A program made the position numbers and the translations under genes. A stretch of 64,000 nucleotides of DNA. Origin: Thermaerobacter sp. FW80 (GTDB lineage: Bacteria; Bacillota; Sulfobacillia; Thermaerobacterales; Thermaerobacteraceae). Under the pieces are notes generated by a model. The model worked only from the letters and a program-made list of their open reading frames with translations, was not told where the DNA came from and searched no databases. The stretch lies in NCBI RefSeq assembly GCF_004634385.1, contig NZ_CP037895.1:1835245-1899244 (forward strand), in the 5' to 3' direction. Shown in pieces: positions 1 to 64,000 of this stretch (position 1 is its first letter; the number at the start of each line of letters is the position of its first letter).

Positions 1-3826
<3,826 letters not shown>

Positions 3827-3843
3827 GTTTGCACCCCCGGCCG

Positions 3844-5052
3844 TCAGCGACCCATCGTTGCGTCGTTGAGCTCCACCAGCCGGACGAGTTTGGGGCTTGG
3901 CTGGAGGATGACGGGCTCGGTCTCCCAGTTCAGGTCGTGGCTCGCTGCGATCTCGAGCGCCTCATCCAGCAAGGCTCTGGCTCCGGACGTGTCGAGCGCG
4001 AAGGATTTCCGCTCGCCGGCCGTGGGGCCGACCAGTTCCCAGCGGGGCTCGGATTCCGGAATCAACAGGCAGCGGGAGCGAAGCTGGTAGCCCTCTTCGT
4101 GCAGGGCAGCCGTGGCGTAGAGAGCCAAACTGAGGAGGACCAGGCGACCTGCCGCATCCCGGTCTGCGCTGGTTTTGCCCGTCCCATCGGGAAAGCGCAG
4201 TTGCCGGAGTTGGGCTACGGAAATGACCGTGGTGTGCAGGGCATACCGGATGCTCACACCGCCAGCATCCTCCTGAACGGTGGGGGCGATGTTGCCGTGG
4301 CCGATCTCTGAAGGCCGTGACTTCTTGACCTTCACGTCCCCCCGCCCTGCACGCGCCGCGGCCTTTTTGACGTCCTCTTCGGAGAAACCCCAGTCCGCCT
4401 GCTCGGTTCTGTAGATCTCGGCCACATCACGCTCAATGCCAAGGGGGTCGATGCGCCCCTGGGTCCTGACACCCCGCTGGGCCGCGACGCCGACGATCTC
4501 CGACACCACCGCACGGGGGATCTTGGTCCCCTTGGTCCCGCGACCGGTGTGGGAGTCCCATGCCCCAAACAGCAGCGCGGTTGGGGCGTAGCGGAACAGC
4601 GCGGTTGCGTTACCCAGTCCTGCCTCGCGCAATGCCCGGCCGATACGGCTGGTGGGGAACGGTTCACCGTCCAGCAAGCTGTCCCGGAAGATGGCATCGA
4701 ACACGCGGTGGGGGGCGTCCAGGGACGTCACGGCGCCGTGGCCGGGGATTTCCACCTGCAAGAGGGGGAGGCGGATCGCACCACGCCGGCAGGCGGCCAA
4801 GAGGGCCTGTTCCATCCGGTTCGCCTGGGATGGTACGGAGTCCAGGAGGACCGTGGGGGTCGGTTCGCCGTCAATGTAGCGAGGTTCCTCGGCATAACGG
4901 GGGGATCCTTGGCTGCCCGGGGGAGGGGCGTAGGTGGGGGGGAACACCTTCGTGCCCTCGGCCGGCGGGAGCAGGCGCACTTCAGAGCGCAGGGCCGAAG
5001 GACCACGGTGACAGGCTGTGAGGAGTTGTTCCCTCAAGGACCTTGCTTCCAA
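3844..5052 (-). CDS. csb1: Type I-G CRISPR protein Csb1 (GSU0053 family, Cas7-like)
   Basis: Backbone (Cas7-like) subunit of the type I-G effector, 402 residues. Family-like segments are a proline-rich N-terminal part, then PTVLLDSVPSQANRMEQAL near residues 65-85, and FGAWDSHTGRG near 165-175. The longest frame begins at GTG 5061, but that codon is fused to the SD sequence AGGAGG. TTG 5052 lies 8 nt after AGGAGG and is chosen as the start. The gene is the first of the csb1-csb2-cas3 operon and is preceded by a plausible promoter at 5086-5115. Base composition here is visibly less GC-rich than the rest of the window, consistent with lateral acquisition, which is an inference. Confidence 0.88.
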   Translation of the reverse strand: MEARSLREQLLTACHRGPSALRSEVRLLPPAEGTKVFPPTYAPPPGSQGSPRYAEEPRYIDGEPTPTVLLDSVPSQANRMEQALLAACRRGAIRLPLLQVEIPGHGAVTSLDAPHRVFDAIFRDSLLDGEPFPTSRIGRALREAGLGNATALFRYAPTALLFGAWDSHTGRGTKGTKIPRAVVSEIVGVAAQRGVRTQGRIDPLGIERDVAEIYRTEQADWGFSEEDVKKAAARAGRGDVKVKKSRPSEIGHGNIAPTVQEDAGGVSIRYALHTTVISVAQLRQLRFPDGTGKTSADRDAAGRLVLLSLALYATAALHEEGYQLRSRCLLIPESEPRWELVGPTAGERKSFALDTSGARALLDEALEIAASHDLNWETEPVILQPSPKLVRLVELNDATMGR

Positions 5053-5085
5053 GGTAAGCACCTCCTGCTGGACATTGCCAACTAC

Positions 5086-5115
5086 ATCCTAATGTGAGTG
5101 AAATCTCCTAGCCAA
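5086..5115 (-). promoter_or_regulatory. Predicted sigma-A promoter of the cas operon
   Basis: On the minus strand TTGGCT (5115-5110) and TAGGAT (5091-5086) are separated by 18 nt, about 35 bp before csb1. An AT-rich patch, rare in this window, surrounds them. The transposase remnant begins about 50 bp further upstream. Sequence match only. Confidence 0.5.
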
Positions 5116-5164
5116 GAGAAAGAATGATTTAAACGTCCGGTGGCTGTGCCCCGTCTAGTGCGCC

Positions 5165-5830
5165 TGGGGTGCATTGGGTCAAGCACGGGTTGCAGTCCTT
5201 CCCCCGCACGTGTTACCGGCTGCATCCGTTCCACCTGCGGCGAGCCCTGCGGGAGGCGTGATCGCCTTCCGAGGAGACGTACGCCCAGGTGTGCCGGGCC
5301 ATCGAGGCGGGGGATTGGACGGGCGTGAAGGCGGCGCTTCGCCAGGCGCTCCGGGGGCGGCGTGGTCCGGCGTGGGAGCGCTTGGTGCGGCTGCGCGGCT
5401 CCTTGCGGGCGAACGGGGAAGGGATCGTGGCTTCAGGGGAAGCGCCGCGCGGCTGGGGGCGATCGAAGCGGAGGTCTTTCACGTCCTTGCGCGACGGATG
5501 AAACGGCATGGGGCGCCTTGGAGTGAACGCGGTGCCGACCCCTTGGTGCGGCCCTCGAGCGAGCGCGTGGACCCCTACTGGTGCGCTCGGCGGCCGACCC
5601 CTGCAGATTTCGCCCGGCGTGCGGCAGGGACACGCCAGGCCGTTCAGCGCGTGATGCGCCAGCTCGAGGAGGACCCCGCCCGTTGGCTGCGTGCCCGCAT
5701 CCCGGTGCTCGCCGGGCCGCATGCGGACAAACCCTGGGTTCAGGTGTTGCGCGACCTGGCCCATGTCCACGCACTGGTGGCTTGACAACAGATTCACCGC
5801 TGGGGGCACCCACCGGAGCGTGACACGGAC
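5165..5830 (+). pseudogene. ISLre2-family transposase remnant (5'-truncated, with stops)
   Basis: This segment matches codons about 270-476 of the intact transposase at 23606-25036 at nearly every base, plus the right inverted repeat ending CACGGAC near 5830. It begins inside the GAHWVK codons, so roughly the first 57 percent of the gene is gone. A TTA to TGA change soon after the DPFHLRRALREA stretch and further small indels disrupt the frame. The C-terminal codons and right end are intact, so deletion or recombination removed the left part. It sits immediately upstream of the cas operon promoter. It is not expected to make protein. Confidence 0.88.
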
Positions 5831-5939
5831 CCCTTGTTTACTGCGCCTTGGCCATCGCCGTCTACAGCGTATATGCTCATAAAGAAAGCCTAAGATCCGC
5901 CGTGAACCCACGGTCGGCTTCGTTGCAGGTTTGTTTTGA

Positions 5940-6427
5940 CGAGGAGCACCATCGGGAACCGAGTAGGCATCCGGAACCAATCCGGCAACATTCGAGGCGG
6001 TTCTGGAAGCGCTCGATCAGGTCCAAAGCCGGGGCCAGGTCATGTACGGCCAGGTCATGTACGGCCAGCTCATGTACCTTCCGGGTGCTGACAACTTGGA
6101 CATCGGCCCCCTGCACCACGGCGCCCAGGGCCCGTTCCGCCCGCCGGCGCGGCTCCAGCAGGCTGGAACAGTCGTTGTCCTGGCAAGATTTTGGAATTCG
6201 TAGCTCGAGGGTGCCCACGCGGGTATCTAGGGCCAGAAGCGATGGCAGTTTCGGTACGCCTTCTGCATTTCCGTCCGCTAGTACCGCTGAGCGCCAGCGA
6301 GTTCGCCCACTTCGAGCTCCATGAGCGGTTGGGCCAGCCAGCGCAATCTTTCCCGCAAGGCATCGGCTGCGGGCTCGCATCGGTGTTTGCGCAAAAGCTC
6401 GAGAAGTGCCATCGTGAAGTCAGCGGT
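5940..6427 (-). pseudogene. IS256-family (mutator-type) transposase remnant
   Basis: Minus-strand translation gives the N-terminus of an IS256-type transposase. The segments are TADFTMALLELLRKH, MELEVGELAGAQRY, DTRVGTLELRIPK and SLLEPRRRAERALGAVVQ, ending at VSTRKVHEL. These segments lie in more than one frame and are separated by two stop codons (after QRY and before DTRVG), so the gene is dead. The catalytic core and C-terminus are missing. Downstream of VSTRKV the sequence decays into a 15-bp repeat. The N-terminal start is approximately GTG 6427. Confidence 0.8.
6037..6078. repeat. 15-bp direct repeat, 2.8 copies
   Basis: AGGTCATGTACGGCC occurs at 6037-6051 and 6052-6066, followed by the partial copy AGCTCATGTACC at 6067-6078. 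It lies inside the IS256 remnant, where it triplicates the codons after the VSTRKV motif. Confidence 0.9.
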
Positions 6428-6598
6428 CACCGGTGGCTGCCCTCCCTTCAAGGGGTCTTTAGAGCTCTTGTCCAACCGGAAGGGGGGCCACCGGTGACCT
6501 CTTTTGTAAAGGGTTACCAGGGCCGGCCGGTCCGGCCGCGAACTTTTCCACCACCACCTAGCGCGGGCCCTGGCTGCAGCCCGTCGGGGCGACGCCGA

Positions 6599-7459
6599 AT
6601 GAAGGTTCTTCAAGCGTACCGCTTCGCGTTGGATCCTACGCCCCGCCAGCAGCGGGCGCTGGCCTCCCACGTGGGCGCCCGCCGTCGCCTTCAACTGGGG
6701 CCTCGCCCTGGTGAAGGAGCGCCTGGAAGCCCGTGCCCGGGGCGAGGATGTGGAGGTGCCCTGGACCCTCCCCGCCTTGCGACGGGAGTGGAACCGGCAA
6801 AAGCACCGCGTCGCCCCCTGGTGGCGGGAGAACTCGAAGGAAGCCTACGCCTGCGGTCTGGACGGACTCGCCCGGGCCCTTCAGAACGAGTCCAAGAGCC
6901 GCAAGGGTGAACGCAAGGGGCGCCGGGTTGGATTCCCGCGTTTTCGGAAGAAGGGGCGGGGGCGGGAGTCCGTGCGGTTCACCACCGGCGCGATCCGGGT
7001 GGACGACAAGAGCCACTTCGTGCTGCCCCGGATCGGGCGGGTGAAGACCCACGAGACCACCACGGCCCTGCTCCGACGCATCGAAGCGGGGACAGCCCGC
7101 ATCCTGTCGGCCACGGTCGCCCGGGAAGGGGGCCGGTGGTTCGTCAGCTTCACCTGCGAGGTGGAGCGGCCGCCAGGCCGCCCCCGGTTCCCCTGGAAGC
7201 TCGTCGGCGTCGATATTGTTCGCGGTGTGGCGCGGCCAAGCCGTCGCTGCCGCTTTCGCAGCGCGTTTTCCGCTCTGAGGAATGCGCGCTTGTGCTCGAC
7301 CGGGACGAAAACGCGGCGCGGAATCTCGCGGCCCTGGCGGCCGCCGTCGCCGGGAGTGGCCCGGAGACGCAAAACGCCCGTGGACGGGATGGAAGACCTG
7401 CCACAAGGCAGGCGATCCCGGAGGAAGCGGGAAGCCGGCACCGGCGCATGGCCGGGTAA
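6599..7459 (+). pseudogene. IS200/IS605-type TnpB (OrfB) with internal deletion and frameshift
   Basis: TnpB is an RNA-guided nuclease encoded by IS605-group transposons. From ATG 6599 the N-terminus MKVLQAYRFALDPTPRQQ is classical. A one-base shift near 6675-6690 moves the frame to AFNWGLALVKERLEARARGED. The wedge/REC part then continues normally to KLVGVDI, which holds the first RuvC aspartate, at about 7212. There the sequence jumps directly into YCSRCGAAKPSL and FRSEECALVLDRDENAARNL, the zinc ribbon and last RuvC motif, in another frame. The segment between RuvC-I and the zinc ribbon, which should hold the RuvC-II glutamate, is missing. No tnpA is adjacent. Non-functional as a nuclease. 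Confidence 0.88.
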
Positions 7460-7469
7460 GACCGGCACC

Positions 7470-7517
7470 GCCGATCCGCAAGGATCGGCTGCCTGAAACA
7501 GAGGATGATGTTTCAGG
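7470..7517 (+). other. Two hairpins after tnpB (probable IS right end)
   Basis: GCCGATCC-GCAA-GGATCGGC (7470-7489) and CCTGAAAC-n10-GTTTCAGG (7492-7517) are perfect stem-loops just after the tnpB stop. Hairpins at this place are typical of the right end of IS200/IS605 elements and of the 3' part of the guide RNA. The second could instead act as a weak terminator before the next gene. Confidence 0.55.
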
Positions 7518-7552
7518 TAACGGCTGAGCCTCCAGAGGGGGGCGCGGTGCCC

Positions 7553-8242
7553 ATGGAACGGCTCACCGTCTACTACGACGGATGGTGCCCGTGGTGCGTG
7601 CGGGCCGCCGCGTGGTGTCGGCGCCTGGACTGGCTGGGCCGCCTGGACCTCCGGTCCTTCCGCCCCGATCGCCCCTCCCTCCACCCGGGGGCCGCGGCTG
7701 GGAGTCGGGGGGAGGCCGGGGCTGTCCCCGGGGGGTCGCCTCCGGTGGACGCCGTGGCCATGGCCCAGGCGGAGCAGGAGCTCTTGGCTCGCGCGCACCC
7801 CTCCGGCCGGTGGTACCACGGCTTCGCGGCGGTCCGGGCCATCGCCCAGCGGCTGCCGCTGCTCTGGCCGACGGTGCCGTTGCTGGCCGTCCTCCAGGGA
7901 CTCGGCCTCGGGCCGGCCCTGTACCGCGCCATCGCCCGCCGGCGGCCGGTGGTCCTGCCCCTTCCCGGGGCCTGCCCGCTGCCCCGTCGTGCCCGATGTG
8001 TCGGGACCGACCCCGCGGGCCCGTGCGCCGGCGGGGATCGCCGGCGGGACGCGGACGGCAGCGCCGGGCGTGCCGGCCGGCGCGGGACGAGGAGCCGCCC
8101 CGCTGCTGGCGAAGTGGGGAGACGGGACGATGCCCCGCCGCCGGCCGACCGGGGGGTCACGGGTTCCGGATGTTCGACGTCGTGCTGGTGGCGCCCGAGA
8201 TCGCGCCCAACACGGGGAACGTCGCCCGCACGTGTGCGGTGA
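7553..8242 (+). CDS. DCC-family thiol-disulfide oxidoreductase-like protein (DUF393)
   Basis: Residues 4-13 (LTVYYDGWCP and the following WC) give the YDGxCxxC signature of the DCC (YuxK/DUF393) family. These are thioredoxin-like small redox proteins of poorly known substrate. Start ATG 7553 follows a GAGGGGGGCG purine tract; an in-frame ATG at 7505 lies inside the IS hairpin and is unlikely. The recognisable domain, including the WYHGFAAVRAI and LPLLWP segments, ends near residue 150. The remaining roughly 80 residues are Arg/Gly/Pro-rich, and the frame overlaps trmL by 73 bp. The true end may therefore be earlier, through a frameshift, or the tail may be a low-complexity extension. Acts in the cytosol; no signal peptide. 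Confidence 0.75.
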   Translation: MERLTVYYDGWCPWCVRAAAWCRRLDWLGRLDLRSFRPDRPSLHPGAAAGSRGEAGAVPGGSPPVDAVAMAQAEQELLARAHPSGRWYHGFAAVRAIAQRLPLLWPTVPLLAVLQGLGLGPALYRAIARRRPVVLPLPGACPLPRRARCVGTDPAGPCAGGDRRRDADGSAGRAGRRGTRSRPAAGEVGRRDDAPPPADRGVTGSGCSTSCWWRPRSRPTRGTSPARVR

Positions 8243-8631
8243 CGGGCGCCCGGCTGCACCTGGTCCGGCCCCTGGGCTTCCGCCTCAGCGACCGGATGCT
8301 CCGCCGGGCGGGCATGGACTACTGGGAGCACGTGGAGTGGCGGGTCCACGACACGTGGGACGAGCTGCTGGCCGCGCTGCCGGAGGCGCGCTTCTGCTAC
8401 CTGGAGCCCGACGGGCCGGTCCGCTACAGCGATCTCGCCTTCGCGCCCGGGGACGTCCTGGTCTTCGGGAGCGAGTCGCGAGGCCTGCCGCGGGAGTTCA
8501 TCCGCCAACGGCCGGGCCCGGTCCTGCGGGTGCCCATGCGGCCGGGCCTGCGCTCCCTCAACCTGGCCAGCACCGTCGCCCTCGTCCTCTACGAGGCGTA
8601 TCGGCAGCACGGCTTCCCCGGCCTGGTGTGA
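8170..8631 (+). CDS. trmL: tRNA (cytidine/uridine-2'-O)-methyltransferase TrmL-like (SPOUT)
   Basis: 153 residues, the normal length for TrmL, which methylates the ribose of the wobble base of tRNA-Leu using SAM. The knotted SPOUT fold is evident. The N-terminal PEIAPNTGNVARTCA motif gives RNA binding; DVLVFGSESRGLP and RVPMRPGLRSLNLASTVALVLYEA are the SAM-binding knot motifs 2 and 3. ATG 8170 starts directly at the conserved first strand (MFDVVLVAPEIAPN). It overlaps the preceding DCC frame, so the two may be co-transcribed. The substrate is assigned from the family, not tested here. Confidence 0.93.
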   Translation: MFDVVLVAPEIAPNTGNVARTCAVTGARLHLVRPLGFRLSDRMLRRAGMDYWEHVEWRVHDTWDELLAALPEARFCYLEPDGPVRYSDLAFAPGDVLVFGSESRGLPREFIRQRPGPVLRVPMRPGLRSLNLASTVALVLYEAYRQHGFPGLV

Positions 8632-9154
8632 GGGACCGGCGGCGCTCCGGCCGCGGCCGGATGCACCCCGCGGCGGGCGCCCTCCCCCGGCGGCGTCCGC
8701 GATTCCCCGACCTGGCGGCGCGGCGAGGACCCCGAGGGGCGGCGATCTGGCGGGTCGGACCCGCCGGGAGACGGCCATCCCGCCAAGGGGACGCGTCGCC
8801 GGGCTGGTCGGCCCGGTAGGGTAGGGCCGTGGTCGGCGCGGTCGGTTCGCCGGGGTGGAGACGTCTCCACCGGCAGCGTCGGTCTCGGCCGGGAGACCGA
8901 AGGTGGTCGGCGCGGTCGGTCCGCCGAGGTGGGGGCGTCGGCGGCGAGGATGTCCCACCCAGGGTGCGGGAGGCTCCCGGGGAGGCGGCGCCGGCCGCTC
9001 CGGCAGCCGGGGGCGGCGCTCCGGAGGATGGGACCTCCTCTGGCAGCCGCGGGCCGCGCTCCGGAGGAGGGGGCCTCCTCCGGCAGCGGCGCCAGGGGCT
9101 CCGGTCGTCGCCCCGAGGGCCTTCCGGTCGACGTGCCAGAGGAGGGGGCCGAGG
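8632..9154. repeat. Intergenic region with imperfect direct repeats
   Basis: No convincing gene. GTGGTCGGCGCGGTCGGT and its continuation are repeated at 8829-8858 and 8903-8932 (about 30 bp, few mismatches). A 40-bp unit beginning GCGCTCCGGAGGA is tandemly repeated at 9016-9055 and 9056-9095. Each copy of the latter contains a GGAGG...CCTCC inverted pair. Confidence 0.75.
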
Positions 9155-11518
9155 ATGCGCCCGCTGCGCGTGGCAGCCGTTCCGCTCCGGCTCGAAGCGG
9201 TGACGCACCTGGAGGCAGCACGGGAGCGGCTGTGGGCCGCGGCGCTGACCGGTTACCGGTTGCTGACCGCGTCCGACGCGCCCGATGCAGCGGCGCGCTC
9301 CCCGGATCCCGGCCCGCCGACCGCCGGGCGGTCGGAGCGGGCATCGGCGCCGAGCGGCGCAGCCGCGGCACCACCCCGTCCTCCGGCGACGACCGGGGCC
9401 GCCGGAGCCGGGGGAGAGGCCGCCCCAGCGGAGCGGGCCCTGGGGGGAAGCGCCGCCCCGGAGGGCACGGGTGCCCGCAGAGCCGCCGGCGGTCCCTCCG
9501 CCGGCACCCCCGCCTCGGTGCGAATCGCCGCGGGACACGGTGGCAAGGGGCGTCCCCTCCTTCCCGCCGGGCGCCGCGCGGCGGGTCTCGTGGTGCTTCC
9601 GGGGCTGGCCGGCCTGCTGCCGCTGGCCGCCCTGGCCGGGGAGCCGCCGCGCTGGGACGGGCGGCTGGCGGCCCTGGCGCGGCGCTACGGCGAAGATGCG
9701 GCCGAGGCCTGGGAGGCCTGGTCCGCGGAGGTGGCGCGCACGCTGGGGATCTATCTCTGCCCCGGGACGGTGGTGCTCCCCCACCCCGACGGGATCGAGC
9801 ACGTCGGCCTCTGCTTCGGCCCGGACGGGCGGCGGCTGGCGCGCCAGCCCCAGCTGCACCGCCTGGCCGCGGATGCGCCGGTGCAGCTGGTCCCCGGCGA
9901 CGACTGGAACCCCTTCACCATCGAGGGGTGGCCGGCGGCGCTGGTCGTGCACGAAGACGGCTGGGTGCCGGAGGTGGGGCGTTGGGCGAGCCTGCAGGGG
10001 ACGCGCCTGGTGATCCACCCCGGCCACCGGCTGGAGCCCGCCTCGTCCTGGGACGCCATCGCAGGTCCCTGGCAGGTGGTGCAGCAGACCCAGATCTACT
10101 GGATCCACGTCACGCCGGCGGGCGAGTTGGGGGGCAAGCCGCTGGTCCCCCGGGCGGCCGTCTTCGCCCCCTGCGAGATCACGCCCGGCGGGCGGGGCTG
10201 GCTGGCCCGCGAGGACGGCGAGCGGCCCGTGGCGACGGTGCTGGAGCCCGGGCCGCTGGACGCGATCCGCGCCGCCTATCCCCTGGATCGCCACCTCCGC
10301 CCCGCCCTCTATCTGCGCGACCTGTTGCCCGCCTACCGACGGCTGGCGACGGCGTCCGTGGCGGACGGAGATGGTGCGGCGGAGCCAGGAGCGGAGGCTG
10401 TAGGGGCGGGACGCGAGACGCCGGCGGGACGACCGCAGGGGGTGGAGGCGGGACGCCGCGCGGGTGCGGGCGCGGGCGCGGCCGCGGCGGCGCTCGCTGT
10501 GTCGCGGTCGACGGGGGCCGAACCGCCGGCCGGGGACGGAGGCGTCCAGCGGGCGGCGCGTTCGGGCCCGGCGCTCGTCCCGGGGGAGGCGGCCGACGGC
10601 CGGTCCCCAGCGGACGAACCGGCCCGGCGCCGTCGTCGTCGGCGCCGCGGGCGGGGTGCTCGGGCCAGCGCCCCGCCGGCGGGCGCTGGGCCGGACGACG
10701 CCCGTCGCCCCGGGCTGGCGGCGGCTGCTGGGGACGGTGGGGCGCCCGACGGCCCGGAGGCGGTGGAGGGGGCACCCGCCCAGGGTGGACGGCCGCCGCG
10801 AGGCGCAGCGTCCTCGCCGGCAGGAGGCCGACCGGCGCGAGGCCGGCCGGCGGGAGACCGGCCGACGGGCGAGCGGGAGCCTGGCACGGGAGCGCCGTCC
10901 GGGCAGGAGACGTCCAGCCAAGATGCGCCGTCCTCCCAGGCCGGCACGCGGTGGCCGGCCGGGACGTCCCCACCGCCCAGGCCGGCGTCCCCCCCCGGCG
11001 GGATCCTCGGAGAGGGCGGGCGCGGGGCGGCGGCGGGGGCTTCGGGGAAGGTGCCCGCGGCGGAGGGTGCTCCCGAAGGGGCTTCAGGTGCTGCCGACGG
11101 GGCGTCCAAGCGGGCGTCGGAGGAGGCGGCGCCACCGACGGGTTCCCCTTCGGGTTCCTCCTCGGGTTCCTCGTCGGCTTCCCCGTCGGCTTCCTGGAGG
11201 GCTTCGTCGACTTCCTCGCAGGCTTCCGGGCCAGCCTGCCCGCAAGCCTCCCCGCAGACGCCTCCCGAGCCTTCCCGGGCGGCCGCGGGGGACGTCGGGC
11301 CGTCCTCGGGGGCCGAGCCGCCGGGCCCCGGCGGCTCGGGGCCGGGCGGCCGGCGGCGGCGCCATCCCGAACCCCGCGATGCGGGGCATGGCGATGAGCC
11401 CACGGTGGTGGGGCCCGCCGGCGGCCGGCGGCGACGGCGCCGGCGGCGCCGTCGCCGCCGCAGGCCGTCCGGTGACCCCTCGGTGGAGCCGGGGAACGGG
11501 GGATCGACGACCGGCTGA
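9155..11518 (+). CDS. Nitrilase-fold pseudoenzyme with long disordered Arg-rich tail
   Basis: 787 residues from ATG 9155, 11 nt after GGAGG. Residues 1-400 are colinear with the nitrilase encoded next door, sharing blocks such as GPDGR, AAVFAPCEITP versus AAVYAPLALTP, and LRPALYLRDLLPAYRRL versus LRPDLYTRYLEPAYRRL. The catalytic triad is lost: the Glu position reads VLPGLAG (about 148), the Lys position RQPQLHR (about 232) and the Cys position GWPAALVV (about 261). A low-complexity insert (about 45-140) separates the first two strands. From about 405 to the end the chain is Ala/Gly/Pro/Ser/Arg-rich and finishes with a 13-Arg run. No signal peptide. A partner or regulatory subunit of the active paralogue is plausible, as is RNA or DNA binding by the tail; neither is shown. 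Function unknown. Confidence 0.7.
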   Translation: MRPLRVAAVPLRLEAVTHLEAARERLWAAALTGYRLLTASDAPDAAARSPDPGPPTAGRSERASAPSGAAAAPPRPPATTGAAGAGGEAAPAERALGGSAAPEGTGARRAAGGPSAGTPASVRIAAGHGGKGRPLLPAGRRAAGLVVLPGLAGLLPLAALAGEPPRWDGRLAALARRYGEDAAEAWEAWSAEVARTLGIYLCPGTVVLPHPDGIEHVGLCFGPDGRRLARQPQLHRLAADAPVQLVPGDDWNPFTIEGWPAALVVHEDGWVPEVGRWASLQGTRLVIHPGHRLEPASSWDAIAGPWQVVQQTQIYWIHVTPAGELGGKPLVPRAAVFAPCEITPGGRGWLAREDGERPVATVLEPGPLDAIRAAYPLDRHLRPALYLRDLLPAYRRLATASVADGDGAAEPGAEAVGAGRETPAGRPQGVEAGRRAGAGAGAAAAALAVSRSTGAEPPAGDGGVQRAARSGPALVPGEAADGRSPADEPARRRRRRRRGRGARASAPPAGAGPDDARRPGLAAAAGDGGAPDGPEAVEGAPAQGGRPPRGAASSPAGGRPARGRPAGDRPTGEREPGTGAPSGQETSSQDAPSSQAGTRWPAGTSPPPRPASPPGGILGEGGRGAAAGASGKVPAAEGAPEGASGAADGASKRASEEAAPPTGSPSGSSSGSSSASPSASWRASSTSSQASGPACPQASPQTPPEPSRAAAGDVGPSSGAEPPGPGGSGPGGRRRRHPEPRDAGHGDEPTVVGPAGGRRRRRRRRRRRRRPSGDPSVEPGNGGSTTG
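11137..11230. repeat. Degenerate 12-bp minisatellite inside the pseudoenzyme gene
   Basis: About eight degenerate copies of a 12-bp unit like GGTTCCTCGTCG / GGCTTCCCCGTC. They encode Ser-rich SGSSSGSSSASPSAS in the gene's frame. The other two plus frames and the minus strand also stay open across it. Confidence 0.7.
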
Positions 11519-11616
11519 CCCCGGCCGGCCCAGCGGGAGACGACCGGCTGACCCGGCCCAGGCAACGCGATACGACCGGCTGGCGCTGAAACGAGCGGCG
11601 GGAGGAGGGACACCCG

Positions 11617-12843
11617 ATGGCCCGCGGTCTTTGGCCGATCCTCCAGCAGCAGGCGTTCCGGCTGGTGTTGCGCTGGACCGCCCGGCGCGGTCCCCTGCGG
11701 CGGACCATCGCCGCCATGGGGATCCGCCGCAGCGCCAATCTGCACAAGCTTGACCCGGCGCGGGTGCGGGTGGCGGCCGTGCAGCTGGAGCTCTCCCCCG
11801 TGCAGCGCCCGGAGGAGTTCGTCCGCTGGGTGGCCGACCCGCTGGCGCGGGCCGTGGCGGAGGGCGCCCAGCTGGTGGCGTTCCCGGAGGACGTGGGGCT
11901 GGCGCTCCTCGGGCTGCTGCCCGGCTTCGATCGCCTGGCCCAGGCGCCGTCGGCCGAGGCGGCCCTCGCGGAGCTGGGCGACGTGGCCGTCGCCGACGTG
12001 TTGCGCTTCCTCGGGCCGGCGGTGGCGCGCATCCACCACACGACCTTCGCGACCCTGGCCCGCGCCCACGGCGTGTTCGTCCACGCAGGCAGCGTCATGC
12101 TGCCCCAGGGCCGCGACCTCTACAACGTCGGCTTCCTCTACGGTCCCGACGGGCGGCTGGTGGGACGCCACGCCAAGGTCCACCTGCTGCCGCTGGAGGC
12201 GGAGTGGGGCCTCTGCTCCGGCGACGCCCTCGAGGTGTACGACACCCTGCTGGGCAAGATCGGCATCCCCGTCTGCATGGACGCCACCTACTTCGAGACC
12301 TTCCGGCTGCTGGCGCTCAAGGGCGCCGAGATCGTGGTGGTGCCCATCGCGAACCCGGAGCCCTACAACGAGTGGCATGCCCGGCGCGGCACCTGGGCGC
12401 GGGTCCAGGAGACCCCGGTCTACGGCATCGTCCCCGCCCTGGTGGGCCGGCTCCTGGGGTTCGAGCTGACGGGTCGCGCCGCCGTCTACGCCCCCCTCGC
12501 CCTGACCCCCGCGGGTGACGGCGTCCTCGCCCAGGCCCGTACCTGGGACCGGGCCGAGGTGGTCTGGGCCGACCTCGACCTGGTGCGGCTGCGGGAGTAC
12601 CGCCAGCGCGTCGCGTTTCCGGCGTACCTGCGGCCCGACCTCTACACCCGGTACCTCGAACCCGCCTACCGCCGCCTCCTGGGAGGAGGGACGGTTCCCG
12701 GGCCGGAGGTCCGTCCCCCCCTTCGGGCGGGGGCCGCGCCCCTCGGCCGGGGGCCGCGTTCGTCCCGGGACGAACCGGCCTTGACGAACCGGCCTTCACC
12801 GACCGCCCTGGACGAACCGCCTGTCGGGAACCGCCCGGGATGA
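11617..12843 (+). CDS. Carbon-nitrogen hydrolase (nitrilase superfamily)
   Basis: 408 residues; ATG 11617 follows GGGAGGAGGG. A complete Glu-Lys-Cys triad is visible: FPED with E91, HAKVHLL with K187, and PVCMDATY with C220. It should therefore hydrolyse an amide or nitrile; the substrate cannot be read from sequence. The HTTFATLARAHGVFVHAGS and LYNVGFLYGPDGRLVGRH strands are typical of the alpha-beta-beta-alpha sandwich. The N-terminal 45 residues form a basic amphipathic extension and the last 55 are Pro/Arg-rich. The end of the gene contains a 14-bp tandem repeat. It lies 98 bp after the inactive paralogue, probably in the same operon, so the pair may act as a heteromer (inference). Confidence 0.85.
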   Translation: MARGLWPILQQQAFRLVLRWTARRGPLRRTIAAMGIRRSANLHKLDPARVRVAAVQLELSPVQRPEEFVRWVADPLARAVAEGAQLVAFPEDVGLALLGLLPGFDRLAQAPSAEAALAELGDVAVADVLRFLGPAVARIHHTTFATLARAHGVFVHAGSVMLPQGRDLYNVGFLYGPDGRLVGRHAKVHLLPLEAEWGLCSGDALEVYDTLLGKIGIPVCMDATYFETFRLLALKGAEIVVVPIANPEPYNEWHARRGTWARVQETPVYGIVPALVGRLLGFELTGRAAVYAPLALTPAGDGVLAQARTWDRAEVVWADLDLVRLREYRQRVAFPAYLRPDLYTRYLEPAYRRLLGGGTVPGPEVRPPLRAGAAPLGRGPRSSRDEPALTNRPSPTALDEPPVGNRPG

Positions 12844-13663
12844 ACCCGCCTGGGCCCCGCCGCCCGGGACGGCTGCCGCCCCTGTCCGCCGGCGAGGCCG
12901 TCGCCGTGTCCCCGAGGCCGGCGCCCACGCCGCGCCGGGTGACCCTGCACCCGGCGCGGGTGGTGGGCTGCACCCGGCGCGAGGGCAATGGGTGGCGGTG
13001 GGGGATCCCCTCGCGGGTGGCCTCCCGCGGAGATCGTGTACCCGCGGGGCGCCGCCGAAGCCGCGGGCGACCGGGGTCGGTCGACAGGGCGACTTGGCGC
13101 CGCACCCCAGGAGCCGGCGGGTTGTCCGCCGGCTGCGAAGACACCGGGGGTCGATCGACGGGTCGACAGGGCGCCGCACCGGCGCGGCCCTCCGCCCGCG
13201 CATACTTTGGGCTCCCGCAGAGAGGTTAGCATCGGTGCCCCGGGTCGGGCCGGCGCCGCGGAGCACCGGAGCCGCCGGGGATCGGGCGGGGGCCGGTCGT
13301 CCCCGCGCCGGGCGGGCAGCGCCCGCGATGGGGCATCCGGCGAAGCGCATCGGCGAAGCGCATCCCGGATCACCGGGCCGGAGCGATCCGCCGACCCGAT
13401 GCGTTTCATCACCCGTGCGAACCGGCGCGGTCCATCGCACCCGTGGGTTCCATCCCATGGCTGTGCCGGGGGGCGGGCGGCGAGCAAGGGGCCGACGGAC
13501 GAGGGGTGCGCAGCGCGCGAGGGGGGATTCCGCCGTCGTGCGGGCAACGGAAGCGCTCCGCCAAGGGCTGGATGGATGGGGCGGGAAACGGGCCCGGGAC
13601 CGCGCGGGACGAGGGCAGCTGCGGGGGGTCGTCGGTTCCCGCGGCAGCGTCCGGGCCGCCGCC
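12844..13663. other. 820-bp interval without a supported gene
   Basis: All frames here are long because of the GC content, but none shows a recognisable family, consistent GC3 bias or a start with SD. Short repeats of ACCCGGCGCG and of GGTCGACAGGGCG are present. It probably contains the promoter and leader of the lipoprotein gene that follows. An in-frame GTG at the VRATEALRQG codons (about 13540) could extend that gene upstream. Confidence 0.4.
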
Positions 13664-14446
13664 ATGGCCGGGGTCGTCCTGGCAGGGCTCTGGCTGGGCG
13701 GCTGTGCCATGGGGGGTGGCGGCGGAGGTGGTGCCCAGGCCAAGCCGTCGCCCGAGGAGGTGCGCTCCGCCGTCCGCCAGGAGCTGCAGAGCCCCGAGAT
13801 GCAGGCCCAGATCCAGCAGATCATCACCCAGCAGGTGCAGGCGCTGGCGGCCCAGCAGGTCCTGTTGACCCCCGAGGGGCAGAAGCAGCTGGTCGAGCAG
13901 CTCGAGACGGTGGCCGCCTCGCCCCAGGGCCAGGCGGCGATGCAGACGGGTGTGCAGTCGTTCCTGCGGTCGCCCCAGGGGCAGCAGCTGATCCGGCAGG
14001 CGGTGACCATGCAGCTGCAACAGATGCTGAGCGGTGCCGCGGGGGGTGGCGGGGCCGGCGGGGGGCCGGTGGCGCGGGAGGAGGCGGCATGGGCGGCGGC
14101 GGGGGCGGCGGAGGTGGCGGGGGCTAGCGCAGGAGGCCGCCGCACTCGCGCGAGTGGCCGTCCTTCGCTGCGTCCAAGGCCCTGCGCAGGAGACCGCCGC
14201 ACGGTTCCGCGGGTGGCCCTCGGTCGCCGCGTCCAGAGCCCCCGCAGGAGGTCACCGTCGCACGGTTCCGCGCGGCTGGCCGTCTTGCGCCGCGTCCAAG
14301 GCCGCGTTCGCCGCGCCCGTCCGCCATGCCCCGCCGATCTGGTGGGCCTTCACTCAATCCCCATGTCCCTCGGGCGGTCTCCAATCGGGGCCGAACGCCG
14401 CGGCGAGAGCAACCCGCCTGGACCCCCTCGGGCGTGCTGCGGGTGA
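13664..14446 (+). CDS. Putative lipoprotein, GerD-like; 3' end doubtful
   Basis: ATG 13664 starts a short signal peptide with a lipobox (LWLGGC, Cys14), so the mature protein should be a membrane-anchored lipoprotein. Residues 30-125 consist of short helical repeats: EEVRSAVRQELQSPEMQ, LTPEGQKQLVEQLETVAASP and FLRSPQGQQLIRQAV. Their pattern resembles GerD, the lipoprotein that clusters germinant receptors in the spore inner membrane. Identity is too low to be sure. The frame then runs on into non-coding tandem repeats and stops at 14446. Adding one base to the G6 run at 14060-14065 would instead give a Gly-rich tail ending at TAG 14127, a more credible end. A sequence indel or a real frameshift is likely. 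Confidence 0.55.
   Translation: MAGVVLAGLWLGGCAMGGGGGGGAQAKPSPEEVRSAVRQELQSPEMQAQIQQIITQQVQALAAQQVLLTPEGQKQLVEQLETVAASPQGQAAMQTGVQSFLRSPQGQQLIRQAVTMQLQQMLSGAAGGGGAGGGPVAREEAAWAAAGAAEVAGASAGGRRTRASGRPSLRPRPCAGDRRTVPRVALGRRVQSPRRRSPSHGSARLAVLRRVQGRVRRARPPCPADLVGLHSIPMSLGRSPIGAERRGESNPPGPPRACCG
14130..14304. repeat. 57/58-bp tandem repeat, three imperfect copies
   Basis: Copies start at 14130, 14187 and 14245. Each begins CAGGAG, passes GCCGCAC and CGG-GTGGCC, and ends GCGTCCAAGGCC or GCGTCCAGAGCC. No gene overlaps except the doubtful extension of the upstream lipoprotein frame. Confidence 0.85.
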
Positions 14447-14491
14447 GCATCCTCCGATCGGGGCCGAACGCCGCGTCGAGAGCAACCCGCC
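14383..14491. repeat. 35-bp direct repeat, two copies 74 bp apart
   Basis: ATCGGGGCCGAACGCCGCG and the following 16 bases occur at 14383-14418 and 14457-14491 with one or two differences. Not coding. Confidence 0.85.
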
Positions 14492-14685
14492 CGGGCGCCT
14501 TGGAGACCGGCCGGGTCGAGCCCCACGGTGGCTCGACGGTGAACCCGCGTACCCCGAGGAGGGGCGAGGAATAGGGTCGAGATCGGACCGGATTGGAGCC
14601 TTGGCCGCGCCCTGCACGCCGAAGCCCGCGCGCTGTCCACGAAGCCATCCCGGACGGATCGCCCGATGGCCCAGCGATGATCCAA

Positions 14686-14733
14686 GGTCTCGGTCCGATG
14701 GGCCGAAGCGGTCTCGGTCCGGTGGGCCGAAGC
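14686..14733. repeat. 24-bp tandem repeat, two copies
   Basis: GGTCTCGGTCCGATGGGCC plus GAAGC at 14686-14709 is repeated at 14710-14733 with one change (A to G). The whole interval 14447-14809 shows no supported gene. Confidence 0.9.
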
Positions 14734-14809
14734 CCTGGCGGATGGGCCCCGAGGCCCTGGGGACAGCCCATCGTCGACGACCCCGCGGTCGGGGCGGCAC
14801 GAACCGATA

Positions 14810-14844
14810 GGGGACCGGCTCCGCCGCTGGCGGAGCCGGTCCCC
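14810..14844 (-). terminator. Strong hairpin downstream of the 129-residue gene
   Basis: GGGGACCGGCTCCGCC ... GGCGGAGCCGGTCCCC, a 16-bp perfect stem with a 3-nt loop, 10 bp after the stop of the minus-strand gene at 14855. There is no U-run, so termination is probable rather than certain. Confidence 0.65.
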
Positions 14845-14854
14845 CACGCCAACC

Positions 14855-15244
14855 TCAGCGCGGCGCCGAGGGCCCGCGGCGGGCGTCGCCGGCTTCGCGG
14901 CGACGCGGCGGCCGGGGCGCCGGCGGCGTCGACGGGGCGGGTGCCACCACGCCGGCCCCCTCCGGGTCGTCCCGGGAGGCCTGCGGGGCGGCCCCGAACC
15001 GCTCGGCACGGGTGGCGAAGGGCTGGAAGCCCGCGCTGTTGGACAGTGGATTGTACGGTGCCGGCGTGTCGACCCCCTCCCCTTCGCCTGGGCGGACCCA
15101 CGCCGGGCCCCAGCCATCGGCGGCCCCCGTGGTCAGCGGGTTCAGCCCGCCGTCGGCCGCCGGATTGGGGGACGACGCCGGCCGACCCTCTTCGCGCTGC
15201 CGCTCCGCGGCCTGTCCGCCGTCGCGATGCCGCGGCTTGGACAC
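14855..15244 (-). CDS. Small hypothetical protein
   Basis: 129 residues from GTG 15244, which follows GGGGGGTGAT by a few bases. The central part has low-complexity character but keeps aromatic residues: NPLTTGAADGWGPAWVRP and PYNPLSNSAGFQPFATR. The repeated NPL/NPLxN pattern looks selected rather than random. The ends are Arg/Pro/Ala-rich and there are no membrane or signal segments. A perfect hairpin follows the stop. I do not recognise the family; a small spore-coat-type protein is one possibility, but nothing proves it. Confidence 0.5.
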   Translation of the reverse strand: MSKPRHRDGGQAAERQREEGRPASSPNPAADGGLNPLTTGAADGWGPAWVRPGEGEGVDTPAPYNPLSNSAGFQPFATRAERFGAAPQASRDDPEGAGVVAPAPSTPPAPRPPRRREAGDARRGPSAPR

Positions 15245-15521
15245 GGGATCACCCCCCGCTCCTAGCCTGCCCGCGGGGGGCCCGGGATGTGTGCCCGCCG
15301 TGCACCGGCCGCGGCCCGGGGGATGGATCGCCACGCCGCCGGGCCTGCCGGCCGGATGCCAAGGGTGCCGGGGGACGGCCCGGGGGCCGGTGGCGGGGAC
15401 GGCGCGCCGGCCCCGTCACCGGCCGCCCCTGAGTCGCCATGCCACGCCCGGCAGCGGCCGTCCAGGGGCTGGCGTGCCCGCGGGGCGCTGCATGCGCACC
15501 GGTGGGCAGCAGCCGCCGCGG

Positions 15522-15690
15522 CCCCTCGGCTCGCTGGATGCCGAACCCCGCGGGGGGCCGGATCGTGGCTGCAGCGTGTACCCCGGGCCCGTCCCCTCGG
15601 CTCGCTGGATGCCGAACCCGCGGTGAGGTCCGGATCGTGGCCGCGGCGTCTGTCCCGGGCCCGGCCCCTCCGCTCACCGGATGCCGAACC
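15522..15690. repeat. 71-bp tandem repeat derived from the 3' end of acyP
   Basis: CCCCTCGGCTCGCTGGATG and the following CCGAACCC start at 15522 and 15593. A third, shorter match (CCCCTCCGCTCACCGGATG CCGAACCC) starts at 15665 and contains the acylphosphatase stop and last codons (GFGIR). The first two copies also share the GGATCGTGG-CCGCGGCGT part. The rest of 15245-15521 holds no supported gene. Confidence 0.85.
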
Positions 15691-16015
15691 CCGCTGACAG
15701 GCCGCGGGCGGCGCCCCAGCGCACCTCGAGGCCTTGGACCTGTGCGGCGGGTGGGCCCTGGCGCAACGCCTCGATGAACGCGTCCAGCGCCGCGCGCTCG
15801 CCCTCGGCGAGAACGGTCACGGTGCCGTCGGGTTCGTTGCGCGCCCACCCTCGCAGCCCGAGGGCCAGGGCACGGCTGCGCGCGAAGGCCCGGTAGCCGA
15901 CGCCCTGCACCTGCCCGTGCACGGTGACCTCGACCCGAGCCAAGTCGGTCGGGGCTGCATCGCCCGCGATGTCGGCGGGCCGATCCGACCGGCTCGATGC
16001 GCCGTCCTGCGTCAC
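15674..16015 (-). CDS. acyP: Acylphosphatase
   Basis: 113 residues; hydrolyses acyl phosphates such as acetyl or carbamoyl phosphate. The signature VTVHGQVQGVGYRAFARSRA holds the phosphate-binding loop with the catalytic Arg. GWARNEPDGTVTVLAEGE holds the catalytic Asn. GTG 16015 is taken as start, 11 nt after AGGAGG. About 20 residues precede the usual 90-residue fold. The last codons are copied in the downstream tandem repeat. Soluble; stands alone, divergent from the TauE/SafE genes. Confidence 0.92.
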   Translation of the reverse strand: MTQDGASSRSDRPADIAGDAAPTDLARVEVTVHGQVQGVGYRAFARSRALALGLRGWARNEPDGTVTVLAEGERAALDAFIEALRQGPPAAQVQGLEVRWGAARGLSAGFGIR

Positions 16016-16572
16016 CGCGTCCCTCACCTCCTGGGTGGACCGCCGTCCACCGCGCCGGGCGCGGCCGGTCCACGCCTGCGATCCGTCCTCCCGTTCCAGT
16101 GTGCCATGGCCGCAGGGCGCGTGCAGGGGCTCGACGACGGATGAGCAGCCGCGCACCTCCCGATGCCGATGGGCGCAAATTAAACCCGGCGGTGGATGCC
16201 CGCAGGGCCGCGCGGCCCGTTCGGCCGGCGGAGGGCCCGCCGGTTCGTCCGGTAAGGATTGGGGGGGCAAGACCGGGCATGGCCCCCGATGGGCGGGACG
16301 CCAGGAGCGGGTGGAGGGACCACAGGAGGTCGGGCGCATCGACCCCACCGCTGACGCCGCCACGGACCTTCACCTCCTCGGCCCGGACGGCCCCGACGAC
16401 GGCGTCGGGTGGGGGGCCGGGGTGGATCGGTGCGCCGCGTTCGGCCGCCGGCCCGGGCGCGGAGGCGCGGAGGCGCCGTGGCCGTCGCGGGGCGCCGGCC
16501 GGCGGCGAGGGCGCGCGACAGGCCGCCGGCGCCGACCGGCTCGACCGCCGGGAGCGGCCCACCCGCCGACGG
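16016..16572. other. Divergent intergenic region
   Basis: Between acyP (minus) and the first TauE/SafE half gene (plus). Long frames here have no recognisable domain. I see no clear promoter. An AT-rich patch GCAAATTAAACC at about 16177 is the only one in the interval and may mark a promoter. Confidence 0.35.
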
Positions 16573-16929
16573 TTGTCGGGTTGGGCACCGTGGGTGGCCG
16601 GGGTCGTCGTCGGTGGCGTCAACGGGCTGCTCGGGGTGGGCGGCGGAACCCTGTTGGTACCGGCCCTGGTGTACTGGTTCGGGGTCCCGGACCACCGAGC
16701 CCATGGCACGTCGATCCTCGTGGTAGGGCTGACCTCCCTGATCAGCGCCGGCGTCTACGCGACCCGGGGGATGGTCGACCCGTCCCTGGCCGCGCAAGTG
16801 GCCGCCGGCGGGGTGATCGGGGCGGCCCTGGGGGCCCGCTGGATGGCGTACCTGCGACCCCGTGGCCTGCGGCGCCTGTACGGCGCTTTCCTTTTGGCGC
16901 TGGGCTTGCGGATGCTGATCTGGGGCTAG
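16573..16929 (+). CDS. TauE/SafE-family membrane protein, half-size, first of pair
   Basis: About 118 residues from TTG 16573; the start is uncertain because the frame is open further upstream. The segment GVNGLLGVGGGTLLVPALVYWFG followed by AHGTSILVVGLTSLISAGVYA is the conserved repeat of TauE/SafE (DUF81) transporters. These are proposed to export sulfite or organosulfur anions. Full-length members have two such repeats, about 250 residues; this has one, with about four membrane segments ending in RRLYGAFLLALGLRMLIWG. The next gene supplies the other half. Integral membrane protein. Confidence 0.8.
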   Translation: MSGWAPWVAGVVVGGVNGLLGVGGGTLLVPALVYWFGVPDHRAHGTSILVVGLTSLISAGVYATRGMVDPSLAAQVAAGGVIGAALGARWMAYLRPRGLRRLYGAFLLALGLRMLIWG

Positions 16930-17094
16930 AGGGACGGGGTGCGGCGCCGACGGGGTGTGCCACAGGGTGCACTGCCGGCGGGGCGTGGCGTGGGCGTGAA
17001 GAGGGGCGGGGACGGGCCACGGGGCCCCCGCACCGCGCGGGCGCGCACTCACGCAGGGTCCCCGCCGCGTCGCCGGGGCGAGGGGTGGGGTCGA

Positions 17095-17454
17095 TTGGGC
17101 GTTCCCTGGCCGAGCTTGATCGCGGTCGCCACGGGCATCCTCAGCGGGATGTCCATCGGCGGCGGATCGCTCCTGGTCCCCGCGCTGGTGCTCGTCGTCG
17201 GGGTCCCCCAGCACGTGGCGCAGGGGGTCGTCCTCGCCACCTTCCCGGTGGTGGCGGCGGTGGCTGCGTGGGTCCACTGGCGCCAGGGCTTCCTGCGCTG
17301 GCGGCTGGCGCTGCGGATCGCGGCGGGCAGCGCGGTGGGTGCGGCGCTCGGCGCGAGGCTCGCCGTCGACGTGTCCGGCGAGCTGCTGCGCCGCCTCTTC
17401 GGCCTCTACCTGGTGGGGATCGGCATGTACGCCCTGTACCGCAGCCGCCGATGA
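17095..17454 (+). CDS. TauE/SafE-family membrane protein, half-size, second of pair
   Basis: 119 residues from TTG 17095, 4 nt after the purine tract GGGGCGAGGGGTGGGG; an in-frame ATG at 16939 would add 52 Arg-rich residues and is less likely. It carries the same repeat as its neighbour: GILSGMSIGGGSLLVPALVL, then AQGVVLATFPVVAAVAAWVHW and LLRRLFGLYLVGIGMYALYR. The two genes have the same length and the same strand. They probably form a heterodimeric transporter equivalent to one full TauE/SafE protein (inference). Confidence 0.8.
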   Translation: MGVPWPSLIAVATGILSGMSIGGGSLLVPALVLVVGVPQHVAQGVVLATFPVVAAVAAWVHWRQGFLRWRLALRIAAGSAVGAALGARLAVDVSGELLRRLFGLYLVGIGMYALYRSRR

Positions 17455-17521
17455 ACCGCGGTCCGCGGTGGGAGGGGAGGGCACGGGCGGCGGGCGGTCC
17501 GCCCGTCGGACGGCCCGGCCG

Positions 17522-17992
17522 TCAGAAACCGCGGCGCAACAGGGTGAACAGCTCCAGCAGGACGGCGGCGAACCCCGCCGCCGTCAGCGGGCCGACCGGG
17601 ATGCCCTGGAAGAAGGCCACGCCGACCAGCGTGCCGAAGATGAGGCCGATGATGACGTGGGGATTCTGCTCGAGCAGCGCGATGCCCCGCGCCCCCAGGA
17701 CCGCCGCGACGAAGCCCGCCACTAGCCCGGCGTAGCCCGCCAGGCCGCCGCGGGTGAAGCTCTGGACGGTCTGCTGGAGGGTGACTTGGCCGTCGGCGAA
17801 GGGGATGAGGACGGCGACGATCAAGAGGATGAGGCCCAGGGACATGGCGTGCTGCTCGACCAGGGGGAGGACCCACGCCAGCCCCAGGAGCCGGAGGAGC
17901 AAGAGGATCCCCGCCGCCGCGGTCACCAGGGGGTTGCGCCCCAAGGCCCCAAGCCCGAGGATCGCCAGCAGGACCAGATCCGGTTGCCCCAA
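17522..17992 (-). CDS. DUF441 / UPF0756 membrane protein
   Basis: 156 residues with four to five hydrophobic segments. LLAILGLGALGRNPLVTAAA at the N-terminus and LLEQNPHVIIGLIFGTLVGV with FFQGIPVGPLTAAG at the C-terminus match the UPF0756 (YeaL-type) family, whose function is unknown. TTG 17992 follows GGGAGGT by about 10 nt. It is convergent with the TauE/SafE pair and divergent from nothing nearby; the SASP gene lies upstream on the same strand. Confidence 0.88.
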   Translation of the reverse strand: MGQPDLVLLAILGLGALGRNPLVTAAAGILLLLRLLGLAWVLPLVEQHAMSLGLILLIVAVLIPFADGQVTLQQTVQSFTRGGLAGYAGLVAGFVAAVLGARGIALLEQNPHVIIGLIFGTLVGVAFFQGIPVGPLTAAGFAAVLLELFTLLRRGF

Positions 17993-18019
17993 TCTGCCAC
18001 GACCTCCCGCCCACCCGCC

Positions 18020-18289
18020 TTACCATACGCGGCCGGGGGTCGGCGTAGAAGGCGGGTGGACGGGAGGGGCGGGCGTCGTCGGCCTCCCCGGGGAACGCAT
18101 CCCCGGGCCGGCTGCCGACGGCTGCTGCGCCAGCATCCGTTCGGCCCGCAGGATCGCCTGTTGCACCAGGCGTCCGCACTCCCGGGCGGACACCGCGCCC
18201 CAACCCTCGCGGGCGACCACCTGGTCGATGCCGAGGTCGCGCGCCAGGTCCGCCCGGAGGGCGTCGGACATCAGGCGCCGTCGGCCCAT
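18020..18289 (-). CDS. Small acid-soluble spore protein, alpha/beta type
   Basis: 89 residues; ATG 18289 follows GGGAGGGATCCTCC. The core [18 protein letters not shown] then [20 protein letters not shown] is the DNA-binding helix-turn-helix of alpha/beta SASPs of the SspF-like branch. These coat and protect spore DNA. The last 35 residues are Pro/Thr-rich and not part of the family. SASP genes are normally sigma-G controlled; I could not confirm such a promoter. Good evidence that the host makes endospores. Confidence 0.88.
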
Positions 18290-18414
18290 GGAGGATCCCT
18301 CCCGACCCTGCTTCGCGGCAGGGCCTGAGGGTAGTGTGCTGCCTCCGGCGGGCGGTCCACGCCGTCAATCGCAGCCACCGGCGCCGGCCATGGCTGCGGG
18401 CCGGCCGGGTCTTC

Positions 18415-18420
18415 TATAAT
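18415..18420 (+). promoter_or_regulatory. -10 element (TATAAT) upstream of nfu
   Basis: A consensus TATAAT in an otherwise very GC-rich stretch, 168 bp before the NfuA-like gene. No good -35 lies 16-18 bp upstream (TGGCTG is the closest). Confidence 0.4.
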
Positions 18421-18588
18421 AGGAGCGAAGCGTCGGCTGGGCGCGCAGGGCCGGCGGCGCGGGCCGGCGAAGGGTCGGGGCCTGCGCCGGCGGCCGGCGG
18501 AGGGCGGACCGCGCCGCCGGGGGCATCGGCAGGGTGTAGCGGCGACGCGCCGGGCGCGGTCGCCCACCCTCACGGGAGGACGACGACC

Positions 18589-18810
18589 ATGCGTGAGCAG
18601 GTGGAGCAGGCGCTGGAGTCCATCCGTCCGGCGATCCAGATGGACGGCGGTGACATCGAGCTGGTGGACGTGGACGAGAACGGCGTCGTGCGGGTGCGCC
18701 TCGTCGGCGCATGCGTGGGCTGCCCGATGTCCATCATGACGTTGAAGGCAGGCATCGAGCGCATCCTGCGCGAACGGGTGCCGGGCGTGACCGACGTCGA
18801 GGCCGTCTGA
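18589..18810 (+). CDS. nfu: NfuA-type Fe-S cluster scaffold (NifU C-terminal domain)
   Basis: 73 residues, a stand-alone NifU C-terminal domain. It binds a bridging [4Fe-4S] cluster through the GACVGCPMS motif (CxxC) and passes it to target proteins. The preceding [15 protein letters not shown] strand is diagnostic. ATG 18589 follows GGGAGGACGACGACC. Single gene with its own probable promoter; cytosolic. Confidence 0.93.
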
Positions 18811-18873
18811 GCCACCCTCGCCGGGGGCTCCTGCGCTGACGCGGTCCGGCGGGCGGGATGGGGAGGACGTCCC

Positions 18874-19569
18874 TTGATCTGGTGGACGGCGGGGCTGCAT
18901 GCCGCAAGCGGCATCGTGGCCCTTCTTTTCGCGCGCGAAGTGGGACAGAGCTTCCGGCGGCGGCGAGCGCCCAGCTCGCTGTGCTGGTTCGTCGCCCTGG
19001 TGCTCTTCGCGCTGACCGCCCTGGCCGATGCCGCGGCGGCGGTCGTGGGCTGGACGCCGTGGCTTTACCGGCTCTGGTACGTCGGCGCGGCGTGGCTGGT
19101 CGCGGCCTTCGGCGCGGGGACGGCGTACCTGGTGCTGCCGCGGCCCTGGGCCCATGCGATCCTCGGGCTCCTGGCGGCGGTCGGCCTCGCCATGCTGGGG
19201 GTCGCGGCCGCGACGCCGGTGGACCTGGCCGCCCTGGCGGGTGGCGGACCGGTGGGCGGCGAGGGTTGGACCGACGCCACCGTCCGCGTCTTCTCGCCGC
19301 TGTTGACGATCCCGGGTTCGCTGCTCCTGCTGGGCGGCGCCGTCGCGTCGTGGTGGCGGACGCGCCATCCGTACGCGCTCTGGCTCGTCGCGGGCACGCT
19401 GGTGTTGGCCTCGGGCGGCAGCCTGACGCGCCTCGGCGCACCCGTGGTGTTGCCCGTGGCCAACCTGCTGGGGGTTTGGCTGCTCTATCGCGGTCACCGG
19501 CTGGCGCGGGAGGCCCATCGGTCACGGGATGACGACGCCGGGGTGGGCCACCCCGCGGGGGCGGCGTAG
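18874..19569 (+). CDS. Multi-pass membrane protein of unknown function
   Basis: 231 residues from TTG 18874, behind GGGGAGGACG. About seven hydrophobic segments are visible, including GIVALLFAREV, CWFVALVLFALTALADAAA, AWLVAAFGAGTAYLVL, AILGLLAAVGLAMLGV, PGSLLLLGGAVASWW, LWLVAGTLVLASGG and VVLPVANLLGVWLLY. The layout resembles small 7-TM proteins but I recognise no family. The C-terminus is charged and probably cytosolic. It follows nfu by 63 bp and could be co-transcribed. Confidence 0.7.
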   Translation: MIWWTAGLHAASGIVALLFAREVGQSFRRRRAPSSLCWFVALVLFALTALADAAAAVVGWTPWLYRLWYVGAAWLVAAFGAGTAYLVLPRPWAHAILGLLAAVGLAMLGVAAATPVDLAALAGGGPVGGEGWTDATVRVFSPLLTIPGSLLLLGGAVASWWRTRHPYALWLVAGTLVLASGGSLTRLGAPVVLPVANLLGVWLLYRGHRLAREAHRSRDDDAGVGHPAGAA

Positions 19570-19663
19570 CCCCCGCGGGGCCCGGTCGGGGCCCCATGGA
19601 TCCCGGCAGGTCGGCATGCCGATCCGGGCGCCGGCGGAATGCGGGGCGAGGAGGGGGAGGTCT

Positions 19664-20095
19664 GTGGCGGAGTTCGGCGTCCGCCGGGTGCTGGTGGGGC
19701 GCCTCCGGCGCGGTGACGACATCCTGGCCGCACTGGGTGGGGTGGCCGCCCAGCACGCCATCGCCGTGGGCTGGGTGCAGCTCTTGGGGGCGGTCGAGCG
19801 GGCGCGCCTGGCCTTCTACGATCAAAGCGAACGGGTCTATCGCGAGTTCACCCTGGACGAACCGGCGGAGATCCTCGCGGGGACGGGGAACATCAGTCGC
19901 ACGGCGGGCAGCGAGTCACCCTTCGTCCACCTGCACCTGACGCTGGGCGACCGCCAGGGGCGGGCGTGGGGCGGGCACGTCCTCGAGGGCACGCGGGTCT
20001 TCGCCTGCGAGTACGCCATCTGGGTGCTCGAGGGTCCATCCCTGGTGCGCCATCCGGACGCGGAGACGGGCCTCAAGCTGTGGCAACCCGGCTGA
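19664..20095 (+). CDS. PPC-domain (DUF296) protein
   Basis: 143 residues from GTG 19664, about 10 nt after GAGGAGG; longer frames upstream lack a domain. The PPC/DUF296 fold is seen in the N-terminal RLRRGDDILAALGGVAAQHAI, in IAVGWVQLLGAVERARLAFYD, and in PFVHLHLTLGDRQGRAWGGH plus VFACEYAIWVLEG. Bacterial members are small trimeric proteins of unknown role, some near DNA- or metal-related genes. Histidines in HLHL and GGH could bind a metal, as in some homologues. Stand-alone gene. Confidence 0.88.
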   Translation: MAEFGVRRVLVGRLRRGDDILAALGGVAAQHAIAVGWVQLLGAVERARLAFYDQSERVYREFTLDEPAEILAGTGNISRTAGSESPFVHLHLTLGDRQGRAWGGHVLEGTRVFACEYAIWVLEGPSLVRHPDAETGLKLWQPG

Positions 20096-20347
20096 GGCGA
20101 CGGGCGCCGCGCCCGGCGGTCCGGGGCAGGAGCCGGAGCTGGCGTCGCGGCGGGGCCGGAGGCGTGGGCCGCGGAGGGCGAAGGCGGCTGCGTGGGTCGA
20201 GCCGCGACAGGATGCCTCGCGCCTGAGCCTCCGAGGCCCTCTGGCGTCGCCATACCGGGACCCGGGAGGGGCGGCGCGGGCGCGAAGCGCCTTCCGCGGT
20301 CGTCCTCCGCGGTCGTCCTCCGCTTGACCCGGGTGGGTGCGGTGCGC

Positions 20348-20376
20348 TTTACCCGGCTGGGCGGCGGTGGTATACT
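20348..20376 (+). promoter_or_regulatory. Promoter of tRNA-Val(UAC)
   Basis: TTTACC (20348-20353), 17-nt spacer, TATACT (20371-20376). The tRNA lies 210 bp downstream; no gene is seen between 20096 and 20586. Confidence 0.6.
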
Positions 20377-20586
20377 GGCCGGCGACCGACCCGCGCCGGT
20401 CAGCGACCGACTCGTACGACCGCCCAGGGCGAGCCGGCCCTCCGTGGCGGCATGGGTGAGGCTGCACCGAGGGGGCGCAGGCGGGTCCGGGCGCGGGATG
20501 CGCGAGGGCAGCGGGCCGGCCCGCGGGTTTGATGCGCGGTCACGGTAGGCCGAACATCCCAGGGGGCGGAGCCCAGGGCGTCACGC

Positions 20587-20661
20587 GGGCGAATAGCTCA
20601 GCGGCAGAGCACTCGCCTTACAAGCGAGGGGTCCCAGGTTCGATTCCTGGTTCGCCCACCA
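20587..20661 (+). tRNA. tRNA-Val (anticodon UAC)
   Basis: Cloverleaf with acceptor GGGCGAA/TTCGCCC, anticodon stem CTCGC/GCGAG with loop CTTACAA, T-arm GGTTCGATTCC, discriminator A. The CCA end is encoded (20659-20661), unlike the other tRNAs in this window. Confidence 0.95.
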
Positions 20662-20805
20662 GAAGAGCGCCCTGGGAAGGGCTGGGTCGCGGCTCCTCGG
20701 CGCCCAGACCGGTCTGGGCTTGGGCCGCCGCCCCGTCGCCGCCTGCGCGAGGCGCGGGGCCGGGAGGGGCCGTTGGGGGTGCCGCGAGGCGCGGCAAGGA
20801 CTGGC

Positions 20806-20835
20806 TTGCGGTGCGGGAGGGAGATGGAGTATAGT
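20806..20835 (+). promoter_or_regulatory. Promoter of tRNA-Phe
   Basis: TTGCGG (20806-20811), 18-nt spacer, TATAGT (20830-20835), 115 bp before the tRNA. Confidence 0.55.
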
Positions 20836-20950
20836 AGCGGCGGTTCCCTCGTCGGCTCGCCGCTGCTCGGTGGGCGCGCGTCCGGATGCGATGCGACGCG
20901 GCGGAGCGCCGCCGGGTGCGCGGGTGGGAACCGGCCAGGAGGTGCGATGC

Positions 20951-21023
20951 GGCCCGGTAGCTCAGTTGGTAGAGCAGGGGACTGAAAATCCCCGTGTCGG
21001 CGGTTCGAATCCGCCCTGGGCCA
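20951..21023 (+). tRNA. tRNA-Phe (anticodon GAA)
   Basis: Acceptor GGCCCGG/CTGGGCC, D-arm AGCTCAGTTGGTAGAGC, anticodon stem GGGGA/TCCCC with loop CTGAAAA, T-arm GGCGGTTCGAATCCGCC, discriminator A. CCA is not encoded. Confidence 0.95.
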
Positions 21024-21031
21024 CAACCAAG

Positions 21032-21063
21032 AAACCCGCGAGGCGCAAGGCTTCGCGGGTTTT
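21032..21063 (+). terminator. Intrinsic terminator after tRNA-Phe
   Basis: AACCCGCGA ... TCGCGGGTT stem followed by TTTTCTGTT, 9 bp after the tRNA. The remainder up to the convergent pepF gene at 21331 holds nothing recognisable. Confidence 0.85.
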
Positions 21064-21330
21064 CTGTTGCCCGGCCGATTTCCAGGGATTGGGGTTCCGT
21101 GCCGCCAATGTACCGCCAAACCTCAGCGACCAGAGGGCAGGGCGTCCATCCGGTCGGCGGCCTCGCGCTGGAGGGTGGGCAGGGAGACATCGGATCCCGC
21201 GGTCTCGTCCGGAACCAGCCGTCCGTCGAACCGGGCCCTTCCCGCCCGCCGGGGGACAACGCGTCGATGGTCACCCGTCGGGGCCATGGGGCGGGAGGGG
21301 AGGCGGGGCGGGCCGCTCCCCCGTCGGCCG

Positions 21331-23148
21331 TCAGCGCCCTTCCTCCCCCTGGCGTGCGAGACGGAGGAACCGATCCAGCGGGGCCAGTGCCATGTCCAGC
21401 GCCTCTTCCCAGAAGGCGGGCTTGGTCAGGTCGGCGCCCAGGTGCTTCCGGGCCAGTTCTTCCACGGGCATGCGGCCCGTGTCCTGGAGCAGCGCCGCGT
21501 AGCGCCGGGCGAAGGAGCGCCCCTCCTCCTGGGCGCGGCCGTAGAGGCCCGAACTGAACAGGAACCCGAAGGTGTAAGGGAAGTTGTAGAACGGCGCGTC
21601 CGTGGCGTAGAAGTGCAGCTTGGAGGCCCAGAAATAGGGGTGGTAGCGCCCCAGGCTGTCGTGATACGCGCGGCGCTGGGCGTCCTCCATCAGCCGGTTG
21701 AGGTCGGCGACGCTCAGCGGGCCCTGGCGACGCGCCTGGTAGAAGGCGGTCTCGAAGAGGAACCGCGCGTGGATGTTCATGCAGAAGGAGACGCAGTCCA
21801 GCACCTGCTGCTCGAGGAACGCCAGGCGCGTGGGATCGTCGGGCGCGTGCTGGATGGCCGCATCGGTCACCACCCGTTCGGCGAAGGTGGACGCCGTCTC
21901 GGCGAGGCACATGGGGTAGTCGCGCAGAAGCACGGGCAGCTGGTCCATGAGCCACTGGTGGTACGCGTGGCCGAGCTCGTGGGCCAGGGTGCCAACGTTG
22001 GAAGCGGTTCCGCCGAAGGTCATGAAGATCCGCGACTGCCGGCTCAGGGGGAAGCCGGTGCAGAAGCCACCCGCCCGCTTGTTGGGCCGGTCCTCGGCCT
22101 CGATCCAGCGCTCGGTGAAGGCGCGCCGGGCCAGGGCCGCCAGGTCCTCGCTGAAGCGGCCGAATTGTTCGATGACGAAGTCCGCCGCCTCGTCATAGGT
22201 CACCCTGGCCCGCGCGTGGAAGACCGGCACGTCGACGTCGAACCACGCCAGCCGCTCCACGCCAAGCCGCGCCGCCTTCCACCGGAAGTACTCCAGCAGG
22301 GCGCCTCGCCGCCGCGCCACCGCGTCCCACATGGCCTCCAGCGTGGTGCGCTGGATGCGGTTCTCGTCCAGCGGCTCCTTGAGCACGTCGTCCCAACCGC
22401 GGCGGCGGTACCACTGCCAGCGGAACCCCGCCAGGTGGTTCAGCGCGGCGGCGATGACCTCCGCCTCGGCGGCCCACGCCTCCTCCCAGCGGTCGAACAC
22501 GGCCGCGCGCACCGCGCGATCGGGGTCCTCCAGCCGGTTCGCCGCCTGCCCGACGGAGAGCTCCACTGTCCGACCGCCCTCTTCGACCGGGACGCGGATG
22601 CGACCGGCCACGAGCTCGTAGAGGTCGCCCCAGGCGTGGTAACCGTCCACGGCCAGCGTGCTCGCCAGGGACTCCAGCTCCGGGGTCATCCGCTCCCTGG
22701 CGCGGCGGCGGCGTTCGTCCAGGGGGAAGGCGAGCGGTTCCAGCCGGGGATGGGCCAGCAGCGTGCGCCAGGTCTCGTCGGTCACGGCCAGCAGGTGGCG
22801 GTCCAGCTCGGTCCAGAGGTTCGCGTAGGCTGCACGCAGCTCGCCGACCCGGGTGATCAGGAGGCGAGCCTGCTCGTCGGTGGTGTCTTGCGACGCGAGG
22901 CAGACGGTGAAGGCGCCGGCCTGGCCCAGGCGGGCGCCGGCGTCCTGCAGGGCGTCGACCACCGTCGCCCAGCGCTCCGCCGGGCTGGCGGGGTCGAAAC
23001 GACGGAGCTCCTCCTGGAGGCGCTCCAGGTCCGCGGCCAGCGCGGTGAGGAAGGTCGCGAACTCGGGGGATCGGCTTCCTCCGGGGAAGAACACGTCCAG
23101 ATCCCAGGTGGGGTTGTAGCGGGAACCGACGGCCACGACGACATCCAC
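21331..23148 (-). CDS. pepF: M3-family oligoendopeptidase F
   Basis: 605 residues; cytosolic zinc metallopeptidase that degrades short peptides. The zinc site HELGHAYHQ lies in the C-terminal half, preceded by RQSRIFMTFGGTASNVGTL and followed by the third ligand in MCLAETASTFAE. An N-terminal YNPTWDLDVFFPGG block is the usual start of the pepF/M3 family. GTG 23148 is chosen because it lies just before this block, after AGAAAGGA. The frame remains open 85 codons further upstream in Arg/Pro-rich sequence that is unlikely to be translated. Convergent with tRNA-Phe. 23149-23493 upstream shows no gene. Confidence 0.93.
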   Translation of the reverse strand: MDVVVAVGSRYNPTWDLDVFFPGGSRSPEFATFLTALAADLERLQEELRRFDPASPAERWATVVDALQDAGARLGQAGAFTVCLASQDTTDEQARLLITRVGELRAAYANLWTELDRHLLAVTDETWRTLLAHPRLEPLAFPLDERRRRARERMTPELESLASTLAVDGYHAWGDLYELVAGRIRVPVEEGGRTVELSVGQAANRLEDPDRAVRAAVFDRWEEAWAAEAEVIAAALNHLAGFRWQWYRRRGWDDVLKEPLDENRIQRTTLEAMWDAVARRRGALLEYFRWKAARLGVERLAWFDVDVPVFHARARVTYDEAADFVIEQFGRFSEDLAALARRAFTERWIEAEDRPNKRAGGFCTGFPLSRQSRIFMTFGGTASNVGTLAHELGHAYHQWLMDQLPVLLRDYPMCLAETASTFAERVVTDAAIQHAPDDPTRLAFLEQQVLDCVSFCMNIHARFLFETAFYQARRQGPLSVADLNRLMEDAQRRAYHDSLGRYHPYFWASKLHFYATDAPFYNFPYTFGFLFSSGLYGRAQEEGRSFARRYAALLQDTGRMPVEELARKHLGADLTKPAFWEEALDMALAPLDRFLRLARQGEEGR

Positions 23149-23493
23149 CGTCCTTTCTCCCGGGCAGCTCGCCCCCCGGCTCGCCCCTGGCGGCCGCCGC
23201 GTCCCCGCCGCGAGCTGGCGGGGGACGGGCCGGGATGGGGCAGGGGTGCGTGAGGCGACCACCCTAGGCCCGGCGTCCCGACCCCGAACGGGCATCACGG
23301 GGAGAGCCCCGTCCCGTCGTGACCGGGCGGCGCGCCGCAGCCCTTGGGGCGCGCATGGCCCGTCGGCGGCTGCGAGCCGCACGTCGGGGGACGCGAGCCG
23401 CACCTCGGCTTATGTTTCGAAGCGGGGGCGAGAATGCCTGCCAAGGCCCCGAGGCCTCCCGGTCGGGTGCGCCGCCGCCCAGCGCCCCGGCCC

Positions 23494-25081
23494 GTCCGTG
23501 TAACGTTTCGGTAGGTGAGGGTCGAGGCAAATAGAAAAGGCCTCACCCGGAGGCTGTCCCTGCATCGGGACGGCTTCCCCAGCGGCAGTCGGAGGGTGAG
23601 GCCCCATGCTCAGCATACACGCTGTGCGCGAACTTTTCCTCCAGACATTGCGGGAACTGGCGGAGCTGGTGACGGAGGACCGATCGTTTGGCGAACTGGA
23701 GGAAGCCGTTCAGCGGCTCAGCGGCCGGCTGACACTGCGGCTGCTGGAGTGGGTGTTGGCCGGGATCGATGAGCGACTGATGCAGGAGCGGGACCCGAGC
23801 CGATATGAGTGCCTGGACACGCGGGAGCGGGTCCTGGACACGCCGCTGGGCGAGTTGCAGGTGAAGCGACGTTACTACCGGGACCGGGCGACGGGCCAGG
23901 GTGTGTTCTTGCTGGATGAAGCACTGGGCTTGGAATCGCGGCGGCGACTGTCGCCGCGGCTGGAAGCGCTGTGCCGGCGGCTCGCGACGGAGATGCCGTA
24001 TCACCGAGCGGCGGCGGTCCTGCGGGAGTTGACGGCGGGGCAGGCACCGGCGCGGGCGATGACGGTGTGGCGGGCGTCCCAACGGGCGGGGCGCCGGTTG
24101 AAGGAGGCGGCGGAGCGGCTGCGGCGGTCGGTGTTCGTGGAGGGCCAGGTGCCGGAAGGCCGGCGCCGGAGTGCGCAGCTGCATGCCGAAGCGGACGAGG
24201 TTTATCTGCGGGGTCGAGGGCAACCGGTGGTGTTGAAGCTGGGGGTCGCGTACGAAGGCAAGCAAGCCGTGGGTTCGAACCGGCAAGCGCTGCGGGAGCG
24301 GCGGGTCGTGGCGGGGGTGATGCCGGGTACGGCCTTTTGGGAGCAGGCGAGCGCCTATTGGGGGACGCACTGGGATCTGAGCGCGGTCCAGGCTTGTTAC
24401 CTCGGAGGCGATGGGGCGCATTGGGTCAAGCAGGGGTTGCAGTACTTCCCCCGCGCGTGTTACCGGCTGGATCCGTTCCACCTGCGGCGAGCCCTGCGGG
24501 AGGCGTTATCGCCTTCCGAGGAGACGTACGCCCAGGTGTGCCGGGCCATCGAAGCGGGGGATTGGGCGGGCGTGGAGTCGGCGCTTCGCCAGGCGCTACG
24601 GGGGCGGCGTGGTCCGGCGCGGGAGCGCTTGTTGCGGCTGCGCGGCTACTTGCGGGAGCACTGGGACGGGATTGTGGCTTCTGGGGAAGCGCCGCGGCTG
24701 GGGGCGATCGAAGCAGAAGTCTTTCACGTCCTTGCACGACGGATGAAACGGCATGGGGCGCGTTGGAGTGAACGCGGCGCCGACCACTTGGCGCGGCTCT
24801 TGAGCGAACGCGTGGACCCCCACTGGCGCGCGGTCCTCGGCGGCCGGCCCCTGCAGATTTCGCCCGGCGTGCGGCAGGCGACACGCCAGGCCGTTCAGCG
24901 CGTGATGCGCCAGCTCGAGGAGGACCCAGCCCGTTGGCTGCGTGCCCGCATCCCAGCGCTCACCGGGCCGCATGCGACCAAACCCTGGGTTCAGGTGCTG
25001 CGCGACCTGGCCCATGTCCACGCACCGGTGGCTTGACAGCCGATTCACCGCTGGGGGCACCCACCGGAACGTGACACGGAC
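23494..25081 (+). mobile_element. Intact ISLre2-type insertion sequence
   Basis: Terminal inverted repeats are visible: left GTCCGTGTAACGTTTCGGT from 23494, right ACCGGAACGTGACACGGAC ending 25081, with two mismatches. One full transposase gene lies between. CCCCGGCCC is present at 23485-23493 and again at 25081-25089, a possible 9-bp target duplication within one base of the ends. In such GC-rich DNA it could be chance. The decayed copy at 5165-5830 shares the right end. Confidence 0.88.
23606..25036 (+). CDS. ISLre2-family transposase (UPF0236)
   Basis: 476 residues from ATG 23606, full length for the family, with no frame disruption. Conserved features are EADEVYL (D197), GGDGAHWVK (D269) and LDPFHLRRAL (D289), which probably supply the acidic active-site residues of the DDE-like nuclease. 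An N-terminal RRYYRD segment and a long helical C-terminus follow. It begins 112 bp after the left terminal repeat and stops 45 bp before the right one, so the element carries only this gene. Likely able to move itself and perhaps shorter derivatives. Confidence 0.92.
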   Translation: MLSIHAVRELFLQTLRELAELVTEDRSFGELEEAVQRLSGRLTLRLLEWVLAGIDERLMQERDPSRYECLDTRERVLDTPLGELQVKRRYYRDRATGQGVFLLDEALGLESRRRLSPRLEALCRRLATEMPYHRAAAVLRELTAGQAPARAMTVWRASQRAGRRLKEAAERLRRSVFVEGQVPEGRRRSAQLHAEADEVYLRGRGQPVVLKLGVAYEGKQAVGSNRQALRERRVVAGVMPGTAFWEQASAYWGTHWDLSAVQACYLGGDGAHWVKQGLQYFPRACYRLDPFHLRRALREALSPSEETYAQVCRAIEAGDWAGVESALRQALRGRRGPARERLLRLRGYLREHWDGIVASGEAPRLGAIEAEVFHVLARRMKRHGARWSERGADHLARLLSERVDPHWRAVLGGRPLQISPGVRQATRQAVQRVMRQLEEDPARWLRARIPALTGPHATKPWVQVLRDLAHVHAPVA

Positions 25082-25097
25082 CCCGGCCCCGGGGACG

Positions 25098-25125
25098 TTG
25101 ACGACCGCGGGGCCGCGAGTAAACT
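25098..25125 (+). promoter_or_regulatory. Promoter of tRNA-Gly
   Basis: TTGACG (25098-25103), 16-nt spacer, TAAACT (25120-25125), immediately beyond the IS right end. Confidence 0.6.
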
Positions 25126-25281
25126 AAGGGACCGCGGGACGCGGTCGGGAAGGTCCGCCTCGCCACCCCTGTCCGCGCCGCGGGCGGGGTGGCGCCTGGC
25201 GGTCCCCCCTGGTGCTGCGGTCCATGCGCCACCCGGTGGGCGGCGCATGCACGGGCGGCGCATGGGCGGGTCGATGAGGAT

Positions 25282-25353
25282 GCGGGAGTAGCTCAGGGGT
25301 AGAGCGTCTGCTTGCCATGCAGAAGGCCGCGGGTTCGAATCCCGTCTCCCGCT
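25282..25353 (+). tRNA. tRNA-Gly (anticodon GCC)
   Basis: Acceptor GCGGGAG/CTCCCGC, anticodon stem TCTGC/GCAGA with loop TTGCCAT, T-arm CGGGTTCGAATCCCG, discriminator T. CCA not encoded. Confidence 0.95.
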
Positions 25354-25673
25354 CAAGCCCGCTCGGCGATTCGCGTCGGGGCAGGGGCACCTGCCCCGAT
25401 GTGACTTTAGGGGCGATCCCCGCGCGGCCGGTCCGGTGGTCGGAGCCGATGCCCCATGGTGAAGGGAGTGGGTCCGACGCGCCACGGTCCGCCGGGCGCT
25501 GGTCCGATCCGATGCGCCAGGGTCGGGTGCGCCGACGCCATCGGCGCCGGAGGCAGGCCGGCCGCCGTGGGGATGCAGGGTCCGGTGCGGTTGGGTCCCA
25601 TGGGCGACGGTTGGGCGCCGTCGGGCGTCGGGGGGTGGGATGGTCGCCCCGCGCGCGGCGCGGGGAGGCCGCG
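25354..25673. other. Intergenic region between tRNA-Gly and the tRNA-Cys promoter
   Basis: No gene. Several degenerate GGTCCGA-CGCGCCA / GATCCGATGCGCCAG motifs recur between 25480 and 25540, giving weak internal repetition. The gcgcgcggcgcgggg block near 25650 has no clear role. Confidence 0.4.
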
Positions 25674-25703
25674 TTTACAGCCGTTGCGGACGGCGGGTAT
25701 AAT
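25674..25703 (+). promoter_or_regulatory. Promoter of tRNA-Cys
   Basis: TTTACA (25674-25679), 18-nt spacer, consensus TATAAT (25698-25703). Confidence 0.7.
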
Positions 25704-25812
25704 CATAGCGCGCGATGGTGACGCCGGTGACGAGGCCTCGATGCGAGACCTGCCCGCACGCAGGCCCACGTTGCCGGGGTGCAGGGCCGGGGACAACCGA
25801 CGCGATACGCAT

Positions 25813-25884
25813 GGCCGCGTAGCCAAGTGGTAAGGCAGGGGCCTGCAAAGCCCTTACTCGCCGGTTCGAATCCGGCCGCGGCCT
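25813..25884 (+). tRNA. tRNA-Cys (anticodon GCA)
   Basis: Acceptor GGCCGCG/CGCGGCC, short D-arm GCCAAGTGGTAAGGC, anticodon loop CCTGCAAAG, T-arm CCGGTTCGAATCCGG, discriminator T. CCA not encoded. Confidence 0.95.
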
Positions 25885-25919
25885 CAGGGCCGCGGGATCC
25901 ACCGCATCCCGCGGTCGCC

Positions 25920-25949
25920 TTGACAGCGCCGGACGGGCGTTCCTATAAT
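25920..25949 (+). promoter_or_regulatory. Promoter of tRNA-Val(GAC)
   Basis: Consensus TTGACA (25920-25925), 18-nt spacer, consensus TATAAT (25944-25949), the best promoter match in the window. Confidence 0.8.
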
Positions 25950-26007
25950 GCGACCTGCCGACCGGCGGCCAGCGGACGTCGCAGCCGGCGGCGGAAGCGG
26001 AGGGCAT

Positions 26008-26080
26008 GGGCGGTTAGCTCAGCTGGTAGAGCACGTCGTTGACGTCGACGGGGTCAGTGGTTCGAGTCCACTACCGCCCA
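26008..26080 (+). tRNA. tRNA-Val (anticodon GAC)
   Basis: Acceptor GGGCGGT/ACCGCCC, anticodon stem CGTCG/CGACG with loop TTGACGT, T-arm AGTGGTTCGAGTCCACT, discriminator A followed by CCG, so CCA is not encoded. Confidence 0.95.
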
Positions 26081-26082
26081 CC

Positions 26083-26111
26083 GCGGGCACCGGCATGGCT
26101 CCGGTGCCCGC
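26083..26111 (+). terminator. Terminator after tRNA-Val(GAC)
   Basis: GCGGGCACCGG ... CCGGTGCCCGC, 11-bp stem with a 7-nt loop, followed by TTTCC. No gene between here and 26560. Confidence 0.75.
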
Positions 26112-26341
26112 TTTCCGTTCCCGCAGCCGACCCGCGACGGCGCTCCGGGCGGCGTGCCGTTCCGGCCCGGCGCGCCGGGTGGCGGGTGCGGTGTGCCGCC
26201 GGCCGGTCCGGTCCGCCTTGCGCGCGCCGGCCCGCTCCGGTCCAGGTCGTCCCGTCGTCTCGGAACCCTTCGTCGGAGGGGGCCACCTGGAGGGCCGCTG
26301 GGCCACGGGCGGCCGCGGGACGGGCGGGGTTCGGGGGCTCG

Positions 26342-26371
26342 TTGACCCTGGCGCCAGCCCAGGCGTAGAAT
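26342..26371 (+). promoter_or_regulatory. Promoter of the HtrA-like gene
   Basis: TTGACC (26342-26347), 18-nt spacer, TAGAAT (26366-26371), 190 bp before the start codon. Confidence 0.55.
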
Positions 26372-26560
26372 GAAGACAAACGTCAATGATGGTCAAAGCC
26401 GTCCGGCGAAGGAGCCGCAGGCCGTGGGGGCGAAAGGGCTCCATGGCGTGCGGTGTCCCGGCGTGCCCCACGCGGCGGCGCGGGGGCGCGCCGGCCCGGC
26501 CGGGAGCGCGGGCCGGCGGCCCGCGCTCCCGGCCTTGCGCGAGGGAGAGGAGGCTTCGGA

Positions 26561-27529
26561 GTGACCCAGCCCTGGATGGACCCGCTGTCGCAGTGGATCA
26601 CCCGCGCGGTGGAGGCCGTCAGCCCGTCGGTGGTCCAGATCGCCCGCCAGCACCGGCGCGGGGGCCGTCGACTCCTCGATGCCGTGGGTTCCGGCCTGAT
26701 CTGGCGCTCCGAGCCCGACCGCAGCCTGATCCTGACCAACGCCCATGTGGTCGGTCGCGCCACCGAGGTGACGGTCCTGCTGCCCTCGGGGCGACGCCTG
26801 GTGGGCAAGGTGGCGGGGCGCGACCTGCTGTACGACGTGGCGGTGGTGGAGGTCGCCGCCGGGTCGCTGCCGACGGTGCGCACCGGTGATTCGCGCCAGC
26901 TCAGGCCGGGCCAGGCGGTGATCGCCGTGGGCAATCCCTTCGGCCTGGGCACCACCGTGACCATGGGGATCGTCTCCGCGGTCGACCGGTCGTTGCCCAC
27001 CCCCAACGGCACGCCCCTGGACGGCCTGATCCAGACCGACGCGCCCATCAACCCGGGCAACTCGGGCGGTCCGCTGGCGCTGCTGGACGGGCGCGTGGTC
27101 GGCCTGACCACCGCCAAGCTGGAGGGCGATGGCCTGGGCTTCGCCGTGCCCATCCACCTGGTGGAGGCCATCGCCGACCAGATCCTCCAGGAAGGGGCGG
27201 TTCGGCACCTTTGGCTGGGCATCCAGGGGTACGCCGAGGTCATCGACGACAACTGGGTGCGCACCTTCGACCTGCCCGCGGACCGGGGCATCGTCATCAC
27301 CCGCGTCGTGCCTGCGAGCCCCGCGGACAAGGCCGGGCTCCAGGTGTTCGACATGATCGTGGCCGTGCAGGGCGAGCACGTGGACACCATCGGGGACGTG
27401 CGCAAGCGGCTGGTGGGGCGTCGCCCGGGGGACCAGGTGGAGGTCACCGTGCTGCGGGGCGCCGAGCTGTTCCGCGTGCCCGTCCGACTGGAGGAGATGC
27501 CGGCGCGCCGCCCGACCCGGGACAACTGA
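26561..27529 (+). CDS. HtrA/DegP-type serine protease with PDZ domain, no membrane anchor seen
   Basis: 322 residues from GTG 26561, after GGGAGAGGAGG. A trypsin-like protease domain carries the triad His62 (TNAHVVG), Asp92 (YDVAVVE) and Ser168 (GNSGGP). One PDZ domain follows from about 215 (GIVITRVVPASPADKAGLQ) to the end. HtrA proteins degrade misfolded exported proteins and normally have a signal peptide or membrane helix. Here the N-terminus (MTQPWMDPLSQWITRAVEAV) is amphipathic and has none, so the enzyme may be cytosolic or exported another way. It may be co-transcribed with ywhD, 55 bp downstream. Confidence 0.92.
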   Translation: MTQPWMDPLSQWITRAVEAVSPSVVQIARQHRRGGRRLLDAVGSGLIWRSEPDRSLILTNAHVVGRATEVTVLLPSGRRLVGKVAGRDLLYDVAVVEVAAGSLPTVRTGDSRQLRPGQAVIAVGNPFGLGTTVTMGIVSAVDRSLPTPNGTPLDGLIQTDAPINPGNSGGPLALLDGRVVGLTTAKLEGDGLGFAVPIHLVEAIADQILQEGAVRHLWLGIQGYAEVIDDNWVRTFDLPADRGIVITRVVPASPADKAGLQVFDMIVAVQGEHVDTIGDVRKRLVGRRPGDQVEVTVLRGAELFRVPVRLEEMPARRPTRDN

Positions 27530-27584
27530 GCCGCGCGGACGGGCGAGCGCGCCCTCGGGCGCGCCGTGGCCGGCGGAGAGGAGG

Positions 27585-28208
27585 GTGAAGCCCTTGGCGC
27601 CGCCGATGGATCCCAGGACCGACCGTCCGGACGAACCCGGCCTGGCGGTGCAGGCCGGCGGGCGGGAAGGAAGCGGCCGGGTGCCCGCCGGGGCCGCCCC
27701 GGCGGCCGGTGGGCCCATGCGCCTGCCGCTGGTGGGCAGCCGCACGGGATCCCACAGTCACATGGGGGGGCTTGCGGCCATCCTGGTGGACGGCGACCGC
27801 GCGGAGGTCGCGCCGGCTGCGCTGCACGCCAAGTCCCGCGTGGAACAGGGCGTGCGCTGGGTGGACGACCCGGCCCAGGTGCCGGCGGGGCGCCAGTACT
27901 GGGTGGTTTGGATCGCCCAGGGCGGCGCGGGCGGCAGGGGCATCCGCGGCGCGGTGGCGAGCCCGATGTGGATCGACCGCCAGGCCATGGTCGGGTACAA
28001 GCACCTGGCGGGTCACGTCAACGACATGTCCCGGGCGATGAAGGGCGTGGTCGACCTCAGCGGGCTGACCGCCGCCCAGCGCCGGGCCGTGGGGGAGGCC
28101 ATCCGGGCCCGGGCGCCCCAGGTGTGGGCGGCCACCGATCCCGCCATCCGCGCCCAGCTCGGGGGCGAGGCCGCGGACGGGGCGGCCGACCCGGGCGACG
28201 GCGCGTAG
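27585..28208 (+). CDS. ywhD: YwhD-family protein
   Basis: 207 residues from GTG 27585 after GGAGAGGAGG. Residues 1-45 are variable and proline-rich. From GSHSHMGGLAAILVDGDRAE on the sequence matches my memory of B. subtilis YwhD, including LHAKSRVEQGVRW, YWVVWIA, MWIDRQAMVGYKHLAGHVN and the C-terminal PQVWAATDP. The family is largely restricted to Bacilli and related Firmicutes and its role is unknown. Soluble. A long hairpin 32 bp after the stop ends the unit. Confidence 0.8.
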   Translation: MKPLAPPMDPRTDRPDEPGLAVQAGGREGSGRVPAGAAPAAGGPMRLPLVGSRTGSHSHMGGLAAILVDGDRAEVAPAALHAKSRVEQGVRWVDDPAQVPAGRQYWVVWIAQGGAGGRGIRGAVASPMWIDRQAMVGYKHLAGHVNDMSRAMKGVVDLSGLTAAQRRAVGEAIRARAPQVWAATDPAIRAQLGGEAADGAADPGDGA

Positions 28209-28239
28209 GCGTCATCGAGGCGACCTCGCGACCTTGCGG

Positions 28240-28274
28240 CGAGACCGCCTCCGGCCGGGCCGGAGGCGGTCTCG
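28240..28274 (+). terminator. Terminator after ywhD
   Basis: GAGACCGCCTCCGGCC ... GCCGGAGGCGGTCTC, a 15-bp stem followed by GTCCTTGG. The interval 28275-28750 holds no supported gene. Confidence 0.8.
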
Positions 28275-28750
28275 TCCTTGGTGGCGATCTCCCCGCGAGG
28301 CCTCGGGGCCGCGTCGGGGGTGCGACGGCCGTCGGCGCGTCCCCTGCCGGCGTCCAGCCCGCCGCCTGGTCCCGATGTCCCGATGGCACGAGGATGCGGC
28401 TGCCCCTGCTGCGAACCCCGGAGCCCTTCCCCCGCCGCGCGCCGTTGTGCTCCTCCCATCCCCCGCGGGTGCCGCCGTGACCGCCGACGCCGGGCGCCGC
28501 GGGGCGGGTCGAGGGCTCCCGGCCACGGCATGTCCCGGTCAGCCGATCCATATGCTCCATATGCCATGGCAGACCCGTGGGGTCCGTTTGCGGGAAACCG
28601 GTCCGTCCCACACTAGGGCAGAGGGCCGGCGGGAGGGCAGAGGGCCGGCGAGCCGTCGCCCTCCGGCGGCGGCCCGGGACAGGGCGGGGACGGCGCCGGC
28701 CGGCGGGGCGGTGGCGGGCCGCGGAGGCCGGCGGGAAGGGGGCGAAGCCC

Positions 28751-30202
28751 ATGATGGATCCCCTGGTCATCGGGATCGCGCAACGGCCCGATCCCTTGCG
28801 CGAGCGTCTCGAACGGGAGCTGGTGGACTACGCGCCGCTGGCAGCTGCCCTGGGGCTGTCCCCTCCCCAGGTGGTCGAACACCGCCGAGAGGGCTGGTGC
28901 TTCCTGGCCGTCCACGGACCGGTTCCGCCGCAGCGCCAACGGGAGCCGCGGGAGCGGGACCCGGTGCCGGGTCCGGCGGGGGGCCGCATCCCGTCGGCGG
29001 CTGCCCCGAGCCTCTCGACGGGGCGCCATCCCGCCTGGTGGAGCGTGCTGGCCGGTCTGGCGGGGGAGATGGGATCGTTCCGCGCGGAGGGCGGCCTCGC
29101 GCCCCCGCAATCCCCGGGAGCGCCCCGCCAGGCGCAGGCGGGGCGGCCGGCCCCGACCGGGCCCGCTGCCCCGGCACGTACCGGCCTGACTGCGGCGGCG
29201 GCCCCTGCCGATGGGAGCGACGCGAGCCCGGCGACGGCCCCCGCTGACGGGCGCGGCGACGCGGCGCCGCCGACGGCCCCCGCTGACGGGCGCGGCGGCC
29301 CGCGCCCTCCCCGGGCTGCCCGCGACCCAGGGCGAAGCCAGGGCGTCGGGGACGACGCGGCGGCCCCGGCGGCCAGCCCGGGCGGGGCGTCCCGGGGCAC
29401 CCGCGGCCGCGCCCGCTCCCCGGGCGCGGCCGCGGCGGCGGACATCGCCACCGGCGACGCGATGGCGCCGCTGCAGCGGGACTGGGAGGCCCGGGTGGTG
29501 CGCGCCGTGGTGGCTTACGTGCACGAGGACCACCGCTGGCTGCTGGTCCAGCGGTTCCTCAAGCGGCGATACGCCCACCTGGCGCCCGACGAGCGCCTCG
29601 AGGTGGTGGACGCGGTGCGCCGGCGGATGGCGGCGGCCGCGGCCCGGGACGCCCGGCTCCGCCACCTCTTGACCCGCCGGGTGGCCGAGTACGTCCAGGG
29701 GGCCCGCCTGTTGCTGATCGACGGGTTCCTCCGCTTCCGCTGCCGCGAGTACGTCGAGGCCCTGGAGTTGGCGGCGGACCGGGCGGTGGACGAGTACCTG
29801 CTGGACCGGGAGTACCGCGAGTTCGTCCAGCTGCTGCGCCAGTTCGTCGATCTGCAGGTGCCGCGGCTGTCGGTGGTCCACGTGCTGGTCGAGCCCTCGG
29901 GCAGCTTCATCCTGACCGACGAGGCCGGCCGGCCCTTGGCCGCACCGACCGGCGAGGGGCCGGTGCCGAACGCCGGGCCCGGGGTCGCCGCGGACGCCGG
30001 GGACGCCCTCCTGAGCGCCCTGGTCATGGTGGGGGCGCGGCGCTTCGTCGTCCACGTGCGGCGCCGCGCCAGGGGCCTCTCCCGCGAGACCAGGGAGCTC
30101 CTGGATCAGGTCTTCGGCGACCGGGTGGAGCTGTGTCCGGGCTGTGCCCGTTGCCGGTCCCGGGCGCGGCGTCCCGCGGCGCCGGCCCCGGGATCGCGCT
30201 GA
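28751..30202 (+). CDS. ytxC: Sporulation protein YtxC family, with long low-complexity insert
   Basis: 483 residues from ATG 28751, behind GGGAAGGGGGCG. The N-terminal 60 residues and the C-terminal part from about 240 match YtxC: VDGFLRFRCREYVEALE-like LIDGFLRFRCREYVEALEL, DRAVDEYLLDREYREFVQLL, FVDLQVPRLSVVHV and the closing FGDRVELCPGCARC. Between them lie about 160 residues rich in Ala/Pro/Gly/Arg, with a repeated TAPADGRG unit (DNA repeat near 29235-29300). That roughly doubles the usual protein of about 280 residues. YtxC is genetically linked to sporulation but its biochemistry is unknown. It precedes thrS, as in Bacillus. Cytosolic by sequence. Confidence 0.85.
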   Translation: MMDPLVIGIAQRPDPLRERLERELVDYAPLAAALGLSPPQVVEHRREGWCFLAVHGPVPPQRQREPRERDPVPGPAGGRIPSAAAPSLSTGRHPAWWSVLAGLAGEMGSFRAEGGLAPPQSPGAPRQAQAGRPAPTGPAAPARTGLTAAAAPADGSDASPATAPADGRGDAAPPTAPADGRGGPRPPRAARDPGRSQGVGDDAAAPAASPGGASRGTRGRARSPGAAAAADIATGDAMAPLQRDWEARVVRAVVAYVHEDHRWLLVQRFLKRRYAHLAPDERLEVVDAVRRRMAAAAARDARLRHLLTRRVAEYVQGARLLLIDGFLRFRCREYVEALELAADRAVDEYLLDREYREFVQLLRQFVDLQVPRLSVVHVLVEPSGSFILTDEAGRPLAAPTGEGPVPNAGPGVAADAGDALLSALVMVGARRFVVHVRRRARGLSRETRELLDQVFGDRVELCPGCARCRSRARRPAAPAPGSR

Positions 30203-30571
30203 GCCCCCGCCTCCCCATGAGGCCGGCGGAAGAGGCCACCGGCTTCCACGCAGCATCCCGCCCGCCCCCCGGCCACCCTCGGCGCCCCGGCGGCGGTCCC
30301 GGCGCGGCCGGCCCGGGGCGGGGCGCTGCGGGGGCCTCTCTCCAATCCGGGGCCGCTCCGGGGGCGCCTGCCCCTCCCGCGAGAGACGCCGCGGGTCTCC
30401 CCGGCGGTCATGGGCAGCAGCCCGCTGGGGAGGCAGCGCCCCGCAGCCCGTGCCCGACGGTGCGATCCCCGCCGGCCCGGATCGACTCGCGGGCCGGTTC
30501 GTCCCGGTGGCGCCGGCCGGGAAGGGGGTTCCCCGCCGGCCGTGGTATAGTGGCGGCCGGGAGGGAGGCCG
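30203..30571. other. Intergenic region before the DUF445 gene
   Basis: No gene supported. A TATAGT -10-like element at 30546-30551, 20 bp before the next start, has no clear -35. Confidence 0.4.
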
Positions 30572-31168
30572 TTGGACACCGCGTGGTTGACCCTGCCCGT
30601 CACCGGCGGCCTGATCGGCTGGGTGACCAACCGGCTGGCCCTCTGGGCCCTCTTCCGTCCCGTCCATCCCTGGCGGGTCCCGGTCGTCGGCTGGACGGTC
30701 CAGGGCCTCCTGCCGCGTCGCCAGGCGGATCTGGCGCGGGCCCTGGCCGAGGCGGTGGAGCGCGATCTGCTGACCGCCGCGGACGTGCGCGATCATCTGC
30801 GGCGCCTGCCGTTGGACCGCGCCGCGGCCGACGCCGTCGCGCAGATGGCGCGCGAGGCCGTGCTGGCCCGGATGCCGGCCTGGTTGCCCCGCAGCTGGTC
30901 GACCCAGCTGGCCGACCGCGTCGCCCAGGCCGCGGGGCTCGAGGTCCGGCGCCGGTTCCCCGAGCTTGCGGAGGGCTTGCTGGCCGCGGCCGGCGAGGGG
31001 CTGCGCCTGGGCTCCGTGGTGGAGCGCAAGCTCTTGGAGCTGGATCCGGCGGGCGTCGAGGCGCTGGTCGTGCGCTTGGCCGGGCGGGAGCTGCGGTTCG
31101 TGGAGTGGTCGGGGGCGGTGCTGGGATTCCTGGTCGGCCTCCTGCAGGCGTTGCTCGTCTCCCTATGA
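30572..31168 (+). CDS. DUF445 family membrane protein
   Basis: 198 residues from TTG 30572, after GGGAGGGAGGCCG. An N-terminal membrane helix holds GGLIGWVTNRLALWALFRP, the hallmark of DUF445 (GG-IGxxTNxLAixmLFRP). A helical cytosolic part follows and a second helix at the C-terminus (SGAVLGFLVGLLQALLVSL). Homologues such as YheB are linked to spores or cell-envelope topics but have no known activity. This one is shorter than the usual 370-400 residues, so the coiled middle is reduced. The stop codon lies in an 18-bp tandem repeat. Confidence 0.88.
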   Translation: MDTAWLTLPVTGGLIGWVTNRLALWALFRPVHPWRVPVVGWTVQGLLPRRQADLARALAEAVERDLLTAADVRDHLRRLPLDRAAADAVAQMAREAVLARMPAWLPRSWSTQLADRVAQAAGLEVRRRFPELAEGLLAAAGEGLRLGSVVERKLLELDPAGVEALVVRLAGRELRFVEWSGAVLGFLVGLLQALLVSL

Positions 31169-31195
31169 CGTTTCCGCTCCCTATGACGTTTCCGC
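31160..31195. repeat. 18-bp perfect tandem repeat across the DUF445 stop codon
   Basis: TCCCTATGACGTTTCCGC at 31160-31177 and 31178-31195, no mismatch. The first copy contains the TGA stop. The sequence then runs directly into TATAAT (31196-31201). Confidence 0.95.
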
Positions 31196-31201
31196 TATAA
31201 T
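31196..31201 (+). promoter_or_regulatory. -10 element of thrS
   Basis: TATAAT at the upstream edge of the T-box leader. The -35 is unclear because the 18-bp repeat occupies that position; TTTCCG at 31171-31176 lies 19 nt away. Confidence 0.45.
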
Positions 31202-31207
31202 TCGCTA

Positions 31208-31620
31208 TGATTCGGCGAGACCAACGGCGAGGAGGGGGACACGGCCGGGGGTCCGGCCCCGCCAGAGAGGGCGGGTCCCCAGATGCCCCGCGACCCAGGG
31301 GCGATGGGGGCTGGGAGCCCGCCCCGGAGCGCCGCCCCCGGTCACCACCCCGGAGCCGCCGGTGCCAGGAGGGCCCTGCCGGGGGGCGGTTCGGGCCGGC
31401 GGCCGGCCAAGGTAAGGCGCCGGCCGACACCGACCCGCGGCGTCCAGAACCCGCCGCCGTCTCCCTCCGAGCGCCGGCCGGTCGCCCCCGTTAACGGGCC
31501 TCGAGCGGGCGCACCCGCGCGGACCCGGGGTCGGCGCCACCGGGCGCGGGTGCGCCAAGAAGGGTGGAACCGCGAGGCAGGACGGCCTCGTCCCTTGGGG
31601 ACGGGGCCCTTTTCTTTGAG
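31208..31620 (+). ncRNA. T-box riboswitch, threonine, thrS leader
   Basis: Senses uncharged tRNA-Thr and lets transcription continue into thrS. Seen: CCAGAGAGGGCGGG near 31260-31275 (Stem I), specifier ACC at 31344-31346 followed after 5 nt by GGAGCC, the T-box AGGGTGGAACCGCG at 31561-31574, and a terminator GGCCTCGTCCC-TTG-GGGACGGGGCC at 31584-31608 with a T-rich tail. The specifier was placed by its spacing to GGAG, identical in the pheS leader. ACC is a Thr codon and matches the gene. Confidence 0.92.
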
Positions 31621-31689
31621 CGGACGCCGGTCGCAGAGCGGACCCCGGTCGCACCGACCGCGCACCGACCGTGAAGGAGGGTGATCCCG

Positions 31690-33621
31690 GTGGACGAACC
31701 GGCCCGGATCGAGATCGAGCTGCCCGACGGCAGCAAGCGCCAGGTCCCCCGCGGGACCACGCCGCTGGAGGTGGCGCAAGAGATCGGGGCGCGGCTGGCG
31801 CGGGACGCCGTCGCGGCCCGCTGGAACGGGGAGGTGATCGACCTCAACCGGCCCCTGGAGGAGGACGGGCGGCTGGAGATCCTGACCTTCGCGGACGAAG
31901 CCGGCCGGGAGGTGTACCGCCACAGCACCGCCCACCTGATGGCCCAGGCGGTCAAGCGCCTCTGGCCCGAGGCGCGGCTGGCGGTGGGACCGCCGCTGGA
32001 GGACGGCTTCTACTACGACATCGAGACGCCGCGGCCGCTGTCCACCGAGGACCTGGAGGCCATCGAGAAGGAGATGGCCCGCATCGTCGCCGAGGACCTG
32101 CCCATCCGCCGCCGGGCCGTGGGACGCCAGGAGGCCCTGGACCTGTTCCGGGCGCGGGGCGAGCGGTACAAGGTGGAGATCATCGAGGCGATCCCGGAGG
32201 ACCAGCCGCTGACGGTCTACGAACAGGGGGAGTTCGTCGACCTGTGCCGGGGGCCCCACCTGCCCTCCACCGGCCGGATCAAGGCCTTCAAGCTGACGGG
32301 GGTGGCCGGCGCCTACTGGCGGGGCGACGAGCGGGGGCCGATGCTGACCCGCATCTACGGGACCTCGTTCCCCTCCCGCAAGGAGCTGGAGGAGCACCTC
32401 CAGCGGCTGGAGGAGGCCAAGCGGCGCGACCACCGCAAGCTGGGGCCGGAGCTGGACCTGTTCCACTTCGAGGAGGTGGCGCCGGGGTACGTCTTCTGGC
32501 ACCCCAAGGGCGCCACGGTGTACGGGCTCCTCGAGCAGTTCTCCCGGGAGCTGCAGGCGCGCCACGGCTACCAGGAGGTGCGCACCCCCGAGATCCTCAA
32601 GGTCGATCTCTGGCACCGGTCGGGCCACTGGGACCACTACCGCGAGAACATGTTCCTCATCGAGCGCGAGGGGGCCCACTTCGGCGTCAAGCCGATGAAC
32701 TGCCCGGGGCACTGCCTGATCTACCGCAGCCGCATCCGCTCCTACCGCGACCTGCCCCTGCGGCTGGCCGAGTACGGCCGCCTCGCCCGCTACGAGCGGT
32801 CGGGCACGCTGCACGGCCTGCTGCGGATGCGGGGCTTCGAGCAGGACGACGCGCACCTGTTCGTCCGGGAGGACCAGATCGAGGCGGAGATCGGCCGCGT
32901 CCTGGAGCTGGTGGACGCCGTCTACGGCACCTTCGCCATGCCCTACGAGATCAAGCTGGCCACCCGGCCCGACGACTTCATGGGCGACCCCGCCCTCTGG
33001 GAGCGGGCCGAGGCCGCCCTGGCGCGGGCGCTGGAGGCGGCGGGCCGGCCCTACGCCCTGGCGCCCGGCGACGGCGCCTTCTACGGGCCGAAGCTGGACT
33101 TCTACGTCATCGACTCGCTGGGCCGCAAGTGGCAGACCGCCACGGTCCAGCTGGACTTCCAGATGCCGATCCGGTTCGACCTGACCTACGTCGACGCCGC
33201 CGGCCAGGAGCAGCGGCCGGTGATGATCCACCGGGCCATCATGGGGTCGCTGGAGCGGTTCATCGGCATCCTCATCGAGCACTACGCCGGCGCGTTCCCG
33301 GTCTGGCTGGCGCCGGTCCAGGTGCGGGTGCTGCCGGTCAGCGAGCGGCATCGCGACTACGCCCGGCGGGTGGAGGAGCGCCTGCGCGAGGAGGGGTTGC
33401 GGGTCGAGGTGGACGCCCGCGACGAGAAGCTGGGCTACAAGATCCGCCAGGCCCAGGTGGAGAAGGTGCCCTACATGCTGGTGGTGGGCGATCGCGAAGC
33501 CCAGGAGGGCACGGTGGCGGTGCGCAGCCGCGACCGCGGCGACCTGGGCAGCCAGCCGCTGGAGGCGTTCGTCCAGCAGGTGGTGGCGGCGGTCCGGGAG
33601 CGGCGCGGCAACCCGGCGTGA
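31690..33621 (+). CDS. thrS: Threonyl-tRNA synthetase
   Basis: 643 residues. GTG 31690 is 9 nt after AAGGAGG and is preferred to GTG 31681, which touches the SD. Order: TGS domain (about 1-62), editing/N2 domain starting HSTAHLMAQAVK, class II catalytic core with MNCPGHC (zinc Cys) and YERSGTLHGLLRMRGFEQDD (motif 2), motif 3 near MIHRAIMGSLERFIGIL, then the anticodon-binding domain (PVQVRVLPVSERH). The editing pocket histidines of HSTAHL are kept. Normal length. Expression is controlled by the preceding T-box. Confidence 0.97.
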   Translation: MDEPARIEIELPDGSKRQVPRGTTPLEVAQEIGARLARDAVAARWNGEVIDLNRPLEEDGRLEILTFADEAGREVYRHSTAHLMAQAVKRLWPEARLAVGPPLEDGFYYDIETPRPLSTEDLEAIEKEMARIVAEDLPIRRRAVGRQEALDLFRARGERYKVEIIEAIPEDQPLTVYEQGEFVDLCRGPHLPSTGRIKAFKLTGVAGAYWRGDERGPMLTRIYGTSFPSRKELEEHLQRLEEAKRRDHRKLGPELDLFHFEEVAPGYVFWHPKGATVYGLLEQFSRELQARHGYQEVRTPEILKVDLWHRSGHWDHYRENMFLIEREGAHFGVKPMNCPGHCLIYRSRIRSYRDLPLRLAEYGRLARYERSGTLHGLLRMRGFEQDDAHLFVREDQIEAEIGRVLELVDAVYGTFAMPYEIKLATRPDDFMGDPALWERAEAALARALEAAGRPYALAPGDGAFYGPKLDFYVIDSLGRKWQTATVQLDFQMPIRFDLTYVDAAGQEQRPVMIHRAIMGSLERFIGILIEHYAGAFPVWLAPVQVRVLPVSERHRDYARRVEERLREEGLRVEVDARDEKLGYKIRQAQVEKVPYMLVVGDREAQEGTVAVRSRDRGDLGSQPLEAFVQQVVAAVRERRGNPA

Positions 33622-33772
33622 GGGCGACGGTCGGCGGCCGGCCGCCAGCGGGGAGGAACCGGCTGGGGGGCGGCGAAAAGCGATTCGCGGTGCACGACAG
33701 CCCGGCCCGCCGCGGCACGGTGCCCCGTCAGGCCGACCGCCGCCGGGCCGGGCTTGCGATGAGGGGGCTGGG

Positions 33773-35416
33773 ATGGTGAGCGGTTGGCGGCGACGGCTGG
33801 GGATGGCGGCCATGGTGGTGGCGGTGGCGATCTTGGCCACGGCCTGCGGCGCGCCGCCCCAGAGCGCGGGCGAGGGCGGCGCCGGCGGCGGCGACGGCGG
33901 CCAGCCGGCGGACACCCTGGTCTGGGGGCGAGGCGGCGATTCGGTGTCCCTGGATCCGGCCAACGTCACCGACGGCGAGTCGTTGAAGGTGACCCACCAG
34001 ATCTTCGACACCCTGGTGGAGTTCAAAGAGGGCAGCACCGAGGTCGAGCCCTGGCTCGCGGCCGACTGGGAGGTCAGCGACGACGGCAAGGTGTGGACCT
34101 TCCAGCTGCGCCAGGGCGTGACCTTCCACGACGGGACGCCCTTCAACGCCGAGGCCGTGGTCTTCAACTTCGAGCGTTGGATGAACACCGACAACCCGCA
34201 CCGCCACGAGGGCGAGAACTTCGAGTACTACGCCTACATGTTCGGCGGGTTCGACGAGCAGTCGATCATCGCGAAGGTCGAGGCGGTGGACGAGTACACC
34301 GTCCGCTTCACCCTGCGGGAACCCCTGGCGTCCTTCCTGCAGAACCTCGCCATGCCGTGCTTCGCCATCGCCAGCCCGGAGGCGATCAAGAAGTACGGCG
34401 CCGACTTCGGGCGCCATCCCGTGGGTACGGGCCCCTACCGGTTCGTGGAGTGGATCCCCGACCAGCAGATCACCCTGGAGGCCTACGACCAGTGGTGGGG
34501 CGAGCCCAAGCCCAAGGTGAGGCGCATCGTCTACCGGGCCATCAAGGACAACTCGGCGCGGCTGGCCGAGCTGATGGCCGGCACCATCGACGTGATGGAG
34601 GACCCCAACCCGGCGGATCTGGCCACGGTGGACACGAGCCAGTTCGAGATCCTCTACCGGGAGGCCAACAACGTCGGCTACCTGGCGCTGAACAACGACA
34701 AGGAGCCCTTCGACGACGTGCGGGTGCGCCGGGCCATCGCCCACGCCATCAACAAGCAGGAGATCGTCGAGGCCTTCTGGGGCGAACTCGGCCAGGTGGC
34801 CAAGAACCCGCTGCCGCCGGCCATGTGGGGCTACAACGACGCCATCCAGGACTACGCGTACGACCCGGAGAAGGCGAAGCAGCTGCTGGCGGAGGCCGGC
34901 TACCCCGAGGGCTTCGAGACGGAGCTCTGGACGATGCCGGTGCCGCGGCCCTACATGCCGGAGCCCCAGAAGATCGCCGAGGCGATCCAGCAGGACCTGG
35001 CGGCGGTGGGCATCCGGGCGGAGATCGTCACCCACGAGTGGGACGTCTACCTGGAGAAGACGGGCAACGGCGAGCATCCCATGGCGCTCCTGGGCTGGAT
35101 CGGCGACAACGGCGACCCGGACAACTTCCTCTACGTGCTGCTGGACAAGGACAACGCGAAGACGCCGGGGGCCGGCAACATCTCCTTCTACCGCAGCGAG
35201 GAGGTGCACCGGCTGCTGATCCGGGCCCAGCGCACGCCGGAGCAGTCGGTCCGGGAGCAGCTGTACAAGGAGGCCCAGGAGATCATCCATCGGGACGTGC
35301 CGATGATCCCCCTGGCCCACGCCCGTTCACCCATCATCGTGCGCAAGGGCGTGGAGGGGCTGGTGCCGAGCCCGCTGGGCAGCGAGAAGCTCCACAAGGT
35401 GTCGGTGACGCGCTAG
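33773..35416 (+). CDS. Peptide ABC transporter substrate-binding lipoprotein (SBP family 5)
   Basis: 547 residues from ATG 33773. The signal peptide ends in a lipobox (LATAC, Cys about 25), followed by a Gly/Asp linker, so the protein is anchored outside the membrane. Family 5 signatures are DTLVWGRGGDSVSLDPANVTD, WTFQLRQGVTFHDGTPF and GTGPYRFVEW. It binds di- or oligopeptides, or possibly nickel-like ligands, and delivers them to the permeases encoded just downstream. Two GC-rich hairpins lie between it and the permease gene and may lower downstream expression. Confidence 0.93.
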   Translation: MVSGWRRRLGMAAMVVAVAILATACGAPPQSAGEGGAGGGDGGQPADTLVWGRGGDSVSLDPANVTDGESLKVTHQIFDTLVEFKEGSTEVEPWLAADWEVSDDGKVWTFQLRQGVTFHDGTPFNAEAVVFNFERWMNTDNPHRHEGENFEYYAYMFGGFDEQSIIAKVEAVDEYTVRFTLREPLASFLQNLAMPCFAIASPEAIKKYGADFGRHPVGTGPYRFVEWIPDQQITLEAYDQWWGEPKPKVRRIVYRAIKDNSARLAELMAGTIDVMEDPNPADLATVDTSQFEILYREANNVGYLALNNDKEPFDDVRVRRAIAHAINKQEIVEAFWGELGQVAKNPLPPAMWGYNDAIQDYAYDPEKAKQLLAEAGYPEGFETELWTMPVPRPYMPEPQKIAEAIQQDLAAVGIRAEIVTHEWDVYLEKTGNGEHPMALLGWIGDNGDPDNFLYVLLDKDNAKTPGAGNISFYRSEEVHRLLIRAQRTPEQSVREQLYKEAQEIIHRDVPMIPLAHARSPIIVRKGVEGLVPSPLGSEKLHKVSVTR

Positions 35417-35431
35417 CGCGGCGAGGACCGT

Positions 35432-35551
35432 GGCGGGCGGGGCCGCACCGCGACCGGTGCGGCCCCGCCCGCCGGGGGCTGCCGGTGCCAGCGCCGGCGC
35501 TTCGCCGGCCCGCCGGGCAGGCCGGGGCGGCGGTGCCGCCCCGGCCTGCCC
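35432..35551 (+). terminator. Two strong hairpins between binding protein and permeases
   Basis: GGCGGGCGGGGCCGCACCG...CGGTGCGGCCCCGCCCGCC (35432-35473) and GGGCAGGCCGGGGCGG...CCGCCCCGGCCTGCCC (about 35514-35551). Neither has a U-run. Such hairpins commonly stabilise the abundant binding-protein mRNA and attenuate the permease genes. Confidence 0.6.
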
Positions 35552-35689
35552 GTGCCGGTGCAGCGGGTGCGGGCGCGGGGTGAGGTCCCGCGCCGCCTCG
35601 CCCGCGGGTGGTCCCCCCGCGGGAGGTCCCCAGGGGTCGACCGCGGAGCGGGTCCGCATTCGCGCGCGTGCCAGGTGCGAGGCGAGAGC

Positions 35690-36700
35690 ATGCTGCGGTA
35701 TGTGGTCAAGCGGCTGCTGCTCCTGATCCCCACCCTCTTCGGCATCTCGGTGGCGGTCTTCGGCTTCATGTACCTGATCCCCGGCGATCCCGCCCAGGCG
35801 ATCCTGGGCGAGCGGGCCTCGCCGGAGCTCCTCGCGCAGCTCCGGGAGGAGATGGGGCTCAACGATCCCTTCTGGGTCCAGTACGCCCGCTTCGCGGGGC
35901 GGCTGCTCCACGGCGACCTCGGCCGCTCGCTGCGCAGCGGCCTTCCCGTGGCCCATGACATCGCGGTGCGGCTCCCGGCGACCATCGAGCTGACCCTGGC
36001 CGCCATGGCGATCGCTGTCCCGGTGGGCGTGCTGGCCGGGGTCATCGCCGCGGTGCGCCGGCGCACGGTGCTGGACTACGGCGTGATGGCGGGGTCGCTG
36101 GTGGGCGTCTCGATGCCCATCTTCTGGCTGGGCCTGGTCATGATGTACTTCCTGGCGGTGGACCTGAAGTGGCTGCCGCCGTCGGGCCGGCTGTCGGTGG
36201 AGTACGAGGCCCAGGTCCCCTTCATCACCGGCATGTACCTGGTCGACACCCTGCTGGTGGGCAACGGGCCCGCCTTCGTCGACGCCGTGCGACACCTGGT
36301 GATGCCGGCCCTGGCCCTGGCGACCATCCCCACCGCGCTGATTGCCCGCATGACCCGCTCGAGCCTGCTGGAGGTGCTCAAGCAGGACTACGTGCGGACC
36401 GCACGGGCGAAGGGCTTGCTCGAGCGCGTCGTCACCCTGCGCCACGCCCTGCCCAATGCCCTGCTGCCGGTGCTGACGGTGACGGGGCTGCAGGTCGGGA
36501 TGCTGCTCGGGGGCGCGGTGTTGACGGAGACCATCTTCTCCATCAACGGGGTGGGCCGATACATCGTCGACTCCATCGGCGCCCGCGACTACCCCGCCGT
36601 GCAGGGGGCCGTCTTCGTCGTGGCCACCCTGTTCGTGCTGACGAACCTGGTGGTCGACCTGCTGTACGCCCTGGTCGACCCGCGCATCCGGTACGACTGA
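35690..36700 (+). CDS. Peptide ABC transporter permease (DppB type)
   Basis: 336 residues from ATG 35690. Six membrane segments: the first is RLLLLIPTLFGISVAVFGF, then the periplasmic PGDPA loop and the BPD_transp_1 domain. The EAA-type coupling loop RTARAKGLLERVVTLRHALPNALLPV contacts the ATPase. The C-terminal DYPAVQGAVFVVATLFVLTNLVVD is typical of DppB/OppB. It forms the channel with the next gene product. No ATPase gene is in the window, so a subunit encoded elsewhere must energise it. Confidence 0.95.
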   Translation: MLRYVVKRLLLLIPTLFGISVAVFGFMYLIPGDPAQAILGERASPELLAQLREEMGLNDPFWVQYARFAGRLLHGDLGRSLRSGLPVAHDIAVRLPATIELTLAAMAIAVPVGVLAGVIAAVRRRTVLDYGVMAGSLVGVSMPIFWLGLVMMYFLAVDLKWLPPSGRLSVEYEAQVPFITGMYLVDTLLVGNGPAFVDAVRHLVMPALALATIPTALIARMTRSSLLEVLKQDYVRTARAKGLLERVVTLRHALPNALLPVLTVTGLQVGMLLGGAVLTETIFSINGVGRYIVDSIGARDYPAVQGAVFVVATLFVLTNLVVDLLYALVDPRIRYD

Positions 36701-36807
36701 CCGCGGACCCGGGACCGCGGTGGCGCCGCCGCCCGTCGGTCGGCGGGGCCGGCTGGCGCTGCCGCACCGGGCGAGGGACGGAGACACGGAGACACGGAGG
36801 GAAGCCG

Positions 36808-37710
36808 ATGGCAGCCGTAGCCCACGACGTGCCCGGCGCCACGCCCCTGCCCCCGGGCGCGCCCCTTCCGCCGGCGCGCGGACTGGGGCGGCGCCTGCTG
36901 AACCATCGCTCGGCGCTGCTGGGGGGCGCCATCGTGGCGGCCTTCGTCCTGATCGCCCTGCTGGCCCCCCTGCTCGCGCCCTACGATCCCGTCGACGACG
37001 CCGATCTGGGCCGGCGGCTGCAGCCGCCGTCGGCCGAGCACTGGCTGGGCACGGACCACCAGGGTCGCGACGTGCTTAGCCGCATCCTCTACGGGGCCCG
37101 CATCTCCCTCCGGGTCGGCGTCATGGCGATGCTGATGGCCGCCGCCGTGGGGACCGCATGGGGGGCCCTGGCGGGGTACTACGGGGGCTGGTTCGACCTG
37201 ATCTCGGGGCGGCTGGTGGACCTGATGCTCGCCTTCCCCAGCATCCTCCTGGCCATCGCCTTCGCGGCGTTCCTGGGGCCCAGCCTGGAGAACACCATGC
37301 TGGCCGTGGCCCTGGTCTCGGTGCCGCAGTACATGCGCCTCGTCCGGGGGCAGGTGCTGTCCCTGCGGGAGCAGGACTACGTCGTGGCGGCGCGGGCGCA
37401 AGGCCTCTCCGACGCGCGGATCATCGTGCGTCACATCCTGCCCAACGCCCTGGCCCCCCTGATCGTGCAGGCCACGCTGGGGGTCGGCACGGCGGTCCTG
37501 GACGCGGCGGCGCTGAGCTTCCTCGGTCTGGGCGCCCAGCCGCCCGCCCCCGAGTGGGGCCGGATGCTGAACGATGCGCGCACCGTCTTCCGCGTGGCGC
37601 CCTGGAACATGACCTTCCCCGGGCTGGCCATCATGCTGGTGGTGCTGGGGTTCAACCTGCTGGGCGACGGCCTGCGGGACGTGCTGGACCCCCGCGCCCG
37701 CGACGACTGA
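36808..37710 (+). CDS. Peptide ABC transporter permease (DppC type)
   Basis: 300 residues from ATG 36808, 9 nt after GGAGGGAAG. The N-terminal helix RSALLGGAIVAAFVLIALLAPLLAPYDP is followed by the DppC loop HWLGTDHQGRDVLSRILYG. The coupling motif AARAQGLSDARIIVRHILPNALAPLIV and the C-terminal ALSFLGLGAQPPAPEWGRML are classical. Partner of the DppB-type protein 107 bp upstream. Confidence 0.95.
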   Translation: MAAVAHDVPGATPLPPGAPLPPARGLGRRLLNHRSALLGGAIVAAFVLIALLAPLLAPYDPVDDADLGRRLQPPSAEHWLGTDHQGRDVLSRILYGARISLRVGVMAMLMAAAVGTAWGALAGYYGGWFDLISGRLVDLMLAFPSILLAIAFAAFLGPSLENTMLAVALVSVPQYMRLVRGQVLSLREQDYVVAARAQGLSDARIIVRHILPNALAPLIVQATLGVGTAVLDAAALSFLGLGAQPPAPEWGRMLNDARTVFRVAPWNMTFPGLAIMLVVLGFNLLGDGLRDVLDPRARDD

Positions 37711-37851
37711 CGCCGCTTTGCCGCGGGCCGAGCGCACCGAGGGGCGCCGGGGAGCCGGACCCCCGCGCCCGCGCCGACGGCCGCCGGCCCCCGCGGCAGG
37801 GCGGGCCCCCAGGCAGGACCGCAGGGGTGACGCGCGACGGGACCCGACCGA

Positions 37852-37880
37852 TTGACGGTCGCTGGCACCGGTGCTACAAT
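37852..37880 (+). promoter_or_regulatory. Promoter of the infC operon
   Basis: TTGACG (37852-37857), 17-nt spacer, TACAAT (37875-37880). It is 406 bp before the infC start, giving a long leader. Confidence 0.7.
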
Positions 37881-38285
37881 GCAGCCGGCCAGCCGCCGCA
37901 TGCCGACGGCTGGCGATTTGCAATCGGCCGAGCAAGCGGAAGCGCGGGCTTCCCACCCCAGGGCGCCAGGGGCTGCCGCTGGGGTTCGCAACCGGGCGGC
38001 ATCCTGCGAGATCGCCTCGCCGTGAGGACGCGCGTCGCGCGGGCGTCGCCGCGCGCCCCCCGGCAATCCGGCGGACATCGGCGGCGCCGAGCGCAGCTGT
38101 GGGATGGCGGGCCGCCGGCGGGCGGCTTCGGCGGCGGCGTCGCGGCAGGGCGAGCCCACGGATGCCGCGCGGGGGATCGCGGGCGCCGCTTGCGCCCGTT
38201 TGTTGTTTCTGCGCGCGGGCTCCTGCGGGCATGGGACGCGCGTCCCGGGAGGGGCACCGGGCGAATGGGGCGGAGGTGACGCGCA
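37881..38285 (+). promoter_or_regulatory. infC leader with internal intrinsic terminator
   Basis: About 400 nt of untranslated leader. GGGCGCCGCTTGCGCCC (38181-38197) followed by GTTTGTTGTTTCT is a typical terminator hairpin 90 nt before infC. Leader transcription attenuation by ribosomal protein L20 is known for this operon in Firmicutes. Whether an L20 site is present here is not visible by eye. Confidence 0.65.
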
Positions 38286-38897
38286 ATCGTCAGGGACTTG
38301 CGCGTGAACGAGCAGATTCGCGTGCGCGAGGTGCGGGTGATCTCGCCCGAGGGCGAGCAGCTGGGCATCTTCCCGACCCACGAGGCGCTGCGCATGGCGT
38401 ACGAGCGGAACCTGGACCTGGTGGAGGTGGCGCCCCAGGCCCGTCCGCCCGTGTGCCGCATCATGGACTACGGGAAGTACAAGTACGAGCAGTCCAAGCG
38501 GGATCGGGAGGCGCGCAAGCGCCAGCGGATCGTCGACGTCAAAGAGGTCAAGATGCGGCCCCGCATCGACCAGCACGACTTCGAGGTCAAGCTGCGCAAC
38601 GCCCGGCGCTTCCTGCAGGACGGGAACAAGGTCAAGGCCACCATCATGTTCCGCGGGCGCGAGATCGTTCACGCGGACCTCGGGCGCCAGGTGCTGGAGC
38701 GGCTCGCCCGGGCGGTGGAGGACATCGCCACCATCGAGCGGCGCCCGGTGGTCGAAGGCCGCAACATGACCATGGTCCTGGCCCCGCGCCCCCAGGTGCA
38801 GGCGGCCGCTCGGCGGGAGGCCACCGAGGCCCGGCCGACGGATGGCGACGCCGGTCCTGCATCGGCCCCGGGCGGCGGGGAGCCTCGCAGCACGTGA
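38286..38897 (+). CDS. infC: Translation initiation factor IF-3, AUC start
   Basis: 203 residues. IF-3 blocks premature 50S joining and rejects wrong start codons. The SD GGAGGTGA (38272-38279) is 6 nt before ATC 38286. From there the reading is (M)VRDLRVNEQIRVREVRVI, aligning with the usual IF-3 N-terminus; TTG 38298 would be 18 nt from the SD. A non-AUG start of the AUU/AUC class is the known device by which IF-3 limits its own synthesis. Both halves are present: the RPPVCRIMDYGKYKYEQ linker region and the C-terminal KVKATIMFRGREIVH fold. The last 30 residues are a variable Ala/Pro/Gly tail. Confidence 0.95.
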   Translation: MVRDLRVNEQIRVREVRVISPEGEQLGIFPTHEALRMAYERNLDLVEVAPQARPPVCRIMDYGKYKYEQSKRDREARKRQRIVDVKEVKMRPRIDQHDFEVKLRNARRFLQDGNKVKATIMFRGREIVHADLGRQVLERLARAVEDIATIERRPVVEGRNMTMVLAPRPQVQAAARREATEARPTDGDAGPASAPGGGEPRST

Positions 38898-39045
38898 GTC
38901 CACCCCGCGTCCCATGGCTCGCCGGGTGGCTCGCCGGGTCCGGCCGCGACCCGACCGAGCACGCAGGGTCGACCGCCCACGGGTGGTCGGGCACGAACTT
39001 CGGCGATCGCGTCCAGCGCGATCCGGTGTCGAGGAGGCGGCGAGG

Positions 39046-39243
39046 ATGCCCAAGATGAAGACCCACCGCGGTGCCGCCAAGCGCTTCCGCCGCACGGCGC
39101 GCGGTCGCTACAAGCACCAGCGCAGCAACCGCGGTCACCTCAACGAGAAGAAGAGCGCCAAGCGGCTGCGCCGGCTCCGCCGTCCGGCGGTGCTGGGGGC
39201 GGCCGACACCCGGACCGTCCGCCGGCTGCTGCCCTACGGCTAG
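39046..39243 (+). CDS. rpmI: 50S ribosomal protein L35
   Basis: 65 residues, full length: MPKMKTHRGAAKRFRRTARG start, then RSNRGHLNEKKSAKRLRRLR. ATG 39046 follows GAGGAGGCGGCGAGG. Third-position GC is high, as in its neighbours. In the infC-rpmI-rplT operon. Confidence 0.97.
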   Translation: MPKMKTHRGAAKRFRRTARGRYKHQRSNRGHLNEKKSAKRLRRLRRPAVLGAADTRTVRRLLPYG

Positions 39244-39417
39244 CCCTGGGGCCGCCGGGGTACCAGCCCCAGGAGCCCAGGGCGGCGGGGCCGTGACGCA
39301 TCCGGCGCGGGAACCGGGGCGGCGTCGCGCGGTCCGGCGGTCGGGAGCACGCCGGCGCGGGACGGTTCGGCGCCCGGCGCACGGGACGGTCCGGTCTGCG
39401 ACGAGGAGGAAGACGCG

Positions 39418-39777
39418 ATGCCACGGGTCAAGGGTGGTCCCCGAACCCGCCGTCGACACAAGAAGATCCTGAAGCTGGCCCGGGGGTACTACGGCCGACG
39501 GAGCAAGACCTTCCGGGCCGCCAACGAGCAGGTGCTGCACTCCCTGTGGTACGCCTACCGCGACCGGCGGGCGCGCAAGCGCGACTTCCGCCGGCTGTGG
39601 ATCCAGCGCATCAACGCCGCCGCCCGCCAGTACGGCCTCTCGTACAGCCGCCTGATGAGCGGCCTGCGCAAGGCCGGGGTCGCCCTCAACCGCAAGGTGC
39701 TGGCCGATCTGGCCGTGCGGGACGACGCCGCGTTCCGCGCCGTGGTCGAGCGGGCCCGGCAGGCGCTGGGGGCCTGA
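39418..39777 (+). CDS. rplT: 50S ribosomal protein L20
   Basis: 119 residues, normal length: [20 protein letters not shown], then [17 protein letters not shown] and the globular part [10 protein letters not shown]-like [21 protein letters not shown]. Binds 23S rRNA early in 50S assembly and in Firmicutes represses its own operon through the leader. 174 bp after rpmI, with a short GC hairpin between. ATG 39418 follows GAGGAGGAAGACGCG. Confidence 0.97.
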
Positions 39778-39783
39778 TCGATC

Positions 39784-39825
39784 CGCCTTGGGGGCGGCCC
39801 GCTGCGGCGGGGCGCCCCCAAGGCG
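39784..39825 (+). terminator. Terminator of the infC-rpmI-rplT operon
   Basis: CGCCTTGGGGGC ... GCCCCCAAGGCG, a 12-bp stem, 7 bp after the rplT stop, followed by TTCGC. Confidence 0.75.
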
Positions 39826-39879
39826 TTCGCGCACGATGGGACCGACGCCGTCCGCCCCTCGGGAGGAACCGGCTCCACG

Positions 39880-41304
39880 ATGGACAGGCCCACCGCGGGC
39901 GATGGCCGCACCGCCGCAGACCCCGACCCGCTCCAACGCCCGACCCGCCCTTCGGGTGCACCGCCGCGGGAGCCCAACCCGGCGCAGATCCTCGCCCTGG
40001 GGTTCGCGGGCGTCATCGTCGTGGGGAGCCTCTTGCTGAGCCTGCCCGCGGCGTGGGAGCCCGGCCGGCGGGTGAGCTACCTCGACGCCCTGTTCACCGC
40101 GACGTCCGCCGTGTGCGTGACCGGCCTGGTGGTGACCAACACCGCCGAGACCTTCTCCACCTTCGGCGAGCTGGTCATCCTGGGCCTGATCCAGGTCGGC
40201 GGCCTGGGCGTCATGACCATGTCGACCCTCTTCGCCCTGCTGGTCGGGAAGCGGATCACCTTCCGCGAGCGCCTGATCATCCAGGAGGCCCTGGGCCAGC
40301 TGTCGCCGGCCGGCATGGTGCGGCTGGTGCTCTACGTCGCCACCGTGACCCTGGCCTTCGAGCTGCTGGGCGCGACCTTGCTGACGCTGTACTGGTGGTT
40401 GGCCTACGACGTGCCCTTCGGCTTGGCGGCCTACCGCGGCGTGTTCCACGCCGTCTCGGCCTTCAACAACGCCGGCTTCGACCTCTTCGACAGCCGCCGC
40501 CCCAGCTTGGAGCGCTTCGCCGGCGACCCGGTGATCACGCTGGTCGTCGGCGGCCTGATCGTCGCCGGCGGCCTGGGCTTCACCGTGCTGGCGGACCTGG
40601 GGCGTCGGCTGCGGCACCGCCGCCACCGGTTGTCGCTGCACTCGCGGCTGGTCCTCGTCACCACGGCGGTCCTCCTGGCCGTGGGCACCGGGCTGGTCGC
40701 CCTCGGCGAGTGGTCGAACCCGGCCACCCTGGGCTCCCTGCCCCTGGACCGCAAGCTGTGGGCCGCGCTCTTCCACGCCATCACCCCGCGCACGGCGGGG
40801 TTCAACATGCTGCCCATGGCCGAGCTCACCAACCTGACGGTGTTGACCACGATCCTCCTCATGTTCATCGGCGGGTCGCCGGCGGGCACGGCGGGCGGCA
40901 TCAAGACGACCACCGTGGCCCTGCTGGTGGCGACGGTGCGGGCCACGGTGCGGGGCGACGACGAACTCGTGCTGATGGAGCGGAGGGTGCCGGCGCTGGT
41001 GGCGGCCAAGGCGCTGGCGCTGGCGGTGCTGGCGGCGGGGCTGGTGCTGGCGGTGACCATGGGCATGCTGCTCTGGGACGGTCACGCGCTGGAGGCCACG
41101 GTCTTCGAAGTCGTCTCCGCCTTCGGCACCGTGGGCCTCAGCCTCGGCATCACGCCGGAGTTGACGCCCGTGGGGAAGGTCCTGATCCTTCTGACCATGT
41201 ATGCGGGCCGGGTCGGGCCGCTCACCCTGGCCGTGGCCCTCACCCGCCGCGGCCGGCGGCCCCGGGTGCTGCGCTACCCCGAGGAGCGGGTGCTGGTCGG
41301 CTGA
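39880..41304 (+). CDS. trkH: Potassium uptake protein TrkH/KtrB
   Basis: 474 residues from ATG 39880. Integral membrane channel subunit for K+ uptake. The four pore-loop filters of the TrkH/KtrB fold are visible: SAVCVTGL, FNNAGFDL, TPRTAGFN with SPAGTAGGIKTTT, and AFGTVGLSLG. The segment LILLTMYAGRVGPLTLAVAL near the C-terminus is typical of KtrB. The regulatory RCK subunit is encoded 229 bp downstream. The N-terminal 45 residues are a soluble Pro/Arg tail. Confidence 0.95.
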   Translation: MDRPTAGDGRTAADPDPLQRPTRPSGAPPREPNPAQILALGFAGVIVVGSLLLSLPAAWEPGRRVSYLDALFTATSAVCVTGLVVTNTAETFSTFGELVILGLIQVGGLGVMTMSTLFALLVGKRITFRERLIIQEALGQLSPAGMVRLVLYVATVTLAFELLGATLLTLYWWLAYDVPFGLAAYRGVFHAVSAFNNAGFDLFDSRRPSLERFAGDPVITLVVGGLIVAGGLGFTVLADLGRRLRHRRHRLSLHSRLVLVTTAVLLAVGTGLVALGEWSNPATLGSLPLDRKLWAALFHAITPRTAGFNMLPMAELTNLTVLTTILLMFIGGSPAGTAGGIKTTTVALLVATVRATVRGDDELVLMERRVPALVAAKALALAVLAAGLVLAVTMGMLLWDGHALEATVFEVVSAFGTVGLSLGITPELTPVGKVLILLTMYAGRVGPLTLAVALTRRGRRPRVLRYPEERVLVG

Positions 41305-41533
41305 GGGAGAGGGGCGGAGGCCGCGACCCGGCGGGGTCCCGCCGGGTCGGCGGGGTTGGGAGCCGGCGCCGGCGACGCGCGCGGGGGACCGTGGTGGGGA
41401 CGCCGCGCGGGACCGCGGCGGAGCGGGGACCGAGGGCCGGGGGGTGGGCGGACCGCCGCGGATGGAGCCCGGGCGGCGGCCGGCCCCGGGGACGGTTCGG
41501 TCGCCGGCGCGCCAAGGGGGAGGGAGGGGCACC

Positions 41534-42193
41534 ATGCCCGTCCGTGAGTTCGCCGTCATCGGCCTCGGCCGGTTCGGTCGCGCGGTGGCGACCACCCTGT
41601 ACGACATGGGCTTCAGCGTACTGGGCGTCGACGTCGACGAGGAGATCGTGCAGGAGATGGTCCCGCACGCGACCCACGTGGTCGCCGCCGACGCGACGGA
41701 CGAAGAGGTGCTGCGGTCCCTGGGGCTGCGCAACTTCGACGTGGTGGTGGTGGCCATCGGCGACGTGGAGGCCAGCGTGCTGGTCACGCTGATGCTCAAG
41801 GAGATGGGCGTGCGCCGGGTGGTGGCCAAGGCGGTCAGCGAACACCACGGGCGGGTGCTGCAGCGCATCGGCGCCGACCGGGTGGTGTTCCCCGAGCGGG
41901 ACATGGGGACGCGGGTCGCCCAGCGCATGGTGTCGGCGCACTTCCTGGACTACATCGAGGTCTCGCCCGACGTCAGCGTCGTCGAGCTCCAGGCCGGCGG
42001 CGACATGGTGGGCAAGAGCCTGGAGCAGCTGCGGCTGCGCAACCGGTTCCGGGTGACGGTGATCGCCATCCGGCGCGGGGACGAGGTCGTCGTCTCCCCC
42101 GGCGCGTCGGCCGTCATCGAGGCGCGGGATGTGGTGGTGGTCATCGGCTCCAACGCCGACATCCGCCGCATGCAGGAGGAACTCGGCATCTGA
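41534..42193 (+). CDS. trkA: Potassium uptake RCK protein TrkA/KtrA
   Basis: 219 residues from ATG 41534 after GGGAGGGAGGGGCACC. The N-terminal Rossmann (TrkA-N) domain has the nucleotide-binding motif VIGLGRFGRAVATTL and the acidic strand end GVDVDEE. The C-terminal TrkA-C domain runs from about 135 (SPDVSVVELQ) to the end. It forms the ATP/ADP- or NAD-gated ring under TrkH. Single-RCK length, as in KtrA. Probably co-transcribed with trkH. Confidence 0.95.
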   Translation: MPVREFAVIGLGRFGRAVATTLYDMGFSVLGVDVDEEIVQEMVPHATHVVAADATDEEVLRSLGLRNFDVVVVAIGDVEASVLVTLMLKEMGVRRVVAKAVSEHHGRVLQRIGADRVVFPERDMGTRVAQRMVSAHFLDYIEVSPDVSVVELQAGGDMVGKSLEQLRLRNRFRVTVIAIRRGDEVVVSPGASAVIEARDVVVVIGSNADIRRMQEELGI

Positions 42194-42297
42194 GCCTCGC
42201 ATCGGAGCCTCGGCCCCGGCGTCGAGGCGCCACGGCGGGGGGCGCACCCGCGCCGGCGGGTCCGGGGCTCCCGGGAGGAGGGGACGGGTCGTCGGCC

Positions 42298-43149
42298 ATG
42301 CGCATCACCTCGCCCCAGAACCCGCGCATCAAGCGGCTCCGCAAGCTGCAGGACCGACGCCACCGGCGGCGGCTGGGCGCCACCCTGGTCGAGGGGCGGC
42401 GGTTCGTGGAAGAGGCGCTGGCCGCCGGGCGGACGGTGCGCCAGGCGGTCTACACGGAGGCGTTCGCCGCCTCACCGGCCGGCGCGGCGCTGCTCCGGGC
42501 CCTCGCCGCAGCCGGCACGGAGCTGGCCGAGGTCCCGGATCGGCTGCTGGAGGCGGTGGCGACGACGGAGACCCCCCAGGGGATCGTGGCCGAGGTGGCG
42601 GTGGACGAACCCGCCCCCGTCGGGCGGGCGTGGTGGGGCCGGGTGGAGACGGCGCACCTGCCGCTGGTGCTCTTGCTCGACGGCGTCCAGGATCCCGGCA
42701 ACCTGGGCACGCTGCTGCGGGCCGCGGAGGGGCTCGGGGCTGCGGGCGCGGTGCTGGTGCCGGGGACGGTGGACCCCTACCACCCCCGGGCCGTGCGGGC
42801 CTCGGCGGGGGCGTGCCTGCGGCTGCCCCTGGCCCGGGCGGATGCGGCGGCGGAGGCCGCCGCATCCGCCCGGGCGGCGGGGCTCCAGGTGTGGCTGGCC
42901 GAGGCGGAGGGGTCCACCGCCTGCTGGGACGTGGACTGGCGCCAGCCCGTCCTGCTGGTCGTGGGCAACGAGGGGAGCGGGGTGAGCCCGGAGGTCGCCA
43001 GCCACGCCACGGGCCGGGTGGCGATCCCCCTGGCGGGGGGCATCGGTTCGCTCAACGTGGCCATGGCCGGCACCATCCTGCTCTATGAGGCGGCCCGGCA
43101 ACGGGCCCTGCGGTCCGCCGCCGCGACCCGCGCTACCGACGGAGCCTGA
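42298..43149 (+). CDS. SpoU-family RNA 2'-O-methyltransferase (RlmB/TsnR-like)
   Basis: 283 residues. N-terminal substrate-binding part ITSPQNPRIKRLRKLQDRRHR and LVEGRRFVEEAL; C-terminal SPOUT knot with LLLDGVQDPGNLGTLLRAAEG, LLVVGNEGSGVS and IPLAGGIGSLNVAMAGTILLYEA. It transfers methyl from SAM to a ribose in rRNA or tRNA; which site cannot be told. Homologues lie just upstream of pheST in many Firmicutes, as here. ATG 42298 follows GGGAGGAGGGGACGG. Confidence 0.93.
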   Translation: MRITSPQNPRIKRLRKLQDRRHRRRLGATLVEGRRFVEEALAAGRTVRQAVYTEAFAASPAGAALLRALAAAGTELAEVPDRLLEAVATTETPQGIVAEVAVDEPAPVGRAWWGRVETAHLPLVLLLDGVQDPGNLGTLLRAAEGLGAAGAVLVPGTVDPYHPRAVRASAGACLRLPLARADAAAEAAASARAAGLQVWLAEAEGSTACWDVDWRQPVLLVVGNEGSGVSPEVASHATGRVAIPLAGGIGSLNVAMAGTILLYEAARQRALRSAAATRATDGA

Positions 43150-43276
43150 GCGCAGCGGGATCGCCCGCCCGTCGTGCCGCTGCGGCCTTGGGGGCGGCCG
43201 CCCGTCCAGGGCGCGGGAGCGGGGTCGGGGCGCGGCCTTCGCCCGCGGCGGGCGAGGGGCCGCCGCGGGCGGCGGG

Positions 43277-43552
43277 TCAGTCGTCGCCGAAGAACGGCAG
43301 GTCGAAGTCGAAGAGGTCGTCCAGGAAGTGCTTCCGGCGCTTGCGACCGTACGGGTGGTGCGGGTACGGCGACTCGTAGCGGGGATCGCCGCGGTGCCGG
43401 AAATCCTCTTCCTCCCAGCGCTCGGCGCCGGCCAGCAGCTTCTCGAGCTCGCCCCGGTCGAGCCACACGCCGCGGCACTCCGGGCAGACGTCGATGAGCA
43501 CGCCGCGGCGGTCGACCTCCTTCATGGGCACGTCGCACAGCGGGCAGCGCAT
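43277..43552 (-). CDS. TFIIB-type zinc-ribbon protein
   Basis: 91 residues; ATG 43552 follows GGAGGTGA by 8 nt. The zinc knuckle is MRCPLCDVPM then DVCPECRGVWLDRGELEKLL, the pattern CxxC-x(n)-CxxC-GvWlDrGEle of the zf-TFIIB family. The rest is acidic and aromatic (DDLFDFDLPFFGDD). Role unknown; small cytosolic protein. Convergent with the SpoU gene. Confidence 0.88.
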   Translation of the reverse strand: MRCPLCDVPMKEVDRRGVLIDVCPECRGVWLDRGELEKLLAGAERWEEEDFRHRGDPRYESPYPHHPYGRKRRKHFLDDLFDFDLPFFGDD

Positions 43553-43709
43553 GGGCGGCCTCACCTCCTCCGCGATGGTAACCCAGCCGCCGACGGGCCG
43601 CCAGCCGGTGGTGCCATGCGGCGGCGGGCCACCGCAAGGATGCCGGCCTGCGGCGGGCGCCGCCGCCCGGACGGGGGCGGCGGCGTGCAAGGGACCGTCG
43701 CCGCGCCGG

Positions 43710-43739
43710 TTGTGGGTGCGCGCGGGCCCGTGCTATAAT
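43710..43739 (+). promoter_or_regulatory. Promoter of yqzL
   Basis: TTGTGG (43710-43715), 18-nt spacer, TATAAT (43734-43739), 45 bp before the start codon. Divergent from the zinc-ribbon gene. Confidence 0.65.
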
Positions 43740-43784
43740 GCCGGCACACTGGCAGGCGGCCGCCAGGCAGGGAGAGGTGCCGCG

Positions 43785-43886
43785 ATGGGTCCGCTGACGG
43801 CCGACGTCTTCTGGCAGCTGTTCGAGCGCACGGGCTCGGTGGTGGCCTTTCTGCTGTACCGGCTGCTGTTGGGTGCCGACGGCTGA
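43785..43886 (+). CDS. yqzL: YqzL-like small protein
   Basis: 33 residues from ATG 43785, after GGGAGAGGTGCCGCG. The sequence VFWQLFERTGSVVAFLLYRLL has the conserved F-W-x-L-F-x-x-T-G-x-x-x-A-Y/F-L-L-Y pattern of the YqzL family of Firmicute mini-proteins, function unknown. It is too short to have been found by most length filters. A good upstream promoter and SD support it. Followed by about 700 bp of non-coding sequence before the pheS T-box. Confidence 0.82.
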   Translation: MGPLTADVFWQLFERTGSVVAFLLYRLLLGADG

Positions 43887-44574
43887 GGCGCCGGGTGAGC
43901 CGGACGGGGGGGCGCCAGCAGCGAGGGACGCCGGCCCCGTCGAGCCGGCTCCCTCGACGGAGCCGGCGAGGGCGGCGACCGTGCCGGGGCGCCGCCGAGG
44001 GCCGGGCGGCGGGCGGCCGCACCGCGCGCCGCGGACTGCCCCGCAGCATGCGCCGTGGACCGCCCCCGCACCGTGCGCGGCGAAAATCGGGGCGCGGCCA
44101 GCGGGGAGCGATCAAGGTGACAGGGGCGGCGCCGGCCTGGGAGCAGCTGCCGGGGAACCCCGGCGGGGACGTCGGCTCCAACTCGGGCGCCCCGCGGTCC
44201 CGGCACCGCCAGGGGTCATCGCCGTGGGTCCGGGGCGGACGGCACCCGGCCCCTCCCGCGGCGGGGACCATCGGCGCCAGCGTCAGCCCTGCGGACCCAT
44301 CCCCAGCGACCCCACCGAGCGCGATCACGCCCACCGAGCGCGATCGCGAGGCTCGGGCGACCGGAGCGCTGCAAGCCGCCGCCACGACACGATGCGCTGC
44401 AAGCCGCCGCCACGACACGATGGGGTCGGCAGGCCGGCGACGGTGGCGAGACGGCGCGGGCCGACCGCTCCCGCTGACCGACCGACCGCAGGATGGCCGG
44501 GGCTCGGCGGCGCGAGGCGCGGAGGCTCGCGAGCGCGGTAGCGCGAAGGAAGCAGGGCGAAGCGCGAAGGGCGC
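43887..44574. other. Intergenic region upstream of the pheS leader
   Basis: No gene supported; open frames are Arg/Gly/Pro-rich shadows. It contains the 28-bp tandem repeat at 44366-44421 and repeated GCGAAG motifs near 44545-44575. No clear promoter for pheS could be picked. Confidence 0.5.
44366..44421. repeat. 28-bp perfect tandem repeat, two copies
   Basis: GCGCTGCAAGCCGCCGCCAC plus GACACGAT at 44366-44393 and again at 44394-44421. It lies about 180 bp before the pheS T-box leader. Confidence 0.95.
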
Positions 44575-44916
44575 AGGGCGATGACCGGGCGAGTACCCCG
44601 GCAGGACCCTCCAGAGAGGGCGGGTCGTGGCTGCAAGCCCGCCCAGGGGACGGCCGGGCGAAGTTCCCCCGGGAGCCGACGGCTGAACCGGACGACCGGG
44701 GACAGCGGTCCGACCCGCCGCCGGGGCGACGCCTGGCGGCGCCTGAGGTCGGGCGGGGGCCGGTTCGTCCGCAGTAGGCCGTTCCGGGCGGGGCCCGTTA
44801 GCGCCCCGGGGTCGGCCCCAGGGCCCGACCCGCCGAGGCGCCGGACCGCGAGGCCGGCGCGAACCAGGGTGGTACCGCGGCATCCAGTCCGCCCCCGGAC
44901 GGGGCGGCGTTTTTTG
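44575..44916 (+). ncRNA. T-box riboswitch, phenylalanine, pheST leader
   Basis: Senses uncharged tRNA-Phe. Seen in order: GGGCGAGTACC (AGTA motif), CCAGAGAGGGCGGG, specifier TTC at 44664-44666 followed after 5 nt by GGAGCC, T-box AGGGTGGTACCGCG (44866-44879), and terminator CCGCCCC-CGGAC-GGGGCGG (44889-44907) with a T6 run. TTC is a Phe codon and agrees with the downstream genes. Confidence 0.95.
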
Positions 44917-44979
44917 TTCCCAGGGCATCGAGCCAGGGCGAAGCGAAGGGTGCCACGGCATGGAGAGGGTGACCAGCCG

Positions 44980-46044
44980 GTGAGTCAGGGGTCTTCCGAA
45001 GCGGTGAGGGAGGGACAGGCCCTCGCCTCCATCGCCGACCTCCAGCGCCAGGCGGAGGCCGCCATCGCCGCGGCCCACGACCTGGCCGAACTCGAGCGAC
45101 TGCGGGTGGAGTGGCTCGGCAAGAAGGGGCGCATCAGCCAGCTGCTCCGGCAGACGGGCAGCCTGCCCCCCGAGCTGCGTCCCGCCTTCGGCCAGCGGGC
45201 CAACGCCGCCCGCGAGGCGGTGGAGGCGGCCCTGGCCCGGCGCCGGCAGGAGCTGGCGGCCCAGGAGGAGGCGCGTCGCCTGGAGGCCGAGCGGATCGAC
45301 GTCACGCTGCCCGGTCGACCGGTGTGGCGTGGGCGCCGCCACCCGCTGCGCCGCGTGGAGATGGAGATCATCGAGATCTTCCGCGGGCTGGGGTTCACCG
45401 TCGCGGAGGGGCCGGAGGTGGAGCGGGACTACTACAACTTCGAGGCGCTCAACATCCCGCCCGACCATCCCGCGCGGGACATGCACGACACCTTCTACCT
45501 AGCGGGCGACATCCTGCTCAGGACCCACACCTCCCCCGTCCAGGTGCGGTACATGGAGGCCAAGGCGCCGCGGCTGCCGGTGCGGATCATCGCACCGGGC
45601 CGGGTCTACCGCCGGGATGACGACGCCACCCACTCGCCGATGTTCCACCAGGTGGAAGGGCTGTTGGTGGACCGCGGCATCGGCTTCGCCCACCTCAAGG
45701 GCACCCTGGCGGAGTTCGCCCGCCGGATGTTCGGCCCGGACACCCGCTACCGGTTCCGCCCGAGCTACTTCCCCTTCACCGAGCCCAGCGCCGAGATGGA
45801 CGTGTCCTGCCCGCTGTGCGGTGGGAGGGGGTGCCGGACCTGCGGCGGCACCGGGTGGATCGAGATCCTCGGCTCGGGTCTGGTGCATCCCGCGGTGCTG
45901 CGGGCCGGCGGCTACGATCCCGAGCAGGTCTCGGGCTTCGCCTTCGGCATGGGCGTCGAGCGCATCGCCATGATCAAGTACGACATCGACGACCTGCGCC
46001 TGTTCTTCCAGAACGACCTGCGCTTCCTGGCCCAGTTCCGGTGA
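44980..46044 (+). CDS. pheS: Phenylalanyl-tRNA synthetase alpha subunit
   Basis: 354 residues from GTG 44980, 10 nt after GAGAGGGTGA. N-terminal coiled coil (about 1-95) binds tRNA. The catalytic core has motif 1 around [16 protein letters not shown], motif 2 ([12 protein letters not shown]) and motif 3 ([16 protein letters not shown]). [18 protein letters not shown] insertion could bind zinc and is common in PheS of related bacteria. Forms an alpha2beta2 enzyme with PheT. T-box controlled. Confidence 0.97.
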
Positions 46045-46254
46045 GGCGCCGGAGGGACGGGGGCGGGGTCGGGGGACCCGCCGGGCCCGGCGACGGGGCT
46101 CGTTGGCCGTTGGCCGGAGGCGGGTCCACCTGAGCGGCGGGGTCGGGGGCCCCACCGGGGCCGGACCGGGGTGCCGGACCGGCTGGCGCCGGGCGTCCGG
46201 CCGGGGGCGCATCCTCGACGCCGCCGGGGGACGCAGAAGGGGAGGAGCAGCAGC

Positions 46255-48810
46255 GTGCGCGTGCCGATCCAGTGGCTGCGGGAGTGCATCGAGCTGGAGG
46301 AGGACGCCCGCACCGTCGCCGAGCTGCTGACGAACCTGGGGCTCGAGGTGGAGGCCGTGGCGACGGTGGCTCCGGGTGCGACGGGGGTGGTGGCCGCGCG
46401 GATCGAGGCGGTCGAACCCCACCCCGAGGCCGCCGACCTCAAGGTGTGTCGGGTCGACGCGGGCCCGCGCGCCGGACGGCTGACGGTGGTGACGGGCGCG
46501 CCCAACGCCCGGCCCGGGATGGCGGTGGCCATGGCCCTGCCGGGCGCCGTCCTGCCGGACGGGACGACCATCGGCGTGCGCGAGGTGCGCGGCCTGGCGT
46601 CCCAGGGCATGATGTGCTCCCTGGCCGAGCTCGGCCTGGGGGATCAGCCCGCCGACCGCGAGGGGCTGGCGGACCTGGCGGCGCTGGCCGGCGACCCGGC
46701 GGCGGTGCCGTCCGCGGGCACGGACCTGGCCGAGTGGCTCGGCTGGCGGGACGAGGTCCTGGAGCTCAGCCTGACCCCCAACTACGCCAGCCACTGCCAG
46801 AGCATCCTGGGCGTGGCCCGGGAGCTGGCGGCCGCCACCGGGCGCCGGTGGCGATACCCCGGGGAGCACGGCGCCGGCGGCCCGGGGGAGGAGGAGCCGT
46901 CAGGACCGGGGACGGGACGGACCGACGAACCGGCCCCCGGCTCGTCGCAACCGGTGACGGACGCCCCCGGTGCCGCGGCCCCGGCCGAGGCCGCCCTGGG
47001 CGGCCCGTGGCCCGTCCGGGTGCGGGTCGCCGATCCGGAGGGGTGCGGGCTCTACGTCGCCCGGGTGCTGGTGGACGTGCGGGCCGGCGGCTCGCCCCTG
47101 TGGGTGCGGCGGCGGCTGGTGGCCGCGGGGCTGCGCCCCATCGACCGCATCGTGGACGTGACCAACTACGTCATGCTGGAGATGGGCCAGCCGCTGCACG
47201 CCTTCGACGGCGACGCCATCGCCGACCGCACGGTGATCGTGCGGTCGGCGATGGCGGGCGAGGTCCTGGTCACCCTGGACGGGCGGGAGCGGGTCCTCGA
47301 GCCCCGCGACCTGGTCATCGCCGACGCCCGCCGCGCCATCGGCCTGGCCGGGGTGATGGGCGGCGCCAACTCCGCCATCACCCCCGCCACGCGGGTCGTC
47401 CTGCTGGAGTCCGCCTGGTTCGACCCGCGCCGGGTGCGGGTCACGGCCCGCCGCCACGGCCTGCTCAGCGAGGCGGCCCAGCGGTTCGAGAAGGGGGTGG
47501 ACCCGGCCGCGGTGGAGCGGGCGTCGGCCCGGGCCATGGCCCTGCTGGCGGCGGTGGGCGCGGGGCGGCCGTTGCCCGGCGCCGCCGTCGTCCGCACCCG
47601 GCGCTTCCCGCCCCGGCGGCTGCCCTGGCGTCCCCAGCGCCTGCGCCAGTGGCTGGGGGTCGACCTGGACGACGCGACGCTGGCGGGGAGCCTGCAGCGG
47701 CTCGGCTTCCGGGTCGATGCGGCGGCGGGGGCGGTGGATGTCCCTTCCTATCGTACCGATATCGAGGGCGAGGTCGACCTGGCCGAGGAGGTGGGCCGGG
47801 TCTACGGGCTCGACCGCATCCCGGCGGAGCTGCCCGCCGGTCGGCCGGCCGGCGACGAGGTCTCCCCCCGGCTGCGCCTGACCTGGCAGGCCCGGGAGGC
47901 GCTGGCGCAGGCCGGTGCCCAGGAGGTGGTCAGTTGGGCCTTCACCCGCCCCCAGGCGTGGGATGCCCTGCGGCTGCCGCCGGATCACCCGTGGCGCCGG
48001 GCCATCCCCCTGCTGCATCCGTTGGCGGAGGAACACAGCCTGCTGCGCACCACCCTCCTGCCCGGGCTGCTGGACGTCTTGGCCTACAACGCCAGGCGGC
48101 AGCAGCCGGGGGCCCTGGTGTATGAGGTGGGGGCCGTGTTCGTCCCCGAGGCGCTGCCCCTGGCCGACCTGCCCGAGGAGCCGGTGCGCATCGGCGTGGC
48201 GGGCTACGGCGAGCTGGGCGGCTTGCACTGGGCGGAGCCCGGGCGACCGGTGGACTTCTTCACGGTGAAGGGCGTCGTCGAGGCGCTGCTGGAGCAACTG
48301 GGGGTCGATGCGGCCGCCGTGGGCTGGGAGCGGACGGACGAGCCCTGGCTGCACCCGGGACGGGCGGCGGTCCTCGAGGTGGACGGGCGCCGGGTGGGCT
48401 GGCTGGGCGAGCTGCATCCCCGGGTCGCGGCGGCGTGGGATCTGGGGGAGCGACCGGTGGCGGCCGAACTGGATCTGGAGGCGCTCTTGCCGGCGGTCCG
48501 TCCGGTGCCGACCTACCGGCCCATCCCCCGGTTCCCCGCGATCCGCCGCGACATCGCCGTGTTGGCGCCCGGCGACCTGCCCGCGGCCACCATCGCCGGC
48601 CGCATCCGACAGGCGGCGGGGCCGCTCTTGGAGGCGGTGCGCCTGTTCGACCGGTACACCGGCAAGCCGGTCCCGGAGGGCCAGGTGAGCCTCGCCTTCG
48701 CCCTGGTCTATCGAGCGGCCGACCGCACCCTGACCGACGCCGAGGTCGACCGGGTGCACCAACGGGTGCGGGAGGCGCTGGCCGGCATGGGGCTGACGTT
48801 GCGCTCGTAG
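46255..48810 (+). CDS. pheT: Phenylalanyl-tRNA synthetase beta subunit
   Basis: 851 residues from GTG 46255, after GGGGAGGAG; GTG 46261 is an alternative. Domain order: B1/B6 with the EMAP-like tRNA-binding fold (HPEAADLKVCRVDAG, VTGAPNARPGM), B3/B4 editing domain with GVMGGANSAITPATR, B5, catalytic-like B7, and the C-terminal ferredoxin-like anticodon domain (FPAIRRDIAVL). A Gly/Pro/Glu-rich insert of about 45 residues (about 205-250, after RRWRYPGEH) separates B2 from B3. It is not usual. 210 bp after pheS, same transcript. Confidence 0.96.
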   Translation: MRVPIQWLRECIELEEDARTVAELLTNLGLEVEAVATVAPGATGVVAARIEAVEPHPEAADLKVCRVDAGPRAGRLTVVTGAPNARPGMAVAMALPGAVLPDGTTIGVREVRGLASQGMMCSLAELGLGDQPADREGLADLAALAGDPAAVPSAGTDLAEWLGWRDEVLELSLTPNYASHCQSILGVARELAAATGRRWRYPGEHGAGGPGEEEPSGPGTGRTDEPAPGSSQPVTDAPGAAAPAEAALGGPWPVRVRVADPEGCGLYVARVLVDVRAGGSPLWVRRRLVAAGLRPIDRIVDVTNYVMLEMGQPLHAFDGDAIADRTVIVRSAMAGEVLVTLDGRERVLEPRDLVIADARRAIGLAGVMGGANSAITPATRVVLLESAWFDPRRVRVTARRHGLLSEAAQRFEKGVDPAAVERASARAMALLAAVGAGRPLPGAAVVRTRRFPPRRLPWRPQRLRQWLGVDLDDATLAGSLQRLGFRVDAAAGAVDVPSYRTDIEGEVDLAEEVGRVYGLDRIPAELPAGRPAGDEVSPRLRLTWQAREALAQAGAQEVVSWAFTRPQAWDALRLPPDHPWRRAIPLLHPLAEEHSLLRTTLLPGLLDVLAYNARRQQPGALVYEVGAVFVPEALPLADLPEEPVRIGVAGYGELGGLHWAEPGRPVDFFTVKGVVEALLEQLGVDAAAVGWERTDEPWLHPGRAAVLEVDGRRVGWLGELHPRVAAAWDLGERPVAAELDLEALLPAVRPVPTYRPIPRFPAIRRDIAVLAPGDLPAATIAGRIRQAAGPLLEAVRLFDRYTGKPVPEGQVSLAFALVYRAADRTLTDAEVDRVHQRVREALAGMGLTLRS

Positions 48811-48957
48811 GCGTCGGGGCCTGCGCCGGGGCGGAGCCCACGACGGGGCGGGGCTCGAGGCCGGCCCGGCCGGTGTCCCCGATGCGCCCCTCCTCGTCGA
48901 GGCGCAGCGCACCGGGGCAGGCGGCGCCTCCGACGGCCGGGGGCGCCGCCTCGCCGC

Positions 48958-49008
48958 ACCCGGGCAGGGCGGATCGCCCGAGGACCCGGGCAGGGCGGAT
49001 CGCCCGAG
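48958..49008. repeat. 25-bp direct repeat between pheT and zapA
   Basis: CCCGGGCAGGGCGGATCGCC plus CGAGG occurs twice in tandem at about 48958-48983 and 48984-49008, with GGATCGCCCGAGG continuing. Non-coding. Confidence 0.8.
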
Positions 49009-49087
49009 GTCGGATCGCGCCGGCAGCAAGATGGGGGGAGGAAACGGCGGTCGATGCCCGAAGCACTATCGCGGGAGGGGCCCGGAC

Positions 49088-49543
49088 ATGCGTGACGTGC
49101 CACCGGCCGGCAGCCGGGAGGGCGAGGGGACGATCCACCGCGTGACGGTGAAGATCTTCGGGGAGGAGTACGTCCTGCGCGGGGACGCCCGCCCCGAGTA
49201 CATGGAGCGCCTGGCGGACATGGTCGACCGGCGGATGAACGAGATCGCCAAGCGCCACCCCCGGCTGGGCATCACCCGCATCGCCGTCCTGGCTGCCATC
49301 AACCTGGCCGACGAGCTCAGCAAGCTGGAAGACCAGTACCAGCGCGTGCTCGGCATGCTCGAGCGCGAGTGGGACCGCCGCAAGCGGGAGCTCAACGGCC
49401 GCCCGGGCGGCACAGGCGCAGCGGGGGCGGCGGGCGGGGGCGGCGGGACCGCCCGCGGCACGACGCCCGCCGACGGAGCCTCCGCCGGGGGGTCTGCGGG
49501 CCTGCCGCCCAACGCCACGCCCTTCGGCGGGGATGGTCGGTGA
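49088..49543 (+). CDS. zapA: Cell division protein ZapA
   Basis: 151 residues from ATG 49088, 7 nt after GGGAGGGGC. ZapA binds FtsZ and bundles the Z-ring. The domain is VTVKIFGEEYVLRGDARPEY, then MVDRRMNEIAKRHPRLG and a coiled-coil helix ITRIAVLAAINLADELSKLED to about residue 105. The last 45 residues are a Gly/Ala/Thr-rich disordered tail not needed by the family. The stop overlaps the polX start (GTGA), so the two are translationally coupled, an order seen in many Firmicutes. Confidence 0.9.
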   Translation: MRDVPPAGSREGEGTIHRVTVKIFGEEYVLRGDARPEYMERLADMVDRRMNEIAKRHPRLGITRIAVLAAINLADELSKLEDQYQRVLGMLEREWDRRKRELNGRPGGTGAAGAAGGGGGTARGTTPADGASAGGSAGLPPNATPFGGDGR

Positions 49544-51609
49544 CCCCCGCGGTCCCGGGCGACGCGCCCGGCGAGACGACGCCTCCGGCCCATCCCCCGA
49601 TGACCAACAAGCGGGTCGCCGCCCTGCTGGAGGAGATCGCCGACCTCCTGGAGATCGACGGCACGGAGGCGCGCAAGGCCGGCGCCTATCGCCGCGCGGC
49701 CCGCACCGTCTCCGCCCTGCGGGACGACCTGCGCGCGTACCTGGAGGGCGACCGCCTGCAGGCCCTGCCCGGCATCGGCCCCGCCATCGCCGCCAAGATC
49801 CGCGACTTCTACGCCACCGGTTCCACGCGCCTCCTCGACGAGTTGCGGGCCCGGGTGCCGGCGGGCGTCCAGGCCCTGCTGGCCATCCCCGGTCTCGGCC
49901 CGCGCACCGCCGGCCGCCTGTACCACGAGCTGGGGATCGACTCCGTCGCGTCGTTGCGGGAGGCCCTGGAGGACGGTCGGGTGGCCGCCCTGCCGGGTTT
50001 CGGCGAGGCGCGGGCCCGCCGGCTGCGGGAGGCGCTGGCGCACCTCGAGCGGGAAGGCCGCCGCCTGACCCTGGGCGAGGCGCTGGCGGCCGCGGAGGCG
50101 CTGGCGGAGGAACTGGCCGCCCTGCCGGGGGTGACGGAGGTCCTGCCGGCGGGGGAGGCGCGCCGCGGCGTGGAGCAGGTGGAGGCCGTCGAAGTCGTGG
50201 TGCTCGCCGACGAGCCGGCGGCCGCCGTCCGCGCCGTCGGCCGGTGGCTGCAGGGCGGCGGGGCGACGGCGGGCGGCGGGGACGACGCCGCCGCAGTCCC
50301 CGGCTCGGGCCGACCCGCGGCCGCCGCCGAGCGACGCCCGGCGCCCCCCCGCACCCCGCCATCGGGGGCGGTGGAGGCGGCCCCGGGCGAGGGAGACCAG
50401 GGCTCCCTGCCGGTGGTCGACGGCGTGGCCGCGGGGGGCTGGCCGGTGCGGGTGTGGGTGGCGCATCCGGCCGCCCGGGCCACGGCCTTGCTCTACGCCA
50501 CGGGGAGCGCGACCCACTGGGCCCAGCTGAGGGAGCGAGCGGCGCGACGGGGTTGGCGGCTGGAGCCGGCCGGGCTGTGGCCGTCGGCTGCGGGGAAGCC
50601 CGCGGCCCCGGCGGCGGCCGGTCCCGTCCGAGCCGGCGGCGGCCGCCGCGCATCCGCCGGCGCGGCGCGGGAGGGGATGACGGCCGACGAGGCGGCGTTG
50701 TATCGGCTCCTGGGCCTTCTGCCCATCCCGCCCGAGCTGCGGGAGGGCGCGGGCGAGATCGGGTGGGCCGAGGCGGGTCGGCTCCCGGAGCTGGTGACGG
50801 TGGGCCACCTGCGGGGGGACCTGCACGTCCACAGCCGCTGGAGCGACGGGGCGGCCTCCATCGCCGAGATGGCCGCGGCCGCCCGGGCCCGCGGGTACCG
50901 CTACCTGGCCATCTGCGACCACAGCCGCTCGCTCAAGGTGGCCCACGGGCTCGAGATCGCGGAGCTAGAGGCCCAGTGGGCGGAGATCGACGCCCTCAAC
51001 GCCGCCCTGGCCGAGGAGGGGGCCGGCTTCCGCATCCTCAAGGGCGCGGAGGTGGACATCCTCAAGGACGGGCGCCTGGACTACCCCGATGAGATCCTGG
51101 CCCGGCTGGACGTGGTGGTGGCCTCGGTCCACACCCACCTGCACCTGGACCGGCAGGCCATGACCGAGCGCCTGCTGGCGGCGGTGGAGCACCCCCACGT
51201 GGACATCATCGCCCACCCCACGGGACGCCGCCTCGGCCTGCGCGACCCGTACGCGGTCGACCTGGAGGCCGTGATCCAGGCGGCGGCGCGGACGGGCACC
51301 GCCCTGGAGATCAACGCCTCACCGGAGCGCCTGGACCTGCCGGCCGCCTGGGCCCGCCGGGCGGCGGAGGCCGGGGCGTGGCTGGTGATCGACACCGATG
51401 CCCATGCCGCCGAGCAGCTCGCCCAGGTGGTGCTCGGGGTGAAGGTGGCGCGACGCGGTCAGATCGGACCCGGGCAGGTGCTCAACGGGCTGGAGCCCGA
51501 GGCCCTGTTCCGCTGGCTGACCGCCCCCAAGGGGAGTCGACCGCGGCCGCGGGCGGATGCCGCCGGCGGCCGCGGGGCCGGCCCCGGGGCGGGAGGGGGG
51601 CGACCGTAG
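49540..51609 (+). CDS. polX: PolX-family protein: degenerate polymerase palm, intact PHP domain
   Basis: 689 residues from GTG 49540, overlapping zapA; ATG 49600 is the alternative. Helix-hairpin-helix motifs are present (LQALPGIGPAIAAKI, LLAIPGLGPRTAGRLY, LPGFGEARARRLRE). The palm is altered: the family AGSxRRGKETVGDxD pattern reads AGEARRGVEQVEAVE (204-218), and the third-Asp strand reads VRVWVA, so all three metal-binding Asp are missing. A Gly/Ala/Pro insert (about 238-287) splits the palm. The C-terminal PHP phosphoesterase domain is complete (GDLHVHSRWSDG, CDHSRSLKVA, GAEVDIL, HTHLH, IAHPTGR, DTDAHA). It should act as a 3' exonuclease or phosphoesterase rather than a polymerase (inference). 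Confidence 0.9.
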   Translation: MTPAVPGDAPGETTPPAHPPMTNKRVAALLEEIADLLEIDGTEARKAGAYRRAARTVSALRDDLRAYLEGDRLQALPGIGPAIAAKIRDFYATGSTRLLDELRARVPAGVQALLAIPGLGPRTAGRLYHELGIDSVASLREALEDGRVAALPGFGEARARRLREALAHLEREGRRLTLGEALAAAEALAEELAALPGVTEVLPAGEARRGVEQVEAVEVVVLADEPAAAVRAVGRWLQGGGATAGGGDDAAAVPGSGRPAAAAERRPAPPRTPPSGAVEAAPGEGDQGSLPVVDGVAAGGWPVRVWVAHPAARATALLYATGSATHWAQLRERAARRGWRLEPAGLWPSAAGKPAAPAAAGPVRAGGGRRASAGAAREGMTADEAALYRLLGLLPIPPELREGAGEIGWAEAGRLPELVTVGHLRGDLHVHSRWSDGAASIAEMAAAARARGYRYLAICDHSRSLKVAHGLEIAELEAQWAEIDALNAALAEEGAGFRILKGAEVDILKDGRLDYPDEILARLDVVVASVHTHLHLDRQAMTERLLAAVEHPHVDIIAHPTGRRLGLRDPYAVDLEAVIQAAARTGTALEINASPERLDLPAAWARRAAEAGAWLVIDTDAHAAEQLAQVVLGVKVARRGQIGPGQVLNGLEPEALFRWLTAPKGSRPRPRADAAGGRGAGPGAGGGRP

Positions 51610-51890
51610 CCCGTGGGTCCTCAGGCAACGGGCCGGCCGAGGGGAGAAGGACGCCCGACGATTGGGCGACATGGGCCGAGGATGGGCGACGGGGGCGGCG
51701 GGTGTCGACCGGCGCCGAGGGGAGGGGCGCGCCGGACCGCGCGCCGTCCGGTTCCCATGTGGTTGGGGGCGCGCGGCGGGCCCGGCGGATTGCCAGCCCG
51801 CGGGTCGCTGGACTATGGTTCGGTAGGGGGCGGTGGAGCGCGGGGCGACGGGTCCGCCGCGGGCCACGGACGCCGCCCGGGGAGACCGAG
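51610..51890. other. Gap between polX and mutS2
   Basis: 281 bp without a gene. GGACTATGGTTCGGTAGG near 51811 contains a poor -10 (TATGGT). mutS2 may be read from here or from the zapA promoter. Confidence 0.35.
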
Positions 51891-54611
51891 ATGGATCCAC
51901 GCAGTCTCGATCGGCTGGAGTACGGGAAGATCCTGGAACGTCTGGCCGCCCAGGCCAGTTTTTCTTTGGGGGCCGAGCGTTGCCGCGCCCTCGAGCCCCT
52001 GACCGATCCCGACGCCGTGCGCGAGCGGCAGGCGGAGACGGAAGAGGCCGCCCGCCTGCTGGAGCGGGAAGGCGAGGTGCCCCTGGGCGGCCTGGCCGAC
52101 ATTCGCCGCTCCCTCCAGCGGGCGGCCAAGGGCGGCACCCTGGCCCCCGACGAACTCCTGGCGGTGGCGGCGACGGCGCGGGGCGCCCGGCGGCTGCGGG
52201 CCTTCTTGCTCAACCGCGAGAACGCCTGCCCGCGGCTGGCTGCCCGAGCCGCTCGCCTGGTGCCCCAGCCCGAACTGGAGGAAGCCGTGGCAGCGGCCAT
52301 CGGCGACGACGGCCGCGTGCGCGACGAGGCCAGCCCGCGCCTGGCGAGCCTGCGCCGACGACTGGCGGATCTTGAGGCGGCCATCCGGCAGCGGTTGGAG
52401 GCGATGGTGCGCTCCCCGCAGTGGGCCGCCGCGCTGCAGGAGCCGCTGGTCACCCAGCGGCGGGGCCGGTTCGTCCTGCCGGTGAAGGCCGAGGCCCGGG
52501 CGCAGGTGCCCGGCGTGGTCCACGACCAGTCGGCCAGCGGCGCCACGCTGTTCATCGAGCCGATGGCGGTGGTCGAACTCGGCAACCGCCTGCGGGAGGC
52601 GGAGGCCGAGGAGCAGGAGGAAGTGGAGCGCATCCTGGGCGAGCTCACCCGCCGGGTGGCGGCGGTGGGCGACGAGCTGGCCGCCACGCTGGAGGAGCTG
52701 GCCGAGCTGGACGCCATCTTCGCCCGGGGCCGGCTGGCCTTGGTCATGCGGGCCGAGCGGCCCGAGACCCTGGACCGGCCGCGGGTCGACCTCAAGCGGG
52801 CGCGCCACCCGCTGCTCGGGCCGGGCGCGGTGCCCATCGACGTGTGGCTCGGCGAGGGGACCGGGTTCGACGCCCTGGTGATCACCGGGCCCAATACCGG
52901 CGGCAAGACGGTGACCCTGAAGACCGTGGGGTTGCTCGCCCTGATGCACCAGGCGGGGCTCCACATCCCCGCGGCGCCCGGCAGCGCCCTGGGGGTGTTC
53001 CCCCAGATCTTCTGCGACGTGGGCGACGAGCAGAGCATCGAGCAGAGCCTGAGCACCTTCTCGTCCCACATGAGCGCCATCGTGGGGTTCGCGCGGGCGG
53101 CGCGACCCGGCGCCCTCGTGCTGCTCGACGAGATCGGGGCCGGCACCGATCCCGACGAGGGCGCGGCCCTGGCCATCGCCCTGCTCGAGCACTTCCGCGA
53201 CCGCGGCTGCCTGGTGGTGGCCACCACCCACTACAGCGCCCTCAAGGCCTACGCCTACCAGCAGCCCGGGGTGGAGAACGCCAGCGTCGAGTTCGACCCC
53301 GAGACGCTGCGGCCGACCTATCGGCTGTGGATCGGCCTGCCCGGCAAGAGCATGGCCCTAGCCATCGCCCGCCGCCTCGGCCTGCCCGAGCCGATCCTGG
53401 AGCGGGCGCGGGAGATCATGGGAGCGGGAGCGCACCGGGTCGAGGAGCTCATCGCCGCCATGGAGGCGGACCGCCGGGAGACCGCGGCGTTGCGGGCGGA
53501 GGCCGAGGCCAGGCGGCGGGAGGCGGAGGCGCTCCGCCAGGAGCGCCTCCGCGAGCTCGAGGCGCAGCGCCAGGAGCACCGGGCGCGCCTGGAGGCGCTC
53601 GAGCAGGAGATGGGCGCGGCGGTGCGGGAGGCCCGGCGCCAGACGGAGGGGCTGGTGGCGCAGCTGCGGGCGGCCATGGGCCGGCTCGAGGCGGCCCTGG
53701 CGGAGCTGGAGGAGCGGCGCCGGGCGCTGCGGTCCGGCGTCCTGCGCCCCGCGCCGCCCGGTGACGGGGATGGGGACGCCGACGCGGGGGCCCTCGACGG
53801 GGGGCGCGGTCCGGCTGCGGCGGACGGCGACAGCACTACCGGCGACGGGTGGGAGGCCGCGGCCGCCCAGGCCCTCGCCGAGGCCCGCGCGGCCCTGGAA
53901 CAAAGCCGGCAGACCCTGGGCGTCCTGGAGGGACGCGCCCAGGCCGTGCACCGTCAAGTCCAGGAGGCCCGCCGCCAGGCGCGGGCGGGGGCCGCGGCCC
54001 GGCTGGCGGCGGGGCTGCGGCCGGGGGCCCGGGTGGAGGTCTTGAGCCTGCGGCAGCCGGCCGAGGTCCTCGAGGTTCCGGACGACCCGGACGAGCCGGT
54101 GACCGTGCAGGCGGGCATCCTGCGGATGCGGGTGCCCCTCGCGGACCTGCGGCTGCTGGACGAACCGGCCGCGGCGGCCGCCCCGGGTGGGGCGGCCGCC
54201 GCGGGGGCAGGGACGGGGGACGGCCCCGGTCGGGGCCCCACGGGCGCCGCGGCCAAGGGCCGCCGGGAGCGGGAACGCCAGCGGACGGCGGCGGGCGCGG
54301 ACGACGTCACCGCCGCCCTGCAGCGGGCCCGGCTGATGCAGGCCAAGCTCCGGGAGTTCCAGCCGGAGATCCACCTGCGCCAGCTGACGGTGGACGAGGC
54401 GCTGGCCCGGTTGGACAAGTACCTGGACGACGCCATCCTGGCGGGTGCGCCCCAGGTGCGGATCGTCCACGGCAAGGGGACCGGGGCCTTGCGCCGGGCC
54501 GTGCACGACTTCCTGCGCAAGCACCCCGCCGTGGCCTCCTTCCGGCTGGGCGCGCCCAACGAAGGCGGTGCGGGCGCCACAGTGGTGATGCTCAAGGACG
54601 GCTCGGCGTGA
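51891..54611 (+). CDS. mutS2: MutS2 family ATPase/endonuclease
   Basis: 906 residues from ATG 51891, after GGGGAGACCGAG; longer than the usual 780-800. MutS-like core and ATPase: Walker A GPNTGGKT (about 333-340), LVLLDEIGAGTDPDEG (Walker B) and VVATTHYSALKAYAY. A long coiled coil (about 500-620) and a KOW-like segment follow; Gly/Asp- and Ala/Gly-rich inserts (about 620-660 and 760-790) explain the extra length. The C-terminal Smr domain keeps VRIVHGKGTGALR, but the usual LDLRG motif reads IHLRQ (about 827-831). MutS2 suppresses recombination and rescues collided ribosomes. Nuclease activity of this Smr domain is therefore questionable. Confidence 0.95.
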   Translation: MDPRSLDRLEYGKILERLAAQASFSLGAERCRALEPLTDPDAVRERQAETEEAARLLEREGEVPLGGLADIRRSLQRAAKGGTLAPDELLAVAATARGARRLRAFLLNRENACPRLAARAARLVPQPELEEAVAAAIGDDGRVRDEASPRLASLRRRLADLEAAIRQRLEAMVRSPQWAAALQEPLVTQRRGRFVLPVKAEARAQVPGVVHDQSASGATLFIEPMAVVELGNRLREAEAEEQEEVERILGELTRRVAAVGDELAATLEELAELDAIFARGRLALVMRAERPETLDRPRVDLKRARHPLLGPGAVPIDVWLGEGTGFDALVITGPNTGGKTVTLKTVGLLALMHQAGLHIPAAPGSALGVFPQIFCDVGDEQSIEQSLSTFSSHMSAIVGFARAARPGALVLLDEIGAGTDPDEGAALAIALLEHFRDRGCLVVATTHYSALKAYAYQQPGVENASVEFDPETLRPTYRLWIGLPGKSMALAIARRLGLPEPILERAREIMGAGAHRVEELIAAMEADRRETAALRAEAEARRREAEALRQERLRELEAQRQEHRARLEALEQEMGAAVREARRQTEGLVAQLRAAMGRLEAALAELEERRRALRSGVLRPAPPGDGDGDADAGALDGGRGPAAADGDSTTGDGWEAAAAQALAEARAALEQSRQTLGVLEGRAQAVHRQVQEARRQARAGAAARLAAGLRPGARVEVLSLRQPAEVLEVPDDPDEPVTVQAGILRMRVPLADLRLLDEPAAAAAPGGAAAAGAGTGDGPGRGPTGAAAKGRRERERQRTAAGADDVTAALQRARLMQAKLREFQPEIHLRQLTVDEALARLDKYLDDAILAGAPQVRIVHGKGTGALRRAVHDFLRKHPAVASFRLGAPNEGGAGATVVMLKDGSA

Positions 54612-54928
54612 CCGTCCCGGCGCGCCCCAGCCCCGGGGGTGTCCCTGTCTCGGCCGAATGCCGGCTGAGCCGCACGGGCGGGGGGCGCCAGGGCCCGGGC
54701 CCGTCCCTTGGCTCCCGCACCGGCGCCGAAGGGCCGGCGGCCGCCCGGCCGCCGGGGTCCGCCGCGGGTCCTGCGCCGCGGACCACGGGGCGCCGTGGAG
54801 GACGGGCCGGTAGAAGGAGGGGGCCGGCGCATCGCCGGCCCCCTCCAGCCATCGTCGTCTCCCGGGACGCCGATCCCCCGGTGGATGCAGATCCCCCGTG
54901 GCCGCGGATCCGCCGGGGGATGCGACCC
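54612..54928. terminator. Bidirectional terminator region between mutS2 and the PBP gene
   Basis: 317 bp between convergent genes. GGAGGGGGCCGGCG ... CGCCGGCCCCCTCC (54816-54846) is a 14-bp perfect stem with a 3-nt loop. A further pair ATCCCCCGG / CCGGGGGAT (about 54868-54922) lies next to the PBP stop. No gene. Confidence 0.75.
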
Positions 54929-57900
54929 TCAGGCGGCCCGGCGCGTGAGGCCCGCCCACCACCGGTCCCAATCGACCCGCCACGCGCCCGGTCCCAAGGG
55001 CAGGACGGCCTGGCCGCCGGCCGCCTCATCCTCGCCGTCCCCGCCGCCACCGCCCTCGCCCTGGGCCGGGACCGCCTCGACGACGACGCGGGCGCGCTCC
55101 CCGGGGTGCTGCGGGTCGCTGTGGTCGATCACCACCTCGTAGCGGCCGGGCTGACGGAAGGTCAGGGTGAGGGTGACCTGCTGCCCGGCCGGCACGTTGA
55201 TCCGTCTGCCCTCGCCCGGGGCGGGGCGCCCGTTGATGGAGACCCGGACGCCCTCGTGGGGTTGGCCGAGGCCGTCGGCGATCACCAGTTGCACGGCCTG
55301 ACCCGCCGTGACCCGCAGCGGACCGCCCGGCGCCAGCAGCTGCGTCGCCGGACCCGCCAGCCTCACGGTCACCGTGGCGGCGACGCCTCCGCCGCCCGGT
55401 CCGCGGCCTCGGCCGCCTTCGTCGCCGCCGGCCCCTGGCTCGCCCTGGTCGCCGCCCGGCTCGGGCTGGGCGCCGCGGACGGTGACCCGCAGGCGGACCA
55501 CCATGGTGGTGGTGCCGCCGTCGGGTGCGGCGGAGGTGGCGGTGACGCGGAACTCGTGGTCGCCGGGTTCGGCCGGCAGCGTCAGCGGCACATCGACGCT
55601 CTGCGAGGCGGCGACCTGGATCTGGCGATCGGGCAGGGGGACCGTCACCCGGTGGTCACGGCCGGCCACGTCGGTGATGCGGATGGTCGCCGTGCCGCCC
55701 GGCTCCCCGGTCACCGCGAGCTCGCCCGGCACGGGACCCTCGGGGGTGAGCCAGATCTCGTTGGGGGCCCTGTCCCGCTGGAAGGCGGGCGCCGTGGTGC
55801 ACGACGCCTTGGTCGGATCCGGAGGCCGGAGGGCGTAGTCCCGCGGCTGCGGGTAGCCCGTCGGGACCTCGGCCCGGGGCCGGTTGAAGAACGCCTTCTC
55901 CGTCGGCGTGCACGCGCAGCCCGGGGCGTAGACCAGCTCGGGGTTCTCCGCGCACACCGGCAGGGTCACCCACAGGTCCTCGGCCTGGGTGGGCTGGCTC
56001 CCCGCGGCGAAGACCTCGCGGTATCGCATGTCCTCGGGGCAGTGGGGGCCCGGCAGCAGCCCGGTGTTGGCGCACACCGTGGCGGTCACGATGCCGTCCG
56101 GCGGGTCGAACCAGCGCACGGGCTTGCCCTGGTGGGCGGCGGCCATGATGCGCCCCCAGATGGGACCGGGCACCCGCGCCCCCGAGGCGTTGGCGGGCAG
56201 GCGGCCGGTCTCTTTGTCCGGCACGGCATACCCGACCCAGACGGCCGCCGCGTACTGGGGCGTGAAGCCGACGAACCAGACGTCGCGATCGTCGTTGGTG
56301 CCGGTCTTGCCGGCCGCCGGGCGCCGGAAGTAGTTGTTGTGCACGCTGTAGCCGGTGCCGGTGGACGGCCGGTACAGGCGGCTGTCGGTGGGGAACCGGT
56401 GGGGCTCCATGACCTCCCGCATCATGTCCGCCAACAGGTAGGCGACCCGTTCGTCCACCACCGCCTCCTTCTGGCTCTGGTGGCGGTACAGGACCCGACC
56501 CTGGGCGTCACGGATCTCCGCGACGATGTAGGCCGGCTCCCGCACTCCGCCGCGGGCTAGGGTGGCGTAGGCGTCGGCGACCTGGAGGGGCGAGACGCCT
56601 TCGGTGAAGCTGCCCAGGGCCAGCGGCGCCACGTCCCGGTCGCGGTCGACCAGCGGGAGCCCCAGGCGCCGGCCGAACTCCCACGCCTGGTCCACGCCGA
56701 CCAGCTGCACCGCCCGGACGGCGACGGTGTTGATCGACCGCTTCAGTCCGAAGCGGAAGGGGGTGTAGCCGAAGTAGCGCGGTTCGAAGTTGGCGATCAC
56801 GTGGGTGCCGCCGCCCGAGGGGACCGCCACCGCCACGTCGTCCACCGCCGTGGCGGGCGTGTAGCCGGCGGCCAGCGCGGGGCCGTAGGCCGTGAGGGGC
56901 TTGGTCGCCGAGCCCAGGCCCCGTCGGCTGTCCTCGGCGAAGTTCCAGTCCCGGCCCCCCAACGGCTTCTCGTAGGAGCGGCCGCCGACCATGGCCACGA
57001 TCTGGGCATTCTCCACGTCGATCAGCACCGCCGCCGCCTGCGGTCCGCGGTTGGGATCGTCGGGGGTCGGCATCGGGTAGCCCAGGGCTCGCAGGTGCTC
57101 CTGCTGGGCGCGGTAGGCGGCCCGCTGCAGCTCCGGGTCGACGGTGGAATGGATGCGCAGGCCGCCTTGGTAGAGCAACTCGCGCGCGCGCGCCTGGGCT
57201 GCCGCCGCGTCCAGGCCGTGGGTCGCGCGCAGCTGCTCCGCCAGCACCCGCTCCGTCTCCTCGATGATGTAGTCCACCACGTGACCGAACACGTCCTGGT
57301 CGGGGCGCGGACTCTGGGTGTTCACCTTGGGCCGGTTGGCCAGGACGTCCTCCTCGAGGGCCGCTTGGTACTGCTCCTCGGTGATGTAGCCGAGCTGCCG
57401 CATCTTGGCCAGCACCAGGCGCTGGCGCTCCTTCCAGCGCCCGTGCTCGGCACGCTCGCGGTCTTCCTTGGACGGCTCCTCCCCGGGGTCGGGGATGGGC
57501 GGCGGCGGGTAGGCCGACGGGTTCTTGGGGATCCCGGCCAGCACCGCGGCCTCGGCGATGGTGAGCTCCTCGACGGGCTTGCCGAAGTAGGTGTAGGAGG
57601 CCGCCTGGATGCCGTAGGCGCCGTTACCGAAGTAGATCTGGTTCAGGTACATCTCCAGGATCTCGTCCTTGGTGAACCGGCGCTCCAGCTCGATGGCCAG
57701 GATCGCCTCCTGGATCTTCCGCCGCCAGGTGCGCTCCTGGGTCAGGAAGGCGCTCCGGGCCAGCTGCTGGGTGATGGTGCTGGCCCCCTGCAGGTGACCC
57801 CCGCGCAGGTTGTTGATCACCGCGCGGGCGATGCCGATGGGGTCGACCCCGAAGTGCTCGTAGAACCGCTCGTCCTCGATGGCGATGAAGGCGTTGCGCA

Positions 57901-58204
57901 CGTGCTCGGGGATCCGCTCCAGCGGCACGACGATGCGGTTCTCGGGGCCCTGGATCTCCGTCAGCAGCTCGCCGTGGCGGTCGTAGATGAAGGAGGTCTG
58001 CGCCACCTGGGGCCGCAGGGCGGTGATGGGGCCCATGGCGCGCACCGCGCCCACCATGAACCCGGCCGCCAGCATGGTGCCGCTGATGCCGAAGAGGAAC
58101 ACCAGGAACAGGAACAGCCGCATCCAGCGCACGCGCCGCCACCAGGGGTTGCGTCGCCGGGGGCCACGGCCGCCGGCCCCCGATCCGTGGGGATAACCGG
58201 CCAC
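54929..58204 (-). CDS. Class A penicillin-binding protein (PBP1A type)
   Basis: 1091 residues from GTG 58204, after GGAGGGGGAGGGACC. One membrane helix (about 28-52) anchors it. GT51 transglycosylase: AIEDERFYEHFGVD with catalytic Glu110, GASTITQQLAR, ELERRFTKDEILEMYLN. Transpeptidase: SATK (Ser432-Lys435), SIN (490-492), KTGT (633-636). The C-terminal 350 residues hold paired cysteines (CANTGLLPGPHC, VYAPGCACTP) and one or two beta-sandwich domains, with a Gly/Asp-rich linker near 900. A -10-like TATAAT on this strand (58311-58306) precedes it. Polymerises and crosslinks peptidoglycan. Confidence 0.95.
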   Translation of the reverse strand: MAGYPHGSGAGGRGPRRRNPWWRRVRWMRLFLFLVFLFGISGTMLAAGFMVGAVRAMGPITALRPQVAQTSFIYDRHGELLTEIQGPENRIVVPLERIPEHVRNAFIAIEDERFYEHFGVDPIGIARAVINNLRGGHLQGASTITQQLARSAFLTQERTWRRKIQEAILAIELERRFTKDEILEMYLNQIYFGNGAYGIQAASYTYFGKPVEELTIAEAAVLAGIPKNPSAYPPPPIPDPGEEPSKEDRERAEHGRWKERQRLVLAKMRQLGYITEEQYQAALEEDVLANRPKVNTQSPRPDQDVFGHVVDYIIEETERVLAEQLRATHGLDAAAAQARARELLYQGGLRIHSTVDPELQRAAYRAQQEHLRALGYPMPTPDDPNRGPQAAAVLIDVENAQIVAMVGGRSYEKPLGGRDWNFAEDSRRGLGSATKPLTAYGPALAAGYTPATAVDDVAVAVPSGGGTHVIANFEPRYFGYTPFRFGLKRSINTVAVRAVQLVGVDQAWEFGRRLGLPLVDRDRDVAPLALGSFTEGVSPLQVADAYATLARGGVREPAYIVAEIRDAQGRVLYRHQSQKEAVVDERVAYLLADMMREVMEPHRFPTDSRLYRPSTGTGYSVHNNYFRRPAAGKTGTNDDRDVWFVGFTPQYAAAVWVGYAVPDKETGRLPANASGARVPGPIWGRIMAAAHQGKPVRWFDPPDGIVTATVCANTGLLPGPHCPEDMRYREVFAAGSQPTQAEDLWVTLPVCAENPELVYAPGCACTPTEKAFFNRPRAEVPTGYPQPRDYALRPPDPTKASCTTAPAFQRDRAPNEIWLTPEGPVPGELAVTGEPGGTATIRITDVAGRDHRVTVPLPDRQIQVAASQSVDVPLTLPAEPGDHEFRVTATSAAPDGGTTTMVVRLRVTVRGAQPEPGGDQGEPGAGGDEGGRGRGPGGGGVAATVTVRLAGPATQLLAPGGPLRVTAGQAVQLVIADGLGQPHEGVRVSINGRPAPGEGRRINVPAGQQVTLTLTFRQPGRYEVVIDHSDPQHPGERARVVVEAVPAQGEGGGGGDGEDEAAGGQAVLPLGPGAWRVDWDRWWAGLTRRAA

Positions 58205-58679
58205 GCAGGTCCCTCCCCCTCCGGATGCTCTCCTCCGGGCCCCGCGTCCGCCCCCTCGGCCACCGGGACAGGCCGGCGACCGGCGGGGGCCGGTTCGTCC
58301 TGCCGATTATACCATGGCGATGTTGCAGGGCCGGGGCGGGCCCGGTCGCCCTCCACCCTCCGGGGCCGCGCCGGTCCCCGCGCCGGTCCCCGCCCGGCTC
58401 GCCTTGTCAGTCCGTACCGGTTATATTACGTTCGTGCCAGCGCCGCGCCGGCCGGGGCGCCGGGGTCGTCCCGTCGCCGCCGTGTCCCCTGTCCCCCGGG
58501 TCGCGGCCCCGCGCCCAGGGGGTCGGGGCTGGGGCGCCGCCCGGCCGGTGGGGCGGCGGGTCGGCGGAGCGCGGCTTGGGGCCGCGCGGGTCCGCCTCTG
58601 CGGCCCTGCCCGGGACGCGGCGACGCGGCGGACGCGGGGAAGGAATCCCAGCGGGAAGGAAGGGGTACGGGGGAAGGCC
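58205..58679. other. Divergent region between the PBP gene and tyrS
   Basis: 475 bp, no gene. Minus-strand TATAAT at 58311-58306 and plus-strand TATATT at 58422-58427 (TTGTCA only 12 nt upstream) mark probable divergent promoters. I looked for a T-box before tyrS and saw no AGGGTGG-type sequence. Confidence 0.5.
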
Positions 58680-59918
58680 ATGGCCCGACGCGCCGAGACG
58701 GCCCTCTCGCCCCGCGAGCAGCTGGAGGTGCTGCGGCGCGGGGCGGCGGAGATCGTCACCGAGAACGAGCTGCTGCGGAAGCTCGAGCGTTCCGTCCGCA
58801 CCGGGCGTCCGCTCCGGGTCAAGCTCGGCCTCGACCCCACGGCACCCGACCTGCACCTGGGGCACACCGTGGTCCTGCGCAAGCTGCGCCAGTTCCAGGA
58901 CCTGGGCCACCAGGTGGTGCTGATCATCGGCGACTTCACCGGACGCATCGGCGACCCCACGGGCAAGTCGGTGACCCGGCCCCAGTTGACGGAGGAGCAG
59001 GTGCGGGAGAACGCGCGGACGTACGCCGAGCAGCTGGGCCGCATCCTGGACATGGAGCGCACCGAGCTGACCTTCAACGACCGGTGGCTGGGGGCCATGA
59101 CCTTCGCCGACGTGGTGCGCCTGGCCGCCAAGTACACGGTGGCGCGCATGCTGGAGCGGGACGACTTCGCCCAGCGCTACCGGCAGGGGCGGCCCATCGC
59201 GATCCACGAGTTCCTCTACCCCTTGGCGCAGGCCTACGACTCGGTGGCCGTGCGGGCCGACGTGGAGCTGGGCGGCACCGACCAGAAGTTCAACCTGCTG
59301 GTGGGCCGCGAGATCCAGCGCGAGTACGGCCAGGAGCCCCAGGTGGCGCTGCTCATGCCGCTGCTGGAGGGCACCGACGGCAGGGACAAGATGTCCAAGT
59401 CGCTGGGGAACTACATCGGCATCGCCGAGCCGCCGGGCGAGATGTTCGGCAAGACCATGTCCATCCCCGACCCGCTGATCGTCAAGTACATGGTCCTGGC
59501 CACCGACCTGGACATGGACGAGATCCGTCGCCTGGAGCGGGGCATGGCGGAGGGGACCGTCAACCCCCGGGACGCGAAGCTGCGGCTGGCCCACGCCGTG
59601 GTGCGCATGTACCACGGGAAGGCAGCGGCCGACGCGGCCCAGGAGGAGTTCCTCCGCGTGTTCAGCCGCCACGAGCTGCCCGCCGCGATGCCCGAGGTCA
59701 CCCTGCCCGCCCCGCGGCTCGACGCCGTGCGCCTGTTGCGGGTGGCCGGGATGGCGCCCTCCAACAGCGAGGCGCGCCGGCTGATCGAGCAGGGGGCGGT
59801 GCGCCTGGACGGCCGGCGCATCACCGACCCCCACGCGGCGCTGGCCCCCGCCGACGGCGCCGTGCTGCAGGTGGGCAAGCGGCGGTTCGCAAGGCTGCGC
59901 CTGCCCGGCGGCGCATAG
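58680..59918 (+). CDS. tyrS: Tyrosyl-tRNA synthetase
   Basis: 412 residues from ATG 58680, after GGGGGAAGG. Class I synthetase: HLGH motif (DLHLGHTVVLRKL) near residue 59, GDFTGRIGDPTGKS, ELGGTDQKFNLLVGRE for tyrosine and tRNA recognition, and DKMSKSLGN as the KMSKS loop. C-terminal S4-like RNA-binding domain (SNSEARRLIEQGAVRLDG). This is the TyrZ-like, longer form. No T-box precedes it, unlike thrS and pheS here. Confidence 0.97.
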   Translation: MARRAETALSPREQLEVLRRGAAEIVTENELLRKLERSVRTGRPLRVKLGLDPTAPDLHLGHTVVLRKLRQFQDLGHQVVLIIGDFTGRIGDPTGKSVTRPQLTEEQVRENARTYAEQLGRILDMERTELTFNDRWLGAMTFADVVRLAAKYTVARMLERDDFAQRYRQGRPIAIHEFLYPLAQAYDSVAVRADVELGGTDQKFNLLVGREIQREYGQEPQVALLMPLLEGTDGRDKMSKSLGNYIGIAEPPGEMFGKTMSIPDPLIVKYMVLATDLDMDEIRRLERGMAEGTVNPRDAKLRLAHAVVRMYHGKAAADAAQEEFLRVFSRHELPAAMPEVTLPAPRLDAVRLLRVAGMAPSNSEARRLIEQGAVRLDGRRITDPHAALAPADGAVLQVGKRRFARLRLPGGA

Positions 59919-59964
59919 ACATAGCCCGGGACCGCGTGTCGCGCCGGTTGGCGCCGGTCCCGGG

Positions 59965-60681
59965 ATGGTGACGCCCGTGGCCTACGTGCGCCGGAGGAAC
60001 CGGCGGGGGTGGGGCTGGCCGCCGCGGATCCGCCCCGGCCGGTGGACGCTCCTGGTGGTGGCGGTCCTGGGTGGCTTGTGGATGGTCTGGGCGGTGGAGC
60101 GGGCCCTGGCCCCCGCCCTGATGGCCGCCGCCCGCCGGGAGGCCGAGATCCGGGCGGTGGAGGCGATCGCCGCCGCCGTGGAGGCGGAGGTCGCGGGCCG
60201 TTACCGCCCCGAGGACGTGGTGCGGGTCCAGTACGACGGCGGCCGCCCCGTGTTCGTCCAGGTCAACACGCCGCTGATCGTGGACATCCAGGCCCGGGTC
60301 ATGCGCGCGGTCCAGGACCGGCTGGACGCCCTGCGCGACGACCCCGTGGCGATCCCGCTGGGTGCGTTCCTGGGCACCGAGCTGCTGGCCGGGCGAGGCC
60401 CGGCCATCGACGTCCGCATCCTCCCCCTCGGTCGCGTCGACGTGGACGTGGAGAGCCGGTTCGACGGCGCCGGGATCAACCAGGTCCGGCATCGCGTGGT
60501 CCTGGTGATCCGCACCGCCGTGCGGGTCGTCATCCCCCTCTACGGCGACACCGTCCCCGTCCAGGTGCCGGTGCCGCTGGTGGAGACGGTGATCCCCGGC
60601 GAGGTGCCGCCCTGGATCGCGCCGTGGCCGGGGACGGCGCCCGGGTCCGGCGGCGGGGCGGGCGCGGCCGCCGGTTCGTGA
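59965..60681 (+). CDS. yunB: Sporulation protein YunB family
   Basis: 238 residues from ATG 59965. An N-terminal membrane helix ([19 protein letters not shown]) is followed by the YunB domain: [53 protein letters not shown] and [14 protein letters not shown], ending in [21 protein letters not shown]. In B. subtilis yunB is mother-cell expressed and needed for normal sporulation; mechanism unknown. The Gly/Ala tail is variable. Confidence 0.9.
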
Positions 60682-60872
60682 CCCCCGCCGCTCCCCCGTC
60701 GGCCTCCGCCGGGCGCGGGGCGGCTGCGCCCGGGCGGTCGCGTCCCTCCCCCTCCTGGTATGCTGGAGGCGGCGGGGAGGCGTGCGCCGGTCGGGGAGGC
60801 GGCCGGGCGCCCTGCCCGCCGGTCCCGGCGCCGGCGACCGGGACGCCACTCTGCCCACGGGAGGTCGCGGCA

Positions 60873-61841
60873 TTGGCCGACGCGAAGGTGCAGGCCGGAC
60901 GGGTGGCGAGCGACGTGCTGCAGCTGATCGGCGGCACGCCGGTGGTGCGCCTGAACCGCGTGATCCCGCGCGACGCCGCCGAGGTCTGGGTCAAGCTGGA
61001 GTCCTACAACCCCGCCGGTTCCGTCAAGGACCGCATCGCCCTCAGCATGATCGAGGCCGCCGAGCGGGAGGGACGGCTCAAGCCGGGGTACACCATCGTG
61101 GAGCCCACCAGCGGCAACACCGGCATCGGCCTGGCGATGGTGGCGGCGGTCAAGGGCTACCGGTTGATCCTGGTCATGCCCGAGACGATGTCCCTGGAGC
61201 GGCGGGCCCTGCTGCGCGCCTACGGCGCCGAGCTGGTGCTGACGCCGGGCGCCGACGGGATGGCCGGCGCCATCCGCAAGGCGGAGGAGCTGGTGGCCGA
61301 ACACCCTACGTATTTCATGCCGATGCAGTTCGACAACCCCGCCAACCCCGAGGTCCACCGCCGGACCACCGCCGAGGAGATCCTCGAGCAGATGGAGGGG
61401 CGGCTAGACGCCTTCGTCGCCGGGGTGGGCACCGGCGGGACGCTGACGGGTGTCGGGGAGGTGCTCAAGGAGCGCCTGCCGGGATGCCTGGTGGTGGCGG
61501 TCGAACCGGCCTACTCGGCCGTGCTCTCGGGCGGCGAGCCGGGTCCGCACCGGATCCAGGGCATCGGGGCCGGGTTCGTCCCGCGGGTGCTGAACCGGGC
61601 GGTGATCGACCGGGTGATCCCGGTGCGCGACGAGGACGCGGTGGTCATGATGCGGCGACTGGCGCGGGAGGAGGGGCTCTTGCTGGGGATCTCGTCCGGG
61701 GCCGCGGCCTGGGCGGCGCGCCAGGTGGCGCGGGAGCTGGGCCCCGGCCGCCGGGTGCTGGCGGTGATGCCCGACACGGGCGAGCGCTACCTGTCGATGA
61801 TGGAGGACCTGGCCGCCTTCGTGCGGGACGAGGGCGGGTGA
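60873..61841 (+). CDS. cysK: Cysteine synthase A
   Basis: 322 residues from TTG 60873, 8 nt after GGGAGG. PLP-dependent O-acetylserine sulfhydrylase. The cofactor lysine is Lys52 in [11 protein letters not shown]; phosphate-binding and substrate loops are [11 protein letters not shown] and [14 protein letters not shown]. The C-terminal [11 protein letters not shown] and PDTGERYLS motifs are typical of CysK rather than cystathionine synthase. Normal length. Single gene with a TATGCT-like -10 near 60759. Confidence 0.95.
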
Positions 61842-62169
61842 GGGCCGTCCCGGGCGCCTGGGGGCGGCCGTGCTACAATAGGGCGCGGCGAACGGGCGCG
61901 GCGTGGGGCAGGCGCGGCCCGCGGTCGGCGTGCGGGCCGCGGTCGGATCGCGGGCCGGGATCCGGCGGCGGCCGACGCGCTGCAGGGCCGGCGCCCCACG
62001 CCGCTGCCCCAGGGTTGCCCGGTCGCCGGCCCGATACGGGGTGCGACCGGCGGGCCGGACCGGACGATGCGACCTCGGCAGCACGGACGGAACCATCGCG
62101 GTCACACGGAAAGGATTCGGAACGTGGTGGCGGTGGCAACGTGGTGACGGTCTGCGGGAGGATGGAGGC
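61842..62169. other. yebC upstream region
   Basis: 328 bp with TACAAT at 61874-61879 as a probable -10, without a good -35. This would give a leader of about 290 nt. No gene. Confidence 0.45.
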
Positions 62170-62916
62170 ATGGCAGGGCATTCCAAGTGGGCGAACCGAA
62201 AGCACCGCAAGGCTCGCCAGGATGCCAAGAAGGGGAAGATCTTCTCCAAGCTCTCGCGGGAGATCATCACCGCCGTGCGCCAGGGCGGCGGCGACCCCGA
62301 CGCCAACCCGCGCCTGCGGCTGGCCCTGGAGCGGGCCCGGCAGTTCAGCATGCCCGCGGAGAACATCGAGCGCGCGATCAAGCGCGGCCTGGGCCAGTCC
62401 GAGGCCGACGCCTACGAGGAGCTGATCTACGAGGGTTACGGCCCGGGCGGCGTGGCCCTGATGCTGGAGATCCTGACGGACAACCGCAACCGCAGCGCCA
62501 GCGAGATCCGGCACATCTTCGCCAAGCACGGGGGCAACCTGGGCGAGAGCGGGTGCGTGGCATGGATGTTCGACCGCAAGGGCGTCATCACCGTGCCGAC
62601 CCAGGGGGCGCCCGGCGAGGACGACCTGCTGTTGCTGGCGGTGGAGGCGGGGGCGGAGGACCTCAAGCAGGACGACGGCTTCTACACGATCTACACCGAC
62701 CCCGACGACCTCCACCGGGTGCGGGAGGCGCTGGAGAAGGCCGGCGTGCCCATCGAGGACGCGGCGCTGCGCATGGTGCCGAAGACCGAGGTCAAGGTCG
62801 AGGGCAAGGAGGCGGAGCAGCTCCTGCGCCTCTTGGACGCGCTGGAGGACCACGACGACGTCCAGGAGATCTACGGCAACTTCGAGCTGCCCGACGAGAT
62901 GCTGGTGGAGTCCTGA
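62170..62916 (+). CDS. yebC: YebC/PmpR-family regulatory protein
   Basis: 248 residues from ATG 62170. MAGHSKWANRKHRKARQDAK and the three-domain pattern with YEGYGPGGVALMLEILTDN and HGGNLGESGCVAWMFDRKG are diagnostic. The family was described as DNA-binding regulators and more recently as factors that resolve ribosome stalling on proline-rich stretches. That fits a proteome as proline-rich as this one (inference). Confidence 0.95.
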   Translation: MAGHSKWANRKHRKARQDAKKGKIFSKLSREIITAVRQGGGDPDANPRLRLALERARQFSMPAENIERAIKRGLGQSEADAYEELIYEGYGPGGVALMLEILTDNRNRSASEIRHIFAKHGGNLGESGCVAWMFDRKGVITVPTQGAPGEDDLLLLAVEAGAEDLKQDDGFYTIYTDPDDLHRVREALEKAGVPIEDAALRMVPKTEVKVEGKEAEQLLRLLDALEDHDDVQEIYGNFELPDEMLVES

Positions 62917-63083
62917 CCTCGGCGGGCGGCGCCCTGATCTTCTCGGAGGGGACGCGACCGGCGCGGCGCTGCACGGGGAGGCCGTCCGGCGGCGCATAGG
63001 CGCGTGTACTGCGGGGCATCCTGGGCCGCGGAAGACCGCCCGCGACGGCGGATGCGGGGCGGCTGGGGAGGCGGCCCGCGGCG

Positions 63084-63665
63084 ATGGCGCGGAGGCATGC
63101 CGTGGCGGCGACGCTGTTGGCGGCGGCCATCCTGGCCGGGGTCGGGGTCGGCGCCTACTGGTGGCGCCAGGACGCGGCGGACCGCGGCCAAGGCGGGACG
63201 CCGTCGCGCCGGCGGGCGTCCCCGCTGGTGAACCTGACCCTGACGCCGGACACCCGGCTGGTCGAGCGCACGCGCTACCCCGCCTGCGGCGAGGCGGTGC
63301 TGGAGACCGAGCGGCCGCCCACGCCGGTGGAGACCGGCTGGCGCCTGTCGGACCTCCTGCGCAGCCGGGACACGTGGCGGCTGGCGCAGGCCACGCCGGA
63401 TCGCATCGTGCTCGAGCGCCAGCGGCCGGGTCCGTGTCCGCCCGCCGCCTGGTTGCGGTACCGCACCGTCCGCCTCCACCAGGGACACGTGGCCGTCTTC
63501 TACGGCCGGCCCGGGCGCCAGGGGCGGGACCTCGGGCCGTTGCGCCTGCTCACCGACCTTCCCGCCGAGCGCCTGCTCCCCGGGGATCGCCGGCGCCTGG
63601 AACAGGGGCTGGTGGTCGAAGGCGACGGGGAGGCCTGGCACGTCCTGGAGAGCCTCACGCCCTAG
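63084..63665 (+). CDS. bofC: BofC-like protein (bypass-of-forespore)
   Basis: 193 residues from ATG 63084 behind GGGGAGGCGG. An N-terminal membrane or signal helix (AVAATLLAAAILAGVGVGAYW) is followed by a region with a CGE...ETERP segment. The BofC C-terminal domain reads HVAVFYGRPG, GPLRLLTDLPAERLLPGDRRRLEQGLVV and EAWHVLESL. BofC restrains SpoIVB signalling in the forespore of B. subtilis. The position near yebC matches other Firmicutes. Identity is inferred from pattern and should be read as BofC-like. Confidence 0.78.
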   Translation: MARRHAVAATLLAAAILAGVGVGAYWWRQDAADRGQGGTPSRRRASPLVNLTLTPDTRLVERTRYPACGEAVLETERPPTPVETGWRLSDLLRSRDTWRLAQATPDRIVLERQRPGPCPPAAWLRYRTVRLHQGHVAVFYGRPGRQGRDLGPLRLLTDLPAERLLPGDRRRLEQGLVVEGDGEAWHVLESLTP

Positions 63666-64000
63666 CGCAGGCCGCGCGCTGGAGCGGCTCGCGCCGCGAG
63701 CCCATGGCCCGCGCGGGAGATCCCCGCGGCGTCTGGAGCGCCCCACGACGTCTGGAGCGCCTCGCGACGTCACGAGTGCCGCACGGCGTGGCGCACGGCC
63801 GCGCGGCCGGGGCCGGCGGCGGCCGTCGCGGGCCCGGGTCGACCGGGGAGCCCGCTTCTTCCCCTGCTTCCCTGCGCAACGGCTCACCCCCCGTACGGCG
63901 CTGCCTCATCCCACGTCCGGACCGCTGGCGGCCACCCTGGCAACCGCAAGGAAGCGTCGTCCCCCCGTCGAAGAACCCAGGTTGGACGGGAGGGATGGCG
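63666..64000. other. Right-edge non-coding stretch
   Basis: 335 bp to the window edge. GTCTGGAGCGCC is repeated near 63730-63760 (GGCGTCTGGAGCGCCCCACGA, then GACGTCTGGAGCGCCTCGCGA). No supported gene. Confidence 0.4.

Follow-up and report, generated by a model that had tools for sequence, protein, structure and literature searches.

The question raised by this locus is why, in Thermaerobacter sp. FW80, a gene coding for a nitrilase-fold protein without catalytic residues (gene A) is located directly in front of a gene coding for an apparently intact enzyme of the same superfamily (gene B), and what such a protein could contribute to its neighbor. Both genes lie in the window, the whole stretch of 64,000 nucleotides that was analyzed, which is part of a 3.04-Mb genome (Table 1). 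Comparison of this pair with its relatives indicated that it is a conserved pseudoenzyme-enzyme unit, which is of greater significance than the reading of the sequence alone had shown.

Two contiguous nitrilase-fold genes

Genes A and B are preceded by Shine-Dalgarno-like motifs (GAGGAGG before the ATG of gene A and AGGAGG upstream of gene B), and their products could be aligned over 233 residues with 34% identity (E = 9e-28). The preliminary description of this DNA had proposed a tandem nitrilase pair in which the first copy has lost the catalytic Glu, Lys, and Cys, and this was confirmed: the positions of Glu91, Lys187, and Cys220 in gene B are occupied by Gly150, Gln233, and His266 in gene A. 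The fold common to A and B is that of the nitrilase superfamily (PF00795; archaeal nitrilase/amidase 3ivz and N-carbamoylputrescine amidase 5h8k), of which B keeps the Glu-Lys-Glu-Cys tetrad, the second glutamate being Glu194, whereas A is devoid of the catalytic residues. Gene B was a full match to the Pfam family PF00795 (CN_hydrolase; 84.6 bits, with a cut-off of 23.2), and gene A scored 16.4 bits, under that cut-off; 19 out of 20 A homologs matched the family with E<=0.001. In the AF2 model of gene A from the window the core adopts a nitrilase fold with pLDDT values of ~90–98, while the insert and the tail are disordered, and the model matched nitrilase-superfamily structures of the PDB (E 4e-14). 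Gene products were also compared with the NCBIfam equivalogs nitrile_Arch, aguB, Nit6803, and deaminated glutathione amidase: gene B of the window reached at best 63–65 bits versus cut-offs of 410–500, a second B scored lower, and no NCBIfam equivalog cut-off was attained by A or B among the members shown.

Table 1. Features of genes A and B in the window (positions are those of the window).
Feature	Position	Strand	Basis or remarks
Gene A, nitrilase-fold paralog without catalytic residues	9155..11518	+	787 aa; open frame, RBS, homology to gene B, AF2 core
Gene A, N-terminal nitrilase-fold part, aa 1–44	9155..9286	+	AF2 pLDDT 91–98; aligns with other A proteins
Gene A, disordered insert, aa 45–139, Thermaerobacter only	9287..9571	+	AF2 pLDDT <50
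Gene A, main nitrilase-fold core	9572..10372	+	Purifying selection; A-family motifs
Gene A, position of catalytic Glu (Gly150)	9602..9604	+	A/B family alignment
Gene A, position of catalytic Lys (Gln233)	9851..9853	+	Gln in ~95% of A proteins
Gene A, position of catalytic Cys (His266)	9950..9952	+	Mostly Gly across the A family
Gene A, disordered tail, aa ~407–787, Thermaerobacter only	10373..11515	+	AF2 pLDDT <50, tandem repeats, Arg runs
Gene A tail, 8-Arg run	10625..10648	+	Sequence
Gene A tail, 13-Arg run	11426..11464	+	Sequence
Gene B, predicted intact nitrilase-superfamily hydrolase	11617..12843	+	408 aa; PF00795 84.6 bits
Gene B, catalytic Glu91	11887..11889	+	A/B alignment
Gene B, catalytic Lys187	12175..12177	+	A/B alignment
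Gene B, catalytic Cys220	12274..12276	+	A/B alignment

The insert of ~95 residues, the 380-residue tail, and the 13-Arg run, which had been listed together with the loss of the catalytic residues as features of gene A, do occur in it, but insert, tail, and Arg runs were absent from the A homologs outside Thermaerobacter. They are a genus-level addition and do not define the A gene family. Tandem repeats with units of 14–72 bases were observed in the window at 11506–11582, 12764–12871, 14127–14300, and 15519–15694, that is, in or after both genes and further downstream, and the tail of gene A is partly made of GC-rich repeats similar to these. Gene A of the sister genome G001 (locus L035) has its N-terminal block in another frame than the core, with the break located within the insert region, which corresponds either to a frameshift or to an assembly error.

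Distribution, conservation, and origin of the pair

An alignment of B was used to search 84,980 GTDB species genomes, and the best 80 loci were examined. Six of them start too close to a contig edge to judge the upstream gene. In all the other 74 loci, those with enough upstream DNA, A was found immediately 5′ of B, as a separate gene in 69 and fused to B in a single ORF in 5; A and B genes thus co-occur obligately at every usable locus. The distance from the stop codon of A to the match of B had a median of -9 nt among these best loci, an overlap that points to translational coupling. Several lineages have natural fusions of A and B (L048, L053, and L193; L054 and L190; L116 and L118; L187). 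According to the record titles, some of which may be wrong in the case of MAGs, most of the best 80 loci belong to Bacillota, with one from Actinomycetota (Hakubella). Other searches gave the same picture: among 61 related genomes, most families with a strong match showed a second match adjoining the first; A-like matches were detected in many families across the class; and 88 of 398 genomes drawn evenly from the phylum contained a match with E <= 1e-35, most of them as two adjoining matches. The A-B pair is ancient and widespread in thermophilic and anaerobic Bacillota, far beyond Thermaerobacter. Some matches of the phylum search stood alone. Four of them (L196, L197, L202, and L203) were considered as B genes lacking A and rejected, as they are other nitrilases that keep Glu-Lys-Cys; L201 was likewise rejected as a lone member of the pair, since it scored higher with the B profile than with the A profile and grouped with L196 outside the B clade. 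No family B without A was found among these lone matches (L196, L197, and L201–L203).

Conservation of the catalytic positions differed between both families. In ~105 aligned A sequences, the Lys position is occupied by Gln in ~95% and by Lys in none; the catalytic Glu is retained in a single one (L177) and the Cys in six (L116, L118, L126, L134, L136, and L147). A homologs keeping the triad, the finding that would have pointed to a sequence error in gene A, were sought within the pair and none was found. The only candidate, L100_A, keeps all three residues and was excluded as an unrelated nitrilase, given that it groups with the outgroup in the tree. Glu-Lys-Glu-Cys was retained in 110 of 113 B homologs; three homologs depart from it, besides the decayed-looking B proteins of L198–L200, and the B of L041 lacks the Cys. 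The A family has a signature of its own, with core motifs PEV.R..AL.G, W..VQQ.Q, APCE.TP, and LYLR..LPAY. Near-invariant positions include the Gln at the Lys position (95%), a Pro after the Cys elbow (100%), QQNQ, and APCE, whose Cys-Glu pair is mostly absent from B; gene A of the window deviates at some of these signature positions. Two helices of A, the one that follows the Cys elbow and the W..VQ helix, belong to its best conserved blocks; in the nitrilase superfamily both are located at the dimer (A) interface. Nitrilases dimerize across this A-interface (PMC6637149).

Departures from this pattern were observed in a few families. In f8 and f47 (L092–L098, L101, L109, and L111) the recognizable A is mostly ~130–260 aa long and strongly diverged, and it is still located directly 5′ of B. 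In f72 (L198, L199, and L200) catalytic residues are lost in A and, in part, also in B, and both genes are open and adjoining. The shortened A proteins and the decayed B proteins indicate that the relation between A and B differs between lineages.

In a maximum-likelihood tree (a quick run with SH-aLRT support but no bootstrap, containing several long branches), A formed one clade (SH-aLRT 98) that was sister to nearly all B sequences. B formed one group with the exception of the long-branched L198_B, and the A/B split was older than the sampled lineages. Since A is a single clade sister to B, both genes likely derive, as judged from their sequences, from a single old duplication. Selection was estimated within Thermaerobacter by the Nei-Gojobori method. 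The dN/dS of the gene A core was 0.19–0.34, showing that its fold is under purifying selection, and that of the gene B core was ~0.15 between species; values for the insert and tail of gene A were 0.67–0.72 in the closest species pair, with 0.72 for the insert. Pairwise distances of A and B correlated over 91 loci (r = 0.86, with the shared phylogeny left in).

Role of A in the pair

We consider it probable that A and B assemble into an amidase of the nitrilase superfamily that is obligately heteromeric, A being the non-catalytic subunit and B the one with the active site. According to this proposal, A would be a pseudoenzyme that arose by one ancient duplication and kept the fold and the dimer-interface helices, while its catalytic Lys would have become a fixed Gln, with the Glu lost and the Cys lost in most lineages. 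B would carry the active site of the amidase, and A would most likely pair with it as the dimer half devoid of catalysis, a role in which it could stabilize B, shape the active site, or regulate it. The loss of the catalytic residues of A, which has nevertheless been kept beside or fused to B, makes a non-catalytic partner its most likely function. The preliminary description had included this function among its suggestions, and the conserved pair, the lost triad, and the purifying selection on A now give it good support. A physical A-B heterodimer is suggested by the fusions, by the adjacency of the genes, and by the predicted structure of a fusion. With an input alignment restricted to natural fusions, the fusion L048 was predicted as one compact unit in which two nitrilase domains are packed together (pTM 0.77, pLDDT 79). 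This model matched nitrilase structures with E values down to 1e-19, and the matches of its single domains were nitrilases and amidases. A may also have a role in the activity.

Other functions of A were weighed against this one. A could have acquired a new chemistry, its own conserved residues (the Gln at the Lys position, the next His, Asp231, Glu281, Cys303, and Glu304, in gene B numbering) catalyzing another step of the same pathway. The near-invariant polar signature of the family, including APCE, goes beyond what a pure scaffold might need and is in accordance with such an activity; however, almost no A protein retains Glu or Lys, most have lost the Cys, gene A of the window differs at some signature positions, and the truncation of A in f8 and f47 fits better with a structural role, so we regard a new chemistry as improbable. 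We assign the same low probability to A being a ligand-binding sensor or regulator of the B pathway that forms no complex with B. Retention of a nitrilase-like pocket fold and, in some lineages, an operon shared with transporter and glycosidase genes would be compatible with a sensor, but the repeated A-B fusions, and the fact that B directly follows A wherever the locus could be judged, point instead to a physical partnership.

Binding of A to nucleic acids through its long basic tail, as a tethered scaffold or regulator, had also been suggested. Arg clusters are indeed present in the tails of the four Thermaerobacter genomes compared, and the genome has hardly any other run like that of 13 Arg. 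Against this, neither the insert nor the tail with its Arg runs occurs in A proteins outside the genus; both regions are predicted to be disordered and evolve in a nearly neutral manner in the closest species pair, and the tail contains tandem repeats. These features leave the tether unsupported, and we consider it highly unlikely. Even less credible, and rejected, is the view of gene A as a product of sequencing error or a pseudogene in decay: although A evolves faster than B and its N-terminal block lies in another frame in L035, the dead state is common to ~100 loci from many families, and the purifying selection and the fixation of substitutions also speak against decay.

We know of no member of the nitrilase superfamily that exists as an obligate pair of a dead and a live gene, and the open-licence literature searched yielded no earlier account of a dead nitrilase paralog, of the A-B pair, or of Thermaerobacter nitrilases. 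Retention of a catalytically dead paralog as a subunit beside a live one is known from the cyanobacterial ClpR/ClpP; fold and function are unrelated to those of A and B, and the likeness is in principle only. In grasses, the activity of the nitrilases NIT4A and NIT4B needs a heteromeric complex of the two isoforms (PMC3537687; PMC5154151). This is a heteromer like the one proposed for A and B, but it belongs to a different, plant branch, and those reports are not known to include a partner devoid of all three catalytic residues. The A-B family comprises one old duplication, ~90 sequenced pairs, intermediates that keep the Cys without Glu and Lys, fusions, and lineages with a shrinking A. With such material, the reason for the persistence of a dead enzyme copy becomes directly testable.

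Neighboring genes and putative substrate

In many Bacillota, the pair points to an enzyme and a pathway that are as yet unassigned, and the genes around it were inspected in the best 80 B loci. A gene similar to those for GH125 glycosidases adjoins the pair in 31 of them, and transporters of the GPH/MFS type are found nearby in ~30; the other neighbors are housekeeping genes. Recurring operons have the order GH-A-B-MFS (Thermovorax, L182) or MFS-A-B-GH (L120). By hand count, 31 of the 32 strong GH matches in the class came from genomes with the A-B pair, the remaining one being from G004, an assembly of 580 contigs. In Thermaerobacter the GH125-like gene is located 1.2 Mb away from the pair. 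The recurrence of GH125-like glycosidases and GPH/MFS transporters next to A and B suggests an amide-bearing glycoside as substrate. We propose only tentatively, as a reading with perhaps some chance of being correct, that this is an undescribed and ancient enzyme-pseudoenzyme pair of Bacillota at large, an obligate heteromeric hydrolase whose pathway, shared with a GPH-type symporter and a GH125-like glycosidase, would serve amide-bearing glycosides; that the substrate of A-B itself is an amide-bearing sugar derivative is somewhat more doubtful still.

The similarity of the glycosidase-like neighbor to GH125 alpha-mannosidases (PF06824) covers the C-terminal half of their profile, and this neighbor differs from them as a separate, uncharacterized family, whose Thermovorax member stays under the Pfam cut-off; a search by sequence gave no relative of it in the PDB. 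Its members (L182:3843–5786, L115:6969–9116, and L120:6606–8864, among others) are ~620–720 aa long and have invariant residues of their own.
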